64,000 nucleotides of DNA. Origin: Rhodanobacter denitrificans (GTDB lineage Bacteria; Pseudomonadota; Gammaproteobacteria; Xanthomonadales; Rhodanobacteraceae). The notes beneath the pieces are model-generated. The model was not told where the DNA came from. It searched no databases and worked only from the letters and a program-made list of their open reading frames with translations. The DNA is taken from positions 186,001 through 250,000 of the forward strand of contig JAFIHF010000032.1 of NCBI GenBank assembly GCA_017848855.1, given 5' to 3'. Numbering within the stretch: the stretch's first letter is position 1; each line of letters starts with the position of its first letter. Below are positions 1 to 64,000 of this stretch, piece by piece. The translations under genes were made by a program, and so were the position numbers.

Positions 1-138
1 TTCGGTGGCGCCGTCCACCGTCACCGCGCCGCTGGCGACCAGGTGCTTGCCGGCGCCGCCGCTGTCGCACAGGCCGACCAGTTTCAGCAGGTGGTCGAGC
101 TTGACGTGATCGCGGTCGAGTTCGAAGCGGTGGATCAT
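1..138 (-). CDS. S4-domain RNA-binding protein (3' part off window)
   Basis: Only the first 46 codons lie in the window; the gene runs off the left edge. The peptide begins MIHRFELDRDHVKLDHLLK and continues through a GLCDSGGAGKHLVASG stretch to VTVDGAT. This is the layout of the small YbcJ-type S4 proteins, which are about 70 residues: a short beta start, the helix-turn-helix 'LDxLLKL...SGGxxKxLVxxGxVxVDG' RNA-binding loop, then a basic tail. The ATG at 136-138 is the only good start. The role is RNA or ribosome binding by family; the substrate is unknown. It lies downstream of the barnase/barstar pair on the same strand, beyond a duplicated 66-bp repeat. Confidence 0.75.
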   Translation of the reverse strand, partial: MIHRFELDRDHVKLDHLLKLVGLCDSGGAGKHLVASGAVTVDGATE

Positions 139-154
139 GTGTTCTCGTCTGGCG

Positions 155-286
155 AAGTATTTGAAGAGTGCGGCCAAGGATGGCCGCCCGTTTGACTTTC
201 GCGTTCAAGGACGAACGCACAAGTATTTCAAGAGTGCGGCCAAGGATGGCCGCCCGTTTGACTTTCGCGTTCATGGAAGAACGCAC
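155..286. repeat. 66-bp tandem repeat, two copies, with hairpin core
   Basis: Two head-to-tail copies of a 66-bp unit (155-220 and 221-286) differ at only a few bases. Each unit holds a perfect 7-bp stem, GCGGCCA-AGGA-TGGCCGC. The second copy encodes the last residues and stop codon of the barstar gene on the minus strand, and the first copy separates barstar from the S4 gene. It looks like a dispersed REP-type element that was duplicated locally. No run of T follows the stem on the minus strand, so a classical terminator is not supported. Confidence 0.85.
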
Positions 287-689
287 CAGTAAAGAAGGCG
301 AAGAATGGGCGGTCCGCGTCCTGCGCGAAGGTGGCGGCATCGTCGAGGACGCCGAGCAGTATGTCGAAATCGCCGGCGGCGCTGCGGTGCAGTGCTTCGG
401 CGTGCTCGAACAGCAGCACGTGCCCCCACGCGGGCAGCCAGCCGAGGTCGCGCAGGCAGTCGGCCAGCGCGTCCCAGTTGTGGCCGAAGTCGGCGGGCAG
501 GCTCAGCGAGGCGGCGAGGCGGCGCAGCAGTTCGGCCTTGCCGTGGCAGCCGGCGAGGTCGGTGCGGCGGACGGCCAGTTCCTCGTGCGCGGCGGTGGTG
601 GCGAGGCGCGCGAGATCGGCGTCGCCCACGAAGTACACGCCGTTCTGGCTGGGGCGGGTGAGGTCGGGATCGAGCGACGGTGCGTTCAT
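228..689 (-). CDS. Barstar-family ribonuclease inhibitor
   Basis: A 153-residue barstar-fold protein. After a variable N-terminus comes the typical 'GCHGKAELLRRLAASL' helix and the 'FGHNWDALADCLRDL' segment that plugs the ribonuclease active site, then the 'GHVLLFEHAEAL' strand. Start is the ATG at 687-689, which overlaps the TGA of the upstream ribonuclease gene by four bases (ATGA), so the two are translationally coupled. Barstar proteins neutralise barnase in the cytoplasm. Oddity: the last 18-19 residues (from about GAFFHERE to the stop) are encoded by the 66-bp repeat and are not expected for the family, so the natural C-terminus was probably near FFAFFT. Confidence 0.88.
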   Translation of the reverse strand: MNAPSLDPDLTRPSQNGVYFVGDADLARLATTAAHEELAVRRTDLAGCHGKAELLRRLAASLSLPADFGHNWDALADCLRDLGWLPAWGHVLLFEHAEALHRSAAGDFDILLGVLDDAATFAQDADRPFFAFFTGAFFHERESQTGGHPWPHS

Positions 690-1099
690 CGGGCGAGCAC
701 GAAGCGGCGGAAGCTGCGGTAGTGGTCGTCGGTGTAGTAGTACACCGCGGGCGGTGTGCCGCCGGTGATGATGCGCCGCGCGCCGCGCGTGCGCGCGCCG
801 GGCGTTTCCACCGTGTACTCGTGGTAGTAGCCACGCGGCTCGCGCGGCAGCAGGCCTTCGTAGTTGCCGAACACCACGCCGTCCTGCTGGTGCGGGAACG
901 GGCCGCCGCGGGCGATCAGCGCCAGCGTGTCGCGCGCCTCGGGTGGCAGGAAGGCCGGCAGCGCGGCCGCGTTGCCGGCGTCCGTCGTGGCGGCGGGGAC
1001 GCTTGCCGGCACGGAAGGCAGCGGCGTGTGCGCCGGCCGGTTCCACAGCAGCGCGATCGCGAGGATCACGAGCACGAGCAGCAACTTCCAGTAACGCAT
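686..1099 (-). CDS. Barnase-type guanyl ribonuclease, N-terminal anchor or signal
   Basis: 137 residues. Residues 4-19 form a hydrophobic signal or anchor segment; the microbial RNase (barnase) domain covers about 52-137. Catalytic residues of the family are visible: Glu94 in HEYTV, the RGARR arginines 105-109, and His126 in DDHYRSF, with the 'GGPFPHQQDG' substrate loop before them. Such enzymes cleave RNA 3' of guanosine and are usually exported. Barstar follows with a 4-bp overlap, giving the immunity gene. No downstream effector genes are present, so this looks like a housekeeping-type secreted RNase with its inhibitor and not a polymorphic toxin. Confidence 0.9.
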   Translation of the reverse strand: MRYWKLLLVLVILAIALLWNRPAHTPLPSVPASVPAATTDAGNAAALPAFLPPEARDTLALIARGGPFPHQQDGVVFGNYEGLLPREPRGYYHEYTVETPGARTRGARRIITGGTPPAVYYYTDDHYRSFRRFVLAR

Positions 1100-1236
1100 G
1101 TGGGCAGGCGGTGGCGGGCGGGAGGCGAGTCTAGCATTCGCTTCCGTGCTGCCGGCTTTCCCGTTCGCAGGAAATTGCGCACACTCGCCCTCCGGCCATG
1201 CGCACTGGCGCGCGCGGCCTCGCCAGGAGTCGAAGC

Positions 1237-2781
1237 TTGGACATCGCCAGCGACCGCGCGCGGCTGCCGCGGCAGATCCCGTACATCATCGGCAACGAGG
1301 GCTGCGAGCGTTTCTCGTTCTACGGGATGCGCAACATCCTCACCCCGTTCCTGATCAGCAGCCTGCTGCTGTACCTGCCCGAGGGCGAGCGCGCGGGCGC
1401 GGCGAAGGACGTGTTCCACAGCTTCGTGATCGGCGTGTACTTCTTCCCGCTGCTGGGCGGCTGGCTGGCCGACCGCTGGTTCGGCAAGTACCCCACCGTG
1501 CTGTGGATGAGCCTGGTGTACTGCCTCGGCCACGCCTGCCTCGCACTGTTCGAGCACCACCGCGCCGGTTTCTACGCGGGCCTCGTGCTGATCGCGCTGG
1601 GCGCGGGCGGGATCAAGCCGCTGGTGGCCTCGTTCGTGGGCGACCAGTTCGACCAGTCGAACAAGCACCTCGCGAAAGTGGTGTTCGACGCGTTCTACTG
1701 GATCATCAACTTCGGCTCATTCTTCGCCTCGCTGCTGATGCCGATCTTCCTGCGCCAGTTCGGCGCGGCGGTGGCGTTCGGCATCCCCGGCGCGCTGATG
1801 TTCGTGGCCACCGTGGTGTTCTGGTCGGGGCGCAAGCAGTACGTGATGCTGCCGCCGGCGCCGCCCGACCCGCACGCGTTCTCGCGAGTGATCCGCAGCG
1901 CCTTGCTGGCGCAGGCGTCGGGGCAGGCGCGGCCGGGACTGTGGCTGGCCGTGGCCGGCGTGCTGGCGGCCGGCGCCGCGTTCGCGCTGCTGCCCACGCT
2001 GGGATTCGTGATCGTCGCCTGCCTCGCCCTGGTGGCGCTGATCGGCGGCGTGGGCGGCGGCGCCTGGCTGCAGCTGGAGCGGGCGCGCGGCACGCATCCC
2101 GACGCTGCGGTGGACGGCGCGCGCAACGTGCTGCGCGTGCTGGTGATCTTCGCGCTCACCACGCCGTTCTTCTCGCTGTTCGACCAGAAGGCTTCGACCT
2201 GGGTATTGCAGGGTAACGAGATGACGATGCCCGCGTGGTTCCAGTCGGCGCAGATGCAGGCGCTGAACCCGCTGCTGGTGATGCTCTTGATCCCGTTCAA
2301 CAACCTGGTGTTGTACCCGTTGCTGCGCCGCCGCGGCTGGGAACCCACCGCGCTGCGCCGGATGACCGCCGGCATCGCGTTCAGCGGCCTGGCCTGGATC
2401 GTGGTGGGCGCGCTGCAGCTGCTGCTCGACGGCGGCACGCCGCTGTCGATCCTGTGGCAGGTGCTGCCGTATGCGCTGCTCACCCTGGGCGAGGTGCTGG
2501 TCTCGGCGACCGGGCTGGAGTTCGCCTACAGCCAAGCGCCGGCCTCGATGAAGGGCGTGGTGATGAGCTTCTGGAACCTCACCACCACCATCGGCAACCT
2601 GTGGGTGCTGCTCGCCAACGCAGCGGTGCGCAACGAGGCGGTGACCGGCGCGATCGCCGGCACCGGTCTGGGCCTGGTCGCGTTCCAGATGTTCTTCTTC
2701 GCCGCGTTCGCCCTGCTCGCCGCGCTGGCCTTCGGCCTGTATGCGCGGCGTTACCGCGAGGTGGACAACTACCGTGCCTGA
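1237..2781 (+). CDS. POT/PTR-family proton-dependent oligopeptide transporter
   Basis: A roughly 514-residue inner-membrane protein of the POT (proton-coupled oligopeptide transporter) family, importing di- and tripeptides with protons. The N-terminal ExxERFSxYG motif is present as GCERFSFYG in the first helix, followed by about 12-14 membrane segments and the 'FYWIINFGSFFASL' family signature. An ATG at 1198 would add 13 residues, but the TTG at 1237 has an ideal AGGAG at 1225-1229 with a 7-nt spacer and gives an N-terminus of normal length, so I chose it. The stop overlaps the convergent PAP2 gene by 13 bp. Confidence 0.9.
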   Translation: MDIASDRARLPRQIPYIIGNEGCERFSFYGMRNILTPFLISSLLLYLPEGERAGAAKDVFHSFVIGVYFFPLLGGWLADRWFGKYPTVLWMSLVYCLGHACLALFEHHRAGFYAGLVLIALGAGGIKPLVASFVGDQFDQSNKHLAKVVFDAFYWIINFGSFFASLLMPIFLRQFGAAVAFGIPGALMFVATVVFWSGRKQYVMLPPAPPDPHAFSRVIRSALLAQASGQARPGLWLAVAGVLAAGAAFALLPTLGFVIVACLALVALIGGVGGGAWLQLERARGTHPDAAVDGARNVLRVLVIFALTTPFFSLFDQKASTWVLQGNEMTMPAWFQSAQMQALNPLLVMLLIPFNNLVLYPLLRRRGWEPTALRRMTAGIAFSGLAWIVVGALQLLLDGGTPLSILWQVLPYALLTLGEVLVSATGLEFAYSQAPASMKGVVMSFWNLTTTIGNLWVLLANAAVRNEAVTGAIAGTGLGLVAFQMFFFAAFALLAALAFGLYARRYREVDNYRA

Positions 2782-3548
2782 GCGCCCCGCCGCAGCTGCT
2801 CCGCCAGCGCGATGCCGAGCACCAGCCAGAACGCGCCCAGCGCGTAGCCGGCCAGCACATCGGAGAGGTAATGCGCCTGTAGCACCACGCGGCTGAGGCC
2901 GACGACGGTGACCAGCGCCACCGCGGCGGCCACGGTGTCGCGGTGGTGGCGGGGCAGGAACTGGCGCAGCAGCAGGTAGGCCCCCATGCCGAAGAACGCC
3001 ATGCTCATCGAGGCGTGGCCGCTGGGGAAGCTGTAGCCGGTTTCCAGCACGAAGCCGTGGCCGTCGAACGGGCGCGCGCGCTGCAGCAGGTGTTTCGCCA
3101 CGCTGCCGCTGCTGGCGGTGCCGCCCAGCGCCACGCACCACGGCACGAACAGGCGCCAGCGCCGGCGCAGCGCCAGCAGCAGGGCCACCACGAGGCCGGC
3201 AACCGCGAGCAGCGCGGGCTTGCCCAGGTTGGTGACGACGGCGACCACCTGCAGGAAACCTGCCGATAGCTGGTCGTGCAGCGCCTGCGCCAGCGCGGCG
3301 TCGAAGCGCACCAGCGCGGTGCGCGCCCACACCGCCCAGAACAGCAGCGCGAACAGCGCCGCGAACAGCGCCAGCAGGGCGACGGCGGTGCCCGGCTGCA
3401 GCGCGAGGTAGTCGTCCCTGCCGGTGGCGGCCAGCCGGCGGCGCCGCGCCCGGCGCCAGCCGAAGTCGCCGGCGAGCAGGGCGAGGATCAGCAGCAGCGC
3501 CCACAGCGCCGGGACATGCTGGCTGATCCAGAGAGGCAGGGTTTCCAT
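2769..3548 (-). CDS. PAP2-family membrane phosphatase
   Basis: 259 residues with about six membrane helices. The three phosphatase motifs are intact: K152-x6-R159-P160, PSGH at 175-178, and SR at 219-220 with His226 and Asp230 (SRx5Hx3D). The family dephosphorylates membrane lipids such as phosphatidic acid, undecaprenyl diphosphate or lipid A, on the periplasmic face; the substrate here cannot be told. The ATG at 3546-3548 has GGAG about nine bases upstream. An open reading frame continues upstream as non-coding antisense of the hydrolase gene and is ignored. It converges on the POT transporter gene. Confidence 0.9.
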   Translation of the reverse strand: METLPLWISQHVPALWALLLILALLAGDFGWRRARRRRLAATGRDDYLALQPGTAVALLALFAALFALLFWAVWARTALVRFDAALAQALHDQLSAGFLQVVAVVTNLGKPALLAVAGLVVALLLALRRRWRLFVPWCVALGGTASSGSVAKHLLQRARPFDGHGFVLETGYSFPSGHASMSMAFFGMGAYLLLRQFLPRHHRDTVAAAVALVTVVGLSRVVLQAHYLSDVLAGYALGAFWLVLGIALAEQLRRGAQAR

Positions 3549-3674
3549 GCAGGCGCGCTCCGTTCGCATCGGATGAAGTGGCGAAGCTTGCCGGATGGCG
3601 GGCGTGACTTCCAGCGCTGGCCTTGCCCTGGCTTTGCCGCGATAGTGGCGCGGTTCATGCCCACGGAGCCCGCG

Positions 3675-5324
3675 ATGTCCCAGCGTCCCCTTTCCCTGCG
3701 CGTGGCGGTGTGCGCCGCGCTGCTCGCCTTCGCCACCGCGGCATCGGCGCAGACAATGCCAGCCTCGGCACCCGCCAGCGTAGCGACCGCCACGCCCTCG
3801 ACGCTGCCGGCGCAACTGCAGGATTTCGACGCCTACGTGGCCGACACGCTGAAGACCTTCAAGGTGCCGGGCATCGCGGTGGCCATCGTCAAGGACGGCA
3901 AAGTAGTGCTGGCCAAGGGCTACGGCGTGCGCGAGCTGGGCAAGCCGGACAAGGTGGACGCGGACACGCTGTTCGCGATCGCCTCCAACACCAAGGCGTT
4001 CACCGCCGCGGCGCTGCAGATGCTGGCCGATCAGGGCAAGCTCGACATGGACGGCCGGGTGATCGACTACCTGCCGTGGTTCCGCATGAGCGACCCCTAC
4101 GTGACGCACGAGATGCGCATCCGCGACCTCTTGGCGCACCGCAGCGGCCTCAGCCTCGGCGCGGGCGATCTCCTCTACTGGCCACCGACCAGTTACAGCA
4201 CCGAAGACGTGGTGAAGCGCCTCGCCGACGTGCCGATCAAGAACAGCTTCCGCGGCCACTACGCCTACGACAACATCCTGTTCGCGGTGGCCACGCTGGT
4301 GATCGAGAAGGTCTCCGGCCAGCGCTACGCCGACTACATCCGCCAGCACATCTTCCAGCCGGTGGGCATGGACGAGTCGCTGGTGGACATGACCTACCTG
4401 AAGCCCGGCATGGACGCGGCCACCGGCCACGCGTCGTACGACTTCAAGGACGTGAAGCCGGTGCCACCGATGGCCTGGCTCAACGATCCCGGCGCGGGCG
4501 GCATCTACGCCAGCGTCAACGACCTCGCCAAGTGGATGAACGTGCAGCTGGCCGGCGGCGAGCTGCCGGACGGCAAGCGGCTGTTCTCCGAGAAGGCGCA
4601 TCGCGAGATGTGGTCGATGCTGACGCCGATCCCGATCGGCAAGCCCTCGATTCCCGAGCTGGCGCCGCTGATGCCGCAGTTCTCCGGCTACGGCGAGGGC
4701 TGGTTCCTCAGCGACTACAGGGGCAAGAAACTCGCCTGGCACACCGGCGGCTGGCCGGGCTTCGTCTCGCGCCTCACTCTCGTCCCGGGCGAGCACCTGG
4801 GCGTGGTGGTGCTGACCAACCAGGAGTCCGGCGCCGCGTTCAACGCGATCACCTACCGCGTGCTCGATGCGTACCTGAACCCCGCGCACAAGACCGACTG
4901 GGTGGCGGCGTACGCCAAGTCGGTGAAGCAGGGCGAAGCCCGCGCCGACGACAGCTGGGCGAAGCACGAGGCCGCGCGCGACAAGCACGCCAAGCCCTCG
5001 CTGCCGCTCACCGGCTACGCCGGCACCTACCGCGACCCGTGGTACGGCGACATCGTCGTCAGCGACGAGGGCGGCAAGCTGCGCCTGCGTTTCAGCAAGA
5101 CGAAACAGCTGGTGGGCACGCTGACGCCGTGGCAGCACGACAGCTTCATCGTGCGCTGGGACGACCGCTCGCTCAACGCCGACGCCTTCGTCAACTTCGC
5201 GCTGGACGACGACGGCCACGTGCGCGAGATGCGCATCCAGCCGATCTCGCCGCTGACCGACTTCAGCTTCGATTTCCAGGACCTGCGGCCGGTGCCGGTG
5301 AAGGCCGCCGCGAAGCCGGAGTGA
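3675..5324 (+). CDS. Exported serine hydrolase, beta-lactamase/PBP4* family with DUF3471-like C-terminus
   Basis: 549 residues. Residues 1-26 are a Sec signal peptide ending ASA-Q. The class C beta-lactamase-like domain shows the nucleophile motif S104-N-T-K107, the second motif Y197-D-N199 and a later HTGGWPG in place of KTG. A C-terminal beta-rich domain of about 110 residues resembles DUF3471. The family includes D-aminopeptidases, esterases and carboxypeptidases, so the substrate is open. The ATG at 3675 has GGAG six bases upstream and is preferred over the ATG at 3657. The last codons belong to a 171-bp segment that is duplicated directly downstream. Confidence 0.88.
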   Translation: MSQRPLSLRVAVCAALLAFATAASAQTMPASAPASVATATPSTLPAQLQDFDAYVADTLKTFKVPGIAVAIVKDGKVVLAKGYGVRELGKPDKVDADTLFAIASNTKAFTAAALQMLADQGKLDMDGRVIDYLPWFRMSDPYVTHEMRIRDLLAHRSGLSLGAGDLLYWPPTSYSTEDVVKRLADVPIKNSFRGHYAYDNILFAVATLVIEKVSGQRYADYIRQHIFQPVGMDESLVDMTYLKPGMDAATGHASYDFKDVKPVPPMAWLNDPGAGGIYASVNDLAKWMNVQLAGGELPDGKRLFSEKAHREMWSMLTPIPIGKPSIPELAPLMPQFSGYGEGWFLSDYRGKKLAWHTGGWPGFVSRLTLVPGEHLGVVVLTNQESGAAFNAITYRVLDAYLNPAHKTDWVAAYAKSVKQGEARADDSWAKHEAARDKHAKPSLPLTGYAGTYRDPWYGDIVVSDEGGKLRLRFSKTKQLVGTLTPWQHDSFIVRWDDRSLNADAFVNFALDDDGHVREMRIQPISPLTDFSFDFQDLRPVPVKAAAKPE

Positions 5325-5636
5325 CGATGGATGCCTTGGTGCGAACGACAGGCGCAGGTCAGCCGTAGGTCGGGCTTCAGCCCGACGCACCGAAGCAGTC
5401 GGGATGAATCCCGACCCACGGCACGCCTCTCCCGCTGGCGGGAGTGCGATAAACAGCCAACCACGCCGGTGAAGGCGGCCGCGAAGCAGGAACCAAGATG
5501 GATGCCTTGGTGCGAATGACCGACGCAGGTCGGGCGTAGGTCGGGCTTCAGCCCGACACACCAAGGCAGTCGGGATGAATCCCGACCCACGACAAGCCTC
5601 TCCAGCAAGCGGGAGGGGAGACAAACAGCCAACCAC
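5294..5636. repeat. 171-172-bp tandem duplication containing GTCGGG palindromes
   Basis: Copy 1 (5294-5464) and copy 2 (5465-5636) align along their whole length. Copy 1 starts inside the hydrolase gene (Pro-Val-Lys-Ala-Ala-Ala-Lys codons) and carries its stop; copy 2 repeats the same codons without the stop context. Each copy contains two short palindromes, GTCGGGCTTCAGCCCGAC (5369-5386, 5540-5557) and GTCGGGATGAATCCCGAC (5398-5415, 5569-5586). No gene is seen in the 320-bp gap between the hydrolase and the esterase apart from this duplication. Confidence 0.85.
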
Positions 5637-5647
5637 AGGGGATCGCC

Positions 5648-7291
5648 ATGCGTAGTCGTCACCTCACCGCCGCACTGCTCAGCTGCGGCCTGCTGTTTTC
5701 TGCCGCCACGCTCGCGCGCGACACCGCGCCGGCCGTGCAGGCGCACCGCTACTTCCGCGTGCAGCTGGGTAGCACCCAGACGCAGCCGGTGTCCGGCCGC
5801 CTGCTGCTGTTCGCGATCGATGCGAAGGATGCCGAGGCCGCGGCGAAGCAGCACGGCGGCGACGGCAGGGTGGAAGAGGTGGACACCAGTCCGTTCTTCC
5901 CCACCCAGACTGCGGTGGCTGCGCGCGAGGTGGGTCGGCTGGCGCCGGGGCAGGCGCTGGACATCGACGCCGACGACATCGCATTCCCCGCCGGCTGGTC
6001 GCAGTTGCCGCCGGGCGACTACTACGTGCAGGCCGTGCTGGACGTGCACCGCGACTACAACTACTCGGGCCGCGGCGCGGGCGACCTGGTCAGCCCGGTG
6101 GTGAAGCTGCAGCTGCCCACCGCAAGCATTCCCGACCTCAACCTCGACCGCACGCTGCCCGCGCGCGACCCGTGGCAGCTCGGTTCGCGGGCCACGCCGG
6201 CGATGCAGGAGGCGCTGTCCGCGGCGCGTGCGCATGAGCGCGACATCGACTTCGCCAGCCCTGCGCTCAGCGCGTTCTGGGGTCGGCCCATCCACATGCT
6301 GGGCCGCGTGCTGCTGCCGCCGGGCTACGACGCGAAGGCGAAGGCCACGTATCCCACCGTGTATTACACGCAGGGTTTCGGCGGCAGCAACGACCGCGTG
6401 GTCGGCACCCTGGTCAACGTCTACGCGGCGATGGCGAAGGGCGAGATGCCGCCGATGATCTGGGTGTTCCTCGACGAATCCGGCCCCACCGGCACCACCG
6501 AGTTCGCCGACTCGGTGAACAACGGGCCGTGGGGCAGGGCGCTCACCACCGAGCTGATGCCCGAGCTTGAGAAAACCTACCGCATGGACGCGAAGCCCAG
6601 CGGCCGCTTCCTGCAAGGCCACTCCTCCGGCGGCTGGGCCACGCTGTGGCTGCAGACGCGCTACCCGGCGATCTTCGGCGGCACCTGGTCCACCTCGCCC
6701 GATCCCAGCGACTTCCACGACTTCACCGGCGTGGACCTCTACGCGCCGCACGCCAATGTCTTCCGCAAGCCGGACGGCACGCCGTACCCGCTGGTGCGCG
6801 ACCACGGCAAGGTGCTGGCCACGTTCCAGCAGTTCGCCCAACTGGAACGCGTGCTCGGCCCCTACGGCGGCCAGATGGCCTCGTTCGACTGGGTGTTCTC
6901 GCCCAAGGGCAAGGGCGGCCGGCCCGAGCCGATGTTCGACCGCGACACCGGCGACGTCGATCCCGCCGTGGTGGCGTACTGGCGCGAGCACTACGACATT
7001 GCACACCGTCTCGCCCAGCACTGGCCCGAACTGAAGCACGACCTCGACGGCAAGATCCACCTCTACGTGGGCACCGCCGACACCTTCTACCTCGACGGCG
7101 CCGCGCACAGGCTGAAGGCGGTGCTGGACGGCCTGCATGCGAAATCCGACTTCCGCTTCCTGCCCGACCGCACGCACTTCGACCTGTACGGCATCGGCCA
7201 GGACCGCCAAGGCCTGCTGAAGGACATCAGCTGGCAGATGTACGCCGTGGCGCGGCCGCATGCCGCGCTGAAGCCGCCGGCGCAGCACTGA
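5648..7291 (+). CDS. Exported alpha/beta-hydrolase, putative esterase (enterochelin-esterase-like)
   Basis: 547 residues with a signal peptide (cleavage after about residue 23, TLA-R). An N-terminal beta domain of about 200 residues is followed by an alpha/beta-hydrolase domain of the putative-esterase family; the nucleophile elbow is G324-H-S326-S-G328. A late 'TADTFYLDG' and 'DRTHFDLYG' probably supply the acid and histidine. The gene starts at an ATG 11 bp after the 171-bp duplication. Substrate unknown; secretion and architecture suggest hydrolysis of an external ester. Confidence 0.82.
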   Translation: MRSRHLTAALLSCGLLFSAATLARDTAPAVQAHRYFRVQLGSTQTQPVSGRLLLFAIDAKDAEAAAKQHGGDGRVEEVDTSPFFPTQTAVAAREVGRLAPGQALDIDADDIAFPAGWSQLPPGDYYVQAVLDVHRDYNYSGRGAGDLVSPVVKLQLPTASIPDLNLDRTLPARDPWQLGSRATPAMQEALSAARAHERDIDFASPALSAFWGRPIHMLGRVLLPPGYDAKAKATYPTVYYTQGFGGSNDRVVGTLVNVYAAMAKGEMPPMIWVFLDESGPTGTTEFADSVNNGPWGRALTTELMPELEKTYRMDAKPSGRFLQGHSSGGWATLWLQTRYPAIFGGTWSTSPDPSDFHDFTGVDLYAPHANVFRKPDGTPYPLVRDHGKVLATFQQFAQLERVLGPYGGQMASFDWVFSPKGKGGRPEPMFDRDTGDVDPAVVAYWREHYDIAHRLAQHWPELKHDLDGKIHLYVGTADTFYLDGAAHRLKAVLDGLHAKSDFRFLPDRTHFDLYGIGQDRQGLLKDISWQMYAVARPHAALKPPAQH

Positions 7292-7427
7292 CGCTGAATG
7301 CCGTCGGCTGCTGCGGCAGGCCATGCACCACATCGGGCGGGTTTTGCGGCATAGTCGCGCGGCCGGCGCGGGGTTTTCCCGACCCGGCCGCCACCCCGAT
7401 CACCATCGCGCAGGAAGGAGTCTGAAG

Positions 7428-7949
7428 ATGAAAGCGTCCATCGTGTTTGCCCTCGCGTTCGGCTGCCTGCTGGCCATCCCGGCCGCGCAGGCGCAACAGT
7501 CCGCCGCCCCCGCGGGTTCCACCGGTCAGTGCAAGGACGGCAGCTACACCAGCAACGCCACCAAGCGCGGCGCCTGCCGCGGCCACAAGGGCGTGAAGGA
7601 GTGGTACGCCGCCGACAACGCGCCGGCCAAGGCGGAGAAGTCGTCGAAGAAGGAAGCCGCCGCCGCGGCTGCCCCGGCAGCTGCAGCTGCCCCCGCCGCT
7701 GCTGCCGCGCCGGCCGCCGCGGCAGCTCCGGCCCCTGCGGGGAAGAAGTCCATGGCCTGGACGAAGCCGGCCGCCACCGCGGCGCCGGGCGGCGGTGCCG
7801 GCAAGGTCTGGGTCAACGACAGCAGCAAGGTCTACCACTGCGAGGGAGACAAGTGGTATGGCAAGACCAAGCATGGCGAGTACATGAGCGAGGCCGATGC
7901 CAAGGCCAAGGGTTACCACGCCGAGCACGGGAAGGCTTGCACGCCGTAA
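7428..7949 (+). CDS. Exported DUF3761-type protein with Ala-rich linker
   Basis: 173 residues. A signal peptide (residues 1-23, AQA-Q) precedes a small cysteine-containing module, 'CKDGSYTSNATKRGACRGHKGV', typical of DUF3761. A long Ala/Pro linker follows, then a second module with VYHCEGDKWYGKTKHGEYM and a terminal HGKAC. An excellent GGAAGGAG at 7413-7420 sits seven bases before the ATG. Function is unknown; it is expected in the periplasm or outside the cell. An intrinsic terminator follows about 30 bp after the stop. Confidence 0.85.
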   Translation: MKASIVFALAFGCLLAIPAAQAQQSAAPAGSTGQCKDGSYTSNATKRGACRGHKGVKEWYAADNAPAKAEKSSKKEAAAAAAPAAAAAPAAAAAPAAAAAPAPAGKKSMAWTKPAATAAPGGGAGKVWVNDSSKVYHCEGDKWYGKTKHGEYMSEADAKAKGYHAEHGKACTP

Positions 7950-7974
7950 GGTTTGGGTATTGCAGTCACGAGCA

Positions 7975-8007
7975 AGACGGAGGCCGGCGCAAGCCGGCTT
8001 TCGTTTG
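7975..8007 (+). terminator. Intrinsic terminator after the DUF3761 gene
   Basis: A GCCGGC-gcaa-GCCGGC stem (7983-7998) is followed by TTTCGTTT, 34 bp after the stop codon of the upstream gene. Confidence 0.75.
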
Positions 8008-8111
8008 CGGGCGTGTCGAAAATTTCAGTCGCCTTGACGCAGGCTCACGGTTGTCCGGAATATTTTGCAGGTGCTCTGTTCTCCGTCCAGGAAGGGCGCT
8101 TGCTCTGGTTT

Positions 8112-8735
8112 TTTCGCAAGGAACAAAGCGGTTTCGGACGCCTGCCGGCGCCCGAGCTACTTTCTCTTTGCGTGCTTAAAGAGAAAGTAGCCAAAGAGAA
8201 AGGGCACCCCGATGGCGCGCCCTCCGGGCATCCTGCCCTGCGGGTGCGCGGGCGGGTGGCGGGGTTTTTCGACGGCACCTCCGTGTGCCGGCGAAAAACT
8301 GGCCGGCATCCCTGCCGGCCATCCTGACGGACTTTCCTCCACCCGCCCGCCGCGCCATAGGGGCCCCGGGTGAAGCAGCGCGCTCCAGCGCGCAGAAGCA
8401 ACAGCCAGAGCAAGGCCAAGAGCAAAGCCAAGCAAAGCCGAAGCGCGCGCCGCACCAACTCCCTCTCCCCCAAGCTCCGCTTGGGGGAGAGGGTCGGGGT
8501 GAGGGGGGCTTTGGCTTCTGCGCGCAGGAGCGCGCCGCTTTTCCCCGGGGCCCCTCGGCGCCGCCGCGGGGTGTCGTTTTCTCTTGGCTACTTCTCTTTG
8601 ACTCCGGGCATCCATGCCCTCCGCCCTTCGGGCCGGCTTCGCCGTTCGCACGCGCTCCTGCGCGTGCGTGGACAAGCAAAAGAGAAGTAGCTCGGGCCGC
8701 GGCAGCGGCACGAAACCGCTTTGTTCCTTGCGAAA
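8112..8735. repeat. 624-bp nested inverted-repeat element, non-coding
   Basis: The ends (8112-8136 and 8711-8735) are perfect 25-bp inverted copies and the similarity continues inward, imperfectly, for about 65 bp. Further inward, 8360-8398 and 8513-8555 are again inverted copies (GGGGCCCCGGG, then a GCGCGCT...GCGCGCAGAAGC arm), and the centre is a CCCTCTCCC...GGGAGAGGG palindrome at 8459-8507. The whole could fold as one long cruciform. Open frames exist on both strands, but they mirror each other across the palindrome and lack ribosome sites, so I call none. It fills the 840-bp gap between the DUF3761 and VOC genes. Confidence 0.8.
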
Positions 8736-8787
8736 GCAAAGACCCCCTCTCTCGCAAGCAGGGCGCGGGATCGGCCTTGCCGAAGCA

Positions 8788-9213
8788 TCATTCCGCCCGC
8801 CACGGATCGTAGCTTCCGAACGACCACAGATGGCCTTCCGGATCACGGCAGCTGTAGCCGGCGCCGCCGTAGTCCTTCTCCGCATAATCGTCCACGATCA
8901 CCGCCCCCGCGGCCTTGGCGTGCTCATAGTGGGCCTTGCAGTCGGCGACGATCACGTAGGTGCACTGGGTTTCGCGGCCGCCGGTTTCGTCGGGCTGGGC
9001 GATGCGCCGGCCGAACGCGTCGTCGCGCACGCTGCCCAGCATCAGCATGCCGTGGCCGTGCACGAGCTGGGCGTGCGCCACGCCGCCGGCATCGTCGTCG
9101 TACACCGCGTGTTTTTCGAAGCCGAACGCGCGGCACAGCCAGGCGATCATCGCGTGGGCGTCGCGGTAGCGCAGGCAGGGGATCAGGGTGCTGCCGTGGG
9201 TGGTGGCCGACAT
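8788..9213 (-). CDS. VOC (glyoxalase/bleomycin-resistance) superfamily protein
   Basis: 141 residues with the paired beta-alpha-beta-beta-beta modules of the VOC fold: an N-terminal 'PCLRYRDAHAMIAWLCRAFGF' module and a C-terminal 'YSCRDPEGHLWSFGSY' strand with the usual DPEGH motif. Such proteins bind metal or small hydrophobic ligands. The substrate is unknown. It is adjacent to, and on the same strand as, an AraC regulator, a common pairing. Confidence 0.85.
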   Translation of the reverse strand: MSATTHGSTLIPCLRYRDAHAMIAWLCRAFGFEKHAVYDDDAGGVAHAQLVHGHGMLMLGSVRDDAFGRRIAQPDETGGRETQCTYVIVADCKAHYEHAKAAGAVIVDDYAEKDYGGAGYSCRDPEGHLWSFGSYDPWRAE

Positions 9214-9287
9214 GGCGTGCTCCGGTGTGGTGACGGATGCAGCCTACGCCCGGCCGTGTCGCACGGTCTTGTAGATTTTTTCGCGGC

Positions 9288-10097
9288 TCAATCCAGCCGC
9301 AGATGGTTCGGTCCGCTGCCGCGGCAGGCCATGAACTCGCCCGGGGTGATGCCGGCGAAGGCGCGGAACTCGTGATTGAGGTGGGCCTGGTCGCTGTAGC
9401 CGCCGTCGGCGGCAAGTTCGCTCCAGCGTACTTCGGCCCGCGGATGCGCCTGGGTCACCACGGCGCGGAAGCGCAGCAGCCGGGCGAACTGTTTCGGCGT
9501 CATGCCGATCTGCTCGCGAAAGCGCGTGCCGAAGCGGTGTGCCGACCAGCCGCTGTCGCGCTGCAGTGCGCCGATGCGCGCGAGCTGCGGCGTGCGGCCC
9601 AGCGCGGCGACGGCATGGGCGATCACCGGGTCGAGCGCGGGTTCGGCGCGCAGGCTGCGCAGCCAGCCTTCCAGCAGCGCCAGCCGGCGCAGCGGGCAGG
9701 GGGTTTCCAGCAGGCGCTGGCGCAGCCGGCGCGCGGCGGCGCCGAACAGTGCGTCGAGATCCACGTCGCGCCGGCCCAGTTCGCCGATGTCGATGCCGAT
9801 CAGCGCATGCGCGCCGCCGGGGCGGAACGTCAGCCCCATCACCCGGGTCTGCTCGGCCGTGTCGATGATCCAGCTGCGCAGGTACGGCCCGCCAATCACG
9901 CTGCCGGAGGCGCGCTCGCAGCTGCCGTCGTCGTGCCAGATGCGGGTCTCGTCCTCGTGCAGGTTGACGATCAGCGAGGTGCCGGGCACCGGCAGGATGC
10001 GCTCGCGGCCGGGCGCGGCCGGCGGCATGTCCCAGTCCCAGATCGTCTCGATCAGGGTGTCGAGCGGTGGCGCGGGGACGATGCTGTGCCAGGCCAT
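9288..10097 (-). CDS. AraC-family transcriptional regulator
   Basis: 269 residues. An N-terminal sensor region of about 150 residues carries the PGR...VPGTSLIVNLHEDE strands seen in DUF6597-type regulators. The C-terminal AraC domain has two helix-turn-helices; the second is recognisable as 'WSELAADGGYSDQAHLNHEFRAFAG' followed by ITPGEF. It lies upstream of the VOC gene with a 74-bp gap and probably regulates it or itself. The ligand cannot be deduced. Confidence 0.88.
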   Translation of the reverse strand: MAWHSIVPAPPLDTLIETIWDWDMPPAAPGRERILPVPGTSLIVNLHEDETRIWHDDGSCERASGSVIGGPYLRSWIIDTAEQTRVMGLTFRPGGAHALIGIDIGELGRRDVDLDALFGAAARRLRQRLLETPCPLRRLALLEGWLRSLRAEPALDPVIAHAVAALGRTPQLARIGALQRDSGWSAHRFGTRFREQIGMTPKQFARLLRFRAVVTQAHPRAEVRWSELAADGGYSDQAHLNHEFRAFAGITPGEFMACRGSGPNHLRLD

Positions 10098-10119
10098 CGG
10101 TCCGCTCCGCGCGCCGTGC

Positions 10120-12570
10120 TCACGAGGCCTGGAACGGCGCCGCGGGGCTGTCCTCGCCCAGCGGGCCCAGCGTGCGCACCACCATGCTCTGCGGCGTGGA
10201 CAGCGGCAGCTGCGCCTCGCGCAGGCGGGCGAGGATGTCGAACAGGATGTCGCTCTTCACCGCGCCCACGTCGCGCGGGCTGCGCACGTAGGAAGTGATG
10301 CTGAAGGTCATCGCGCTGGCGTTGATGTTGTCCAGCCGCACCAGCGGCGCAGGGGTGTCGAGGGTGGCCGGATGCGCCTTCAGCGCGTCCAGCATCAGCT
10401 GGCGCGCGCGGTCGGCGTCGGTGTCCAGCGGCATCGGCAGCAGGATGCGCACGCGGCCCTGCGCGCTGCCGTGGGTCACGTTGCGCACGTTGTGGGTGAT
10501 CAGCTGCGAGTTCGGCACGATCACGGTGGAGCGGTCCCACAGCTGGATCTCGGTGGCGCGCACGTTGATGCGGCGGATGTCGCCCTCGACCTCGCTGGAC
10601 AGGCTCACCCAGTCGCCCACCTTCACCGGCCGCTCCACCAGCAAGATCAGGCCGGAGATGAAGTTCTGCACCACCGCCTGCAGGCCGAAGCCGATGCCCA
10701 CCGACAGCGCGCTGGCGATCCACGCGATGCTCTGCAGGTTCACGTTCAACGCCACCAGCGCCAGCGCGAACACCAGCACGCCGCCGAGGTAGCCGAGCAG
10801 GGTGACCACGGACTCGCGCATGCCCGGGTCCATCGCGGTGCTGGGCAGCAGTTGCTCGCTCAGCCAGCGCTTGAGCACGCGCAGCGCCATCAGCCCCAGC
10901 ACGAACACCGCGATCGCACCGAGCACGGTGCCGGGCCTGATGTTGAGCTGGCCCAGCTTGAGCCCGCTGAACAGCTGCAGCGCGCGCTGCGCCAGCTCCG
11001 CCGGGGTGGCGTCGAACGGCATCAGCGCCAGCGCCAGCGCGGCCAGCGCCAGCAGCACGCGGGTGATGCCGGTGAGCACGGTGGCGGCCTGCTCCAGCGT
11101 GCCGGGGGCGAGGTCGAAGCCGGCCTGCAGGTGCTGGCCGCTGCGGCCCTGCGGCGACAGCAGCGCCTCGAACAGGTCGCGCACCAGCTGCACCAGCAGG
11201 TACAGGCAGGCGGCGATCAGGCCGGTCCACAGCATCTGCACCGCCACGAAGAAGGCCAGCGCGATGTAGCCGGTGCAGACCGCGAGCCAGCACAGCGCCA
11301 CGCCCAGCGCGGCGGCGAAACTCAGCAGGCCCACCCACAGCGGCCGGCGCGCCTGGATGTCGCCCGCCGCGTTCGCCTCGCGCCGCGCGTGGCGCAGGTG
11401 CAGCAGCACCCGGCCGATCAGCGCGCTGACCAGCAGCGCCAGCAGCGCGTGCAGCAGCACCGTGGCCGGCAGGCTGGAGCCGATGCTGCGGACGATCCGC
11501 TCGGTGAGGCCCACCAGCAGCGCGGCGCCGCCGAGCAACCACGGGTAGCGCTGCAGCCGCCGCGCCGCGATGTCCGACAGCGGCAGCAGCCGCCACGACG
11601 CGCGCCGCGCCGACAGCAGCGCGCTGCCCAGCCCGGCCATCAGCGCGGCGAAGCAGAACGCGCGCACCGCCGAATCGGCCATCGCGTCGAGGTCGCTGTC
11701 CAGCGTGTCGTTCCAGTTCAGACCCAGCTGCACCAGTTTCGCGGCCAGCCCGATCGCCAGCGCGGTGGACAGCGCCATCACCGCCGCCATCGCGCTGCGG
11801 CGCAGGTGGCCGCCGGGCAGCCAACGCGTGGCGACGAACTGCCACAGCCGCTGCAGCGTCCAGCGCCCGCCGGCGAGCAGCAGCACCGCGGCGGCGAGGC
11901 ACAGCAGCAGCGGCTGCCGGTTCGGCGGCTGCCAGGCGTCGCTCCAGGCTTCGGACCAGCGCGCGGCGAGGCGCTGCAGGCGGGTCAGGTCGTTCGGCAG
12001 CGCATGCGTCTGGTCGGACCAGAACGCATGGCCGAGCGGCGTGTCCGTGCGCGCGGCGAGGCGCGCCTGGAACTGGTCGTTGCGCAGGCCGGTGATCTGC
12101 GCCACCAGTTGCAGGGCATCCAGCCCCAGCGATTTCGCCTGCACGATCTGCGCATTGAGGCCGGCCTGCGCCTTGTCCAGCTGGCGGCGCTGCGCGGCCA
12201 CTTCCGGCGCTTCCGGCGGCGCGCCCTTGGCCGGCGGCGGTCCCAGCACGGTGATCTGCGCCTGCAGCGCGGTCATCTGCGGCGCGAGGCTGTCGGCCAG
12301 CTGGCGCGCCTGGTCCTGCACCTGCATCGCGCTGGTGCGCAGGTCGGCCAATGGAGGCGTGCCGGCCTTGTTCTTCTGCGCGTCCTTCAGCGCGGCCTTC
12401 ACCGTGTCGAGCTGGTCGCTCAGCTGCTGCAGGGTCTGCGCCGGCGTGGCGGCGGGCGCGGCGGCGCTGCCCACGTCGGCATGCGCCCGGGCGGGCGTGG
12501 CGCCGAGCGCCAGCAGCAGGGACAGCAGGATCGCCGGAAGCGCCGGCAAACGACGAAGCAGGATGGACAT
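10120..12570 (-). CDS. MscS-family mechanosensitive channel with DUF3772 periplasmic domain
   Basis: About 816 residues. A signal peptide (MSILLRRLPALPAILL..., cleaved near ARA) leads to a coiled-coil periplasmic DUF3772 region ('LQQLSDQLDTVKAALKDAQ'), then about ten membrane helices and the MscS core: the pore-lining 'ALSVGIGFGLQAVVQNFISG' helix (as in MscS TM3) and the cytosolic beta domain 'RPVKVGDWVSL'. Such MscK/YjeP-like channels release osmolytes on hypo-osmotic shock. Four in-frame ATGs lie between 12606 and 12570; I chose 12570 because it places the signal peptide at the N-terminus, but no strong ribosome site distinguishes them. Confidence 0.87.
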   Translation of the reverse strand: MSILLRRLPALPAILLSLLLALGATPARAHADVGSAAAPAATPAQTLQQLSDQLDTVKAALKDAQKNKAGTPPLADLRTSAMQVQDQARQLADSLAPQMTALQAQITVLGPPPAKGAPPEAPEVAAQRRQLDKAQAGLNAQIVQAKSLGLDALQLVAQITGLRNDQFQARLAARTDTPLGHAFWSDQTHALPNDLTRLQRLAARWSEAWSDAWQPPNRQPLLLCLAAAVLLLAGGRWTLQRLWQFVATRWLPGGHLRRSAMAAVMALSTALAIGLAAKLVQLGLNWNDTLDSDLDAMADSAVRAFCFAALMAGLGSALLSARRASWRLLPLSDIAARRLQRYPWLLGGAALLVGLTERIVRSIGSSLPATVLLHALLALLVSALIGRVLLHLRHARREANAAGDIQARRPLWVGLLSFAAALGVALCWLAVCTGYIALAFFVAVQMLWTGLIAACLYLLVQLVRDLFEALLSPQGRSGQHLQAGFDLAPGTLEQAATVLTGITRVLLALAALALALMPFDATPAELAQRALQLFSGLKLGQLNIRPGTVLGAIAVFVLGLMALRVLKRWLSEQLLPSTAMDPGMRESVVTLLGYLGGVLVFALALVALNVNLQSIAWIASALSVGIGFGLQAVVQNFISGLILLVERPVKVGDWVSLSSEVEGDIRRINVRATEIQLWDRSTVIVPNSQLITHNVRNVTHGSAQGRVRILLPMPLDTDADRARQLMLDALKAHPATLDTPAPLVRLDNINASAMTFSITSYVRSPRDVGAVKSDILFDILARLREAQLPLSTPQSMVVRTLGPLGEDSPAAPFQAS

Positions 12571-12757
12571 GCCCGGCATGATCGGAGCCATGCCGCGGAC
12601 GGTCAATCGGCCGAGCGACGCGGGCGGGGCTGGCGTTCAGGCGTGGCGCGAGCACCGGCAGCGACGAAGCGCTTGCCCGGTCTCCATGCCATGCGTCACC
12701 TTGTGAACGTGCGCGCCCGCCATCAAGCTGGTTGCTGGCTGGTGCGGCAGGCAACCC

Positions 12758-14605
12758 ATGATCTTCCGCTGGTTCGAATCCCTGATCGACGCGTTCAAGG
12801 AGCCGCGCGACGGCATGCCGCCGCAGCCGGTGTGGCGCTTCTATGCGTTCTACCTGCGCCAAGTGTGGCCGGTGTTCGCCGCGGCGATCGTGGTCGGCTT
12901 CTGCGTGGCGGTGATCGAGGTGTCGCTGTTCGGCTTCATCGGCCGCATCGTGGACATGGCGAAGGGCGTGCCCGCGGCGGATTTCTTCCAGCGGCACGGA
13001 CGCGAGCTGCTCGGCATGGCGCTGGTGGCGCTGGTGGCGCGGCCGGTGTTCAACAGCCTGCACGACCTGCTGGTGAACCAGGCGATCGTGCCCAGCCTCA
13101 CCAACCGCATCCGCTGGCAGAACCACCGCTACGTGATCCGCCAGAGCCTGGGCTTCTTCCAGAACGATTACGCCGGGCGCATCGCCAACCGCATCATGCA
13201 GACCGGCGGCGCGCTGCGCGAATCGGCGGTGCAGATCGTGGACGCGATCTGGTACGTGCTGATCTACACCGGCAGCGCCATCGCGCTGTTCGCGCACGCC
13301 GACCTGTGGCTGGCCGTACCGCTGTTCGTGTGGGTGTTCGCGTACGTCGGCCTGCTGTGGTTCTTCATCCCGCGGATCAAGCAGCGCTCGTGGAAGGCCT
13401 CGGAGGCGCGCTCGAAGCTGATGGGGCGCATCGTGGACGGCTACAGCAACGTGCTCACGCTGAAGCTGTTCGCGCACACCCGGCGCGAGGAGGCCTACGT
13501 GGCCGAGGCGATGGCCGAGCAGACCGACAAGCTGCGCCGCATGACCCGCGTCACCACCGCGCTGGATGCCAGCATCACCACGCTCAACGGCGTGCTGATT
13601 GCCGGCACCTCGGCGCTGGCGCTGTGGCTGTGGAGCGAGGGGCGGGTGACGGTGGGCGCGATCGCGCTGTCGACCGGGCTGGTGATCCGCATCAACAACA
13701 TGTCCGGCTGGATCATGTGGGTGGTCAACGGCATCTTCGAGAACGTGGGCACGGTGCAGGACGGCATCACCACCATCGCGCAGCCGCGCGCGGTGCAGGA
13801 TCGCGAAGGCGCGATGCCGCTGGAGGTGACCAACGGCGCCGTGCACTTCCACGACATCCACTTCCACTACGGCAAGCAGGGTGGGGTGATTTCCGGCCTC
13901 GACCTCGCCGTGCGCGCAGGCGAGAAGATCGGCCTCGTCGGCCCCAGCGGCGCAGGCAAGTCCACCCTCGTCAACGTGCTGCTGCGGCTGTACGACCTCG
14001 AAGGCGGGCAGATCACCATCGACGGCCAGGACGTGGCGCAGGTGACGCAGGAAAGCCTGCGTTCGCAGATCGGCGTGGTGACGCAGGACACCTCGCTGTT
14101 GCACCGCTCGATCCGCGACAACATCCTCTACGGCCGCCCCGACGCCAGCGAGGCGCAGATCGCCGAGGCGGTGCGCAAGGCGCGCGCCGACGAGTTCATT
14201 CCCACCTTGGTCGACGGCGAAGGCCGCACCGGCTACGACGCGCTGGTCGGCGAGCGCGGCGTGAAGCTCAGCGGCGGCCAGCGCCAGCGCATCGCGATCG
14301 CCCGCGTGCTGCTCAAGGACGCGCCGATCCTCGTGCTGGACGAAGCCACCAGCGCACTCGACTCCGAAGCCGAGGCGGCGATCCAGGAAAGCCTCGACCT
14401 CTTGATGCAGGGCAAGACGGTGATCGCGATCGCGCATCGCCTCTCCACCATCGCGCGCATGGATCGTCTCGTGGTGCTGGATCAGGGCCGCATCGTGGAA
14501 ACCGGCACGCACGCCGAGCTGGTGGCGCGCGACGGGCTGTACGCGCGGCTGTGGAAGCGGCAGACCGGTGGGTTCGTGGCGGTGGAGGATGAGGTTAGGG
14601 GGTAG
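12758..14605 (+). CDS. ABC transporter, fused membrane and ATPase domains (exporter type)
   Basis: 615 residues. Six membrane helices (about residues 30-330) precede one nucleotide-binding domain: Walker A GPSGAGKST near 393-401, signature LSGGQ near 503-507, Walker B ILVLDEATS near 523-531, and the H-loop histidine in IAIAHRLST. A half-transporter of the type I exporter family that acts as a homodimer in the inner membrane, close to MsbA/lipid or multidrug exporters; the substrate is unknown. It is divergent from the mechanosensitive channel gene, with 187 bp between the starts. Confidence 0.9.
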   Translation: MIFRWFESLIDAFKEPRDGMPPQPVWRFYAFYLRQVWPVFAAAIVVGFCVAVIEVSLFGFIGRIVDMAKGVPAADFFQRHGRELLGMALVALVARPVFNSLHDLLVNQAIVPSLTNRIRWQNHRYVIRQSLGFFQNDYAGRIANRIMQTGGALRESAVQIVDAIWYVLIYTGSAIALFAHADLWLAVPLFVWVFAYVGLLWFFIPRIKQRSWKASEARSKLMGRIVDGYSNVLTLKLFAHTRREEAYVAEAMAEQTDKLRRMTRVTTALDASITTLNGVLIAGTSALALWLWSEGRVTVGAIALSTGLVIRINNMSGWIMWVVNGIFENVGTVQDGITTIAQPRAVQDREGAMPLEVTNGAVHFHDIHFHYGKQGGVISGLDLAVRAGEKIGLVGPSGAGKSTLVNVLLRLYDLEGGQITIDGQDVAQVTQESLRSQIGVVTQDTSLLHRSIRDNILYGRPDASEAQIAEAVRKARADEFIPTLVDGEGRTGYDALVGERGVKLSGGQRQRIAIARVLLKDAPILVLDEATSALDSEAEAAIQESLDLLMQGKTVIAIAHRLSTIARMDRLVVLDQGRIVETGTHAELVARDGLYARLWKRQTGGFVAVEDEVRG

Positions 14606-14615
14606 GTGATGCCCG

Positions 14616-15092
14616 TCACGTCCATTTGTTCAATTCGTCGGCAATGACATATTCGAGAAACTCTTCGGGGCTGGAAGGATTGCCTTCCAGCAAGGCCTCT
14701 GACCACTCTCGCCCGAATCTTTCGGTTATGTCGTAGAGCCAGACTCCGCAAAAGTCGTCCGGCATTTGGCGCGAGCGTTTCGCGAGTAGGGGCGCACAGC
14801 GAACTACTTCACTGATGACACCCATATAGCCGCCAAATTTGTCCAAATCACGGGGCGAGCTGACCTCTCGCAGGTGCTCGCCAGCGCCCAGCGCCAGAAA
14901 CGCGATTTCCTCGGACAGGTCGTCGGCGAGCTTGAGTTGCGCGAGGTTGTCGCGCTTTTCCAAGTTGGCGAGCGCGTCGGCTGGACTTGCCCCATAGCTA
15001 TACTCGGTTTCGCCTTCGCGGATGGCGTAGTAGCGGGCTAGCGTGGCCGCTTCTCGATTGGCTAGCGTATCGCCGATGGTCACGTTCTTCAT
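14616..15092 (-). CDS. Unknown protein in the restriction-modification operon
   Basis: 158 residues, acidic, with no signal peptide, membrane segment or motif that I recognise. Its ATG (15090-15092) overlaps the stop of the methyltransferase-HNH gene by four bases (ATGA), so it is translated in the same operon. Base composition is visibly lower in GC than the surrounding housekeeping genes, like the HNH half upstream, which suggests they arrived together. Position suggests an accessory, control or immunity role, but nothing in the sequence proves it. It converges on the ABC exporter gene with a 10-bp gap. Confidence 0.75.
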
Positions 15093-17116
15093 GCGTCTGA
15101 CGCCAGCATTGTTTCCCGGTGAGCGCGCAGCAAGGCTGCATCGGGACGAAATCGTTCTGGTAGCGTTATTTGGCGATCTTGAACGGGCAGAAATACATCT
15201 TTTAGAAACGTGTCTTTGGTTCTTTCCAGTCGCTTCGACAGAACGATTCGATAATCGTCGCTCAGCGAGAACAGGTGGCTGTCGAATGCCCTGTCGTGTA
15301 TGGCTGAGAGGCACAGTCCGTTACTTGGGTTCAGGCGATTCGCCTTGTCGGCACTCCACGCGACGATATGGCTGGCGACGAGAAATTTTTCATCCGATAC
15401 GCCTGAGACGCAGCAACGCGCCCCGTAGCTGCTAAGGACTGCACGACGGAAAAAGCCTTGCTTGATGCGTTGTTGAACAAGCGCCTGCCGCGTTTCGCCG
15501 GAATAGTCGGAGAGTACGAAGTTATCCGAGGCTTCGGTAAGTGCGGCAGGTTTTAGACCATGTTCGTGGCGCAGATGCTGAAGGAAGCGCTCGCATTCGA
15601 TGGCAAGGCGCTCCCAGTCGGCATGGAACTCGCTCCAGATGTCCCGATCTAGATCGGATGCATTGCCTAGTCCTGCGCGGCCGCTGTCACGAATTGCGGG
15701 GTCTATGCTTGCGATGTTGCAGCACTTCATCGCGAGCGCGCCGGGCGTTCGGCCGATCAGCTTGGAAAGTTCCACGATCTTTTTGTTCTTTCCGTGGAGC
15801 TGCCCGAATGGCGTTTGGCAGTAGAAGTAGAACGCGAGCATCGTCTGCTCGCGTGTCCACTTTTTCCCTGAGAAAGCCATTGGTGGAATCGGCGCGTCGT
15901 CGGTCATCGTGACTTCCTCGTGTTCGAGCTTGGACACGATGCACTTTGCGACAGCTGCCATCATCGGCACAACCGCCGCCTCGGCGATCAGTTTGTAAGC
16001 CTGCGTATCGCTGACCGGTATCGTGAACGAGTCGGGCAGGCCCATCAGCCGCGCGCACTCGCGCGGGGTCAGTCGCCGCGGCCGCTTGCGCGGACCTTGC
16101 GAGACGAGGATCTCCGAGCCGTCCTTGTAGTAGCGCGCGGACAGGGTGCGCGTCACGCTGTCGCCGTCCACCAGCCCGTAGCCGAAGCCGTTGCCGGCGG
16201 CGCGATGTTTGGCGGCGTAGTTCTGCAGGTAGGCCCACAGCTTGGGCGTGAGCGTGTAGCGCGCGTCCACCTTGGCCTGCTTGCCGCCGGTGTAGTGCGA
16301 TTCCGCGGCTTCGCTGCCGTCTTGCGGGTGCAGGATGCTGCCGAGTTTCGGGCCTTGCCCGGGCAGCTGCAGGTCGTCCCACGTGAAGTCGGTCGGCTCG
16401 CGGAAGCCGACGATCAGGATGCGTTCGCGGTGCTGCGGCACGAAGTGCTGGCCGTCGATCACCCTGCAATGGATGTGATAGCCGAGTTCTTCCTCCAGCG
16501 TCCGCTTGATGACGCGGAAGGTGTTGCCCTTGTCGTGGCTGACGAGGTTCTTCACGTTCTCCAGCAGGAACGCCTTCGGCTGCTTCTCCTTGATGATGCG
16601 TGCCACGTCGAAGAACAGCGTGCCTTGCGTCTCATCGGCGAAGCCGTGTGCACGGCCCAGCGCGTTCTTCTTCGATACGCCGGCGATGCTGAAGGGTTGG
16701 CAGGGGAAGCCGGCCAGCAGCACGTCGTGGTCGGGGATGTCGCGCTCGTCCACCTTGGTGATGTCGCCGACGAGGGCGTGGGTGGATTCGGGGAAGTTGG
16801 CGAGGTAGGTCTTCTGCGCGTAGGGGTTCCATTCGCTGGTGAACACGCAGCGGCCGCCGTGCGCTTCGAAGCCCATGCGGATGCCGCCGATGCCGGCAAA
16901 CAGGTCGATGAAGGTGAAGGCTGCCTCGGGCGTGTCGGACGGTGAAGCCAGCGGCAGCAGGCGTTGGCGAATCGCGTCGGCGAGGTAGGGCGGCGGGTCG
17001 TTTTCGCCAAGCTCCCAACGGCGGATGGTGCGCGTATCCACCCCGAGGCGCTCGGCCAGCTCCTTTTGCGTGTAGCGGCCGCGCAGGCTGGCCAGCAGGT
17101 GGCGAATGTCTTCCAT
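15089..17116 (-). CDS. HTH / Dcm-type cytosine methyltransferase / HNH endonuclease fusion
   Basis: One uninterrupted frame of 675 codons. Residues 15-35 form a helix-turn-helix ([20 protein letters not shown]). Residues 68-403 are a C5-cytosine methyltransferase very like Dcm/M.EcoRII: motif [11 protein letters not shown], motif [10 protein letters not shown] with catalytic Cys139, motif VI ENVKN, motif VIII QHRER and motif [15 protein letters not shown]. Motif X, normally FGNSVVVP, reads LIAEAAVVP here. Residues 404-675 form an HNH_2-type nuclease: a WTREQ...TPFGQLHG N-terminal region and ASHI...[17 protein letters not shown] metal site. An internal ATG at 15907 (residue 404) has a strong GAGGAAG before it, so the nuclease may also be made alone. 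I chose ATG 17116 because 39 upstream codons are not family-like. By homology to Dcm, CCWGG is the guessed target. Confidence 0.85.
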
Positions 17117-17143
17117 GGTCGTGTTTCCCGCTTGGTAATCGAT

Positions 17144-17160
17144 GCGGTCAGTATGTCCGC
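17144..17160 (-). promoter_or_regulatory. Inverted repeat upstream of the methyltransferase gene (possible HTH operator)
   Basis: GCGGTCA-GTA-TGTCCGC matches in six of seven positions and lies 28 bp upstream of the chosen start codon. M.EcoRII- and SsoII-like methyltransferases are known to repress their own genes through the N-terminal helix-turn-helix; this repeat is a plausible site. This is inference from position and symmetry only. Confidence 0.4.
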
Positions 17161-17185
17161 TTTTTGTCCCCATGAGAAGGCCTGA

Positions 17186-17217
17186 CGAAAAGGCCGGATG
17201 CTTGCGCATCCGGCCTT
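17186..17217 (-). terminator. Intrinsic terminator after ald
   Basis: On the minus strand, AAGGCCGGATGC-GCAA-GCATCCGGCCTT forms a 12-bp stem followed by TTCG; the stem end itself supplies TTTT. It lies 45 bp after the ald stop and separates ald from the restriction-modification operon on the same strand. Confidence 0.8.
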
Positions 17218-17261
17218 CCTGTCGATCGGCCATCTTGCTGCGTGGCGGGGAGCTGCGAGCC

Positions 17262-18380
17262 TTACGCGCCGATCGCGGTTTCCGCCTTCACGTACTCCAG
17301 TCCATGCGCCTTGGCCACCGGCGCGCAGGTGACCTTGCCCTCGCAGACGTTGAGGCCGTGGCGCAGGTGCACGTCCTGCGCCAGCGCCTGTTTCCAGCCG
17401 AGGTCGGCCAGCGCCAGCGCGAACGGCAGGGTCGCGTTGTTGAGCGCGAAGGTGGAGGTGCGCGCCACCGCGCCGGGCATGTTCGCGACGCAGTAGTGCA
17501 CCACGCCGTCGACCACGTAGGTCGGGTCGGCGTGGGTGGTGGCGTGCGAGGTCTCCACGCAGCCGCCCTGGTCGATCGCGACGTCGACGATCACCGCGCC
17601 CGGCTTCATCGTCTGCAGCATCGCGCGGGTGACCAGCTTCGGCGCGGCGGCGCCGGGGATCAGCACGGTGCCGATCAGTAGGTCGGCGCGGCGCACCAGC
17701 TCCTCGATCGCGGCACGGCTGGAGAACACGGTGGAGATCGCGGTGCCGAACTGGGCGGTGAGGCGCGTCAGCGCCTCGGTCGAGCGGTCCACCACGGTGA
17801 CCTTGGCGCCCATGCCTACGGCGATCATCGCCGCATGCGTGCCGGACACGCCGCCGCCGAGGATCACCACTTCCGCCGCCGGCACGCCCGGCACGCCGCC
17901 CAGCAGCACGCCGCGGCCGCCCTGCGCCTTCTCCAGCGCGTGCGCGCCCACCTGCGGCGCGAGCCGGCCGGCGACCTCGGACATCGGCGTCAGCAGCGGC
18001 AGCGAGCCGTTCGGCGCGGTGACCGTCTCGTAGGCGATGCAGACGGCGCCGGAGGCGACCAGCTCGCGGGTCTGCTCGGCGTCGGGCGCGAGATGCAGGT
18101 AGGTGAACAGGATCTGGCCCGGGCGGAGCTTGGCGCGCTCCGCCGCCTGCGGCTCCTTCACCTTCACGATCATGTCGGCTTCGGCAAAGATCGGATCGGG
18201 GCCGCCCGCGATGCTGGCGCCGGCCGCGACGTAGTCGGCGTCGCCGATGCCCGCGCCCAGGCCGGCGCCCGTCTCCACCACGACCTGATGGCCGTGGTGC
18301 ACCAGTTCCTGCACGGACGAGGGGACGAGGCCCACCCGGTACTCGTGGATCTTGATTTCCTTCGGCACACCGATGTGCAT
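17262..18380 (-). CDS. ald: Alanine dehydrogenase
   Basis: 372 residues, the usual length for Ald. It begins [10 protein letters not shown] and shows the family substrate-binding segments (VKVKEPQ, LHLAPD), the Rossmann motif [13 protein letters not shown], and the C-terminal [17 protein letters not shown] signature. The enzyme interconverts L-alanine and pyruvate plus ammonia with NAD in the cytosol, feeding carbon or nitrogen from alanine. The ATG at 18378-18380 is the conserved start. It is divergent from merR with a 208-bp gap and ends in a strong terminator. Confidence 0.95.
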
Positions 18381-18550
18381 GGCTGCGGGTCTCTGGCTGG
18401 GATGGAAGCGGCGGGCCGGCCGGGATGCCCGCCGATGGAGCGGCAGTATGATCGCCGCGCCGAGCAATTTCCCGTCGGTTCCGGTCGGCCGCTGGCAGTC
18501 CGTCGAACAGGTTCGGCAGCGGCAGGCCATGCCTGCGGCTGTAGCGCCCC

Positions 18551-18582
18551 TTGACTCTGGACCTCGATCCAAGGTCTAGACT
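18551..18582 (+). promoter_or_regulatory. MerR-type promoter/operator of the metal-resistance operon
   Basis: TTGACT (18551-18556) and TAGACT (18577-18582) are separated by a long 20-bp spacer, and the dyad GACCT...AGGTC (18560-18576) fills it. A long spacer with a central dyad is the hallmark of promoters that MerR proteins activate by underwinding DNA. The predicted transcript start falls on or next to the merR ATG. Confidence 0.8.
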
Positions 18583-18588
18583 TGCCGC

Positions 18589-19010
18589 ATGAACACGCAG
18601 ACCGCTCCCCTCACCATCGGTGCCGTCGCCAAGCGCGCCGGCGTGGCCATCGACACGATCCGCTACTACGAGCGCGAGGGCCTGCTGCCCGAGCCGCTGC
18701 GGCGCGCCTCCGGCTACCGCAGCTACGGCGAAGGCGCCGTCGCGCAGCTGCGCTTCATCCGTCGCGCCAAGGAGCTGGGCTTCACGCTGGAGGAAATCCG
18801 CGAGCTGCTGGCGCTGTCGGCGGATCGCCAGCGCGGGGTGAAGGCGGTGAAGCAGCGCGCGCAGCAGCGGCTGGCGGCGGTCGAGCAGCGCATCGCCGAA
18901 CTGCAGCGCGTGCGCGACGGGCTGGCGCAGCTGGTGGCCTCGTGCCCGGGCCACGGCAAGCCGGAGCAGTGCCCGATCCTGCGCGCGCTGAACGACGAGG
19001 AGGACCGCGC

Positions 19011-19014
<4 letters not shown>
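18589..19014 (+). CDS. MerR-family heavy-metal-responsive regulator
   Basis: 141 residues: N-terminal winged helix ([26 protein letters not shown]), a long dimerisation helix, and a C-terminal metal loop [13 protein letters not shown] with two cysteines eight residues apart. This is the architecture of CueR/PbrR/ZntR-type sensors. It is encoded four bases into the P-type ATPase gene (ATGA overlap), so it should control that operon from the promoter just upstream. No ribosome-binding site precedes the ATG; the mRNA would be leaderless. The metal is uncertain; a monovalent metal such as Cu(I) or Ag(I) is suggested only by the neighbour. Confidence 0.9.
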
Positions 19015-21713
<2,699 letters not shown>

Positions 21714-21812
21714 CGACTGTCACCAGCGATCGCTGACGTTCGCGCCTGCCGCGGGGCGGCGCATCGGCGGAGCATCTCTCTCGCACCCAATCACGGGACG
21801 AAGGAGATGCTC

Positions 21813-21947
21813 ATGAACACGATCGCTACCGTCCACGCAGCCCTGGACCGCTACGCGCTGCCGCTGCTGCTGGTGCTGTTCTCCAGCGCATCCATCGGTT
21901 TCGGCCTGGCCTGGTCGCTGCATGCGACCATCCAGACGCTGGCTTGA
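21813..21947 (+). CDS. 44-residue single-span membrane protein
   Basis: Too short for most callers but well supported: AAGGAG at 21800-21805 lies seven bases before ATG, and the 44 codons encode one hydrophobic helix (LPLLLVLFSSASIGFGLAW). It begins 99 bp after copA and is followed, 10 bp later, by a second tiny membrane gene. I do not recognise the family. A role as a small subunit or regulator of a membrane complex is conceivable, not shown. Confidence 0.6.
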   Translation: MNTIATVHAALDRYALPLLLVLFSSASIGFGLAWSLHATIQTLA

Positions 21948-21957
21948 GGAGGCGACG

Positions 21958-22122
21958 ATGAACACCGTCGACGATCTGCGCGGCACGCTGGAGAAGCACG
22001 CGCCGCTGCTGCTGGGTCTGCTCGTGGTACTGCTGTCGGCCCGCGCGCTGCGGAAGATGTTCTGGACCCTGTTCGGCATGTACATGGCCCTGCACTACAG
22101 CCATATCCATCCGTTCGGTTGA
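21958..22122 (+). CDS. 54-residue single-span membrane protein
   Basis: Starts with MNTVDDLRGTLEKHAP followed by a hydrophobic helix (LLLGLLVVLLSARAL) and ends HYSHIHPFG. GAGGAGG overlaps the end of the preceding small gene and sits five bases before the ATG, so the two are coupled. The histidine-rich tail (HYSHIH) next to a metal ATPase is suggestive only. Family not recognised. Confidence 0.62.
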   Translation: MNTVDDLRGTLEKHAPLLLGLLVVLLSARALRKMFWTLFGMYMALHYSHIHPFG

Positions 22123-22155
22123 GCTGAATTGGCGACCATGCCCAACTCACACTCA

Positions 22156-22257
22156 CCGTTCGCCCTGAGCGTAGGCCCGTAGGGCCGAAGTCGAAGGGTG
22201 TCACCACCGGACGCTTCGACTTCGCTTGCTATCGCAAGCTACGCTCAGCGCGAACGG
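22156..22257. repeat. Long imperfect hairpin repeat upstream of folC
   Basis: Outer arms CCGTTCGCCCTGAGCGTAG (from 22156) and its inverted partner CTACGCTCAGCGCGAACGG (ending 22257) enclose an inner pair GAAGTCGAAG / CTTCGACTTCG. This is a typical intergenic palindromic element. Apart from it, the 247-bp gap before folC holds nothing else I can identify. Confidence 0.75.
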
Positions 22258-22369
22258 AATCTCAGGCGATGCGTGGTCGCCATCGGGTCTGCTAAGCGCC
22301 GTTGCTCTGTGCGCGAGGGGGCGTGAAGTTCTAAGCTGCGCGCCTCTCCACCACCCGTGCAGCCCGAGC

Positions 22370-23668
22370 ATGTCTCGCAACCTCGCCGAATGGCTGGCGT
22401 ATCAGGAACAGGTCCACCCGCACAGCATCGAGCTGGGGCTGGAGCGCGTGCGCAGCGTGTGGCAGCGGATGGGCGCGCCGGCGCCCGCGCGGCGGGTCGT
22501 CACGGTGGGCGGCACCAACGGCAAGGGTTCCACCGTGGCGCTGCTGGAGGCGATGGCGCAGGGCGCGGGCTTGCGCGTCGGCGCGTTCACTTCGCCGCAC
22601 CTCTTGGCCTACAACGAGCGCGTGCGCATCGACGGCGTCGACGCGGACGACGCGGCGCTGGTCGCCAGCTTCGAACGCATCGAGGCGGCGCGCGGCGACA
22701 CGCCGCTGACCTATTTCGAATACGGCACGCTGGCCGCGCTCGACCTGTTCGCCCGCGCGCAACTCGACGTGGCGATCCTCGAAGTGGGCCTGGGCGGGCG
22801 GCTGGATGCGGTGAACATCGTCGACGCCGACGTGGCGGTGATCACCACGGTGGACCTCGACCACATGGACTGGCTGGGCGCGGACCGCGACAGCATCGGC
22901 CGCGAGAAGGCCGGCATCGCCCGCGCCGGGCGGCTTGCGATCGTGGGCGAACCCGATCCGCCGCAGGGCCTGCTCGACGCGTTGGCCGCCGTCGGCGCGC
23001 GCGTGGAACGCGCCGGCACGGATTTCCTCGCCGAGGCGCATGCGGACGGCTGGCGCTGGTTGCACCGCGACGGCACCGCGATGGAGTTGCCGCTGCCCGC
23101 GCTGGCCGCACCGGTGCAGCTCGCCAACGCCGCCGCGGCGATCGCCGCGCTGCACGCGCTGTGGATCGAAGGCGGCCCGCTGGCCCCGCAGGACAGCTAT
23201 GTCGCGGTGTGCCGCGGCTTGCGCCACGCGCGGGTGGCGGCGCGCCTGCAAGCGCTGGGCGGCGATCCGCCGCTGCTGGTGGACGTGGGTCACAACCCGC
23301 AGGCGGCGCGCGCGCTGGCCGCGTGGCTGGACGCGCAGCCGCCCGCGCGCACGCATGCGGTGTACGGCGCGCTGGGCGACAAGGACGTGGCCGGCGTGAT
23401 CGCCGCGCTGGGCGCGCGCATCGCCCACTGGCACCTCGCCGGGCTGGACGGCGCCAGTCCGCGCGGCATGGGCGTGGCGGCGCTGGCCGCGGTGTTGCAC
23501 GAAGTGCTGCCGCAGGCGCCGCACGACGAGCATGCCGACGTGGCCGCCGCGCTGGCGGCGGCGCGCGCGGTGGCGCGGCCGGGCGAACGTATCCTCGCGT
23601 TCGGCTCGTTCTTCGTGGCCGCGGCGGTGCTGGCCGTGCAGGACTCGGGCTCAGAACGAGGCGCGTGA
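22370..23668 (+). CDS. folC: Bifunctional dihydrofolate/folylpolyglutamate synthase
   Basis: 432 residues, normal for FolC. The ATP-binding loop is VGGTNGKGST near residues 43-52, followed by TSPHL and YNERVRIDG; the folate and Mur-ligase-like motifs TYFEYGTLAAL, EVGLGGRLDA and DVGHNPQA are all present. It adds glutamate to dihydropteroate and to folates. Its place before dedD-cvpA-purF matches the classical enterobacterial order, but a minus-strand ubiM gene is interposed and overlaps the folC 3' end by 18 bp. Confidence 0.95.
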   Translation: MSRNLAEWLAYQEQVHPHSIELGLERVRSVWQRMGAPAPARRVVTVGGTNGKGSTVALLEAMAQGAGLRVGAFTSPHLLAYNERVRIDGVDADDAALVASFERIEAARGDTPLTYFEYGTLAALDLFARAQLDVAILEVGLGGRLDAVNIVDADVAVITTVDLDHMDWLGADRDSIGREKAGIARAGRLAIVGEPDPPQGLLDALAAVGARVERAGTDFLAEAHADGWRWLHRDGTAMELPLPALAAPVQLANAAAAIAALHALWIEGGPLAPQDSYVAVCRGLRHARVAARLQALGGDPPLLVDVGHNPQAARALAAWLDAQPPARTHAVYGALGDKDVAGVIAALGARIAHWHLAGLDGASPRGMGVAALAAVLHEVLPQAPHDEHADVAAALAAARAVARPGERILAFGSFFVAAAVLAVQDSGSERGA

Positions 23669-24874
23669 ACGCAAGCCGCGCAGCGGCATCGGCACGCCGC
23701 CGCGTTCCGCGGTGAGGCCGTGCATCACCATGCGTCGGAACGGCCCCAGCCGCGCGCCCGCGCCCAGCGCCAGCTTGCGCAGCAGGCGCGCGGGGCGGCG
23801 GTCGTCGGTGTAGAGCCGGGCCAGCGCGTTGGTGGCCAGGTACAGCGGGCGGGTGGCCAGCCGGTGCGCGCGCTCGTAGCGCGCCAGCAGCGCCGGGCTC
23901 CAGATCGCTTGCCCCGCGGCGTGCGCGGCGCGCAGTTCGCGGGCCAGCGTGTGCTGGCCGAGCAGGCCGAAGTTGAAGCCGTGCGCGGTGACCGGATGCA
24001 TGCCCACCGCGGCGTCGCCGATCAGGGCGTAGCGCTCGGCCACGAAACGCTTGGCGTACACGCCCACCAGCGGATAGGCACAGCGCGGCCCGGCCACCTG
24101 CATCGCGCCCAGCCGCTGCTGGAAGCGCGCGGCCATCGCTGCGCCCAGCGCGGCGTCGTCCAGCGCCAGCAGCGCCGCCATTTCCGGTGGGGGCAGGGTG
24201 AGCACCACCGAGGAGGTGTGCGCGTCGTGCAGCGGCAGCAGGGCCAGGGTCTGGCCGTGGCCGAACCATTCCCATGCGGTGGCCTCGTGCGGCACCTCGT
24301 GGCGCATGCGCAGCACCAGCATGGTCTTGCCGAAGTCGAGCATCTCCGCGGCGATGCCCATGGCGCGGCGGCTGTCGGAGAAGCGGCTGTCGGCGGCGAC
24401 CACGAGCTGCGCCGCGAGCGTGTCGCCATTGTCGAGCGCCACCTCGGCGCCCGCGGCGCCGGTGCGCACCGCGGTCACGCGTACCCCGGCGACGATCTCC
24501 ACGCCGGGCGCGGCCTTGGCCTGCGCATAGGCGGCGCGGCGGATCGCGTGGTTGCAGACCAGCCAGCCCAGTTGCGCGGCGCCGGCCTCGTCGTGGCGGA
24601 ACAGCAGGCCGCCCTGGTCGTCGCCGTCGAGCACCTTCGCGTCGCGCAGGCAGCCGATTTCTTCCTCGCGCAAGGCGTCCCACAGGCCCAGCTCGCGCAT
24701 CAGCCGCTGCGAGTGGTGGGTGATGGCGATTTCGCGGCCGTCGTCGGCCGGCGCGGCCAGTGTCGATTCAGCCTGGCGCTCCACCACGGCGATGCGCAGG
24801 CCGCTGCCGGCCAGCGTGCGGGCGAAGCACAGGCCGGCGGGGCCGGCGCCGATCACCACGATATCGAAGGACAT
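23651..24874 (-). CDS. ubiM: FAD-dependent ubiquinone-biosynthesis hydroxylase, UbiM-like
   Basis: 407 residues of the UbiH/UbiF/Coq6 flavin monooxygenase family. The N-terminal FAD fingerprint is IVVIGAGPAGLCFARTLAGSG; the second FAD motif is YALIGDAAVGMHPVTAHGFNFGL. The DGREIAITHHSQRLM segment resembles UbiM of Neisseria and Xanthomonas, hydroxylases that replace UbiH/UbiI/UbiF in ubiquinone synthesis. Which ring position it modifies cannot be read from sequence. The gene converges on folC and is divergent from dedD. Confidence 0.78.
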   Translation of the reverse strand: MSFDIVVIGAGPAGLCFARTLAGSGLRIAVVERQAESTLAAPADDGREIAITHHSQRLMRELGLWDALREEEIGCLRDAKVLDGDDQGGLLFRHDEAGAAQLGWLVCNHAIRRAAYAQAKAAPGVEIVAGVRVTAVRTGAAGAEVALDNGDTLAAQLVVAADSRFSDSRRAMGIAAEMLDFGKTMLVLRMRHEVPHEATAWEWFGHGQTLALLPLHDAHTSSVVLTLPPPEMAALLALDDAALGAAMAARFQQRLGAMQVAGPRCAYPLVGVYAKRFVAERYALIGDAAVGMHPVTAHGFNFGLLGQHTLARELRAAHAAGQAIWSPALLARYERAHRLATRPLYLATNALARLYTDDRRPARLLRKLALGAGARLGPFRRMVMHGLTAERGGVPMPLRGLRSRASF

Positions 24875-24982
24875 GCCGTACTCCCAGCAAGACAAAGACC
24901 CCGGCACGCTAGGGGAGTCCGGCCCCGCCGGCGTTGACCGGGGTCAGGAAAACGCGCGGCGCGGCGTTTTGGCGGGGGCAGG

Positions 24983-24988
24983 TATAAT
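24983..24988 (+). promoter_or_regulatory. Perfect TATAAT -10 box upstream of dedD
   Basis: TATAAT lies about 42 bp upstream of the dedD TTG start in an otherwise GC-rich gap. No consensus -35 box is evident at the expected distance, so an activator may assist, or the -10 alone is strong. Confidence 0.55.
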
Positions 24989-25029
24989 TGCCGGATCGCG
25001 GGCCGTGCCGGCCGCCTCGGAGCGAACAC

Positions 25030-26130
25030 TTGAAAACACGTCTGCTGGGGGCTGCCGTACTGATCGCCCTGCTTGTCATCTTCGTGCCGATGTTTTTCTC
25101 CAGCAATCCGCCGCCGGCCACGGCCGGCGACCAGTCGGTGAGCCTGGCGATCCCGCCCGCGCAGGACAGCAACCTGCAGACCCGCACCATGAGCCTCACC
25201 CCCGGCGCGCCGGCAAACGTCGGCACCGCCGCCGCACCGGCGCCGGCGGCCAGCGTCGCCAGCACGGCCGCGGCAACGCCCGCGCAGGGCAGCCAGCTCG
25301 CCACGGTGGACATCGCCTCGCGCCGCCCCACCGACGTGGGCACCGATGCGGCCGCGCCCAAGGCGCAGGTGACGAGCGGCCCGGTGATGGGCTCCGGCGC
25401 CTCGCCGTCGCAGCCGGTGATCCCGCTGCAGGGCAGCGCCGCGGCCACGCCGACGGCCTCCGCGCCGGTGGCCAAGGCGCCGGCAAAGGCGGTGCCCACG
25501 CCGGCGCCGGTGGTGGCGCCGACGCCGGCTCCCGCAGCGGTCGCGCCGCCGGAAGCCGCCGCCGCGGGCGGCCATGCGCTCTACGTGCTCAACCTCAGCG
25601 CCTACGCCAACGCGAACAGCGTGGATCACCTGGTGCGCCGCGTGCGCGGGCTGGGCTATCCGGTGCTCACCCGCATCATCACCCAGGCCGGCAAACAGCT
25701 CACCCTGGTGACGGCCGGCCCGTTCGATTCGCGCACCAGCGCCGAGGCGGCGCGGCTGAAGATCACCCAGACCATCCCCGGCGTGCCGGCGAAGCTGGTG
25801 GAAGGCCTGGGCCACGCCGATTCCAACATCGCGGCCGCGCCGGCCAAGGCGGCCGCCGCGCCGACCGCTGCCGCGCCGGCCGCCGCGCCGCGCGCGGGCG
25901 GCTACGCGGTGCAGCTGGCCGCGCTGGGCAGTTCGGCCGAGGCGAATGCGCTGCGCGACAAGCTGCGCGCCGGCGGCTTCGACGGTTTCGTGGATACGGT
26001 GAACGTGGGCGGCAGGACGCTGTGGCGCGTGCGCGCCGGCCCGCAGACCCAGCGCGCCGACGCCGAGCGGGTGCGCGACCAGATCAAGGCGAAGCTGGGC
26101 CTCGGCGGCAACGTGGTCAACGTCCCCTGA
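25030..26130 (+). CDS. dedD: DedD-like SPOR-domain membrane protein
   Basis: 366 residues starting at TTG 25030, which gives the family-like N-terminus MKTRLLGAAVLIALL and has GGAG seven bases upstream. One membrane helix (about 5-22) anchors a long Ala/Pro-rich periplasmic linker. Two SPOR-like modules follow, near 190-265 (ALYVLNLSAYANANSV...) and 290-366 (GGYAVQLAALGSSAEA...). SPOR domains bind denuded septal peptidoglycan; DedD assists division. The upstream reading frame without the TTG is not family-like. Confidence 0.88.
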   Translation: MKTRLLGAAVLIALLVIFVPMFFSSNPPPATAGDQSVSLAIPPAQDSNLQTRTMSLTPGAPANVGTAAAPAPAASVASTAAATPAQGSQLATVDIASRRPTDVGTDAAAPKAQVTSGPVMGSGASPSQPVIPLQGSAAATPTASAPVAKAPAKAVPTPAPVVAPTPAPAAVAPPEAAAAGGHALYVLNLSAYANANSVDHLVRRVRGLGYPVLTRIITQAGKQLTLVTAGPFDSRTSAEAARLKITQTIPGVPAKLVEGLGHADSNIAAAPAKAAAAPTAAAPAAAPRAGGYAVQLAALGSSAEANALRDKLRAGGFDGFVDTVNVGGRTLWRVRAGPQTQRADAERVRDQIKAKLGLGGNVVNVP

Positions 26131-26158
26131 GCGCGCGACGGTCAACACGGGCCCGGGC

Positions 26159-26788
26159 ATGAACTGGATCGACTACACCATCCTCGGCGTGCTGGGCCTG
26201 TCGGTGCTGGTCGGGCTGTGGCGTGGCTTGGTCTCCGAGGTGCTGGCGCTGGCGATCTGGATCGCCGCGTTCTGGGTGGCCTGGCTGCTCGGGCCCACGG
26301 TGTCCGCGCGGCTGGACATGATCGGCCATCCCGCGCTGCGCGTGGTCGCGGGCTATGCGTTGTGCTTCGTGCTGGTGCTGGTGCTGGGCGCGCTGCTGCG
26401 CTTCCTGATCCACCGCCTGCTGGAAAGCACCGGCCTGTCGGGCACGGACCGCCTGTTCGGCATGGTGTTCGGGCTGGCGCGCGGCGTGCTGCTGGTGTGC
26501 GTGCTGGTGTTCCTGTGCCAGTTCACCGCGTTCACGCGCGAGCCGCCATGGCGGGATTCGCTGCTGCTGCCGCCGTTCCAGCGCGCCACGATCTGGCTGG
26601 GCCAGCAGGTGCCGCCGGGCGTGCGTGAGCATCTGCAGCACGCGGCGGTGTCCGACGCGCTGCACGAACACTTGCAGCCGGCCGCCGCGGCGGAGGCGCT
26701 GCGCAAGCTGCCGCGCGCCTTGTCCGCGCCGTCTTCGACGGCGGCGCCCGCGGCGCCATCCACGGTTTCCCCTACGTCTCACCCTTAG
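26159..26788 (+). CDS. cvpA: CvpA-family membrane protein
   Basis: 209 residues with four membrane helices starting '[20 protein letters not shown]' and the family motif [18 protein letters not shown]. CvpA is an inner-membrane protein first linked to colicin V production and often co-transcribed with purF. The C-terminal 35 residues are Ala/Pro/Ser-rich. It sits between dedD and purF with short gaps (28 and 13 bp), so it is almost certainly in one operon. Confidence 0.92.
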
Positions 26789-26801
26789 CAGGTCATCCAT
26801 C

Positions 26802-28277
<1,476 letters not shown>

Positions 28278-28293
28278 GCAGCATGTCGCGCGC

Positions 28294-28370
28294 AGGTCGG
28301 GCTTCAGCCGGACAAGTCGCAGGTCGGGCTTCAGCCCGACAAACCGGGCCAGTCGGGCTGAAGCCCGACC
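28294..28370. repeat. Three GTCGGG palindromes after purF
   Basis: Units at 28296-28313, 28323-28340 and 28352-28369 are GTCGGGCTTCAGCCCGAC variants, the last in the opposite arrangement (GTCGGGCTGAAGCCCGAC). The same palindrome occurs in the 5.3-5.6 kb duplication, so this is a dispersed REP family in this genome. Confidence 0.85.
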
Positions 28371-28398
28371 TACGGTTTCTGTCGGCAGGCGCGCGGCG

Positions 28399-29214
28399 AT
28401 GACTGCAACCAACCTCCACGCCGCCGCCAAGGCCTGCCTCGCCGCCACCGCCCCCGCCGAAAAACTGCGCCTCACCCACGCCACCTGGGCGGCGGTGCGG
28501 TCCGGCGAATTGCGCCCCGACTCCGCTGCGCCGCCGCCCGAACCCATTGCCGCCCCCGGCCGCCCCGCGAAACCGCAACTGGTCAGCGCCCGCCAGGTGC
28601 CGCAGCGCGGCCTCGGCACGCCCGAAGGCCGCGCCGCCTTGGTGCACGCGGTGGCGCATATCGAATTCAACGCGATCAACCTCGCCTGGGATGCCGTCTA
28701 CCGCTTTCGCGGCATGCCCGACGCCTATTACCGCGACTGGGCCAGCTGCGCGCACGACGAGGCGCGCCATTTCGCCCTGCTCGAAACGCGGCTGGCCGAA
28801 CTCGGCCACGCCTACGGCGACTTCGACGCCCACAACGGCCTGTGGGAAATGGCCGAAAAGACCGCGCATTCCGACCTCGCGCGCATGGCCCTGGTGCCGC
28901 GCGTGCTCGAAGCGCGCGGGCTGGACGTGACGCCCGGCATGATCGAGCGCCTGCGCCACGCCGGCGACGAACGCACCGTCGCCGTGCTGGAAGTGATCCT
29001 GCGCGAGGAAGTGGCCCACGTCGCCGCCGGCACGCGCTGGTACCGCTGGTGCTGCGCACGCGACGGCGTCGATCCCCTCGACACCTTCTTCGCCCTGCTG
29101 CGCGACTACATGGGCGTGGCGCTGCGCGGCCCGTTCAATCGCCCGGCGCGGCTGGAAGCGGGCTTCGTCGAGGCCGAGCTGGATCGGCTGGCGGCGCTGG
29201 CCACGGCTACCTGA
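28399..29214 (+). CDS. DUF455 ferritin-like protein
   Basis: 271 residues of the DUF455 family, a helical ferritin-like fold. Candidate di-iron ligands appear as E in AHIEFNAINLAWD, ExxH in HDEARHFALLE and ExxxH in REEVAHV. The family is sometimes annotated as a hydroxylase; activity is unknown. It follows purF by 121 bp, with a cluster of palindromic repeats between, so it may or may not be co-transcribed. Confidence 0.85.
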   Translation: MTATNLHAAAKACLAATAPAEKLRLTHATWAAVRSGELRPDSAAPPPEPIAAPGRPAKPQLVSARQVPQRGLGTPEGRAALVHAVAHIEFNAINLAWDAVYRFRGMPDAYYRDWASCAHDEARHFALLETRLAELGHAYGDFDAHNGLWEMAEKTAHSDLARMALVPRVLEARGLDVTPGMIERLRHAGDERTVAVLEVILREEVAHVAAGTRWYRWCCARDGVDPLDTFFALLRDYMGVALRGPFNRPARLEAGFVEAELDRLAALATAT

Positions 29215-29447
29215 CGAAGCCATGGAGCACCGCAAGGAAGCAGGTGCCGCGCCCTGAACCGATCACGCGACCTCTACGCTTGATGGCGGCAGGGGAAGAG
29301 CGTGCGTCAAGTTGCAGCAAACCCCGGTTTTTCTGAACGCTTAGGCGACTTGGCTTGTTTTCGTTTATTTCGCATGTTGCGATTGTTTCGTTTGAGGGGT
29401 AGCCTGTGTTCCCCGGGTATTGAAGACTTGGGAAGGATGAAGTCGTC

Positions 29448-29903
29448 ATGTCTGCCTTGTTGAACGAACAACTCGTCACGCTTCCGGTTACCCCTGAAGA
29501 ATCGAAGCTGGCGCGCGAAAGCAGCCGGTTGCTGGCTGCTTGCATTGGCAGCGGCAAGACCGCACGCCTGCGCGTCATCGACGGCGACGGGGAGATCGAG
29601 GTGCCGGTGCAGGCGCTGCGGATGCTGGTCGACATCCTGAACAACATGGCTGCCGGCAATGCCGTGAGCCTGGTGCCGATCCACGCCGAGCTGACGACCC
29701 AGCAAACCGCCGACTTCCTCAACGTATCGCGCCCGCATGTGGTGGGACTGCTGGAACGCGGCGAACTGCCCCACCACAAGGTGGGTACGCATCGACGCGT
29801 GTATTTCCGCGACCTGATGGCCTACAAGAACGCCCAACTGGCCCGGAGCAAGGCACGGCTGACCGACTTGGCCCGCGAGGCCCAGGAACAGGGCTTCTAT
29901 TGA
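29448..29903 (+). CDS. Antitoxin with excisionase-type helix-turn-helix
   Basis: 151 residues. The C-terminal part (about 85-128) is an excisionase/MerR-like DNA-binding domain: [32 protein letters not shown], then YFRDLMAYK. The N-terminus ([31 protein letters not shown]) matches antitoxins paired with PIN toxins. GGAAGGA at 29431-29437 precedes the ATG. Its stop overlaps the PIN gene start by one base. Upstream DNA is unusually AT-rich for this genome, fitting a transferred module with its own promoter. Confidence 0.85.
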
Positions 29904-30472
29904 TGGCCGGCTTCGTCGCGCTGTATGACGCCTGCGTGTTGTATCCGGCGCCACTGCGCGACCTGTTGATGCACCTCGCGCTGAGCGGCTTGTTCCGTGC
30001 GCGCTGGACGACGCGCATCCACGACGAATGGATGCGCAATCTGCTGGCCAAACGCACCGATCTGACGCGCGGGCAACTGGAGCGTACCCGCGACCTGATG
30101 GATGCCAGCGTGCCGGATTGCCTCGTTACCGGCTACGAAGGCCTGGAGGAGCAGCTGACGCTGCCCGACCAGGATGATCGCCATGTCCTGGCCGCCGCGA
30201 TCCTGTGCCAGGCCGGCATGATCGTGACCTTCAATCTCAAGGACTTTCCCGCGGCAACATTGGCTCCACTCGGCATCACCGCCCAGCACCCGGACGAGTT
30301 CATCGAGCATGCCTTCGGCATCAATCCTGCCGCCGTGATCGAGGCGGTGCGCGATCATCGCGCTTCGCTCGTGCGCCCATCGAAGAGCGTCGACGAACTG
30401 CTGGATTGCTATCTGAAACAAGAGCTGGTAACCACAGTGGGCTTGTTGCGTCCGCACGCAGCGTACCTTTGA
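29903..30472 (+). CDS. PIN-domain ribonuclease toxin
   Basis: 189 residues of the larger PIN class. Acidic metal-site residues are visible: D9 (ALYDACVLY), E42 (IHDEWMRN), D91/D92 (PDQDDRHVLAAA) and D114 (NLKDFP). Such VapC-like enzymes cleave RNA and are blocked by the antitoxin encoded immediately before (TGATG overlap). The RNA target cannot be predicted. The C-terminal 60 residues extend beyond the PIN fold. Confidence 0.85.
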   Translation: MAGFVALYDACVLYPAPLRDLLMHLALSGLFRARWTTRIHDEWMRNLLAKRTDLTRGQLERTRDLMDASVPDCLVTGYEGLEEQLTLPDQDDRHVLAAAILCQAGMIVTFNLKDFPAATLAPLGITAQHPDEFIEHAFGINPAAVIEAVRDHRASLVRPSKSVDELLDCYLKQELVTTVGLLRPHAAYL

Positions 30473-30704
30473 TCGTACCGGCGCTGGCCGTGCCGCGGAC
30501 ACCCGATGCTCACCTTGCTGAATGGTCGCCGGCGCGCGGTTTGACAGGTGCATCCCGGCTCACGAGGATGGGAACGCGTCGCGCAGCGGCGCTCCCTCCG
30601 CGACGGCCCTGGCCGCTCCATCGCCGGCACCGCACCTCGGTCGATGCAATCCCCTGACTGACCCGCTTGCCGTCGCGCTCCCATCCCCACGAGGAGGAGA
30701 CGAC

Positions 30705-31247
30705 ATGAAACTGGCCACCCCTTTCATCCTTCCGGCCATGTTGATGGCCTTCAGCGGTGTGCACGCCCAGACGACTCCTGCGCAGCAAACTCCGCAGCAG
30801 ATGCCGCAGCAGGAAATGCAGCAGCAACAGCAGATGCAGCAGCAGGAGATGCGCCAGCAAGAGATGCAGCAGAAAGCGCAACAGGCGCCGCAGTCGACGC
30901 CGGCCTCGACCGCGCAGACGACGAGTTGCGGCAACGTGGCGAACAAGGCGATCACCGCCATGAACAAGGGCGATTTCAACGGCGCGATGCAGTCGTTCGA
31001 CCCCGCGCACAAGCCGGCCAGCGACAAGTTGCAGCAGGCCTGGGGAGACCTCACGAAGCAGTACGGCAAGGCCAAGTCGATCGGCGGCGCGAGCCAGGGG
31101 CAGATGACCCAGGGTTACGTCGTCGTGCTGGTTCCGCTGCAGTTCGACAAGGGGCAGCTCGGCGCCGAAGCCGCCTGTGGCGCAAACGGCCAGCTGGTGA
31201 TGCTGCGCTTCGGCCTCATGCCGAATGCGGCGAACTCGAAGTCCTGA
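30705..31247 (+). CDS. Exported DUF3887-type protein with Gln-rich linker
   Basis: 180 residues. Signal peptide 1-21 (VHA-Q), then a low-complexity Gln/Met/Pro tract (about 22-65), then a compact domain 'ITAMNKGDFNGAMQSFDPA...KLQQAWGDLTKQYGKAK' that matches DUF3887. The domain occurs in secreted proteins next to hydrolases, with unknown function. GAGGAGGAGA precedes the ATG by four bases. The 230 bp upstream to the PIN gene show no other gene. Confidence 0.8.
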   Translation: MKLATPFILPAMLMAFSGVHAQTTPAQQTPQQMPQQEMQQQQQMQQQEMRQQEMQQKAQQAPQSTPASTAQTTSCGNVANKAITAMNKGDFNGAMQSFDPAHKPASDKLQQAWGDLTKQYGKAKSIGGASQGQMTQGYVVVLVPLQFDKGQLGAEAACGANGQLVMLRFGLMPNAANSKS

Positions 31248-31286
31248 CGCCGATTCGCCTTCGGGCCGATGCGTGCGAGGCACCGC

Positions 31287-31322
31287 CAACGAAAAAGCCG
31301 GCGCAAGGCCGGCTTCTCGTTG
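31287..31322. terminator. Bidirectional terminator between DUF3887 gene and tRNA-Pro
   Basis: AAAAAGCCGGC-gcaag-GCCGGCTTCTCGTT with outer CAACGA/TCGTTG pairing. It serves the plus-strand gene ending at 31247 and the minus-strand tRNA ending at 31328. Confidence 0.8.
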
Positions 31323-31327
31323 GATCT

Positions 31328-31404
31328 TGGTCGGGGAGACAGGATTTGAACCTGCGACTTCTACGTCCCGAACGTAGCGCTCTACCAGGCTGAGCTACAC
31401 CCCG
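31328..31404 (-). tRNA. tRNA-Pro (anticodon CGG)
   Basis: A 77-nt cloverleaf on the minus strand, acceptor CGGGGTG with encoded CCA (31328-31330). The anticodon stem is CTACG/CGTAG around TTCGGGA, giving CGG. The T-arm is GCAGG-TTCAAAT-CCTGT with a G-U-tolerant closing pair. Position 6-67 of the acceptor is a T-T mismatch. Confidence 0.95.
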
Positions 31405-31562
31405 CGGGAGCCGCGTATCCTAGCGGCGCTCAGTGGGCTTGGCAACAGGTTTCCATGCTTGCCGATCGGGCCGCGGTAGCCGCGGGGCCATCTGTTAATC
31501 TTGGCGGCTGCAGTCGCCGCGCGGGATGCGCGGCGGCACTTCCCTTGTCAGCAGAGGTTTCC

Positions 31563-32936
31563 ATGGCGCTTACCCCGGCCCGCACCATGCCCGGCGTGCT
31601 CGAGCTCTTGCCGCTCGACCAGATCGCGTTCCAGCGCATGCTGGACACCATCCGCCGCAACTACGAGCGCTTCGGTTTCCTGCCGGTGGAGACGCCGGTG
31701 ATCGAGTACGCCGACGTGCTGCTGACCAAGAGCGGCGGCGAGACCGAGCGGCAGGTGTATTTCGTGCAGTCCACCGGTGCGCTGGAGCAGGGCGAGAAGC
31801 CGGACCTGGCGCTGCGCTTCGACCTCACCGTGCCGCTGGCGCGCTACGTGGCCGAGCACGAGCGCGAGCTGAGCTTCCCGTTCCGCCGTTACCAGATGCA
31901 GAAGGTGTACCGCGGCGAGCGCGCGCAGCGCGGCCGTTTCCGCGAGTTCTACCAGTGCGACATCGACGTGATCGGCAAGGACAGCCTGTCGATCCGCTAC
32001 GACGCCGAGCTGCCGGCGGTGATCTACAGCGTGTTCCGCGAGCTGGCGATCGGCCCGTTCACCATCCAGCTCAACAACCGCAAGCTGATGCGCGGCTATT
32101 TCGAGAGCCTGGGCGTGGCCGACCCCGAGCAGCAGATGCTGGTGCTGCGCGAGGTGGACAAGCTGGACAAGCGCGGCGCCGACTACGTGCGCGACACGCT
32201 CACCGGTGCGGGCTTCGGCCTCGCGTCTGCGGCGGTGGAGAAGATCCTCGCCTTCGTGCAGGTGCGCTCCACTTCGCTGGCCGACGCGTTTGCCAAGCTC
32301 GACGCGCTGGGCGCCGGCCCCGAGGCGATGGAGCAGGGCCGCGCCGAACTCAAGGAAGTGCTGGGCCTGATCCGCGACTTCGGCGTGCCGGAGACGCATT
32401 TCGCGCTGAACCTCTCCATCGCGCGCGGCCTCGACTATTACACCGGCATCGTCTACGAGACCACGCTCAACGAGCACCCGCAGATCGGCTCGATCTGCTC
32501 GGGCGGCCGCTACGAGAACCTCGCCGGCCAGTACACCAAGTCGCACCTGCCCGGCGTGGGCATTTCCATCGGCCTGTCGCGCCTGTACTGGCAGCTGCGC
32601 GAGGCCGGCCTGGTGCACACCGCGCAGAGCACCGTGGACGTGCTGGTCACCCAGATGGACGAGGCGCAGCTGCCCACCTACCTCGCGCTGGCCACCGAGC
32701 TGCGCGCCGCCGGCATCGCCACCGAGGTGGTGCTGGAAGGCGGCAAGCTGGGCAAGCAGCTCAAGTACGCCGACCGCGCCGGCATCCGCTTCGCCGTGGT
32801 GCTGGGCGAGGACGAGCTGGCCAAGGGCGTGGTCGCGGTGAAGGACCTGCGCCGCGGCGACCAGTTCGAGGTGGCGCGCGCCGAACTGGTCAAGACGCTG
32901 CGGGTGGAGCTGGAGCAGGCCGCGGCGATGGGTTGA
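31563..32936 (+). CDS. hisS: Histidyl-tRNA synthetase
   Basis: 457 residues, class II synthetase. Motif 1 region ([15 protein letters not shown]), motif 2 ([32 protein letters not shown]), the histidine-A loop [15 protein letters not shown] and motif 3 ([11 protein letters not shown]) are all present; the anticodon-binding domain ([20 protein letters not shown]) closes the chain. AGAGG is eight bases before the ATG. It charges tRNA-His. The next gene is a HutH-like lyase 46 bp away. Confidence 0.95.
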
Positions 32937-32982
32937 TCCGGCGCGAAGACGCCGGACGCTTTGCATTCATTCGGGGATTGTT

Positions 32983-34884
32983 GTGAACAAAACCATACTT
33001 CTCGACGGCAGCCACCTCACCCGTGCGCAGCTGGTGGCGGTGGCGCGCGACGGCGCCAAGGTGGCGCTGGACGCGAAGCAGTTGCAGCGCGTGCAGCGCG
33101 CGGCCGATTTCCTCGCCGACAAGGTCAACTGCGGCGAGCCGACCTACGGCGTCACCACCGGCTTCGGCAGCAATGCCGACAAGCTCTTGGGCGCGCATCG
33201 CGTGCGTGACGAGCTGCCAGGCAGCCGCAGCGAAGTGCCGGAAGGCACGCTGCTGGAAGAGCTGCAGCACAACCTGATCACCACCCACGCGGTGTGCGTG
33301 GGCAAGCCGTTCGGCGCCGACGTGGTGCGCGCGATGCTCTGCATCCGCATCAACACCTTGCTGCGCGGGCATTCGGGCATCCGCGTGCAGACGCTGGAAG
33401 CGCTCGCCGCGATGCTCAACGCCGGCGTGGTGCCGGTGGTGCCGGAGAAGGGCTCGGTGGGCGCCAGCGGCGACCTCGCGCCGCTCTCGCACCTCGCCAT
33501 CGTGCTGCTCGGCGGCGGCGAGGCGTTCCATGCGGGCGAACGCCTGCCGGGCGCCGAGGCGCTGAAGCGCGCGGGCCTCGCGCCGGTGCGGCTGTCGTTC
33601 AAGGAAGGCCTCGCGCTCAACAACGGCACCGCGCAGATGCTGGCCACCGGCGCGCTGGCGCTGCACGATCTGGAACGCCTGCTCGACGCCGCCGACCTCG
33701 CCGCGGCGATGACGCTGGACGCCTTCGCGGGCCGCAGCGGCGCGTTGCGCCCCGAAGTGCACGCGCTGCGCCCGCATCCGGGGCAGGTGGCGGTGGCCGC
33801 GCACGTGCGCGAGCTGCTCGCAGGTTCCACCCTGCTCGACATTCCCTACCACCTGGTGCCGCACTTCCGGCCGTGGACGGCCGAGGCGTGGAGCGAGGCC
33901 GACGACCAGGCGCTCAGCTTCGACATCGCCTGGAACTGGGTGCCGGCGAACCAGCGCCACGGCCGCGAGGCGTTCTATGCGCGCTTCCTGCCGTTCAAGG
34001 GCGGCAAGAAGCACCAGCCGCAGGACGCCTACTGCCTGCGCTGCATGCCGCAGGTGCATGGCGCGGTGCGCGACGCGTGGGCGCAGGCCTGCCGCGTGTT
34101 CGACATCGAATTGAACGCCGTCACCGACAACCCGCTGATCTTCCCTGATGCAGAAGGTGCGCAGTTCATCGAGGAACAGGTGATCTCCGCCGGCCACTTC
34201 CACGGCATGCCGCTGGCGCTGGCGATGAGCTACGTGAAGGCCGCGCTGCCGGTGCTCGCCTCGATCAGCGAGCGGCGCTTGAACAAGCTGGTCGACCCGG
34301 CCACCAACGACGGCCTGCCGGCCTTCCTCACCGGCAACGAGGACGGCACCGACTCCGGCTTCATGATCGTGCAGTACACCGCCGCCGCGCTGGTCAACGA
34401 CCTCGCCACCCGCGCGCACCCGGCCAGCGTGTATTCGGTGCCGACCAGCGCGAACGCCGAGGACCACGTCTCGATGGGCGCGAACGAAGCGCGCCACGTG
34501 CTGGAGATGATGGAAGACGTGGGCCACGTGATCGCGCTGGAGCTGTACACCGCCGCGCAGGCGCTGGACTACCGCCAGGAGATGTTGAACGCCGCGCGCC
34601 GCCTCGCCCAGCGCGGCGGCTGGCAGGCGCTGGCGGCCAAGGTGGCAAACGCGCCGCGCGAAGGCCAGCCGCACCACGGGCAGTTCGTCGCCGAGCTGCG
34701 CCAGCTGGCCGAGGCGCTGGCCGGCGCGGAAGATTTCCACGCCGGCGCCGACGTGCGCCGCGCCCACGCCACGCTGCGCCGGCACATCGACTTCCTGCAC
34801 CGCGACCGCGCGCTGGATGGCGATGTGCGCACCGTGTGCGAACTCGTGCGCCAGGGCGCCTTCCACCCCGCCCACGCCGCCTGA
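32983..34884 (+). CDS. hutH: Histidine/aromatic amino-acid ammonia-lyase, long form
   Basis: 633 residues against about 510 for HutH. The catalytic Tyr55 lies in PTYGVTTGFG, and the MIO cofactor triad A161-S-G163 in GSVGASGDLAPLSH. Additional length is mostly in two places: an N-terminal insert after GFG (about 65-95), and about 65 extra residues between GQVAVAAHVRELL and the QPQDAYCLRCMPQVHG signature. GTG is the start. It eliminates ammonia from histidine (giving urocanate) or another aromatic amino acid; specificity is uncertain because no hutU/I/G genes are near. Confidence 0.8.
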   Translation: MNKTILLDGSHLTRAQLVAVARDGAKVALDAKQLQRVQRAADFLADKVNCGEPTYGVTTGFGSNADKLLGAHRVRDELPGSRSEVPEGTLLEELQHNLITTHAVCVGKPFGADVVRAMLCIRINTLLRGHSGIRVQTLEALAAMLNAGVVPVVPEKGSVGASGDLAPLSHLAIVLLGGGEAFHAGERLPGAEALKRAGLAPVRLSFKEGLALNNGTAQMLATGALALHDLERLLDAADLAAAMTLDAFAGRSGALRPEVHALRPHPGQVAVAAHVRELLAGSTLLDIPYHLVPHFRPWTAEAWSEADDQALSFDIAWNWVPANQRHGREAFYARFLPFKGGKKHQPQDAYCLRCMPQVHGAVRDAWAQACRVFDIELNAVTDNPLIFPDAEGAQFIEEQVISAGHFHGMPLALAMSYVKAALPVLASISERRLNKLVDPATNDGLPAFLTGNEDGTDSGFMIVQYTAAALVNDLATRAHPASVYSVPTSANAEDHVSMGANEARHVLEMMEDVGHVIALELYTAAQALDYRQEMLNAARRLAQRGGWQALAAKVANAPREGQPHHGQFVAELRQLAEALAGAEDFHAGADVRRAHATLRRHIDFLHRDRALDGDVRTVCELVRQGAFHPAHAA

Positions 34885-34896
34885 TTGGAGTACGAC

Positions 34897-35295
34897 ATGA
34901 GCCTGATCCAGACCCCGGTGTCCTACGGCGAGCTGATCGACAAGATCACCATCCTCGAAATCAAGTCGCAGCGGATTTCGGACGCCGCCAAGCTCGCCAA
35001 CGTGCGCACCGAGCTTGATCTCCTGAACGCCACCTGGGCCGCGCATCCCGCGTCGAAGACCGACATCCGCGACGAACGCGCGCGCCTGCTCGCGGTGAAC
35101 GAGGCGCTGTGGGAGATCGAGGACAAGATTCGCCTCAAGGAAAAGGCGCAGGCCTTCGACGCCGAGTTCATCGAGCTGGCACGCTCGGTCTACTTCCGCA
35201 ACGACGAGCGTGCGGCGGTGAAGCGCGAGATCAACGTGAAGCTCGGTTCGCAGCTGGTCGAGGAAAAGTCCTACCAGGACTACCGCGCCCCGTGA
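34897..35295 (+). CDS. DUF6165 family protein
   Basis: 132 residues, mostly helical and charged, beginning MSLIQTPVSYGELIDKITILEIK and containing RNDERAAVKREINVKLGS. The family is found next to surface-polysaccharide genes in gammaproteobacteria; function unknown. TTGGAG is six bases before the ATG at 34897, which I prefer to the ATG four codons earlier. It is 12 bp after the ammonia-lyase gene. Confidence 0.82.
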   Translation: MSLIQTPVSYGELIDKITILEIKSQRISDAAKLANVRTELDLLNATWAAHPASKTDIRDERARLLAVNEALWEIEDKIRLKEKAQAFDAEFIELARSVYFRNDERAAVKREINVKLGSQLVEEKSYQDYRAP

Positions 35296-35299
35296 TGCG

Positions 35300-35381
35300 C
35301 CCGTAGGAGCGCACCCTATGCGCGAATGCTTTTGCTCCGATCGGCGCCAGAGCATTCGCGCACAGGGTGCGCTCCTACGGG
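35300..35381. repeat. CGTAGGAGCGCACC inverted repeat
   Basis: Long arms CCGTAGGAGCGCACCCTATG (from 35301) and the inverted partner GGTGCGCTCCTACGGG (to 35381), with GCGAATGCT inside. It separates convergent genes and may act as a bidirectional transcription stop. It also supplies the TAG stop codon of the minus-strand heptosyltransferase gene (35375-35377). Confidence 0.8.
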
Positions 35382-36418
35382 AGATTCAAACGACTCGCCG
35401 CGGCTTCGAAGCGCCCGACCACCTCGTCCACGCCGATCAGGTCCATCACGCCCGGCTTCTCGATCTTCGTGCCCCAGGCCAGTTCGCTGGCCGGCTTGCC
35501 GAGGTACTTGCGCGCGGCCGCGTCGTACTTGTCCACGCACCAGCGGCGGTCGGAGTAGGGGCCGGAGCGGTGGGGATTGCTCGCGGCGTGCAGCCCGAGC
35601 ACCTTGGTGCCCACCGCGTTGGCCATGTGCATCGGGCCGGAGTCCGGCGTCAGCAGCAGCGATGCGCGCGACAGCAGGGCGAGCAGTTTCTTCAGCGTGT
35701 CCTTGCCGGTGAGGTCGAGCGGCGCGCGCTTGCACGCGGCCAGCACCGCGTCGGCCATCGCGCGCTCGCTGCTTGACGGCCCACCCACCAACGCCACGCG
35801 CCAGCCGCGTGCAGTGGCGTGATCCATCACCGCCGCGTAGCGTTCCGGCCGCCAGTTGCGCAGCGCGTGGCTGGACGTGGGACTGACCAGCAGGGTCGGC
35901 GTGTTGCCGGGCAATTGCTCTGCGGCCCAGGCCTGCGCCTCGTCGGGGACGGGAATGTCCCAGCGCACCTGTGTCTGCTTCAGGCCCAGCGGTTCGCAGA
36001 AGCTGCCGATCGCGTCCAGCACGTGTTCGCCCGTGCGGGCGGGGATGCGTTCGTTGACCACGAGGCCGTGCAGGTCCTTGGCGCGCGCCGCGTCGTAGCC
36101 GATGCGCCGATCCGCCTTGATGCCCAGGCTCAAGAGGTTCGAGCGCAGCGCCACCTGCATCTGCAGCAGGGCGTCGAAGCGTTGGCCGCGCAGCGCGCTC
36201 CATACCTCGCGCATGCCGGCCAGCCCCTTGCCCTTGTCGAAGGTGATGAAGTCCACCCCCGGCAGGTCGCCCACCAGCTTGCGTTCCAGCTTGCCCACGA
36301 TCCACGTGAGCCTGGCCTGCGGCCACGCCGCCTGCAGCGTGCGCAGCAGCGGCACCACGTGGGTGACGTCGCCGATGGCGGAGGTGCGCAGCAGGCAAAT
36401 CGAGGCGGGAACGGGCAT
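35375..36418 (-). CDS. Glycosyltransferase family 9, heptosyltransferase-like
   Basis: 347 residues. The N-terminal 'ICLLRTSAIGDVTHVVPLLRTLQ' and the C-terminal 'LTPDSGPMHMANAVGTKVLGLH' are the two GT9 signatures (sugar-acceptor and ADP-heptose sides). It should transfer heptose or a related sugar to the lipopolysaccharide core at the inner-membrane face. The ATG at 36416-36418 is family-like; a frame of 66 codons upstream is not. The divergent kdkA gene next door supports a lipopolysaccharide-core role. Confidence 0.88.
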   Translation of the reverse strand: MPVPASICLLRTSAIGDVTHVVPLLRTLQAAWPQARLTWIVGKLERKLVGDLPGVDFITFDKGKGLAGMREVWSALRGQRFDALLQMQVALRSNLLSLGIKADRRIGYDAARAKDLHGLVVNERIPARTGEHVLDAIGSFCEPLGLKQTQVRWDIPVPDEAQAWAAEQLPGNTPTLLVSPTSSHALRNWRPERYAAVMDHATARGWRVALVGGPSSSERAMADAVLAACKRAPLDLTGKDTLKKLLALLSRASLLLTPDSGPMHMANAVGTKVLGLHAASNPHRSGPYSDRRWCVDKYDAAARKYLGKPASELAWGTKIEKPGVMDLIGVDEVVGRFEAAASRLNLP

Positions 36419-36455
36419 GTAGAATCGCCGAGGGTCATGGGACGCGCCAGCACCG

Positions 36456-37181
36456 ATGCAAGAGCAACTGCGCGAAGACGCCGAAGGCGCGATTCTGTTC
36501 GACGCCGCGGCCTCGCCACAAGTCGACGCCGACTGGTTCGTGCCGGAGCGCTGGCGCGAACGCGGCGCGCTGCGCACGCAAGCGGGCGGCCGCGGCGGCG
36601 TGCAGCTGATCGCCACGCCGGCCGGCGAATGCGTGCTGCGGCATTACCGCCGCGGCGGCATGGTGGCCGCGCTGATGGGCGACCGCTACCTGTGGCGCGG
36701 CGCGGATGCCACGCGCTGCTTCGCCGAGTTCCGCCTGCTGGCCGAGATCGCGCGGCTGGGCTTGCCCGGGCCGGTGCCGGTGGCGGCGCGTTACCGAAGG
36801 TCCGGCCTGTTCTATCGCGCCGACCTGATCACCCGGCGCATCGCCGATGCGCAAACCCTGGCCGAATGCCTAGCCGCCGGCCAGCTGGATGCGGAGCTGG
36901 CGCGCGAAGTCGGCGCGCTGGTGGCGCGCTTCCATCGCGCCGGCATCTGGCATGCCGACCTCAACGCGCACAATGTGCTGGTGACGGCCGCGGCGCTGCA
37001 CCTGATCGACTTCGACCGCGGGCGCCTGCGCGCGCCGGCCGAAGGCTGGCGGCTGGCCAACCTCGAACGGCTGCATCGCTCGCTGCTCAAGCTGGGCGCC
37101 GCCGCGCAGGGTGAGGCTGCATTCCGCACCGTGGTCTGGACACCTCTTCTCGACGCCTACGAGGCTACGTTCGGCGCATGA
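36456..37181 (+). CDS. kdkA: 3-deoxy-D-manno-octulosonic acid kinase
   Basis: 241 residues with a reduced protein-kinase-like fold: the catalytic loop 'IWHADLNAHNVLV' and the metal motif 'LIDFDRGRLR'. KdkA phosphorylates Kdo on the lipid A core in organisms that carry a single Kdo, using ATP. It is divergent from the heptosyltransferase gene (37-bp gap) and overlaps the next gene by four bases (ATGA). Confidence 0.9.
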   Translation: MQEQLREDAEGAILFDAAASPQVDADWFVPERWRERGALRTQAGGRGGVQLIATPAGECVLRHYRRGGMVAALMGDRYLWRGADATRCFAEFRLLAEIARLGLPGPVPVAARYRRSGLFYRADLITRRIADAQTLAECLAAGQLDAELAREVGALVARFHRAGIWHADLNAHNVLVTAAALHLIDFDRGRLRAPAEGWRLANLERLHRSLLKLGAAAQGEAAFRTVVWTPLLDAYEATFGA

Positions 37182-37939
37182 ACTGGCATCTGCATTTCCT
37201 CGGCACCGGCGCGGCACATGCGGCCGGTGAACTGGGTTCCTCGGCCGTGGTGCTGGAGCGCGACGGCGTGCCGATGCTGCTGGTCGATTGCGGCCCCGAC
37301 ACGCTGGACCGCTACCTCGACGCCTACGGCGCGCTGCCGCCCGCGCTCTACGTCACCCACACCCACATGGACCACGTGGCAGGGCTGGAAGGCCTGTTCT
37401 TCAAGCTGTGGTTCGACCCGCACCTGCGCGGCACCACGCGGCTGTTCGTGCATGCGGCGCTGCTGCCGTGGCTGCAGACACGGGTGGCCGACTACCCCGG
37501 CACGCTGGCCGAGGGCGGGGTGAATTTCTGGGAGGCGTTCCGGCTGGTGCCGTGCACGCGCGGCTTCTGGCTCGACGGCCTGTGGTTCGACGTGTTCGCC
37601 ACCCGCCACCATCGCCCCGACACCTCGTTCGGCCTCGCGTTGCGCGGCAGCTTCGTCTACACCGGCGACACCCGGCCGATCCCCGAGGCGCTGGCCCGGC
37701 ATGCCGCCGGCGGCGAACGGGTGGCCCACGACTGCAGCCTGGTCGGCAACCCCTCGCACACCGGCATCGACGACATCGAGCGCGAATACGACGCGGCGCT
37801 GCGCGCGCGCCTCGTGCTCTACCACTACGGCAGTGCCGCCGACGGTGCGGCACTGGCGGCACGCGGTTATCGAGTCGCCACGGCTGGCGAGCGCGTGGCG
37901 CTGGCCGCGCCGCTGCCGCCGCATGCGGATGCCGGTTGA
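37178..37939 (+). CDS. MBL-fold metallo-hydrolase
   Basis: 253 residues. The metal-binding HxHxDH motif is THTHMDHVAG (about 66-75); later ligands lie in YTGDTRPI and near SHTGI. The FLGTGAAHAAG start resembles RNase Z-like and phosphodiesterase-like MBL proteins. Substrate unknown. Coupled to kdkA by the ATGA overlap. Confidence 0.87.
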   Translation: MNWHLHFLGTGAAHAAGELGSSAVVLERDGVPMLLVDCGPDTLDRYLDAYGALPPALYVTHTHMDHVAGLEGLFFKLWFDPHLRGTTRLFVHAALLPWLQTRVADYPGTLAEGGVNFWEAFRLVPCTRGFWLDGLWFDVFATRHHRPDTSFGLALRGSFVYTGDTRPIPEALARHAAGGERVAHDCSLVGNPSHTGIDDIEREYDAALRARLVLYHYGSAADGAALAARGYRVATAGERVALAAPLPPHADAG

Positions 37940-38011
37940 GCTTGTCAGTAACCCTGCCGGCCGCTATCCTTCCGCCTCTTCACTCGCTGAAGTCTTGCGA
38001 GTGGAAGGTGC

Positions 38012-38086
38012 GGAGAGGTGTCCGAGTGGTTGAATCAGGATGCCCTGGAGTTGTGTATACGGCTTATCCCCGTATCGCGGGTTCGA
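38012..38086 (+). pseudogene. Truncated tRNA-Ser-like sequence (5' part)
   Basis: GGAGAGGTGTCCGAGTGGTTGAA and the variable-arm segment are the same as in the intact tRNA-Ser 198 bp downstream. The anticodon stem is degraded (GATGC/TTGTG does not pair well), and the sequence leaves the tRNA at the T-loop (GCGGGTTCGA), where the structured element begins. It cannot fold as a functional tRNA. Confidence 0.75.
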
Positions 38087-38167
38087 CAAATTCGTAGGAA
38101 CGAATTTGGACAGCCGCAGGCTGGCCCCGAACGAAAGTGAGGGGTGAGGCTCAGGATGAGCCGAACC
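38087..38167 (+). repeat. Structured T-loop element, copy 1
   Basis: About 80 bp joined to the truncated tRNA-Ser at GGTTCGA. Four potential hairpins: CAAATTCG/CGAATTTG, CAGCC-gca-GGCTG, CCCC...GGGG and GGCTCA-gga-TGAGCC, closed by GGTTCG/CGAACC. After it the tRNA-like ATCCCGCC resumes. Copy 2 lies at 38389-38469 with different stem sequences but the same folds. Confidence 0.7.
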
Positions 38168-38209
38168 ATCCCGCCCGGCGTGGATGGATGCGACAAAGGT
38201 TTTGCGTGC

Positions 38210-38302
38210 GGAGAGGTGTCCGAGTGGTTGAAGGAGCACGCCTGGAAAGTGTGTATACGGCTTATCCCCGTATCGCGGGTTCGAATCCCGCCCTCTCCGC
38301 CA
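38210..38302 (+). tRNA. tRNA-Ser (anticodon GGA)
   Basis: A 93-nt type II tRNA with acceptor GGAGAGG/CCTCTCC, encoded GCCA end, anticodon stem CACGC/GTGTG around CTGGAAA (anticodon GGA), long variable arm TATACGGC..CCGTAT and T-arm GCGGG-TTCGAAT-CCCGC. Intact, unlike the fragments on both sides. Confidence 0.95.
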
Positions 38303-38388
38303 GTTATTGAACAACGCGACGGAATGGAATCTGGCGCGACAGTTGGAGATCACGGAAGAGAGGGCGGGTGAGAACCCGCGCGGTTCGA

Positions 38389-38469
38389 CAAATTCGTCTG
38401 GAGCGAATTTGGACAGCCGCAGGCTGGCCCTTCGCGCAGCGAAGGGTGAGGCCCGGGACGGGCCGAACC
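38389..38469 (+). repeat. Structured T-loop element, copy 2, with tRNA-Ser 3' fragment
   Basis: Same hairpin series as copy 1: CAAATTCG/CGAATTTG, CAGCC/GGCTG, CCCTTCG..CGAAGGG and GGCCCGGGACGGGCC, closed by GGTTCG/CGAACC. It is followed by the last 18 bases of a tRNA-Ser gene (38470-38487, ending CTCTCCGCCA), but no 5' tRNA part precedes it; instead AGAGGGCGGG (38359-38368) forms an outer stem with CCCGCCCTCT. Confidence 0.7.
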
Positions 38470-38546
38470 ATCCCGCCCTCTCCGCCAGTTGTTGAAATAC
38501 GCGACAGCCTCGGTTGGCGCGACGGGCTCAAGAAGCCCAGTGTTTA

Positions 38547-38660
38547 TGGTGGCCCCGTCGGTCCCCCCGCGACGATAGTCCGCAAACCCCGCCAGGTCCG
38601 GAAGGAAGCAACGGTAGTGGATGATTCGGGTGCCGGGGTGTGGCTGGCGGGGCCGCCGCC
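38547..38660 (+). ncRNA. ffs: 4.5S / signal recognition particle RNA
   Basis: Contains the conserved SRP loop GCCAGGTCCGGAAGGAAGCA (38591-38610) and the far stem GGGTGCCGGGGTGTGGCTGG; the ends GGTGGCCCC (38548) and GGGGCCGCC (38657) pair. The RNA binds Ffh to target membrane proteins. Ends are estimated from pairing. The position before dnaX is conserved in gammaproteobacteria. Confidence 0.93.
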
Positions 38661-38739
38661 CATCTGGGGCCAGCGCTTCTTCGAGCCGGAAGCCATCCGT
38701 TTGCCGATGGCCGGCAAAAGCGAACCCGCCCGGCACGTT

Positions 38740-38780
38740 CGCCCCCTCTCCCCGCCGGGGAGAGGGTTGGGGAGAGGGGC
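38740..38780. repeat. CCCTCTCC-type palindromic repeat
   Basis: CCCTCTCCCCGCC-GGGGAGAGGG palindrome followed by TTGGGGAGAGGGG, between ffs and dnaX. The same family occurs at 8459-8507 and 49699-49746. Confidence 0.7.
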
Positions 38781-38863
38781 GGAGCTCGCGTCAACCTGAC
38801 ACGCTTTACTGACTTGTAGCCCCCACCTTGGCACAATCGCCTTTCGCTCCAAGGTAGCCGCGC

Positions 38864-40525
38864 ATGTCCTATCAAGTCCTCGCCCGCAAATGGCGCCCGC
38901 GCAAGTTCGCCGAACTGGTGGGGCAGGAGCACGTGGTGCGCGCGCTCACCAACGCGCTGGACACCGGGCGCATGCACCACGCCTACCTGTTCACCGGCAC
39001 GCGCGGCGTGGGCAAGACCACCATCGCGCGCATCTTCGCCAAGTCGCTGAACTGCGAGCGCGGCGAGTCGGCCGATCCCTGCGGCGAGTGCGCGGTGTGC
39101 ACCGCGGTGGACGAGGGCCGCTTCGTGGATCTGCTGGAGATCGACGCGGCCAGCAACACCGGCGTGGACGACGTGCGCGAGGTGATCGAGAACGCGCAGT
39201 ACGCGCCCTCGCGCGGCCGCTTCAAGGTGTACCTGGTGGACGAGGTGCACATGCTCTCCAAGCCGGCGTTCAACGCGCTGCTGAAGACGCTGGAGGAACC
39301 GCCGCCGCACGTGAAGTTCCTGCTCGCCACCACCGACCCGCAGAAGCTGCCGGTGACGGTGCTGTCGCGCTGCCTGAAGTTCAACCTGAAGCGCCTGCTG
39401 CCCGAGCAGATCGCCGGCCAGATGCGGCACATCCTGGGCGCCGAGAACATCGCCTACGAGGATGCCGCGATCGAGGAACTGGCGCGCGGCGCCGACGGCT
39501 CGCTGCGCGACGGCCTGTCGCTGCTCGACCAGGCGATCGCCTACGGCGGCGGCGCGCTCAAGGCCGACGACGTGCGCACCATGCTGGGCAGCGTGGCACG
39601 CGGCCAGGTGCTGGGCGTGCTCGACGCGCTGGCCGACGGCGACGGCACGCGTCTGCTCGCCGAGTGCGCGCAGATCGCCTCGTACTCGCCCGATTTCGGC
39701 GGCGTGCTGGACGACCTCGCCGGCGTGCTGCATCGGCTGCAGCTGATCCAGCTGATCCCCGGCTACCGGCCCGACGACGATGCCCACGACGAGGCACTGC
39801 ACGCGCTGGCCGCGCGCATCGCGCCGGAGGACGTGCAGCTCTACTACCAGATCGCGATCGGTGGCCGCCGCGATCTCGCGCTGGCGCCCGATGCGCGCAC
39901 CGGCTTCGAGATGGTGCTGCTGCGCATGCTGGCGTTCCGTCCCGGCGACGAGGCCGTGCGCCCGGCGGCGGAGCGTGCGGCGCCAACCCCGCGACCCGCG
40001 GCGCCGCCGGTGCGCAGTGCCGCGCCGGTCGCGCCGCCGGCTCCGGCGTATCGCGCCGCGCCGCCGGTGGCCGCACCGGCGCCGGCCGTGCGCGAGTCGG
40101 TCGCGGTCGCGCCGCCGCGCGACGCCAACGGCCTGCCGCACTGGGAAAGCCTGATCGAGCAGGCCGGCCTGCGCGGCCCGTTCGGCGTGCTGGCGCAGAA
40201 CGCGGTGCTGCGCGAACGCGACGGCAACACCCTGGTGCTGGCCTTGCAGCCGGCGCACATGGGCATGGCGGTGGAGCCGATGGTCAGCCAGATGGAGGAG
40301 CGCATCAGCAACGCGCTGGGCGAGCGCATCAAGCTGCGCTTTGTCGACATCGACAAGACGGCTGCGACCGCCACCCCGGCCGCGCGCGCCGCGCAGGCGC
40401 GCGACAGCGCGCAGGCGGCGGCCGAGCAGTCCATCGCCGACGACCCCTTCGTGCAGGCGATGAAACGCGACTTCGGTGCCCGCGTGGTGCCGCAGTCGGT
40501 GAAACCCCTGAACAACCCGCAGTAA
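38864..40525 (+). CDS. dnaX: DNA polymerase III subunits gamma and tau
   Basis: 553 residues. AAA+ clamp-loader core: Walker A GTRGVGKTT, a zinc module (CERG...CGECAVC), Walker B VYLVDEVHML, sensor 1 LATTDPQKLP, then domain III. A Pro/Ala-rich linker (about 370-420) leads to the tau C-terminal part (LPHWESLIEQAGLRGP...), which binds the polymerase. It is shorter than the E. coli tau (643). I see no clear slippery A-run that would make gamma by frameshift. Confidence 0.95.
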   Translation: MSYQVLARKWRPRKFAELVGQEHVVRALTNALDTGRMHHAYLFTGTRGVGKTTIARIFAKSLNCERGESADPCGECAVCTAVDEGRFVDLLEIDAASNTGVDDVREVIENAQYAPSRGRFKVYLVDEVHMLSKPAFNALLKTLEEPPPHVKFLLATTDPQKLPVTVLSRCLKFNLKRLLPEQIAGQMRHILGAENIAYEDAAIEELARGADGSLRDGLSLLDQAIAYGGGALKADDVRTMLGSVARGQVLGVLDALADGDGTRLLAECAQIASYSPDFGGVLDDLAGVLHRLQLIQLIPGYRPDDDAHDEALHALAARIAPEDVQLYYQIAIGGRRDLALAPDARTGFEMVLLRMLAFRPGDEAVRPAAERAAPTPRPAAPPVRSAAPVAPPAPAYRAAPPVAAPAPAVRESVAVAPPRDANGLPHWESLIEQAGLRGPFGVLAQNAVLRERDGNTLVLALQPAHMGMAVEPMVSQMEERISNALGERIKLRFVDIDKTAATATPAARAAQARDSAQAAAEQSIADDPFVQAMKRDFGARVVPQSVKPLNNPQ

Positions 40526-40537
40526 CGGAGCACGACG

Positions 40538-40861
40538 ATGAGAGGTCAGATCGGCCAGCTGATGCAGCAGGCCCAGCGCATGCAGGAAGACATGAAGCGT
40601 GCGCAGGAGGAGATCGCCAAGCTGGAAGTCACCGGCAGCGCCGGCGGCGGCCTGGTGAGCGTGACGATGAGCGGCACGCACGAGGTGCGCAAGGTGCAGA
40701 TCGACCGCCAGACCTTCGCCGACGATCCGGAGATGGCCGAGGACCTGGTCGCTGCCGCGATCAACGACGCGGTGAACAAGGTGGCCCAGGCCAGCCGCGA
40801 CAAGATGGGCAACGTCACCGCCGGCATGAGCCTGCCGCCGGGGTTCAAGATGCCGTTCTGA
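40538..40861 (+). CDS. ybaB: YbaB/EbfC nucleoid-associated protein
   Basis: 107 residues starting MRGQIGQLMQQAQRMQEDMK, with the family core 'EVTGSAGGGLVSVTMSGTHEV' and the DLVAAAINDAVNK helix. A dimeric DNA-binding protein encoded between dnaX and recR throughout bacteria; 12 bp after dnaX. Confidence 0.95.
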   Translation: MRGQIGQLMQQAQRMQEDMKRAQEEIAKLEVTGSAGGGLVSVTMSGTHEVRKVQIDRQTFADDPEMAEDLVAAAINDAVNKVAQASRDKMGNVTAGMSLPPGFKMPF

Positions 40862-40867
40862 GAAGCC

Positions 40868-40923
40868 GGGACTCGGGACTCGGGACTCGGGACTCGGGAC
40901 TCGGGACTCGGGACTCGGGACTC
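40868..40923. repeat. Heptanucleotide array (GGGACTC)x8
   Basis: Eight perfect head-to-tail copies of GGGACTC between ybaB and recR. Another array of the same unit, six copies, lies at 49640-49681. Perfect short units of this kind are prone to copy-number change. Confidence 0.98.
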
Positions 40924-40955
40924 GGTAGAGCCTCCGCGGTCAGTCCGGCCATGCC

Positions 40956-41555
40956 ATGTCGACTTCACCACTTCTCGCCAACCTGATCGAAGCATTGCGC
41001 TGCCTGCCCGGCGTGGGTGGCAAGAGCGCGCAGCGGATGGCCTTCCATCTGCTGGAGCGCGACCGCGAGCGCGGGCTGAAGCTGGCCGACGCGTTGCGCG
41101 AGGCGATGCAGCGCATCGGCCATTGCGAACGCTGCCGCAACTTCAGCGAGGAGCCGCTGTGCACGATCTGCGCCGGCAGCAGCCGCGACCGCCAGCTGCT
41201 GTGCGTGGTGGAATCGCCGGTGGACCTGGCCGCGATCGAACAGGCCACCGGTTATCGTGGCCAGTATTTCGTGCTGCACGGCCGGCTGTCGCCGCTGGAC
41301 GGACTGGGGCCGGAGGAACTGGGCCTGGCGCAGCTGACGCAGCGGCTGGGCGAGGGCGAGGTGGAGGAGCTCATCATCGCCACCAACCCCACCGTGGAAG
41401 GCGAGGCCACCGCGCACTACCTGGCGCAGCTGGCGCGCGCCGGTGGCGTGCGGCCCACCCGGCTGGCGCATGGCGTGCCGCTGGGCGGCGAGCTGGAATT
41501 CGTGGATCGCGGCACGCTGGCGCACGCCTTCGGTGGCCGGCAATTGTTGGATTGA
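40956..41555 (+). CDS. recR: Recombination mediator RecR
   Basis: 199 residues: helix-hairpin-helix ([17 protein letters not shown]), four-cysteine zinc finger ([16 protein letters not shown]), Toprim domain ([15 protein letters not shown]...YFVLHG) and Walker-B-like C-terminus ([17 protein letters not shown]). With RecO/RecF it loads RecA on gapped DNA. The heptamer array separates it from ybaB. Confidence 0.96.
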
Positions 41556-41565
41556 AGGAGAAACC

Positions 41566-41910
41566 ATGGGCGACACCATTTTCGGCAAGATCATTCGGCG
41601 CGAAATCCCGGCCGACATCGTCTGGGAGAACGACGAGTTGCTGGCGTTCCGCGACGTGAATCCGCAGGCGCCGGTGCACGTGCTGTTCATTCCGAAAAAG
41701 CCGATCGCCACGCTGGACGACGCCACGCCGGAGGATGCGGCGCTGCTGGGCCGCCTGCTGCTGGCGGCCGCCGATTACGCGAAGCGCGAAGGCTTCGCCG
41801 CGCAGGGTTATCGCACGGTGCTCAACTGCAACGCATACGGCGGCCAGACCGTGTTCCACCTGCACCTGCACCTGCTCGCCGGGCGGCAGATGCACTGGCC
41901 GCCGGGCTGA
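41566..41910 (+). CDS. hinT: HIT-family purine nucleoside phosphoramidase (HinT-like)
   Basis: 114 residues starting MGDTIFGKIIRREIPADIV, with the histidine triad TVFHLHLHLLAG near the C-terminus. HinT hydrolyses adenosine phosphoramidates and acyl/aminoacyl adenylates. GAAGGAG precedes the ATG. It lies 10 bp after recR and ends at a bidirectional terminator. Confidence 0.93.
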   Translation: MGDTIFGKIIRREIPADIVWENDELLAFRDVNPQAPVHVLFIPKKPIATLDDATPEDAALLGRLLLAAADYAKREGFAAQGYRTVLNCNAYGGQTVFHLHLHLLAGRQMHWPPG

Positions 41911-41931
41911 GCAACGCAATCGACGGTCATG

Positions 41932-41962
41932 AAAAAGCCGGCCCATGGTGGGCCGGCTTTTT
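41932..41962. terminator. Bidirectional terminator between hinT and the Slp gene
   Basis: AAAAAGCCGGCCC-atggt-GGGCCGGCTTTTT, a perfect 13-bp palindrome with A and T runs on both sides, between convergent genes. Confidence 0.92.
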
Positions 41963-41976
41963 CGTGTGCGCGCCGC

Positions 41977-42564
41977 TTACTTCTTCGGCGGCGGTGGTGG
42001 CGCGGGACGCACCACGATCACGCGCGGACCACCCCAGTAGGGGCCATAGCCGCCGTAGCCCCACGGACCCCACGGGCCCCAGAACGGGTCGTAGAAGCCA
42101 GGCGGGTAGGGCGTGTTCACGTACACCGGGCGCTTCGGCCACAGGTACACCACGTTCGCTTCCACGCGCGGGTAGGGGTAGTCGTAGTCGCCCACCTTCT
42201 GCGTCACCGTGCCGTGGACGGTGCCGGTCACGGTCAGCTCGCGGCCGCGGGCGAACACTTCGGGATCGTAGAAGCCGCTGTGGCAGGCCACGAAGCGACC
42301 CTGGTCGCCGCCCGAGCGGCCCGCTTCCGGCCGCGCCTGGCTGTCCAGCGGGCGGGCCAGGATGTAGAAGCAGGTCTCCTGCGGGCCCGGCTCGGTCTTG
42401 ATGATCTCGCCGCCCCAGCGCACCTGGGCGCCGCCGGCGCCGCCCTGCTGGGCCTGGCTGCTGGAGAGGTTGGTATAGGTGCCTTGCAGCGGCTGCGGGA
42501 TGGTCGCGCAGCCGCCCAGCAGGGCGACGGCCGCGACTAGCGCGAGGGGACGGTACAGCGACAT
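41977..42564 (-). CDS. Slp-family outer-membrane lipoprotein
   Basis: 195 residues. The lipobox is LLGGC (Cys near residue 18). The domain carries ALPQP-like Slp features (IPQPLQGTYTNLSSSQAQ, VRWGGEIIKTEPG, CHSGFYDPEVFARGRELTVTGTV). The C-terminus is a Gly/Trp/Tyr/Pro-rich tail (WGPWGPWGYGGYGPYWGG) ending in PPPPPKK. Slp proteins are starvation- or acid-induced lipoproteins. The ATG at 42562-42564 places the lipobox correctly. It follows the transglutaminase gene by 48 bp. Confidence 0.88.
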   Translation of the reverse strand: MSLYRPLALVAAVALLGGCATIPQPLQGTYTNLSSSQAQQGGAGGAQVRWGGEIIKTEPGPQETCFYILARPLDSQARPEAGRSGGDQGRFVACHSGFYDPEVFARGRELTVTGTVHGTVTQKVGDYDYPYPRVEANVVYLWPKRPVYVNTPYPPGFYDPFWGPWGPWGYGGYGPYWGGPRVIVVRPAPPPPPKK

Positions 42565-42612
42565 GGCGGTTTCTCCATCAATGGATGTGTGTATGCGCAA
42601 ACCTGTCAACGC

Positions 42613-44568
42613 TTATTTGACCACGCGGACGACCGGAAAATCCCGCACCGCGCGTTGCAGCGCGCGCAGGGATGCGGTCGTCGGTTCAGGCTGGGCATAG
42701 CGCAGTTCGAGGTAGCGGTGCATCAGTTCGATCAGCTCGTCGTGTTGCGCCGGCAGCGCATGGGCGGCGCGTTGCAGGTAGTCCCGCGGTCCCTCGCCGG
42801 CCTGCCGCGCCACGCCCAGCCGCGCCAGCTTGCGCTCCAGGCGGCGCAGCGCGGCGCGCGCGGCGTCCTCCGGTTCGCGTCGCCGCCACACCCACGCCAG
42901 CCCGGCGGCCATCGCCAGCACGCAGGCGATGGCCAGCAGCAGCGCCAGCGTGGCGGGGTCCGTGTCGCGGATGCCGAACGGCTTCAGCAGGCCGCGCTGG
43001 CGCAGCGCGTCGAAGCCATTAACGCCCAGGTTCCACCAGCGGTTGACGATGTCCCAGCGGTTGCGCAGCGACTGCAGCCAGCCGCTCTGGTACCACGGCA
43101 GCTGGCCGGGCACGGCGGCGGCCGCGCCCTGGCTGATGCGCTGCGGGCGCACCACGGCGGTGGGATCGACGCGCACCCAGCCGCGCCCGGCCAGCCACAC
43201 CTCGCTCCAGGCGTGGGCGTCGGCGTTGCGCACCAGGAGATACCGGCCCAGCGCATTCCAGTAGCCGCCCTGGTAGCCGGTGACCACGCGGGCGGGGATG
43301 CCGGCGGCACGCATCAGCACGGTGAAGGCGGAGGCGTAGTGCTCGCAGAAACCCTCGTGGGTGTCGAACAGGAAATCGTCCATCGCATCGCGGCCCAGCG
43401 GCGCGGGCGCCAGCGTGTAGCGGAAGCCGCCGTCGTGGAACAGCGCGAGCGCGGCCTGCACGATGGCCGCGTCGTCGCCGCCGTGGCGCTGGCGCCACGA
43501 CTGGCCCAGCGCCAGCGTGCGCGGGTTGTAGCCGGCGGGCAGCTGCAGCCAGCGCGCGCGGCGGCGGCCGAGCTGCGGCTCCAGCCGGTAGCGGGTGGCG
43601 GAATCCAGCGTGTACTCGCGCAGGCTGTCCACCGGCTTGTCGGCGATCACCTCGCGGTCGCGGCGCAGGCTCGCGTCGGCCGGCGCGGCCAGCGGCACGT
43701 CCAGCGTGGGCAGCACGCGCTGCCGGGTCGGTTCGAGGCTGACGTGGTAGCGGAGCGTTTGCGCGACTTCGAGCGCGGCGGGCGGCTGGTTGGCCGCGTC
43801 GCGGTAGGTCCAACTGGTGCCGTCGTAATGGCCCATCACGTAGGCGCGGAAGTAGCGCTGGCCGGGCGGTGGCGGCGGGCCGTCGAAGCTCACCCGCAGC
43901 GCGGGGCTGTCGTCGATCAGCAATTGGGTGAAGCCGGCCGGCGTCATGCGGTCGCTGAGGCCGCTGCGCTGCTCGCCGGCGTTCGGCGCGCCCCACAGCG
44001 GCGAATTCAGCCGCGGCAGCAACAGGAAGGCCAGCACCGCCAGCGGCAGCGCGGCCGCGAGCAGGCCGAGGCCGGGCAGCAGTTCGCGCCACAGCGCGGG
44101 CGGCATCCGCCGGCCCGGCTCCAGTGCGCGCAAGGCGGCCAGCGGCGGCAGCAGGCCCAGCGCCACCGTGCCGGTGGCGACGAGGCTCTGGTCGAACAGC
44201 AGCGCGGCCATCAGGGTGAAGCAGGCGAAGCCCATGCCGACGCGGGCGTCGCGCACGGTCTCGGTTTCCAGCAGCTTCAGCACCAGCAGGCCCACCGCCA
44301 GCGCGGCACCGGGCTCCTGGCCGAACAGGTTGCCGTACCAGCTCACGATGGCCAGCAGCAGGGCGGCCAGCAGTGGCAGCTTCAGCCACGCCGGCGTGCG
44401 TGCCTGGCGGTGGCGGCGCTGCCACCAGCGCAGGCCGAGGATCGGCGCGAGCACCGCGCTCAGCCACCACGGCAGGTGCGGCGCGTGCAGCGCCAGCACG
44501 GCGGCGAGGCCGAGCGCGATCAGGTCGAAGCTGCGCGCATCCAGCGGTGTGGCGGCGGGGTGGGTCAC
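42613..44568 (-). CDS. TgpA-like transglutaminase with membrane domain
   Basis: 651 residues. About six N-terminal helices (DUF3488-like), then a periplasmic transglutaminase core with the triad Cys in EGFCEHYASAFTVLMRAAGIPARVV, His in NADAHAWSEVW and Asp in VRVDPTA; one further helix and a DUF4129-like tail (LERKLARLG...RDYLQRA). GTG 44566-44568 is the start and overlaps the DUF58 stop (GTGA). The pairing with moxR and DUF58 matches the P. aeruginosa TgpA locus. Confidence 0.9.
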   Translation of the reverse strand: MTHPAATPLDARSFDLIALGLAAVLALHAPHLPWWLSAVLAPILGLRWWQRRHRQARTPAWLKLPLLAALLLAIVSWYGNLFGQEPGAALAVGLLVLKLLETETVRDARVGMGFACFTLMAALLFDQSLVATGTVALGLLPPLAALRALEPGRRMPPALWRELLPGLGLLAAALPLAVLAFLLLPRLNSPLWGAPNAGEQRSGLSDRMTPAGFTQLLIDDSPALRVSFDGPPPPPGQRYFRAYVMGHYDGTSWTYRDAANQPPAALEVAQTLRYHVSLEPTRQRVLPTLDVPLAAPADASLRRDREVIADKPVDSLREYTLDSATRYRLEPQLGRRRARWLQLPAGYNPRTLALGQSWRQRHGGDDAAIVQAALALFHDGGFRYTLAPAPLGRDAMDDFLFDTHEGFCEHYASAFTVLMRAAGIPARVVTGYQGGYWNALGRYLLVRNADAHAWSEVWLAGRGWVRVDPTAVVRPQRISQGAAAAVPGQLPWYQSGWLQSLRNRWDIVNRWWNLGVNGFDALRQRGLLKPFGIRDTDPATLALLLAIACVLAMAAGLAWVWRRREPEDAARAALRRLERKLARLGVARQAGEGPRDYLQRAAHALPAQHDELIELMHRYLELRYAQPEPTTASLRALQRAVRDFPVVRVVK

Positions 44569-45511
44569 GGCAGCACCGCCAGCGCGCTCATGCAGCGCGC
44601 GTAGTGGGCCGGGCCGCTGCCGGGCTCGATGCGTTCGTTCGGCAAGTGCAGGCTGTAGCGGCGGCCCTGCGCTTCCGCCTCGCCCAGCCAACGCGCCAGC
44701 CGGGCGATGCGCGCCTCGCGGTCGAGCGCGCGCAGGGCGTTCCAGTCCAGATGCCAGGTGGCGCGCGGTTCGGGGCGGTCGAAATCCTTCATCAGCAGGT
44801 CGTGGTGGCGCGCGCTGGCCTTCCACGCGATGTGCCGGGGCGCGTCGCCGCGGCGGTAGTCGCGCAACGCGGCCAGTTCCTCGCCGACCTGCGGGCGCAG
44901 GCGTTCGCGTCCGTCGGCCGGCTGGGTCGGCGGCGGGCCGGCGGATTCCGGCCGCGGCCAGACCAGCACGGACTGCTGCGGATGCAGCCAGCTCCAGGCG
45001 CGGAACAGGCCCAGCGGCCAGCTGCTCCAGATCCGCAGCCGCGGCAGCGCCAGCCAGCCGCGCCGGGTGGTGGCCAGCCGCAGGCGCAGCTCGGCCGTGC
45101 CTTGCAGCGCGAAGGCCTGGGTCGTGCCTGCGCAGTCCAGGCGCACGGCTTCGCGCGGGCGCGGTGCGGCGAAGTCCAGCACCAGTTCCAGCGGTTCGCC
45201 GGCGAGGGCGTGGCCGGCGCGGATGCCGCGCAGTACGAGGCCGTCCAGCGTGCGGAACGCGACCAGCATGCTCGCCGCGGCGGCGGCGCCGAGCAGGCAG
45301 GTCAGCAGCAGCGCGGCGTTGTTCGCGTAGTTCAGCGCGCCGACCAGCATCACCAGCAGCAGCACGCCGAAGCCCAGGCCGAATGCGGTGGGCACGATGT
45401 AGATGCGGCGCCGGTTCAACTCGATCGGCAGCGGCTCGGGTTGGCGCAGGCGGGTGAGCGCGGGCAGGCGGCGTTCGGCCCAGCGCTGCAGCCCTTGCAA
45501 CGGGCCGTGCA

Positions 45512-45512
<1 letters not shown>
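44565..45512 (-). CDS. DUF58 protein
   Basis: 315 residues. Two membrane helices near 35-75, then a beta domain and the DUF58 (VWA-like) motif 'LRDYRRGDAPRHIAWKASARHHDLLMKDF'. Partner of MoxR ATPases in protein-assembly or metal-insertion systems of unknown detail. Its ATG overlaps the moxR stop by one base (TGATG). Confidence 0.9.
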
Positions 45513-46459
<947 letters not shown>

Positions 46460-46556
46460 GGCGGATCGGGCTCGCGGCAGTGGTCGGCAAGCGGCTGCCG
46501 GTGCGCCGGGCCAGCCGTCCGCGCAGGGTAGCGGCTGGCTGCGCGGGCTGTCACCG

Positions 46557-47147
46557 CTACGGCACGGCCACGCCCGCCGCGCGCAGCAGCCTGGCCAGCG
46601 CGATCAGCGGCAGGCCGATCAGTGCGCTGGGGTCCTCGCTGTCGATGCGCTCGAACAGGCTGATGCCCAGGCCCTCGCACTTGAAGCTGCCGGCGCAGTC
46701 CAGCGGCTGTTCGCGTTCGACATAGCGTTCGATCTCCGCGGCGTCCAGTGCGCGGAAATGCACGCGGGTGCGATCGACGTGCACCTGCCGGCGGCCGTTG
46801 CGTGTGTCGAGCAGGCACAGCGCGGTGTGGAAATGCACCGTGCGGCCGGAGCTGGCGGCGAGCTGGGCGTGGGCGTTCGCGGCGCTGCCGGGCTTGTCCA
46901 GCACGCGGCCGTCCAGTTCGGCGACCTGGTCGGAGCCGATCACCAGCGCATTGCCAAGACCTTCGGCGGCCGCGACGGCCTTGGCGACGGCGAGCCGCGC
47001 CGCGCGCGCATCCGGCTCCTCGCCGGGCAGGGGCGCCTCGTCGGTGCCGGGCGCGCGTTGCTCGAAGTCCGGCAGCAGCCGGCGCAGCAGTTCGGCGCGG
47101 TAGCGCGAGGTGGAGGCCAGCACGATGCGGGGCGGGACGGCGTTCAT
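46557..47147 (-). CDS. Maf-family nucleotide pyrophosphatase, YceF type
   Basis: 196 residues: LASTSRYRAELLRRL, the EEPDARAARLAVAKA motif, VIGSDQVAELDG and the YceF-type 'CAGSFKCEGLGISLFERI...ALIGLPLIAL'. YceF-like enzymes hydrolyse 7-methyl-GTP. The ATG overlaps the stop of the upstream coiled-coil gene by four bases. Confidence 0.92.
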   Translation of the reverse strand: MNAVPPRIVLASTSRYRAELLRRLLPDFEQRAPGTDEAPLPGEEPDARAARLAVAKAVAAAEGLGNALVIGSDQVAELDGRVLDKPGSAANAHAQLAASSGRTVHFHTALCLLDTRNGRRQVHVDRTRVHFRALDAAEIERYVEREQPLDCAGSFKCEGLGISLFERIDSEDPSALIGLPLIALARLLRAAGVAVP

Positions 47148-47593
47148 TCGGCGTCGCGGTGGATGTGTTCGCGCATCGCGCTGTCCAGCTCGCGCTGGGC
47201 GGCGGAGAGCGCCTGCAGCAGCGGTTGCAGGCGGTCGCGGCTGGCGCGCATCGCGGCGGCGGTTTCCTCCAGTTCGCGCTGGCTGGCGCGGGCGGCGCGG
47301 TCGCGGATCCAGATGCGCTGGCGCAGCAGCGCCTGCAGGCCGGCGTCGACCGCGTGGCGGGCGTCCTGCTCGCTGGCGCCGGGCAGGTCGGGGTTGAGCG
47401 CCATCACCGCATGCGCCTGCTGCAGGCCGGCGCGGCAGCTTTTCAGGTCCGCTTCCAGCCGGTCGGCGAGGTCGAGCAGCTGCTGCAGGGCGGCGGCGCG
47501 CCGGTTCTGCCAGCGGCGCGAGGAGAGCGCCCAGCCCGCGGCGGCGATCAGCACGAGCAGGGCGAGCACGCCGAGCGTCAGGGTCAGGTTCAC
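47144..47593 (-). CDS. Membrane-anchored coiled-coil protein of unknown function
   Basis: 149 residues from GTG 47593: an N-terminal membrane helix (LTLTLGVLALLVLIAAAGWAL) followed by helical, Arg/Glu/Gln-rich sequence predicted as coiled coil (LLDLADRLEADLKSCRAGLQ ...). A longer frame upstream would precede the membrane helix with non-family sequence, so the GTG is preferred; the ribosome site is weak. It shares an ATGA overlap with maf. Family not recognised. Confidence 0.6.
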   Translation of the reverse strand: MNLTLTLGVLALLVLIAAAGWALSSRRWQNRRAAALQQLLDLADRLEADLKSCRAGLQQAHAVMALNPDLPGASEQDARHAVDAGLQALLRQRIWIRDRAARASQRELEETAAAMRASRDRLQPLLQALSAAQRELDSAMREHIHRDAE

Positions 47594-47702
47594 GCGGCAG
47601 GCTCGCGAAAAGGGTGCTGCAGTCTGCCGCAAGCAGGGCGGATCAGGCAAAATGCACCGACGTCCGGCATTGTGCGGATCGTGCAAGCGCTTGATCCGTC
47701 GG

Positions 47703-47731
47703 TTGACTTCGGCCGTTCGCGAACTTACCAT
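47703..47731 (+). promoter_or_regulatory. Sigma-70-type promoter of yceD-rpmF
   Basis: TTGACT (47703-47708), a 17-bp spacer and TACCAT (47726-47731). The predicted transcription start falls about 2-3 bases before the yceD ATG, and no Shine-Dalgarno is present, so translation may be leaderless. Confidence 0.5.
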
Positions 47732-47740
47732 TCGCCGGCT

Positions 47741-48253
47741 ATGTCCGTGACGTTGCCAGAGTCAGTGGACGCCTGGCGCATGGTTTCGGCGCGGCGTTCG
47801 TTCGAGGGATCGATACCCGTGGCCCAGCTTGCGCGCCTGTGCGGCGCACTGGCGGGCAGCGAGGGTGCGGTGAGCTTCCGGCTGGATTTCGGCCGCGACG
47901 AGCTGGGCACGGACTATGTGGATGTCCATGCGCAGGCGCCGCTGACGATGATCTGCCAGCGCAGCCTGGAGCCGTTCGTGCTGCCGGTGACGGTGGACAA
48001 CCGGCTCGGCCTGATCCGGCGGGAGCGCGACGAGGCGGGCTTGCCGCCCGGTTGCGAACCGCTGCTGGTGGCCGAGGACGGTCGCCTGAACCCGGCGGAC
48101 GTGATCGAGGACGAGCTGCTGCTGGCCTTGCCGCTGGTGCCGGTGAATCCGGCAAGCAGCCTGCCCGCCGAGGTTGCCGAAGCGGCCGGGCAGGGCGACG
48201 AGGCGGAACGAGAGAACAACCCGTTCGCGGTGTTGCGCGAATTGAAGAAATAA
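47741..48253 (+). CDS. yceD: YceD/DUF177 family protein
   Basis: 170 residues with the DUF177 core: a beta-rich start, 'TMICQRSLEPFVLPV', and the C-terminal 'VIEDELLLALPLVPVNP'. YceD (Rl23S/DUF177) is encoded before rpmF in nearly all bacteria and is linked to 23S rRNA accumulation. The ATG at 47741 has no ribosome-binding site; see the promoter entry. Confidence 0.9.
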   Translation: MSVTLPESVDAWRMVSARRSFEGSIPVAQLARLCGALAGSEGAVSFRLDFGRDELGTDYVDVHAQAPLTMICQRSLEPFVLPVTVDNRLGLIRRERDEAGLPPGCEPLLVAEDGRLNPADVIEDELLLALPLVPVNPASSLPAEVAEAAGQGDEAERENNPFAVLRELKK

Positions 48254-48316
48254 CCCGGTCGGGGCGGTTGCCCCGATCATGTAGCTACCGAACCCCAGGT
48301 TCAGTTGGAGAAAACC

Positions 48317-48511
48317 ATGGCCGTTGCCAAGAGCCGCCGTACCCCGTCCACCCGCGGCATGCGTCGCGCCCACGACAAGCTGAAGACCGTGCAGCTGTCC
48401 ACCGACCCGACCAGCGGCGAGGTGCACCTGCGCCACCACGTCACCGCCGACGGCTACTACCGCGGCAAGAAGGTCGTCGACACCAAGGGTGCGGTGACGG
48501 TCGAGGACTGA
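48317..48511 (+). CDS. rpmF: Ribosomal protein bL32
   Basis: 64 residues starting [20 protein letters not shown] and ending with [16 protein letters not shown], the expected bL32 sequence. TTGGAG lies before the ATG. Cys residues of the zinc-binding form are absent, so this is the zinc-independent type. Confidence 0.97.
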
Positions 48512-48555
48512 TCGCGTCGACGGACTTCCCCGGAAGTCCGCACGCACGATCGCAT

Positions 48556-48581
48556 GAAACGGCGCGGCAACGCGCCGTTTC
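48556..48581 (+). terminator. Hairpin between rpmF and fabH, terminator or attenuator
   Basis: GAAACGGCGCG-gcaa-CGCGCCGTTTC, an 11-bp perfect stem whose distal arm ends in TTTC. A smaller stem CGGACTTCC-cc-GGAAGTCCG lies just before (48521-48540). The T run is short, so partial read-through into fabH is likely. Confidence 0.5.
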
Positions 48582-48659
48582 GCGTTCCGGGGCACCCGAC
48601 GCTTGCGCATGCACCGTCCAGGGCGTTCAATTCACGGTTTACGTTTGACGGACGACGGC

Positions 48660-49634
48660 ATGGCCCCGATCTACTCCCGCATCATCGCCACCGGCAGCGC
48701 GCTGCCCGAGCGCGTGGTCAGCAACGCCGATCTGGAGAAGATCGTCGACACCAGCGACGAATGGATCCGCACCCGCACCGGCATCCGCCAGCGCCACATC
48801 GCCGCCGACGGCCAGACCACCGGCGACCTGGCCTTCCTCGCCGCGCAGCGCGCGCTGGAGGCGGCCGGGGTGAAGGCCGCCGAGCTGGACCTGATCGTGC
48901 TGGGCACCACCACGCCCGACATCATCTTCCCGTCCACCGCCTGCCTGGTGCAGGCGCGCCTGGGCGCGAACGGCTGCGCCGCGTTCGACGTCAACGCCGC
49001 CTGCTCGGGCTTCATGTACGCACTCGGCATCGCCGACAAGTTCGTCAAGAGCGGCCAGTCGAAGAAGGTGCTGGTGATCGGCGCCGAGACGCTGACCCGC
49101 ATGATCGACTGGAACGAGCGCGAAACCTGCGTGCTGTTCGGCGACGGCGCCGGCGCGGTGGTGCTGGAAGCCTCCAGCGAACCGGGCATCCACGCCACCT
49201 GCCTGCACGCCGACGGCGGCTACAAGGAGCTGCTGTGGAACCCGGTCGGCGTGTCGACGGGTTTCAAGGACGAGCCCAACCACGGCGTGCGCATCCGCAT
49301 GGCCGGCCGCGAGGTGTTCAAGGTCGCGGTGAAGACGCTCGACGCGCTGGTCGACGAGACCCTGCAGGCCGCCGGCATGCACGAATCGGACATCGACTGG
49401 CTGATCCCGCACCAGGCCAACCTGCGCATCATCGAGGCCACCGCGAAGCGGCTGGCGATGCCGATGGAGCGCGTGATCGTCACCGTCGACCAGCACGCCA
49501 ACACCTCCTCCGGCTCGGTGCCGCTGGCGCTCGACTACGCCGTGCGCTCGGGCAAGGTGCAACGCGGCCAGAACCTGCTGCTGGAAGCCTTTGGCGGCGG
49601 CTTCACTTGGGCCTCGGCGTTGTTGCGGTTCTAA
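48660..49634 (+). CDS. fabH: 3-oxoacyl-ACP synthase III (KASIII)
   Basis: 324 residues. Catalytic Cys lies in FDVNAACSGFMYAL, His in WLIPHQANLRI, Asn in HANTSSGSVPLAL. It starts fatty-acid synthesis by condensing acetyl-CoA with malonyl-ACP. The ATG at 48660 gives the family N-terminus MAPIYSRIIATGSALPE; an ATG at 48603 adds 19 atypical residues. plsX, often between rpmF and fabH elsewhere, is absent. Confidence 0.95.
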   Translation: MAPIYSRIIATGSALPERVVSNADLEKIVDTSDEWIRTRTGIRQRHIAADGQTTGDLAFLAAQRALEAAGVKAAELDLIVLGTTTPDIIFPSTACLVQARLGANGCAAFDVNAACSGFMYALGIADKFVKSGQSKKVLVIGAETLTRMIDWNERETCVLFGDGAGAVVLEASSEPGIHATCLHADGGYKELLWNPVGVSTGFKDEPNHGVRIRMAGREVFKVAVKTLDALVDETLQAAGMHESDIDWLIPHQANLRIIEATAKRLAMPMERVIVTVDQHANTSSGSVPLALDYAVRSGKVQRGQNLLLEAFGGGFTWASALLRF

Positions 49635-49639
49635 AGGCC

Positions 49640-49681
49640 GGGACTCGGGACTCGGGACTCGGGACTCGGGACTCGGGACTC
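49640..49681. repeat. Heptanucleotide array (GGGACTC)x6
   Basis: Six perfect GGGACTC units five bases after the fabH stop, the same unit as the array at 40868-40923. Confidence 0.97.
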
Positions 49682-49698
49682 GGAAAAGCCGTGCCGCC

Positions 49699-49746
49699 GA
49701 ACTCCCTCTCCCCCGGCTGCGCCGGGGGAGAGGGTTGGGGTGAGGG
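49699..49746. repeat. CCCTCTCC-type palindromic repeat between fabH and fabD
   Basis: CTCTCCCCCGGC-tgc-GCCGGGGGAGAG hairpin followed by GGTTGGGGTGAGGGG. Same family as 8459-8507 and 38740-38780. Together with the heptamer array it fills the gap inside the fab operon. Confidence 0.8.
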
Positions 49747-49780
49747 GGAAGCTTTTCGCTTTTGAGATGGAGAAGATTTG

Positions 49781-50731
49781 ATGACCACCACCCATTCCAA
49801 CCTCGCCTTCGTCTTCCCCGGCCAGGGTTCGCAGTCGGTCGGCATGCTGGCCGAGCTGGCCGCGGCCCACGCCGAGGTCAAGGCGACGTTCGACGAAGCC
49901 TCGCAAGGCGCCGGCGTCGACCTGTGGGCGCTCAGCCAGCAGGGGCCGGAAGAGCAGCTCAACCGCACCGAGCACACCCAACCCGCGCTGCTCGCGGCCA
50001 GCGTGGCCGTGTGGCGCGTGTGGCGGAAGCTGGGCGGCGCGCAGCCGGCGCAGCTCGCCGGCCACAGCCTCGGCGAATACAGCGCGCTGGTCTGCGCCGG
50101 CGCGCTGTCGCTGCACGACGCGGCGGCGCTGGTGGCCGAACGCGGCCGCCTGATGCAGGCGGCGGTGCCGGCGGGCGTGGGTGCGATGGCGGCGATCCTG
50201 GGTGGCGACGACGCGCAGATCGCGCAGGTCTGCGAGGACGTTGCGCAAGGCCAGGTGGTGGCGCCGGCCAACTACAACTCGCCGGGCCAGCTGGTGATCG
50301 CGGGCAACGCCGAGGCGGTGGATCGCGCGCTGGCGAAGCTCGCCGAATTGGGCGTAAAGAAGGCCATCAAGCTCGCCGTGTCGGTGCCTTCGCACTGCAT
50401 GCTGATGCGCGAGGCGGCGGACAAGCTGGGCGAGCGCATGGCCGCGCTCGCATGGCAATCGCCCGCGATCCCGGTGATCCAGAACGCCGAGGCGAAGAGC
50501 TACGGCACGCTGGACGAAATCCGCGGCGCGCTGCAGCGCCAGCTCTACCTGCCGGTGCGCTGGACGCAGTGCGTGCAGCAGCTCGCCGCCGGCGGCGCCA
50601 CGCGCCTCGCCGAATGCGGCCCGGGCAAGGTGCTGGCCGGCCTCGCCAAGCGCATCGACAAGTCGCTGGAAGCGCGCGCGCTCGGCACGCCGGCCGAGTT
50701 CGACGCCGCGTTGGCCGACTGGCGCGGCTGA
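49781..50731 (+). CDS. fabD: Malonyl-CoA:ACP transacylase
   Basis: 316 residues: VFPGQGSQSVGM, the nucleophile GHSLGEYSALV (Ser near 93), His in SVPSHCMLM, and PVIQNAEA. It loads malonate onto ACP. GGAGAAG is seven bases before ATG 49781; a TTG three bases earlier is a less likely start. An intrinsic terminator follows. Confidence 0.95.
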   Translation: MTTTHSNLAFVFPGQGSQSVGMLAELAAAHAEVKATFDEASQGAGVDLWALSQQGPEEQLNRTEHTQPALLAASVAVWRVWRKLGGAQPAQLAGHSLGEYSALVCAGALSLHDAAALVAERGRLMQAAVPAGVGAMAAILGGDDAQIAQVCEDVAQGQVVAPANYNSPGQLVIAGNAEAVDRALAKLAELGVKKAIKLAVSVPSHCMLMREAADKLGERMAALAWQSPAIPVIQNAEAKSYGTLDEIRGALQRQLYLPVRWTQCVQQLAAGGATRLAECGPGKVLAGLAKRIDKSLEARALGTPAEFDAALADWRG

Positions 50732-50748
50732 GCGCGAAGTACCGCATG

Positions 50749-50773
50749 AAAGGGCGCGCTTGACGCGCCTTTT
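50749..50773 (+). terminator. Intrinsic terminator after fabD
   Basis: AAAGGGCGCG-cttga-CGCGCCTTTTC: a 10-bp stem with a T-rich distal arm 17 bp after the fabD stop. It isolates fabHD from the inserted cassette and from fabG. Confidence 0.75.
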
Positions 50774-50785
50774 CATCAGCGTATT

Positions 50786-50805
50786 ATTCAACCAAAAGGT
50801 TGAAT
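50786..50805 (+). promoter_or_regulatory. ArsR-type operator overlapping -10, ribosome site and start codon
   Basis: ATTCAACC-AAAA-GGTTGAAT is a perfect 20-bp palindrome. It touches a TATTAT -10-like box (50782-50787), includes the AAAAGG ribosome site and ends on the first bases of the arsR-like start codon. Palindromes of this TTCAACC...GGTTGAA form are typical of the ArsR proteins paired with SRPBCC genes. Binding would block both transcription and its own start. Confidence 0.75.
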
Positions 50806-51154
50806 GAATGACGCCATGTCGAACCTCGATCTCGCCTTCGCCGCGCTCGCCGATCCCACCCGCCGCCGCATCGTGGCGCGGCTGACCCGCGGCGAGTTGC
50901 GCGTGACCGATCTCGCGCAGCCGTTCGCGATGTCGCTCAACGCGGTGTCCAAGCACGTCAAGGTGCTGGAGGGCGCGGGCCTGGTACGCCGCCGCCGCGA
51001 GGGCCGCGAGCACTACCTGCGCCTGCGCGCCGCGCCGCTGCGCGAAGTCGCCAAATGGACTTCGCAGTACGAACGCTTCTGGAACCAGCGCCTCGACGCG
51101 CTGGGCAGGTTCCTCGACCAGCAGCAGGAGAACGACGATGAAGGGTCGCAATGA
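50804..51154 (+). CDS. ArsR-family winged-helix regulator
   Basis: 116 residues. The winged helix is 'LADPTRRRIVARLTRGELRVTDLAQPFAMSLNAVSKHVKVLEGAGLV', then RRRREGREHYLRL (wing). No CxC metal site is seen, so it belongs to the SRPBCC-linked class and not to the arsenic sensors. It overlaps the SRPBCC gene by 17 bp. The perfect palindrome at its start suggests autorepression. Confidence 0.92.
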   Translation: MNDAMSNLDLAFAALADPTRRRIVARLTRGELRVTDLAQPFAMSLNAVSKHVKVLEGAGLVRRRREGREHYLRLRAAPLREVAKWTSQYERFWNQRLDALGRFLDQQQENDDEGSQ

Positions 51155-51581
51155 AAGCGCCATGGGTTCGTTTCGGCTGGAGATCCCGCGCAGCTACGAC
51201 GCCTCGCCCGAGCGGGTGTTCCGCGCGTGGACCGATCCGGCCAGCCTGAAGGCCTGGTTGGCGGAGGGCGGCGACGTGGTCGCCGATCCGCGCCCGAACG
51301 GCCTGTTCTATCTCGGCATGCTGCACTCGGGCGGGATCCGCCCGCACTACGGCCGCTACCTGTGCGTGGAAAGTCCGCGCCTGCTCGAATTCACCTGGGT
51401 CAGCGAGCACACGCAGGGCAAGGAATCGGTGGTCACGCTGGAGTTCACGCCGCGCGGCAAGCAGACCGAATTGCGCCTGACCCACGAAGGACTGCCCGAC
51501 GAGCGGGCGGCGATGGATCACACCGAGGGCTGGACGTTCTTCCTCGACACGCTGGTGACGCGGTTGTCAGGGGAGGGCTGA
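51138..51581 (+). CDS. SRPBCC (AHSA1-like) protein
   Basis: 147 residues with the START-like fold: FRLEIPRSYDASPERVFRAWTDPASLKAWL, a central RLLEFTWVSEH strand and the C-terminal helix HTEGWTFFLDTLVTRL. The cavity binds hydrophobic ligands; substrate unknown. Coupled to the ArsR gene. Confidence 0.9.
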   Translation: MKGRNESAMGSFRLEIPRSYDASPERVFRAWTDPASLKAWLAEGGDVVADPRPNGLFYLGMLHSGGIRPHYGRYLCVESPRLLEFTWVSEHTQGKESVVTLEFTPRGKQTELRLTHEGLPDERAAMDHTEGWTFFLDTLVTRLSGEG

Positions 51582-51584
51582 GCC

Positions 51585-51767
51585 ATGTGCCCGATCTGCA
51601 TGAGTGTCGCGGCGGCCGTGCTGGCCGGCACCGGCTCGGCCGGCGGCGTGGCGACCCTGCTGGCCACGAAGTGGCGTCGCCACCGTCGCGGTGATGCCGC
51701 ACGCGCGACCGGAAGGCCGGCGCCGAACATCGATTTGCAGCCGAACAAGGCGGGAGGCAAGCCATGA
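51585..51767 (+). CDS. Small CPxC protein
   Basis: 60 residues: MCPICMSVAAAVLAGTGSAGGVATLL, a CPxC motif followed by a hydrophobic Gly/Ala-rich helix and a basic tail. Similar small proteins occur next to DUF899 genes. GGAGGG precedes the ATG, which is three bases after the SRPBCC stop. Function unknown; the CPxC could be a thiol or metal site. Confidence 0.72.
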   Translation: MCPICMSVAAAVLAGTGSAGGVATLLATKWRRHRRGDAARATGRPAPNIDLQPNKAGGKP

Positions 51768-52600
51768 ATGACAAATCCAACGACACGGTGCGCGGGCACC
51801 GGCTCGCATCGCGCGAGGAATGGCTCCGGGCGCGCCTCGAACTGTTGCGCGAGGAGAAGGCGCTGACCCGGCGCAGCGACGAACTGGCGCGCCAACGGCG
51901 GGCGCTGCCGTGGGTGCGCGTGGGCAAGGACTATCGCTTCGACACCGACGCCGGCGTCGCCACGCTGGCGGAGCTGTTCAAGGGCCGCTCGCAGCTGCTG
52001 GTCTACCACTTCATGTTCGGCCCCGACTACACGGCGGGCTGCCCGTCCTGCTCGTCGATCGCCGACGGCTTCAACGGCATCGTCGCGCACCTGGAAAACC
52101 ACGACGTGGCGTTCACCGCGATATCGCGCGCGCCGCTGGCGAAGCTGCAGGCGTACCGGCAGCGGATGGGCTGGACATTTCCGTGGGCGTCCTCGTTCGG
52201 CAGCGACTTCAATCTCGATTTCGCGGTGGGCATCACCGAAGCGCAGCAGCGCGAAGGCGGCGCGGAATACAACTATCGGCGCGAGGCCGCCGCGCCGAAC
52301 CCGCAGACGCCGGATGGCCCGAGCACGCGATTCGGCGGCGAGCATCCGGTTTCGCAGTTCGCACGGATGTGCGGCACCGACCCGTTCACCTACATCCGCG
52401 AACGGCCAGGCATGAGCGCCTTCGCGCTCGAGGATGGCGTCGTGTACCACGCGTACTCCACCTATGCGCGCGGGCTGGATGCGCTGTGGGGCATGTACCA
52501 GTGGCTGGATCGCGCGCCGCTGGGGCGCAACGAGGCGGCCGGCCCGTGGTGGCGGCGCCACGACGAGTACGCCGGCGCCGGCTCCGCCTGCTGTCGATAG
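51764..52600 (+). CDS. DUF899 thioredoxin-like protein
   Basis: 278 residues. The family start 'REEWLRARLELLREEKALTRRSDELARQRRALPWV' is followed by a thioredoxin-like domain with MFGPDYTAGCPSCSSIADGF (CPSC). Often found with SRPBCC/ArsR genes. Activity unknown; the CxxC fits a thiol-disulfide role. Coupled to the small CPxC gene by ATGA. Confidence 0.88.
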   Translation: MNDKSNDTVRGHRLASREEWLRARLELLREEKALTRRSDELARQRRALPWVRVGKDYRFDTDAGVATLAELFKGRSQLLVYHFMFGPDYTAGCPSCSSIADGFNGIVAHLENHDVAFTAISRAPLAKLQAYRQRMGWTFPWASSFGSDFNLDFAVGITEAQQREGGAEYNYRREAAAPNPQTPDGPSTRFGGEHPVSQFARMCGTDPFTYIRERPGMSAFALEDGVVYHAYSTYARGLDALWGMYQWLDRAPLGRNEAAGPWWRRHDEYAGAGSACCR

Positions 52601-52661
52601 CGTGGAGCGCGGTGCCGTTTCCGTGTAAGGTTCGCGGCTTGAATCCTCACGGAACACGGCG

Positions 52662-53405
52662 ATGGACAAGACTTTGACGGGCGAAATCGCGCTGGTGACC
52701 GGCGCCAGCCGCGGCATCGGCGCGGCGATCGCGGACGAACTGGCGGCGATGGGCGCCACCGTGATCGGCACCGCCACCAGCGAGAACGGCGCGGCCGCGA
52801 TCGGCGAGCGGCTGGCCGCGCACGGCGGCCACGGCCGCGTGCTGGACGTGACCGACGCCGCCGCGGTGGACGCGCTGATCGACGGCATCGCCAAGGAATT
52901 CGGCGCGGTGAGCATCCTGGTCAACAACGCGGGCATCACCCGCGACCAGCTGTTGATGCGCATGCCCGAGGCGGACTGGCAGGCGATCCTCGACACCAAC
53001 CTGAGCTCGGTGTTCCGCACCTCCAAGGCGGTGATGCGCGGCATGATGAAGGCGCGCAAGGGCCGCATCATCTCGATCGCCTCGGTGATCGGCTTGACCG
53101 GCAATCCCGGCCAGTCGAACTACGCGGCGGCGAAGGCCGGCATCATCGCGTTCTCCAAGAGCCTCGCGCGCGAGATCGGTTCGCGCGGCATCACCGTGAA
53201 CGTGGTGGCGCCGGGCTTCATCGACACCGACATGACCCGCGCGTTGCCCGAATCGGCGAAGCAAGGCCTGCTCGGCCAGATCGCGCTGGGCCGCCTCGGC
53301 GAGGCCGGCGACATCGCCAAGGCGGTGGGCTTCCTCGCCTCGCCGGCGGCGAGCTACATCACCGGCGAGACGCTGCACGTCAACGGCGGCATGTACATGC
53401 CCTGA
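52662..53405 (+). CDS. fabG: 3-oxoacyl-ACP reductase
   Basis: 247 residues: [12 protein letters not shown], catalytic Ser in ISIASVIG, YxxxK as YAAAKAG. NADPH-dependent reduction of 3-oxoacyl-ACP. It resumes the fab order after the cassette. The 61-bp gap before it contains a TAAGGT -10-like box, so it may have its own promoter; I cannot confirm this. Confidence 0.95.
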
Positions 53406-53579
53406 GGCGCCGCAGCCGCCGCGCGGCAGTTTCAAACGCCGCCGTTTCCATACGGCCGCGCATGACAAAACTGTCGCGCATGGCCGCATTTTCGGCGACA
53501 ATCGCGTTTTCGCGTCGGCATGCGATGCCGGCTTCGCAGCATCCACGGCGGGTGCGTGGCGGCCTCGCGGTTTCGCCAC

Positions 53580-53585
53580 TACAAT
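53580..53585 (+). promoter_or_regulatory. Putative acpP -10 box
   Basis: TACAAT, 62 bp upstream of the acpP ATG in a 240-bp gap between fabG and acpP that holds no gene. No clear -35. High acpP expression would need its own promoter. Confidence 0.4.
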
Positions 53586-53646
53586 CCGCCGGTCTTTGTC
53601 GGCCGCGAGCCGGCGTACAACCCTTTCTCCGTGGAGGTTTTGCAAC

Positions 53647-53886
53647 ATGAGCACCATCGAAGAGCGCGTCAAGAAGATCGTCGTCGAGCAGCTGGGCGTG
53701 AAGGAAGACGAAGTCACCGCAAATGCCTCGTTCGTGGACGACCTGGGCGCCGACTCGCTCGACACCGTCGAGCTGGTGATGGCCCTCGAGGAAGAGTTCG
53801 AGACCGAAATCCCGGACGAGGACGCCGAGAAGATCACCACCGTGCAGCAGGCCGTGGACTACATCAAGGCCCACACCAAGGAATGA
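53647..53886 (+). CDS. acpP: Acyl carrier protein
   Basis: 79 residues, strongly acidic. The phosphopantetheine site is [20 protein letters not shown] (Ser37). GGAGG is nine bases before the ATG. The carrier of all fatty-acid intermediates. Confidence 0.98.
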
Positions 53887-53939
53887 CCGATCGTCGGCAG
53901 GACGGCGCAGCCGCGCTGCCTACGTAGCGACACCGGAAG

Positions 53940-53963
53940 CTGCGCCGACACGGCGCAGTTTTC
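53940..53963 (+). terminator. Intrinsic terminator between acpP and fabF
   Basis: CTGCGCCG-aca-CGGCGCAGTTTTC, an 8-bp GC stem and T4, 53 bp after the acpP stop. Confidence 0.85.
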
Positions 53964-54071
53964 GTTTCTGCAATCTGCCACGTCCGAACCCGTATGGTAT
54001 GCGGCGGACATCCGCGAATTGCGGGAGACGGCCGCGGGCCGGCGCTCCCCGGAACCCGAAGGAACAACAGC

Positions 54072-55310
54072 ATGAGCAAGCGACGCGTGGTAGTCACCGG
54101 CATGGGCATCGTCTCGCCGGTCGGCAACGATCTGTCCAGCGCCTGGGGCAACATCCTCAAGGGCGTCAGCGGCATCGGCGCGGTCACGCACTTCGATGCC
54201 AGCAACTACGCCACCCGCATCGCCGGCCAGGTGAAGGATTTCAACCCCACCGACTGGGTGTCGCCGAAAGACGTCAAGAAGATGGACCACTTCATCCAGT
54301 ACGGCATCGCCGCGGGCACCCAGGCCCTGCGCGATTCCGGGCTGGAGATCACCGAGGCGAACGCGCCGCGCATCGGCGCGGCGGTGGGCGCCGGCATCGG
54401 CGGCCTGAACACCATCGAGGACACCTCGATCGAGCTGCACGAGAAGGGCCCGCGCCGCGTCTCGCCGTTCTTCGTGCCCAGCTCGATCATCAACATGGTC
54501 TCGGGCTACCTGTCGATCATGTTCGGCCTGAAGGGCCCGAACATCGCCTGCGTCACCGCCTGCGCCACCGCCACCCACAACATCGGCCTGGCCGCGCGCA
54601 TGATCCAGTACGGCGACGCCGACGCGATGGTGGCCGGCGGCGCCGAGTTCGCCACCACCGGCACCGCGATGGCGGGCTTCTGTTCGGCCAAGGCCATGTC
54701 CACCCGCAACGACGAGCCGGCCAAGGCCAGCCGCCCGTGGGACAAGGACCGCGACGGCTTCGTGCTTTCCGACGGCGCCGGCGTGCTGGTGCTGGAGGAA
54801 TACGAACACGCCAGGGCGCGCGGCGCGCGCATCTACGCCGAGCTCACCGGCTACGGCATGAGCGGCGACGCCTACCACATCACCGCGCCCAGCGAGGGCG
54901 GCGAGGGCGCGGCGCGCTGCATGGAGAACGCGCTGCACGACGGCGGCGTCAACCCGACCGAGGTGCAGTACATCAACGCGCACGGCACCTCCACGCCGCT
55001 GGGCGACCTGGGCGAAGTGCTGGCCGCCAAGCGCGTGTTCGGCGACCACGCCTACAAGCTCGCGATGAGCTCCACCAAGTCGATCACCGGCCACCTGCTC
55101 GGCGCGGCCGGCGGCGTGGAGGCGATCTTCTCGATCCTCGCGCTGCGCGACCAGGTGCTGCCGCCCACGATCAACCTCGACGAGCCGGGCGAGGGCTGCG
55201 ACCTCGACTTCGTGGCGCACAGCGCGCGCGAGGCCAAGCTGGACGTGGCGATCTCCAACTCCTTCGGCTTCGGCGGCACCAACGGCACGCTGGTTTTCCG
55301 CCGCGTGTGA
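54072..55310 (+). CDS. fabF: 3-oxoacyl-ACP synthase II (KASII)
   Basis: 412 residues. Active-site Cys in [14 protein letters not shown], His in [13 protein letters not shown] and His in [13 protein letters not shown]. Elongates acyl-ACP. The pabB start overlaps its stop (GTGA). Confidence 0.97.
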
Positions 55311-56656
55311 CCTGCGTCCGTCGCCGTGTATTGGGCGGCCGGCGCGATCTGCTCGCGCCGGCCGCCGCGTTTCCGCAGCGCTATCCCTGCCTGCTGCAGA
55401 GCGTGCTGCATGGCACGCCGCAGGCGCGCTTCGACCTGTTGTTTGCCTTCCCGCGCGACAGCCTGACGCTCGCCGCCGACGGCCGCGTGCGCAACGCCGC
55501 GGGCGAAGCGGTCGGTACGCGCTTTCTCGATGCGCTGGATGCCGCCTGGCAGGCCGAGCACCAGTCGCGCGAAGACGACGGCCTGCCGTTCCACGGCGGC
55601 TGGGCGCTGCTCCTGGGCTACGAGCTGGCGGGCGAGATCGAACCGAAGCTGCGCCTGCGCGCCGACGCCACGCTGCCGGTGGCGCTGGCCCTGCGCTGCC
55701 CGGCGGCGGCCATCGTCGACCATGCGCGCGACCGTACCGTGCTGGTGGCCGAGGCGGGCAGCGAGCACCTGCTCGATGCGCTGGAGGCCGATTTCGCGGC
55801 GACGCCCGCGATTCCCGCGTTGCCGACGCCACTGCGGTTGGAAGAGGATGAGCCGAAGCAATTCCTCGACGGCGTGGCGCGCATCCACGAGCACCTGCAC
55901 GCGGGCGACATCTTCCAGGTGAACCTGTCGCGCGCGTGGCGTGCGCGCTACGCCGATCCGCCGGCGCCGGCCGCGCTGCACGCCGCCCTGCGTCGCGCCA
56001 ACCCCGCACCGTTCGCGGGCCTGCTGCAGCAGCCGGGCTGGGCGATCGCCAGCTCCTCGCCGGAGCGCCTGGTGGAAGTGCGCGACGGCGTGGCGCAGAC
56101 CCGCCCGATCGCCGGCACGCGCCCACGCACCGCGGGCGACGACGACGTGGCGCGCATCCGCGAGCTCGCCGCGCATCCCAAGGAACGCGCCGAGCACGTG
56201 ATGCTGATCGACCTCGAACGCAACGACCTCGGCCGCGTCTGCGCGCCCGGCACGGTCGAGGTGGACGAGCTGATGACGGTGGAGAGCTACGCCCACGTGC
56301 ACCACATCGTCTCCAACGTGCGCGGCCGCCTGCGCGCGGGCGTGACGCCGGGGCAGGTGATCGCCGCGGTGTTCCCCGGCGGCACCATCACCGGCTGCCC
56401 CAAGGTGCGCTGCATGGAGATCATCGCCGCGCTGGAGGATGCGCCGCGCGGCGCCTACACCGGCGCGCTGGGCTATCTGGATCGCAACGGCGACATGGAC
56501 CTCAACATCCTGATCCGCACGCTCACGCTGGCCGGCGACACGGTGAGCCTGCGCGCCGGTGCCGGCATCGTGGCCGATTCGGTGGCGGAGAAGGAGCTGG
56601 ACGAAACCCGCGCCAAGGCGCGCGGCCTGCTGCGCGCGCTGGGGGCGGACGCATGA
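55307..56656 (+). CDS. pabB: Aminodeoxychorismate synthase component I
   Basis: 449 residues from GTG 55307, which overlaps the fabF stop by four bases. It has the chorismate-binding core: [47 protein letters not shown] and [15 protein letters not shown]. PabB with glutaminase PabA converts chorismate to aminodeoxychorismate for folate. The N-terminal tryptophan-site region is present. No earlier ATG exists in this frame after the fabF stop. Confidence 0.9.
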
Positions 56657-57468
56657 TCCTGGTCGACGGCAAGCCGGGCGACCGCGTGCCCGCCAGCGAC
56701 CGTGGCCTGCTCTACGGCGACGGCCTGTTCGAGACGATCCGCTTCGTGGGCGAGGCTGCGCCGCTGTGGCCGCGCCATATGCAGCGCCTCGCCGCGGGCT
56801 GCGAACGCCTGCGCCTGCCTGCGCCCGACCCAGACCTGCTGCGGCGCGAAGCACAGATCGCCACGCAAGGCATGGCGCAGGCCGTGCTGCGCATCACGCT
56901 CACTCGCGGCAGTGGCACGCGCGGCTATGCGATGCCGGTGGCGCCGCGTCCCACGCGCATCGTGGCGGCATTCCCCATGCCGGCGCTGGAGGCGGCGCCG
57001 TACCGCGACGGCGTGCGCCTGCATCCGTGCACGATACGTCTCGCCGAGCAGCCGCTGCTCGCCGGCATCAAGCACCTCAACCGATTGGAGCAGGTGCTGG
57101 CGCGCGCCGAGTGGGACGATCCGGCGATCGCCGAGGGCCTGTTGTGCGATGCGCGCGGCAACGCGATCTCGGCCACCGCGGCGAACCTGTTCGCGGTAAT
57201 CGATGGCGTGCCGGTGACGCCCGCCGTGGACCGCTGCGGCGTGGCCGGCGTGCTGCGCGCGGAGTTGCTCGAAACCTTGCCGCGGGTCGAGGTGCGCGCG
57301 CTGCCGCTGGCCGAGTGCCTCGCCGCCGCCGAGCTCTTCCTAAGCTCCAGCGTTCGCGGCATCCTGCCGGTTCGGGCCGTGGGGGATAGGGTGTTCGCCC
57401 CCGGCCCGGTGGCCCGCGCGATGCAGGCGCATTGGCGCGGATTGGGCTTTTCGGTGGAGACGGCATGA
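56653..57468 (+). CDS. pabC: 4-amino-4-deoxychorismate lyase
   Basis: 271 residues, fold-type IV PLP enzyme. It begins [29 protein letters not shown] and has the PLP lysine in AGIKHLNRLEQVLA. Releases pyruvate to give p-aminobenzoate. ATGA overlap with pabB; the stop overlaps the mltG start. Confidence 0.93.
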   Translation: MILVDGKPGDRVPASDRGLLYGDGLFETIRFVGEAAPLWPRHMQRLAAGCERLRLPAPDPDLLRREAQIATQGMAQAVLRITLTRGSGTRGYAMPVAPRPTRIVAAFPMPALEAAPYRDGVRLHPCTIRLAEQPLLAGIKHLNRLEQVLARAEWDDPAIAEGLLCDARGNAISATAANLFAVIDGVPVTPAVDRCGVAGVLRAELLETLPRVEVRALPLAECLAAAELFLSSSVRGILPVRAVGDRVFAPGPVARAMQAHWRGLGFSVETA

Positions 57469-58487
57469 CCCGCAAGACCTGGCGCAACTCGATCCTGGCG
57501 GTGCTGCTGGCGCTGATCGGCCTCGCGGTGTGGGGCTGGCGCGACTACAGCCATTTCAGCACCGCGCCGCTGCATGTCGCCGCGCCGGGCGAAAGCATCG
57601 ACATCGGCCGCGGCAGCAGCTTCAAGGAAATCGTGCGCCAGCTGCGCGAGCAGCGGCTGAGCACCGCCTCGCCGCTGTACTGGCGCCTGCTGGCGGTCGA
57701 GATGCACGTGGCCGGCCGGCTGCACGCGGGCGAATACGCCACGCCGCCCGGCATCACGCCGCGCCAGCTGCTCGCGAACATGGCGGCGGGCAAGGTGCTG
57801 CAGCGCAATTTCACCATCGTCGACGGCTGGACCTTCCGCGAGCTGCTCGCGGCGCTGGGCAAGGCGGAGAAACTCCAGCACGCGACCGCCGGCCTCGACG
57901 ATGCCGCGATCATGCAGAAGCTCGGCGCGCCGGGCGAGCAGCCGGAGGGCCGCTTCCTGCCCGAAACCTACGCCTACGTGAAGGGCGACAGCGACCTCGA
58001 CCTCCTGCGTCGCGCGCACGCGGCGATGCAGAAGACGCTGGACGCGCTGTGGCCGGAGCGCGACAAGGATCTGCCGCTGGCCACGCCCTACGATGCGTTG
58101 ATCCTCGCCTCCATCGTGGAGAAGGAAACCGGCCGCGCCGACGAGCGCGCGAAGATCGCCGGCGTGTTCGTGCGCCGATTGGAAAATCACATGCTGCTGC
58201 AGACCGACCCCAGCGTGATCTACGGCACGGGCGACAGCTACCAGGGCAAGATCCACAAGGCCGACCTCACTACCGACACGCCGTACAACACCTACACCCG
58301 GCCCGGCCTGCCGCCCACGCCGATCGCGCTGCCGGGCAAGCCGGCGATCCTCGCGGCGCTGCATCCCGCGCCCGGCACCGCGCTGTATTTCGTGGCGCGC
58401 GGCGACGGCACCCACGTGTTCGCCGACACACTCGCCGAGCAGAACCGCAACGTGGCCTGCTACCAGTTGAAGCGGTGCAACCAGTGA
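57465..58487 (+). CDS. mltG: Endolytic peptidoglycan transglycosylase MltG
   Basis: 340 residues. Membrane anchor (RNSILAVLLALIGLAVWGW), LysM-like domain, and the YceG catalytic motif: LASIVEKETGRADERAKIAGVF with Glu in EKE, then TDPSVIYG and TPYNTYTRPGLPPTPI. MltG cuts nascent glycan strands in the periplasm. ATG 57465 overlaps the pabC stop. Confidence 0.95.
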   Translation: MTRKTWRNSILAVLLALIGLAVWGWRDYSHFSTAPLHVAAPGESIDIGRGSSFKEIVRQLREQRLSTASPLYWRLLAVEMHVAGRLHAGEYATPPGITPRQLLANMAAGKVLQRNFTIVDGWTFRELLAALGKAEKLQHATAGLDDAAIMQKLGAPGEQPEGRFLPETYAYVKGDSDLDLLRRAHAAMQKTLDALWPERDKDLPLATPYDALILASIVEKETGRADERAKIAGVFVRRLENHMLLQTDPSVIYGTGDSYQGKIHKADLTTDTPYNTYTRPGLPPTPIALPGKPAILAALHPAPGTALYFVARGDGTHVFADTLAEQNRNVACYQLKRCNQ

Positions 58488-59119
58488 GCGCGCGCGGTCG
58501 TTTCATCACGCTGGAAGGCGGCGAGGGCGCGGGCAAGAGCACGCTGCTGGCGGGCTTGCGCGCGCATCTGGAAAGCCGCGGCGTGAGCCTGCTGCTGACC
58601 CGCGAACCGGGCGGCACCGGTCTGGGCGAGGCGGTGCGCGCGATCGTGCTCGACCCCGCGCAGCGCGGCCTGTGCGCCGAGAGCGAGCTGCTCCTGATGT
58701 TCGCCTCGCGCGCGCAGCTGGTGCGCGAGACGATCGCGCCCGCGCTCGAGGCGGGCCGCTGGGTGCTGTGCGACCGCTATGTGGACGCCAGCTACGCCTA
58801 CCAGGGCGGCGGCCGCGGCCAGCCGGCCGAACGCATCGCGGCCATCGAGCAGTGGGCCTGCGCGGGCCTGGTGCCCGACCTCACCCTGCTGCTCGACCTG
58901 CCGGTGGCCACCGGCCGTGCGCGCGCCGCGGGGCGCGGCGCGGCGGATCGCATCGAGGTCGAGGCCGACGGTTTCTTCGAGCGCGTGCGCGCCGCGTATC
59001 GCGCGCGCGCCGCGGCCGAGCCGCAGCGTTTCCGCGTGATCGACGCCAGCCAGAGCGCGGAGGCAGTGCTGCGCGATGCGGTGGCCGCCACCGCGCACCT
59101 GTTCGGAGCGAGCGCATGA
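58484..59119 (+). CDS. tmk: Thymidylate kinase
   Basis: 211 residues from GTG 58484 (GTGA overlap with mltG). P-loop EGGEGAGKST, the DRx motif LCDRYVDASYAYQGGGR and LID region. Makes dTDP from dTMP. Confidence 0.95.
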   Translation: MSARGRFITLEGGEGAGKSTLLAGLRAHLESRGVSLLLTREPGGTGLGEAVRAIVLDPAQRGLCAESELLLMFASRAQLVRETIAPALEAGRWVLCDRYVDASYAYQGGGRGQPAERIAAIEQWACAGLVPDLTLLLDLPVATGRARAAGRGAADRIEVEADGFFERVRAAYRARAAAEPQRFRVIDASQSAEAVLRDAVAATAHLFGASA

Positions 59120-60051
59120 ACGCGATGCCCTGGCACGCGGCGGATTGGGCGCGGCTGCAGGCGCGCCGGCAGCGCGATGCCCTGCCGCATGCGCTGCTGC
59201 TGTGCGGCCCGGCGGGGCTGGGCAAGCGCGCGTTCGCGCAGCGCTTCGTGCGCGGCCTGCTGTGCGAGCGCGCGCAGGACGGCGAGGCCTGCGGCCAGTG
59301 CCGCAGCTGCCTGCTGCTCGACGCGGGCACGCACCCGGATACCACCACGCTCAGCTTCGGCCTGCGCAAGGACGGCACGCCGCGCACCGAGATCGTGATC
59401 GAGCAGATCCGCGAGCTGTCCGCGCGGCTGGCGATGAGCAGCCAGTTTGGCGGCTGGCAGGTGGCGCTGATCGACCCCGCCGACGCGATGAACGCGGCGG
59501 CGGCGAATGCGTTGCTGAAGACGCTGGAGGAGCCCGCCGCGCAGACCTTGCTGATCCTCTTGGCCGATGCGCCGTGGCGCCTGCCGCAGACCATCCGTAG
59601 CCGCTGCCAGCGCATCGAGTTCGCGGTGCCGCCGCCCGCGGAAGCGCAGGCGTGGCTGCAGGCGCAGGGCGTGGCGCAGGCGCAGGCGGCGCTGGAGGCG
59701 GCGCTGGGCAATCCCGGCCTCGCGCTGGCCTGGTCGCAGCAGGGCGCGCTGGAGCGCCGCGCCGAAGTGCGCCGCGATCTCGGCGCGCTGGCGGCGGGGC
59801 GCGGGCAGGTCACGGACATGGCGAAGCGCTGGCTGGACGACGAGCCGGCGCAGCGCCTGTGGTTCGCCGCGCAGGCGGCGGCCGACGAGCGCCGCGCGCA
59901 GTCGACGCAGAGCTCGGCTCCACTCGCCAGCACGCTGGACGGCGAGGCGCTGGCGCACTGGTACGACGCCGCCAACCGCACCCGTGACGCCTTGCGCGGC
60001 CCCTTGCGCGGCGACCTGTTGTTGCTGGAACTCTTGGCGCAGTGGCGTTGA
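59116..60051 (+). CDS. holB: DNA polymerase III delta' subunit
   Basis: 311 residues. P-loop-like LCGPAGLGKRAFAQR, zinc module CERAQDGEACGQCRSC, NALLKTLEEP and SRCQRIEF. Clamp-loader subunit that works with dnaX products. ATGA overlap with tmk. Confidence 0.93.
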   Translation: MNAMPWHAADWARLQARRQRDALPHALLLCGPAGLGKRAFAQRFVRGLLCERAQDGEACGQCRSCLLLDAGTHPDTTTLSFGLRKDGTPRTEIVIEQIRELSARLAMSSQFGGWQVALIDPADAMNAAAANALLKTLEEPAAQTLLILLADAPWRLPQTIRSRCQRIEFAVPPPAEAQAWLQAQGVAQAQAALEAALGNPGLALAWSQQGALERRAEVRRDLGALAAGRGQVTDMAKRWLDDEPAQRLWFAAQAAADERRAQSTQSSAPLASTLDGEALAHWYDAANRTRDALRGPLRGDLLLLELLAQWR

Positions 60052-60053
60052 AC

Positions 60054-60983
60054 ATGGCGCCGCCGCTGGCCGTATCCGCGCAGACGCGGCTGCTGGTGGT
60101 GGCGCCGCATCCGGACGACGAGACGATCGCGAACGGCCTGCTGATCCAGCGCGTGCGCGCGGCCGGCGGCACGGTGCGCGTGCTGCTGCTCACCGACGGC
60201 GACAACAACCCCTGGCCGCAGCGCTGGCTGGAGCGGCGCTGGTCGATCGGCGCGGCCGCACGCGAACGCTGGGGCCGCCGCCGCCGCGCCGAAGCGCAAC
60301 AGGCGCTGCAGCGGCTGGGCTTGCCGGCCACGGCCCTGCAGCCGCTCGGCTGGCCGGACATGGGCGTGCTCGATCGCCTGCTGCAAGCGGGGCAGGGGAG
60401 CCTGGCCGAGCTGGCGGTGGCGCTGGGCGAGTTCGCGCCCGACCTGGTCGCGCTGCCGGCGCTGGGCGACCGCCATCCCGACCACGGTGCGGCGCATGTG
60501 CTGGTGCGGCTGGCGCTGGCCGCCGGCGGACTGGCGCCGACCCTGCTCGCTTATCTGATCCACGGCCGCGACGACGGCCTGCCGACGCTCGAACAACCGG
60601 GCACGCCCGCGCAGCAGGAGGCCAAGCGGCACGCGCTGGCGGCCTGCGCCAGCCAGCTGGCGCTGAGCGGCGGGCGCCTGCGTGCGCTGGCCGAACGCCC
60701 CGAACGGCATGCGCGCATCGAACCGGCGCCGCTCGGCGCCACCCGCGCCTTGCCGTGGCGTCCCTCGCCCCTGCTGTGGCCGCGCCTGCGCCTGATCGCG
60801 GCCAGCACCTCCGGCCAGGCGCAGCAATGGCCTTGGCATGCTGCGCCGCTGCGGCGCGACGGGCAGGGCGGCTGGCAACTGGACTGGCCGGCGGCGCGGC
60901 CGGGCGATGCCTGCTTCGTGCGGCTGTCGCTGGCGCTGCCCTCGCTGTGGATCTTCGACCACTGGGGCTGGCGCGAAGTGTGA
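60054..60983 (+). CDS. PIG-L family deacetylase
   Basis: 309 residues. Metal-site motifs HPDDE (VVAPHPDDETIANG) and RHPDHGAAH; typical of zinc-dependent N-acetylglucosaminyl deacetylases. Extra C-terminal beta-like segment of about 80 residues. ATG 60054 is chosen; GTG 60042 or TTG 60048 would overlap holB and cannot be excluded. Substrate unknown. It sits between holB and pilZ, which are neighbours in many related genomes, so it looks like an insertion in that order. Confidence 0.85.
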   Translation: MAPPLAVSAQTRLLVVAPHPDDETIANGLLIQRVRAAGGTVRVLLLTDGDNNPWPQRWLERRWSIGAAARERWGRRRRAEAQQALQRLGLPATALQPLGWPDMGVLDRLLQAGQGSLAELAVALGEFAPDLVALPALGDRHPDHGAAHVLVRLALAAGGLAPTLLAYLIHGRDDGLPTLEQPGTPAQQEAKRHALAACASQLALSGGRLRALAERPERHARIEPAPLGATRALPWRPSPLLWPRLRLIAASTSGQAQQWPWHAAPLRRDGQGGWQLDWPAARPGDACFVRLSLALPSLWIFDHWGWREV

Positions 60984-61079
60984 GCCGCGAAGTGTGAGCG
61001 CAGATGCTTTGCCTGACGCGCCGCGCTCGCTAGCATGGGGGCTGCCGCATCGGCTGCCGAGCGCGGTCCAGGAGCCCAC

Positions 61080-61433
61080 ATGAATCCCGTCGCCGCCCGC
61101 CAGGGCATCATCTCGCTGAAGATCAAGGATGCCGCCTCGCTGTACAACGCCTACATGCCGTTCCTGCGCAACGGCGGCCTGTTCGCGCCCACCGCGCAGG
61201 CCTATGCGCTGGGCGACGAGGTGGTGCTGCTGGTGAGCCTGGCCGACGAGAGCGAACGCCTGTCGGTGGTGGGCAAGGTGGCATGGATCTGCCCGACCGG
61301 CGCGCAGGGCAACCGCACCGCCGGCGTCGGCATCCACTTCAACGATTCGCCGGATGCCGAGGTGGCGCGCCAGCGCATCGAGAACATGCTCGCCGGCGTG
61401 CTCAATTCCGAGCGCCCCACCCACACCATGTGA
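61080..61433 (+). CDS. pilZ: PilZ-domain protein
   Basis: 117 residues, single PilZ domain beginning [30 protein letters not shown]. This matches the short PilZ of type IV pilus biogenesis, which lacks the RxxxR c-di-GMP site; none is seen here. AGGAG precedes the ATG. The holB-pilZ proximity supports the assignment. Confidence 0.9.
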
Positions 61434-61489
61434 CGCCGCGGCTGCGCCGCGCAGCCGTCATTATTGCGTTGCCGGCACCCGTCAAGCTG

Positions 61490-61517
61490 TTGTGGTGTCG
61501 GCATGCGCTGATACAAT
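61490..61517 (+). promoter_or_regulatory. Putative promoter of the nuo operon
   Basis: TTGTGG (61490-61495), 16-bp spacer, TACAAT (61512-61517). A leader of about 165 bp follows before nuoA. Small GC hairpins are possible in it; no gene seen. Confidence 0.55.
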
Positions 61518-61682
61518 GCGCCGGCTCACGACCCCCGTATCGTGGAGAGTCGGGCGCATGTCGACCCAAGGGATGGCGTGCGTGGCCGCAAGGCCGTGGC
61601 CTCCTGGCCTGCCGAAACGAATTGCCGGACCGTCGCCCCACGGTCACTGATGCGCCCCGATGGCGCGGAGGTAGCTTGCATC

Positions 61683-62029
61683 GTGATTGCCGAATACTGG
61701 CCCGTACTGTTGTTCATCGCCGTGGCCGCCGGCCTCGGTCTCGTGTTGCTGGCGGTCGGCATGCTCGCCGGCCCGCGGCGCCCCGAGGCGGAGAAGCTCT
61801 CGCCCTACGAGTGCGGCTTCGAGGCGTTCGAGGATGCGCGCGCGCGCTTCGACGTGCGCTACTACCTGCTCGCGATCCTGTTCATCATCTTCGATCTGGA
61901 AATCGCCTTCCTGTTCCCCTGGGCGGTGGTGTTCAAGCAGATCGGCATCGTGGCGCTGATCGAGATGGCGCTGTTCCTGCTGCTGCTGGTGGTCGGCTTC
62001 GCCTACGTGTGGAAGAAGGGGGCGCTCGA

Positions 62030-62039
<10 letters not shown>
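61683..62039 (+). CDS. nuoA: NADH-quinone oxidoreductase subunit A
   Basis: 118 residues from GTG 61683, with GGAGG ten bases upstream. Three membrane helices; [33 protein letters not shown] is the NuoA signature region. Longer starts add residues foreign to the family. The nuoB ATG lies inside its last codons. Confidence 0.92.
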
Positions 62040-62587
<548 letters not shown>

Positions 62588-62597
62588 GACGTTGCCC

Positions 62598-63329
62598 ATG
62601 ACCGACATGCAAAAGACCTCGCTGGCCGAGCGCCTCGCCGCGCGGTTCGGCGACACGCTGAAGATCAGCGTGGTGCGCAACGAGACCACCGCCGAGCTGG
62701 CCGCCGCCGACCTGCTCGCGGTGGCCGCCGCGCTGCGCGACGAACCGGGCTTCCGCTTCGGCGAGCTGATCGACGTGTGCGGCATCGACTACCTCGGTTA
62801 CGGCCAGGTCGAATGGGACACCGCCGACGTCACCAGCACCGGCTTCTCGCGCGGCGTGGAAGGCGAGGCGCCGGGCCGCTTCGACTGGGCCGGCCGTCCG
62901 CGCGGCGCCAGCCCGCCGCGCCGCTTCGCCGCGGTGATCCACCTGCTCTCGATCGAGCACAACCAGCGCCTGCGCCTGCGCGTGTTCTGCGCCGACGACA
63001 GCCTGCCGCTGGTGCCCTCGGTGACCGGCATCTGGCCGGGCGCGAACTGGTTCGAGCGCGAGGCGTTCGACCTCTACGGCATCGTCTTCGACGGCCACCC
63101 GGACCTGCGCCGCATCCTCACCGACTACGGCTTCGTGGGGCATCCGTTCCGCAAGGATTTCCCGCTGATCGGCAACGTCGAGGTGCGCTACGACGCCGAG
63201 CAGAAGCGCGTGGTGTACGAACCGGTCACCTCCGTGGTGCCGCGCGTGCTGGTGCCGCGCGTGATCCGCGACGACGCCGACCTCGAACAGGCCAAGGCCG
63301 AAGCCGCCGACGACTGGCGCAGGAACTGA
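62598..63329 (+). CDS. nuoC: NADH-quinone oxidoreductase subunit C
   Basis: 243 residues. Complex I 30-kDa motif [34 protein letters not shown] and [11 protein letters not shown]. Separate from nuoD, unlike the fused NuoCD of E. coli. ATG 62598 preferred to the TTG two codons earlier. Confidence 0.96.
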
Positions 63330-63330
63330 C

Positions 63331-64000
63331 ATGGCGCAGGAAATCCGCAACTACACGATGAACTTCGGCCCGCAGCATCCCGCTGCGCACGGCGTGCTGC
63401 GCCTGGTGCTGGAGATGGACGGCGAAACCATCGTGCGCGCCGACCCGCACGTCGGCCTGCTCCATCGCGGCACCGAGAAGCTGGCCGAGTCCAAGCCGTT
63501 CAACCAGTCGATCGGCTACATGGACCGCCTCGACTACGTGTCGATGATGTGCAACGAGCACGCCTACGTGCGCGCGATCGAGACCCTGATGGGGATCGAG
63601 GCGCCGGAGCGCGCGCAGTACATCCGCACCATGTTCGACGAGATCACCCGCATCCTGAACCACCTGATGTGGATCGGCTCGAACGCGCTCGACCTCGGCG
63701 CGATGGCGGTGTTCCTGTACGCGTTCCGCGAGCGCGAGGAACTGATGGACGTCTACGAGGCGGTGTCGGGCGCGCGCATGCACGCCACCTACTACCGCCC
63801 GGGCGGCGTCTACCGCGACCTGCCGGCGCAGATGTCGCAGTACCGCGAGTCGCCGTGGCACAAGGGCAAGGACCTGAAGCGCCTGAACAGCTGGCGCGAA
63901 GGCTCGATGCTGGACTTCCTCGACGCCTTCACCGACGACTTCCCGAAGAAGGTGGACGAGTACGAGGAACTGCTCACCACCAACCGCATCTGGAAGCAGC
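63331..64000 (+). CDS. nuoD: NADH-quinone oxidoreductase subunit D (cut at window end)
   Basis: First 223 codons of about 415. Begins [32 protein letters not shown], the quinone-site motif GPQHPAAHG, then [14 protein letters not shown] and the [12 protein letters not shown] helix. 1-bp gap after nuoC. The rest of the complex I operon should follow outside the window. Confidence 0.97.

Follow-up and report, generated by a model that had tools for sequence, protein, structure and literature searches.

The locus and the question it raises

What are the two short elements that stand on either side of a tRNA-Ser gene in this genome? The window, i.e. the whole stretch of 64,000 nucleotides that was analysed, comes from a 3.49-Mb draft of Rhodanobacter denitrificans in 73 contigs (the source genome). 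A reading of its sequence alone had described two copies of an ~80-bp element flanking an intact tRNA-Ser, the first joined to a tRNA-Ser 5' fragment at GGTTCGA and the second followed by a tRNA-Ser 3' end. All of this was borne out. Two 81-nt units lie at 38086-38166 and 38388-38468 with tRNA-Ser(GGA) at 38210-38302 between them; 38008-38086 aligns to 38206-38284 of the intact tRNA-Ser copy; and the tail of copy 2 repeats the tRNA-Ser 3' end at 18 of 19 positions, then runs on with 21 exactly matching nucleotides from ATCCC. Read 5' to 3', the order is a promoter-like site, a decayed tRNA-Ser(GGA) 5' part, unit 1, a truncated T-stem strand, the intact tRNA-Ser(GGA), a spacer, a 5' arm, unit 2, a copied tRNA 3' end and the SRP RNA.

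37942-37970, plus strand: TTGTCA and TATCCT, 17 nt apart, forming a promoter-like site ahead of the broken tRNA, from a consensus scan
38012-38085, plus strand: broken, decayed 5' part of a tRNA-Ser(GGA), ending with GGTTCG of the T-loop, by alignment
38086-38166, plus strand: unit copy 1, four hairpins by fold and by covariance model R1 (H1 38087-38108, loop AGGA; H2 38111-38123; H3 38124-38145; H4 38148-38162, loop GGA)
38167-38176, plus strand: CATCCCGCCC, directly behind copy 1, a truncated 3' strand of the tRNA T-stem, from the sequence read
38210-38302, plus strand: tRNA-Ser(GGA), the sole intact one between the copies, by tRNA call and Rfam
38285-38340, plus strand: tRNA 3' end and next spacer, duplicated at 38470-38523, by local alignment
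38358-38381, plus strand: 5' arm, with GAGAGGGCGGG complementary to the tRNA 3' end and then TGAGAACCCGCGC, by fold
38388-38468, plus strand: unit copy 2, four hairpins by fold and by R1 (H1 38389-38411, loop CTGGA; H2 38414-38426; H3 38427-38447; H4 38450-38464, loop GGA)
38469-38487, plus strand: copied tRNA-Ser 3' end CATCCCGCCCTCTCCGCCA, 18/19 identical
38556-38652: SRP RNA, by Rfam match

The consensus scan returned this one promoter-like site against 0.2 expected, and the site probably drives the whole cluster. At gathering scores, Rfam matches tRNA and SRP RNA in the window and nothing else. Copy 1 precedes the intact tRNA and is without a copied tRNA 3' end. The possibility that copy 1 is a tRNA intron was considered and rejected, since the acceptor 3' strand is lost and splicing would yield no tRNA.

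A fold maintained by compensatory change

Folding of both copies gave the same four hairpins inside GGTTC/GAACC, and the paired-base differences between them in hairpins 3 and 4 are as first described. Copy 1 (38080-38166) folds at -39.1 kcal/mol (z -6.0) and copy 2 (38382-38468) at -45.5 kcal/mol (z -4.3), and when the arm is folded together with copy 2 (38357-38488, z -5.4), positions 38358-38368 pair with the tRNA 3' end of that copy; in each of the three cases 0 of 200 shuffles were as good. By themselves two copies are thin evidence for covariation. We therefore rely on an alignment of 30 copies, A1, picked from 66 and including both window copies, in which 98.6% of 801 cells are paired. 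Changes on both sides were found in 64 cells (14.3 in shuffles) and 11 pairs (6.6 in shuffles), and the covariation score, 0.246 against 0.100 shuffled, was reached by 0 of 500 shuffles, while further pair types showed no excess (21 vs 20.1). Sliding the partner columns by 1-3 positions lowers pairing to 22-49%. The covariation among the 30 aligned copies is strong, and it upholds the earlier claim that the fold, and not the sequence, is kept.

R1 is the covariance model built from A1. It scores 89.4 bits on copy 1 (over 38080-38172) and 94.6 bits on copy 2 (over 38382-38474), both of which belong to its training set. Outside that set, it located one further unit in the window.

8595-8675, minus strand: divergent third unit, intergenic and without a tRNA, R1 35.7 bits

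This unit (E 3.5e-9 for the window) has four hairpins with GGA in the loops of H1 (AGGA) and H4 (TGGA) and a fold z of -3.2. It is enclosed by the inverted repeats CTACTTCTCTTT and AAAGAGAAGTAG, so that its site, too, would be in a hairpin loop. A locus in another family (L130) resembles it.

Kinship to the tRNA-linked repeats of E. coli

The units are real and structured, and they form one branch of an obscure but established family, the tRNA-linked repeats (TLRs). TLRs were first seen in 1978, and no function was known for them before the 2021 work on RrA, RrB and RrF, according to the introduction of that paper (PMC8144298). There, E. coli is given 22 TLRs at ten loci, ending in 18-19 bp copied from the 3' end of whichever tRNA or rRNA precedes them. 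RrA, RrB and RrF are TLRs that follow 5S rRNA and interact with CsrA; RrB binds CsrA in vitro in a GGA-dependent manner, its deletion and overexpression phenotypes are modest and mutually puzzling, the repeat RNA is expressed and processed, and the repeat is proposed to guide RNase E cleavage of RrB (all PMC8144298).

R1 scores 44.7 bits on E. coli RrB, where it spans the whole RNA (positions 1-100; E 2.7e-13 for a search space of 3,002 bases) and aligns the GGAs of the H1 and H4 loops, and 22.8 bits on E. coli RttR. The window units adjoin tRNA-Ser(GGA) on the same strand, and the copied 3' end of 18-19 bp is present in copy 2 (18/19) and absent from copy 1. Because R1 finds both RrB and RttR and copy 2 carries the copied 3' end, we count the window units as TLRs; on these sequence grounds they belong to the group, yet they are not filed as Rfam RtT (RF00391). 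The whole RtT model gives copy 2 with its arm 38.3 bits against a cut-off of 45, over a match that spans 38348-38487 and includes the 5' arm, and its best score in the source genome, on the copy after tRNA-Tyr, is 41, also under the 45-bit gathering score.

With RrA, RrB and RrF the window units share the order of the four hairpins and the copied 3' end of the upstream RNA. They differ in adjoining tRNA-Ser, in their diverged sequence, in a host of another order and in the position of one copy, ahead of the intact tRNA. Binding to CsrA is reported for RrB only. RttR, of the E. coli tyrT-tyrV locus and the RtT family, has the 5' arm, the GGTTCG^A...AATCC boundaries, the four hairpins and a copied tRNA 3' end in common with them, but the window copies fall under the gathering score and the loops of RttR lack GGA. 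The Rfam model sX4 (RF02223) takes in a tRNA-Ser and the GGGGGGUGAGA that comes next, resembling the start of the 5' arm; its match at 38203-38373 is sub-threshold (28.7 against a gathering score of 70) and the hairpin core is not covered. No Rfam Csr or Rsm family matches at 37900-38560. The CsrB, RsmY and RsmZ decoys and the Xanthomonas RsmU also bear GGA in several hairpin loops, but the units here have two conserved GGA hairpins, an attachment to tRNA and fixed, insertion-like ends. Among the weak RtT hits in the source genome (14.6-20.3 bits), the two that were read, L011 and L016, were rejected as kin; both are another dispersed repeat, GGGACTCGGGACTC..., which also encloses several small hairpins.

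The sequence-only reading would have given way to an already catalogued REP or RNA family, and this proved half right: the units have TLR kin in E. coli, but they are not the RAYT-type REP of this genome and miss the RtT gathering score. Among the papers listed by our searches of open-licence PMC literature, none dealt with TLRs outside Enterobacteriales or with TLR insertion sites, and as far as the searches show, the breadth of TLRs, their exact insertion site and the GGA constraint are new.

Distribution and neighbouring tRNAs

A covariance model and a search of the order had been suggested for the element, and with R1, the model from 30 copies, matches at E <= 1e-3 were found in 229 of 398 sampled genomes of the order, covering 70 of 98 genera. 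At E <= 1e-4, R1 matched 157 of 369 sampled genomes of the class. A second model, R2, built with the H1 and H4 loops masked because R1 had been trained on GGA sequences, matched 121 of the 369 at that threshold. In a sample of the phylum, again at E <= 1e-4, there were matches in 66 of 299 genomes, 46 of the 66 outside the class. The numbers of matches are lower bounds, since only 10-13 candidates per genome were scored. The E-values run optimistic (9 weak window matches at E 0.005 to 1, against about 1 expected), and a few of the weakest genome matches may therefore be false. From 197 matches we tabulated 165 distinct keys after dropping duplicates and rows with N or short flanks. Two other loci, L237 and L238, were set aside, since their stretches were cut at contig ends and the unit did not show at the assumed offset.

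Units stand beside five tRNAs of the source genome, Ser(GGA), Ser(TGA), Ser(GCT), Gln(CTG) and Tyr(GTA), with three of them head to tail at tRNA-Ser(GCT); tRNA-Ser(CGA) is without one. When the 42 tRNAs of this genome were inspected for a repeat of the 3' end (at most 3 mismatches of 19), three gave a positive result: Tyr(GTA), Ser(GGA) and one tRNA-Gly, which is a tandem gene. Among the 30 highest-scoring loci found in the order, 26 have a called tRNA-Ser, and at the other four a displaced tRNA end could be read ahead of the unit. In other families (40 genomes chosen for having matches), 24 of 30 loci have a called tRNA. Of the remaining six, one has what we take by reading to be a tmRNA 3' end and another, also by reading, an interrupted tRNA-Arg. 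At class level a same-strand tRNA was found at -700 to +900 nt in 20 of 29 loci. Within 450 nt of the 165 tabulated sites, a same-strand tRNA lies upstream in 107 and downstream in 28, and there is no called tRNA in 35. All these samples were drawn from the best scores of a model whose training copies came mostly from tRNA-Ser, so the share of Ser in them is biased.

Some neighbourhoods have features of their own. At L069, L070, L075 and L079 the unit comes after the displaced 3' end of a tRNA-Ser, and the surrounding 1.5 kb contain no tRNA gene, which is how a tRNA invaded by a genomic island would look. At L008 and L131 in the source genome and L050 in genome G007, the hairpin of the terminator behind the tRNA is prolonged into a long palindrome; within it lies the tRNA 3' end in an antisense copy, suggestive of copying by fold-back.

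GGA loops and the proposed role

The loops of H1 and H4 are where sequence is retained. We grouped 162 eligible rows of the 165 into 39 clusters of <75% identity and, for each hairpin, counted those clusters with exactly one hairpin at the given place. GGA occurs in the H1 loop in 31 of 33 clusters (permuted mean 7.9, maximum 15) and in the H4 loop in 28 of 32 (permuted mean 6.1, maximum 13; 2,000 permutations each), as opposed to 2 of 37 for H2 and 1 of 20 for H3. The stems vary, with 24 different arms in 33 for H1 and 29 in 32 for H4. Could the GGAs be an artefact of R1 training? This was rejected, as the loop-masked R2 recovers them: GGA was found in 29 of 30 (H1) and 28 of 30 (H4) best matches per locus in the class search, and in 48 and 46 of all 52 distinct matches, R2 having been trained on 16 of the sequences of R1 and 24 of the 30 loci being already among the class matches of R1. 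Exceptions exist. RttR of E. coli has the fold of the unit and loops without GGA, L034 and L207 are without both GGAs, and L036 is without H1.

Conserved GGA in hairpin loops is the mark of RNAs that sequester CsrA/RsmA, and the H1 and H4 loops resemble CsrA/RsmA-binding sites. Of the 32 H4 clusters, 17 read CANGGANG and 9 read CAGGANG, which fits both the consensus RUACARGGAUGU from SELEX and the hexaloop ANGGAN given for CsrA (PMC7652899). GGA is not the whole story, since the Xanthomonas RsmA-binding RNA RsmU was still bound after all four of its GGAs had been changed (PMC7694677).

Our preferred reading, which we regard as probable though well short of assured, is that the window copies are TLRs of the RrA/B/F and RttR kind that act as RsmA/CsrA decoys coupled to tRNA transcription. 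Each is a discrete unit of ~75-95 nt lying between G and AA of a tRNA loop, beside a partial duplication that leaves one tRNA intact. It is probably transcribed with the tRNA, its RNA would form the four hairpins, and RsmA/CsrA would find GGA sites in the loops of H1 and H4. Having two GGA hairpins per unit, such RNAs may titrate the protein as small decoys tied to tRNA transcription. The sequences themselves show the fold, the covariation, the GGA constraint, the fixed boundaries at several distinct sites and the homology to RrB; what we infer is that the units are transcribed with the tRNA, bind and titrate RsmA, are processed and have moved.

The source genome has a single csrA match, which stands directly 5' of tRNA-Ser(GCT) and the three units there. 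At L008 (contig G000:C20, minus strand) and L239, the row consists of csrA, tRNA-Ser(GCT), a palindrome resembling a terminator and the three units head to tail. Two intergenic loci without a tRNA, L048 (G011) and L049 (G007), have a unit amid further GGA-bearing hairpins, the run at L048 ending in CCACAGGATGTGG and then T's, and may be an Rsm-type small RNA gene.

Fixed ends, insertion sites and alternative explanations

A test of whether further copies sit at tRNA T-loops had been suggested, and 123 of the 165 sites are T-loop sites (GGTTCG^AATCC). There are also 8 in anticodon loops, 5 in D-loops, 2 elsewhere in a tRNA and 27 at other sites. The assignments with 3 mismatches of 14 (two anticodon, two D-loop) may be chance; exact 14-nt joins were found in the anticodon loop of Ser(TGA) (L112, L091) and Ser(CGA) (L125) and in the D-loop of Ser(TGA) (L187, L202). 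At the T-loop sites the unit starts with A in 123 of 123 cases and continues with C in 117, it ends in C or T in all 123, and it is preceded by G in 119 and followed by A and A in 100 and 115, respectively; the cut could lie one base over, the edge A being common to unit and target. The window site is GGTTCG^(A/C)ATCC in the T-loop of tRNA-Ser(GGA). Non-tRNA sites include E. coli 5S rRNA and, at L047, the start of a metallo-beta-lactamase-fold gene, an uninterrupted copy of which is also present at L047. Another, at L192, is a reading frame whose sole domain match, of ParB type, is sub-threshold.

Wherever a site was read in detail, one of its flanks proved to be duplicated, and an intact copy remains. 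The duplicated flank is upstream for window copy 1, L185, L021, L023, L025, L026 and the tRNA-Arg of L107, and downstream for window copy 2. A duplicated flank with an intact copy is what a small insertion element would leave, and a non-autonomous mobile element would be expected to keep its ends at sites that are unrelated in sequence, as the unit does in T-, D- and anticodon loops and elsewhere. The unit thus looks like a tiny mobile element, although no mobilising enzyme or linked transposase was found. As far as the sequence goes, both halves of the original proposal, a tRNA-targeting mobile element or a structured RNA, are right, given fixed boundaries and covarying hairpins.

The units could, then, be a purely selfish miniature mobile DNA element in which RsmA binding is incidental, the hairpins and GGA loops being marks for a transposase or recombinase on single-stranded or extruded DNA. 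Besides the G^AA sites in three kinds of loop, the head-to-tail units after tRNA-Ser(GCT), the copy at the duplicated metallo-beta-lactamase-fold gene start and the third unit of the window, which is set in the loop of a palindromic repeat, would suit such an element. We nevertheless think it unlikely, although worth keeping in view, as the GGA loops fit the CsrA consensus, the relative RrB binds CsrA, and the E. coli RNA is processed and expressed (PMC8144298).

In G778 (L219-L231) and G973 (L232-L235), near-identical units lie within longer dispersed intergenic repeats, and the G778 copies were accordingly rejected as independent jumps. A reading frame resembling a recombinase or ParB contains or adjoins several units at L180 (G541) and L192 (G530), and one 75-nt unit at L192 is read through in frame.

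A role in the processing, stability or termination of tRNA transcripts, with the hairpins and the copied end guiding 3' maturation or protecting the transcript, seems improbable to us. It would account for the copied tRNA 3' ends and for the pairing of the 5' arm of copy 2 with the 3' end, and RNase E guidance is proposed for RrB (PMC8144298), but the arm does not seem to be generally matched to the end of its own tRNA. The duplex between own tail and 5' arm was stronger than the mean of the tails of other tRNAs in 45 of 81 cases and than shuffled tails in 63 of 81, and such a role leaves the GGA loops and the D- and anticodon-loop sites unexplained. Movement of the unit as a REP element, with a RAYT (Y1) transposase as the enzyme, can be all but dismissed: the source genome has two Y1_Tnp matches, one with an internal stop, but its stop-free RAYT-like gene (L099) is flanked by repeats of the GTAGGTCGGGCTTCAGCCCGAC type, unlike the unit, and in this genome the unit does not resemble the repeats beside the RAYT gene.

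Implications

The window units tie TLRs to a much wider set of sampled genomes, and the idea of CsrA binding passes an evolutionary test, in that GGA is kept while the stems change. They also suggest how TLRs arose, namely from a small unit with one set kind of insertion site in tRNA loops. A bolder generalisation, which we offer tentatively and would rate at somewhat less than even, is that miniature mobile RNA elements across the class insert at G^AA in the loops of tRNA, and of 5S rRNA and tmRNA, planting CsrA/RsmA-binding hairpins in those transcripts of the cell that are most under growth control; the E. coli TLRs would be one branch of this transposable regulator module. Should the decoy reading hold, many bacteria may have their CsrA/RsmA activity tied to the transcription of tRNA and rRNA.
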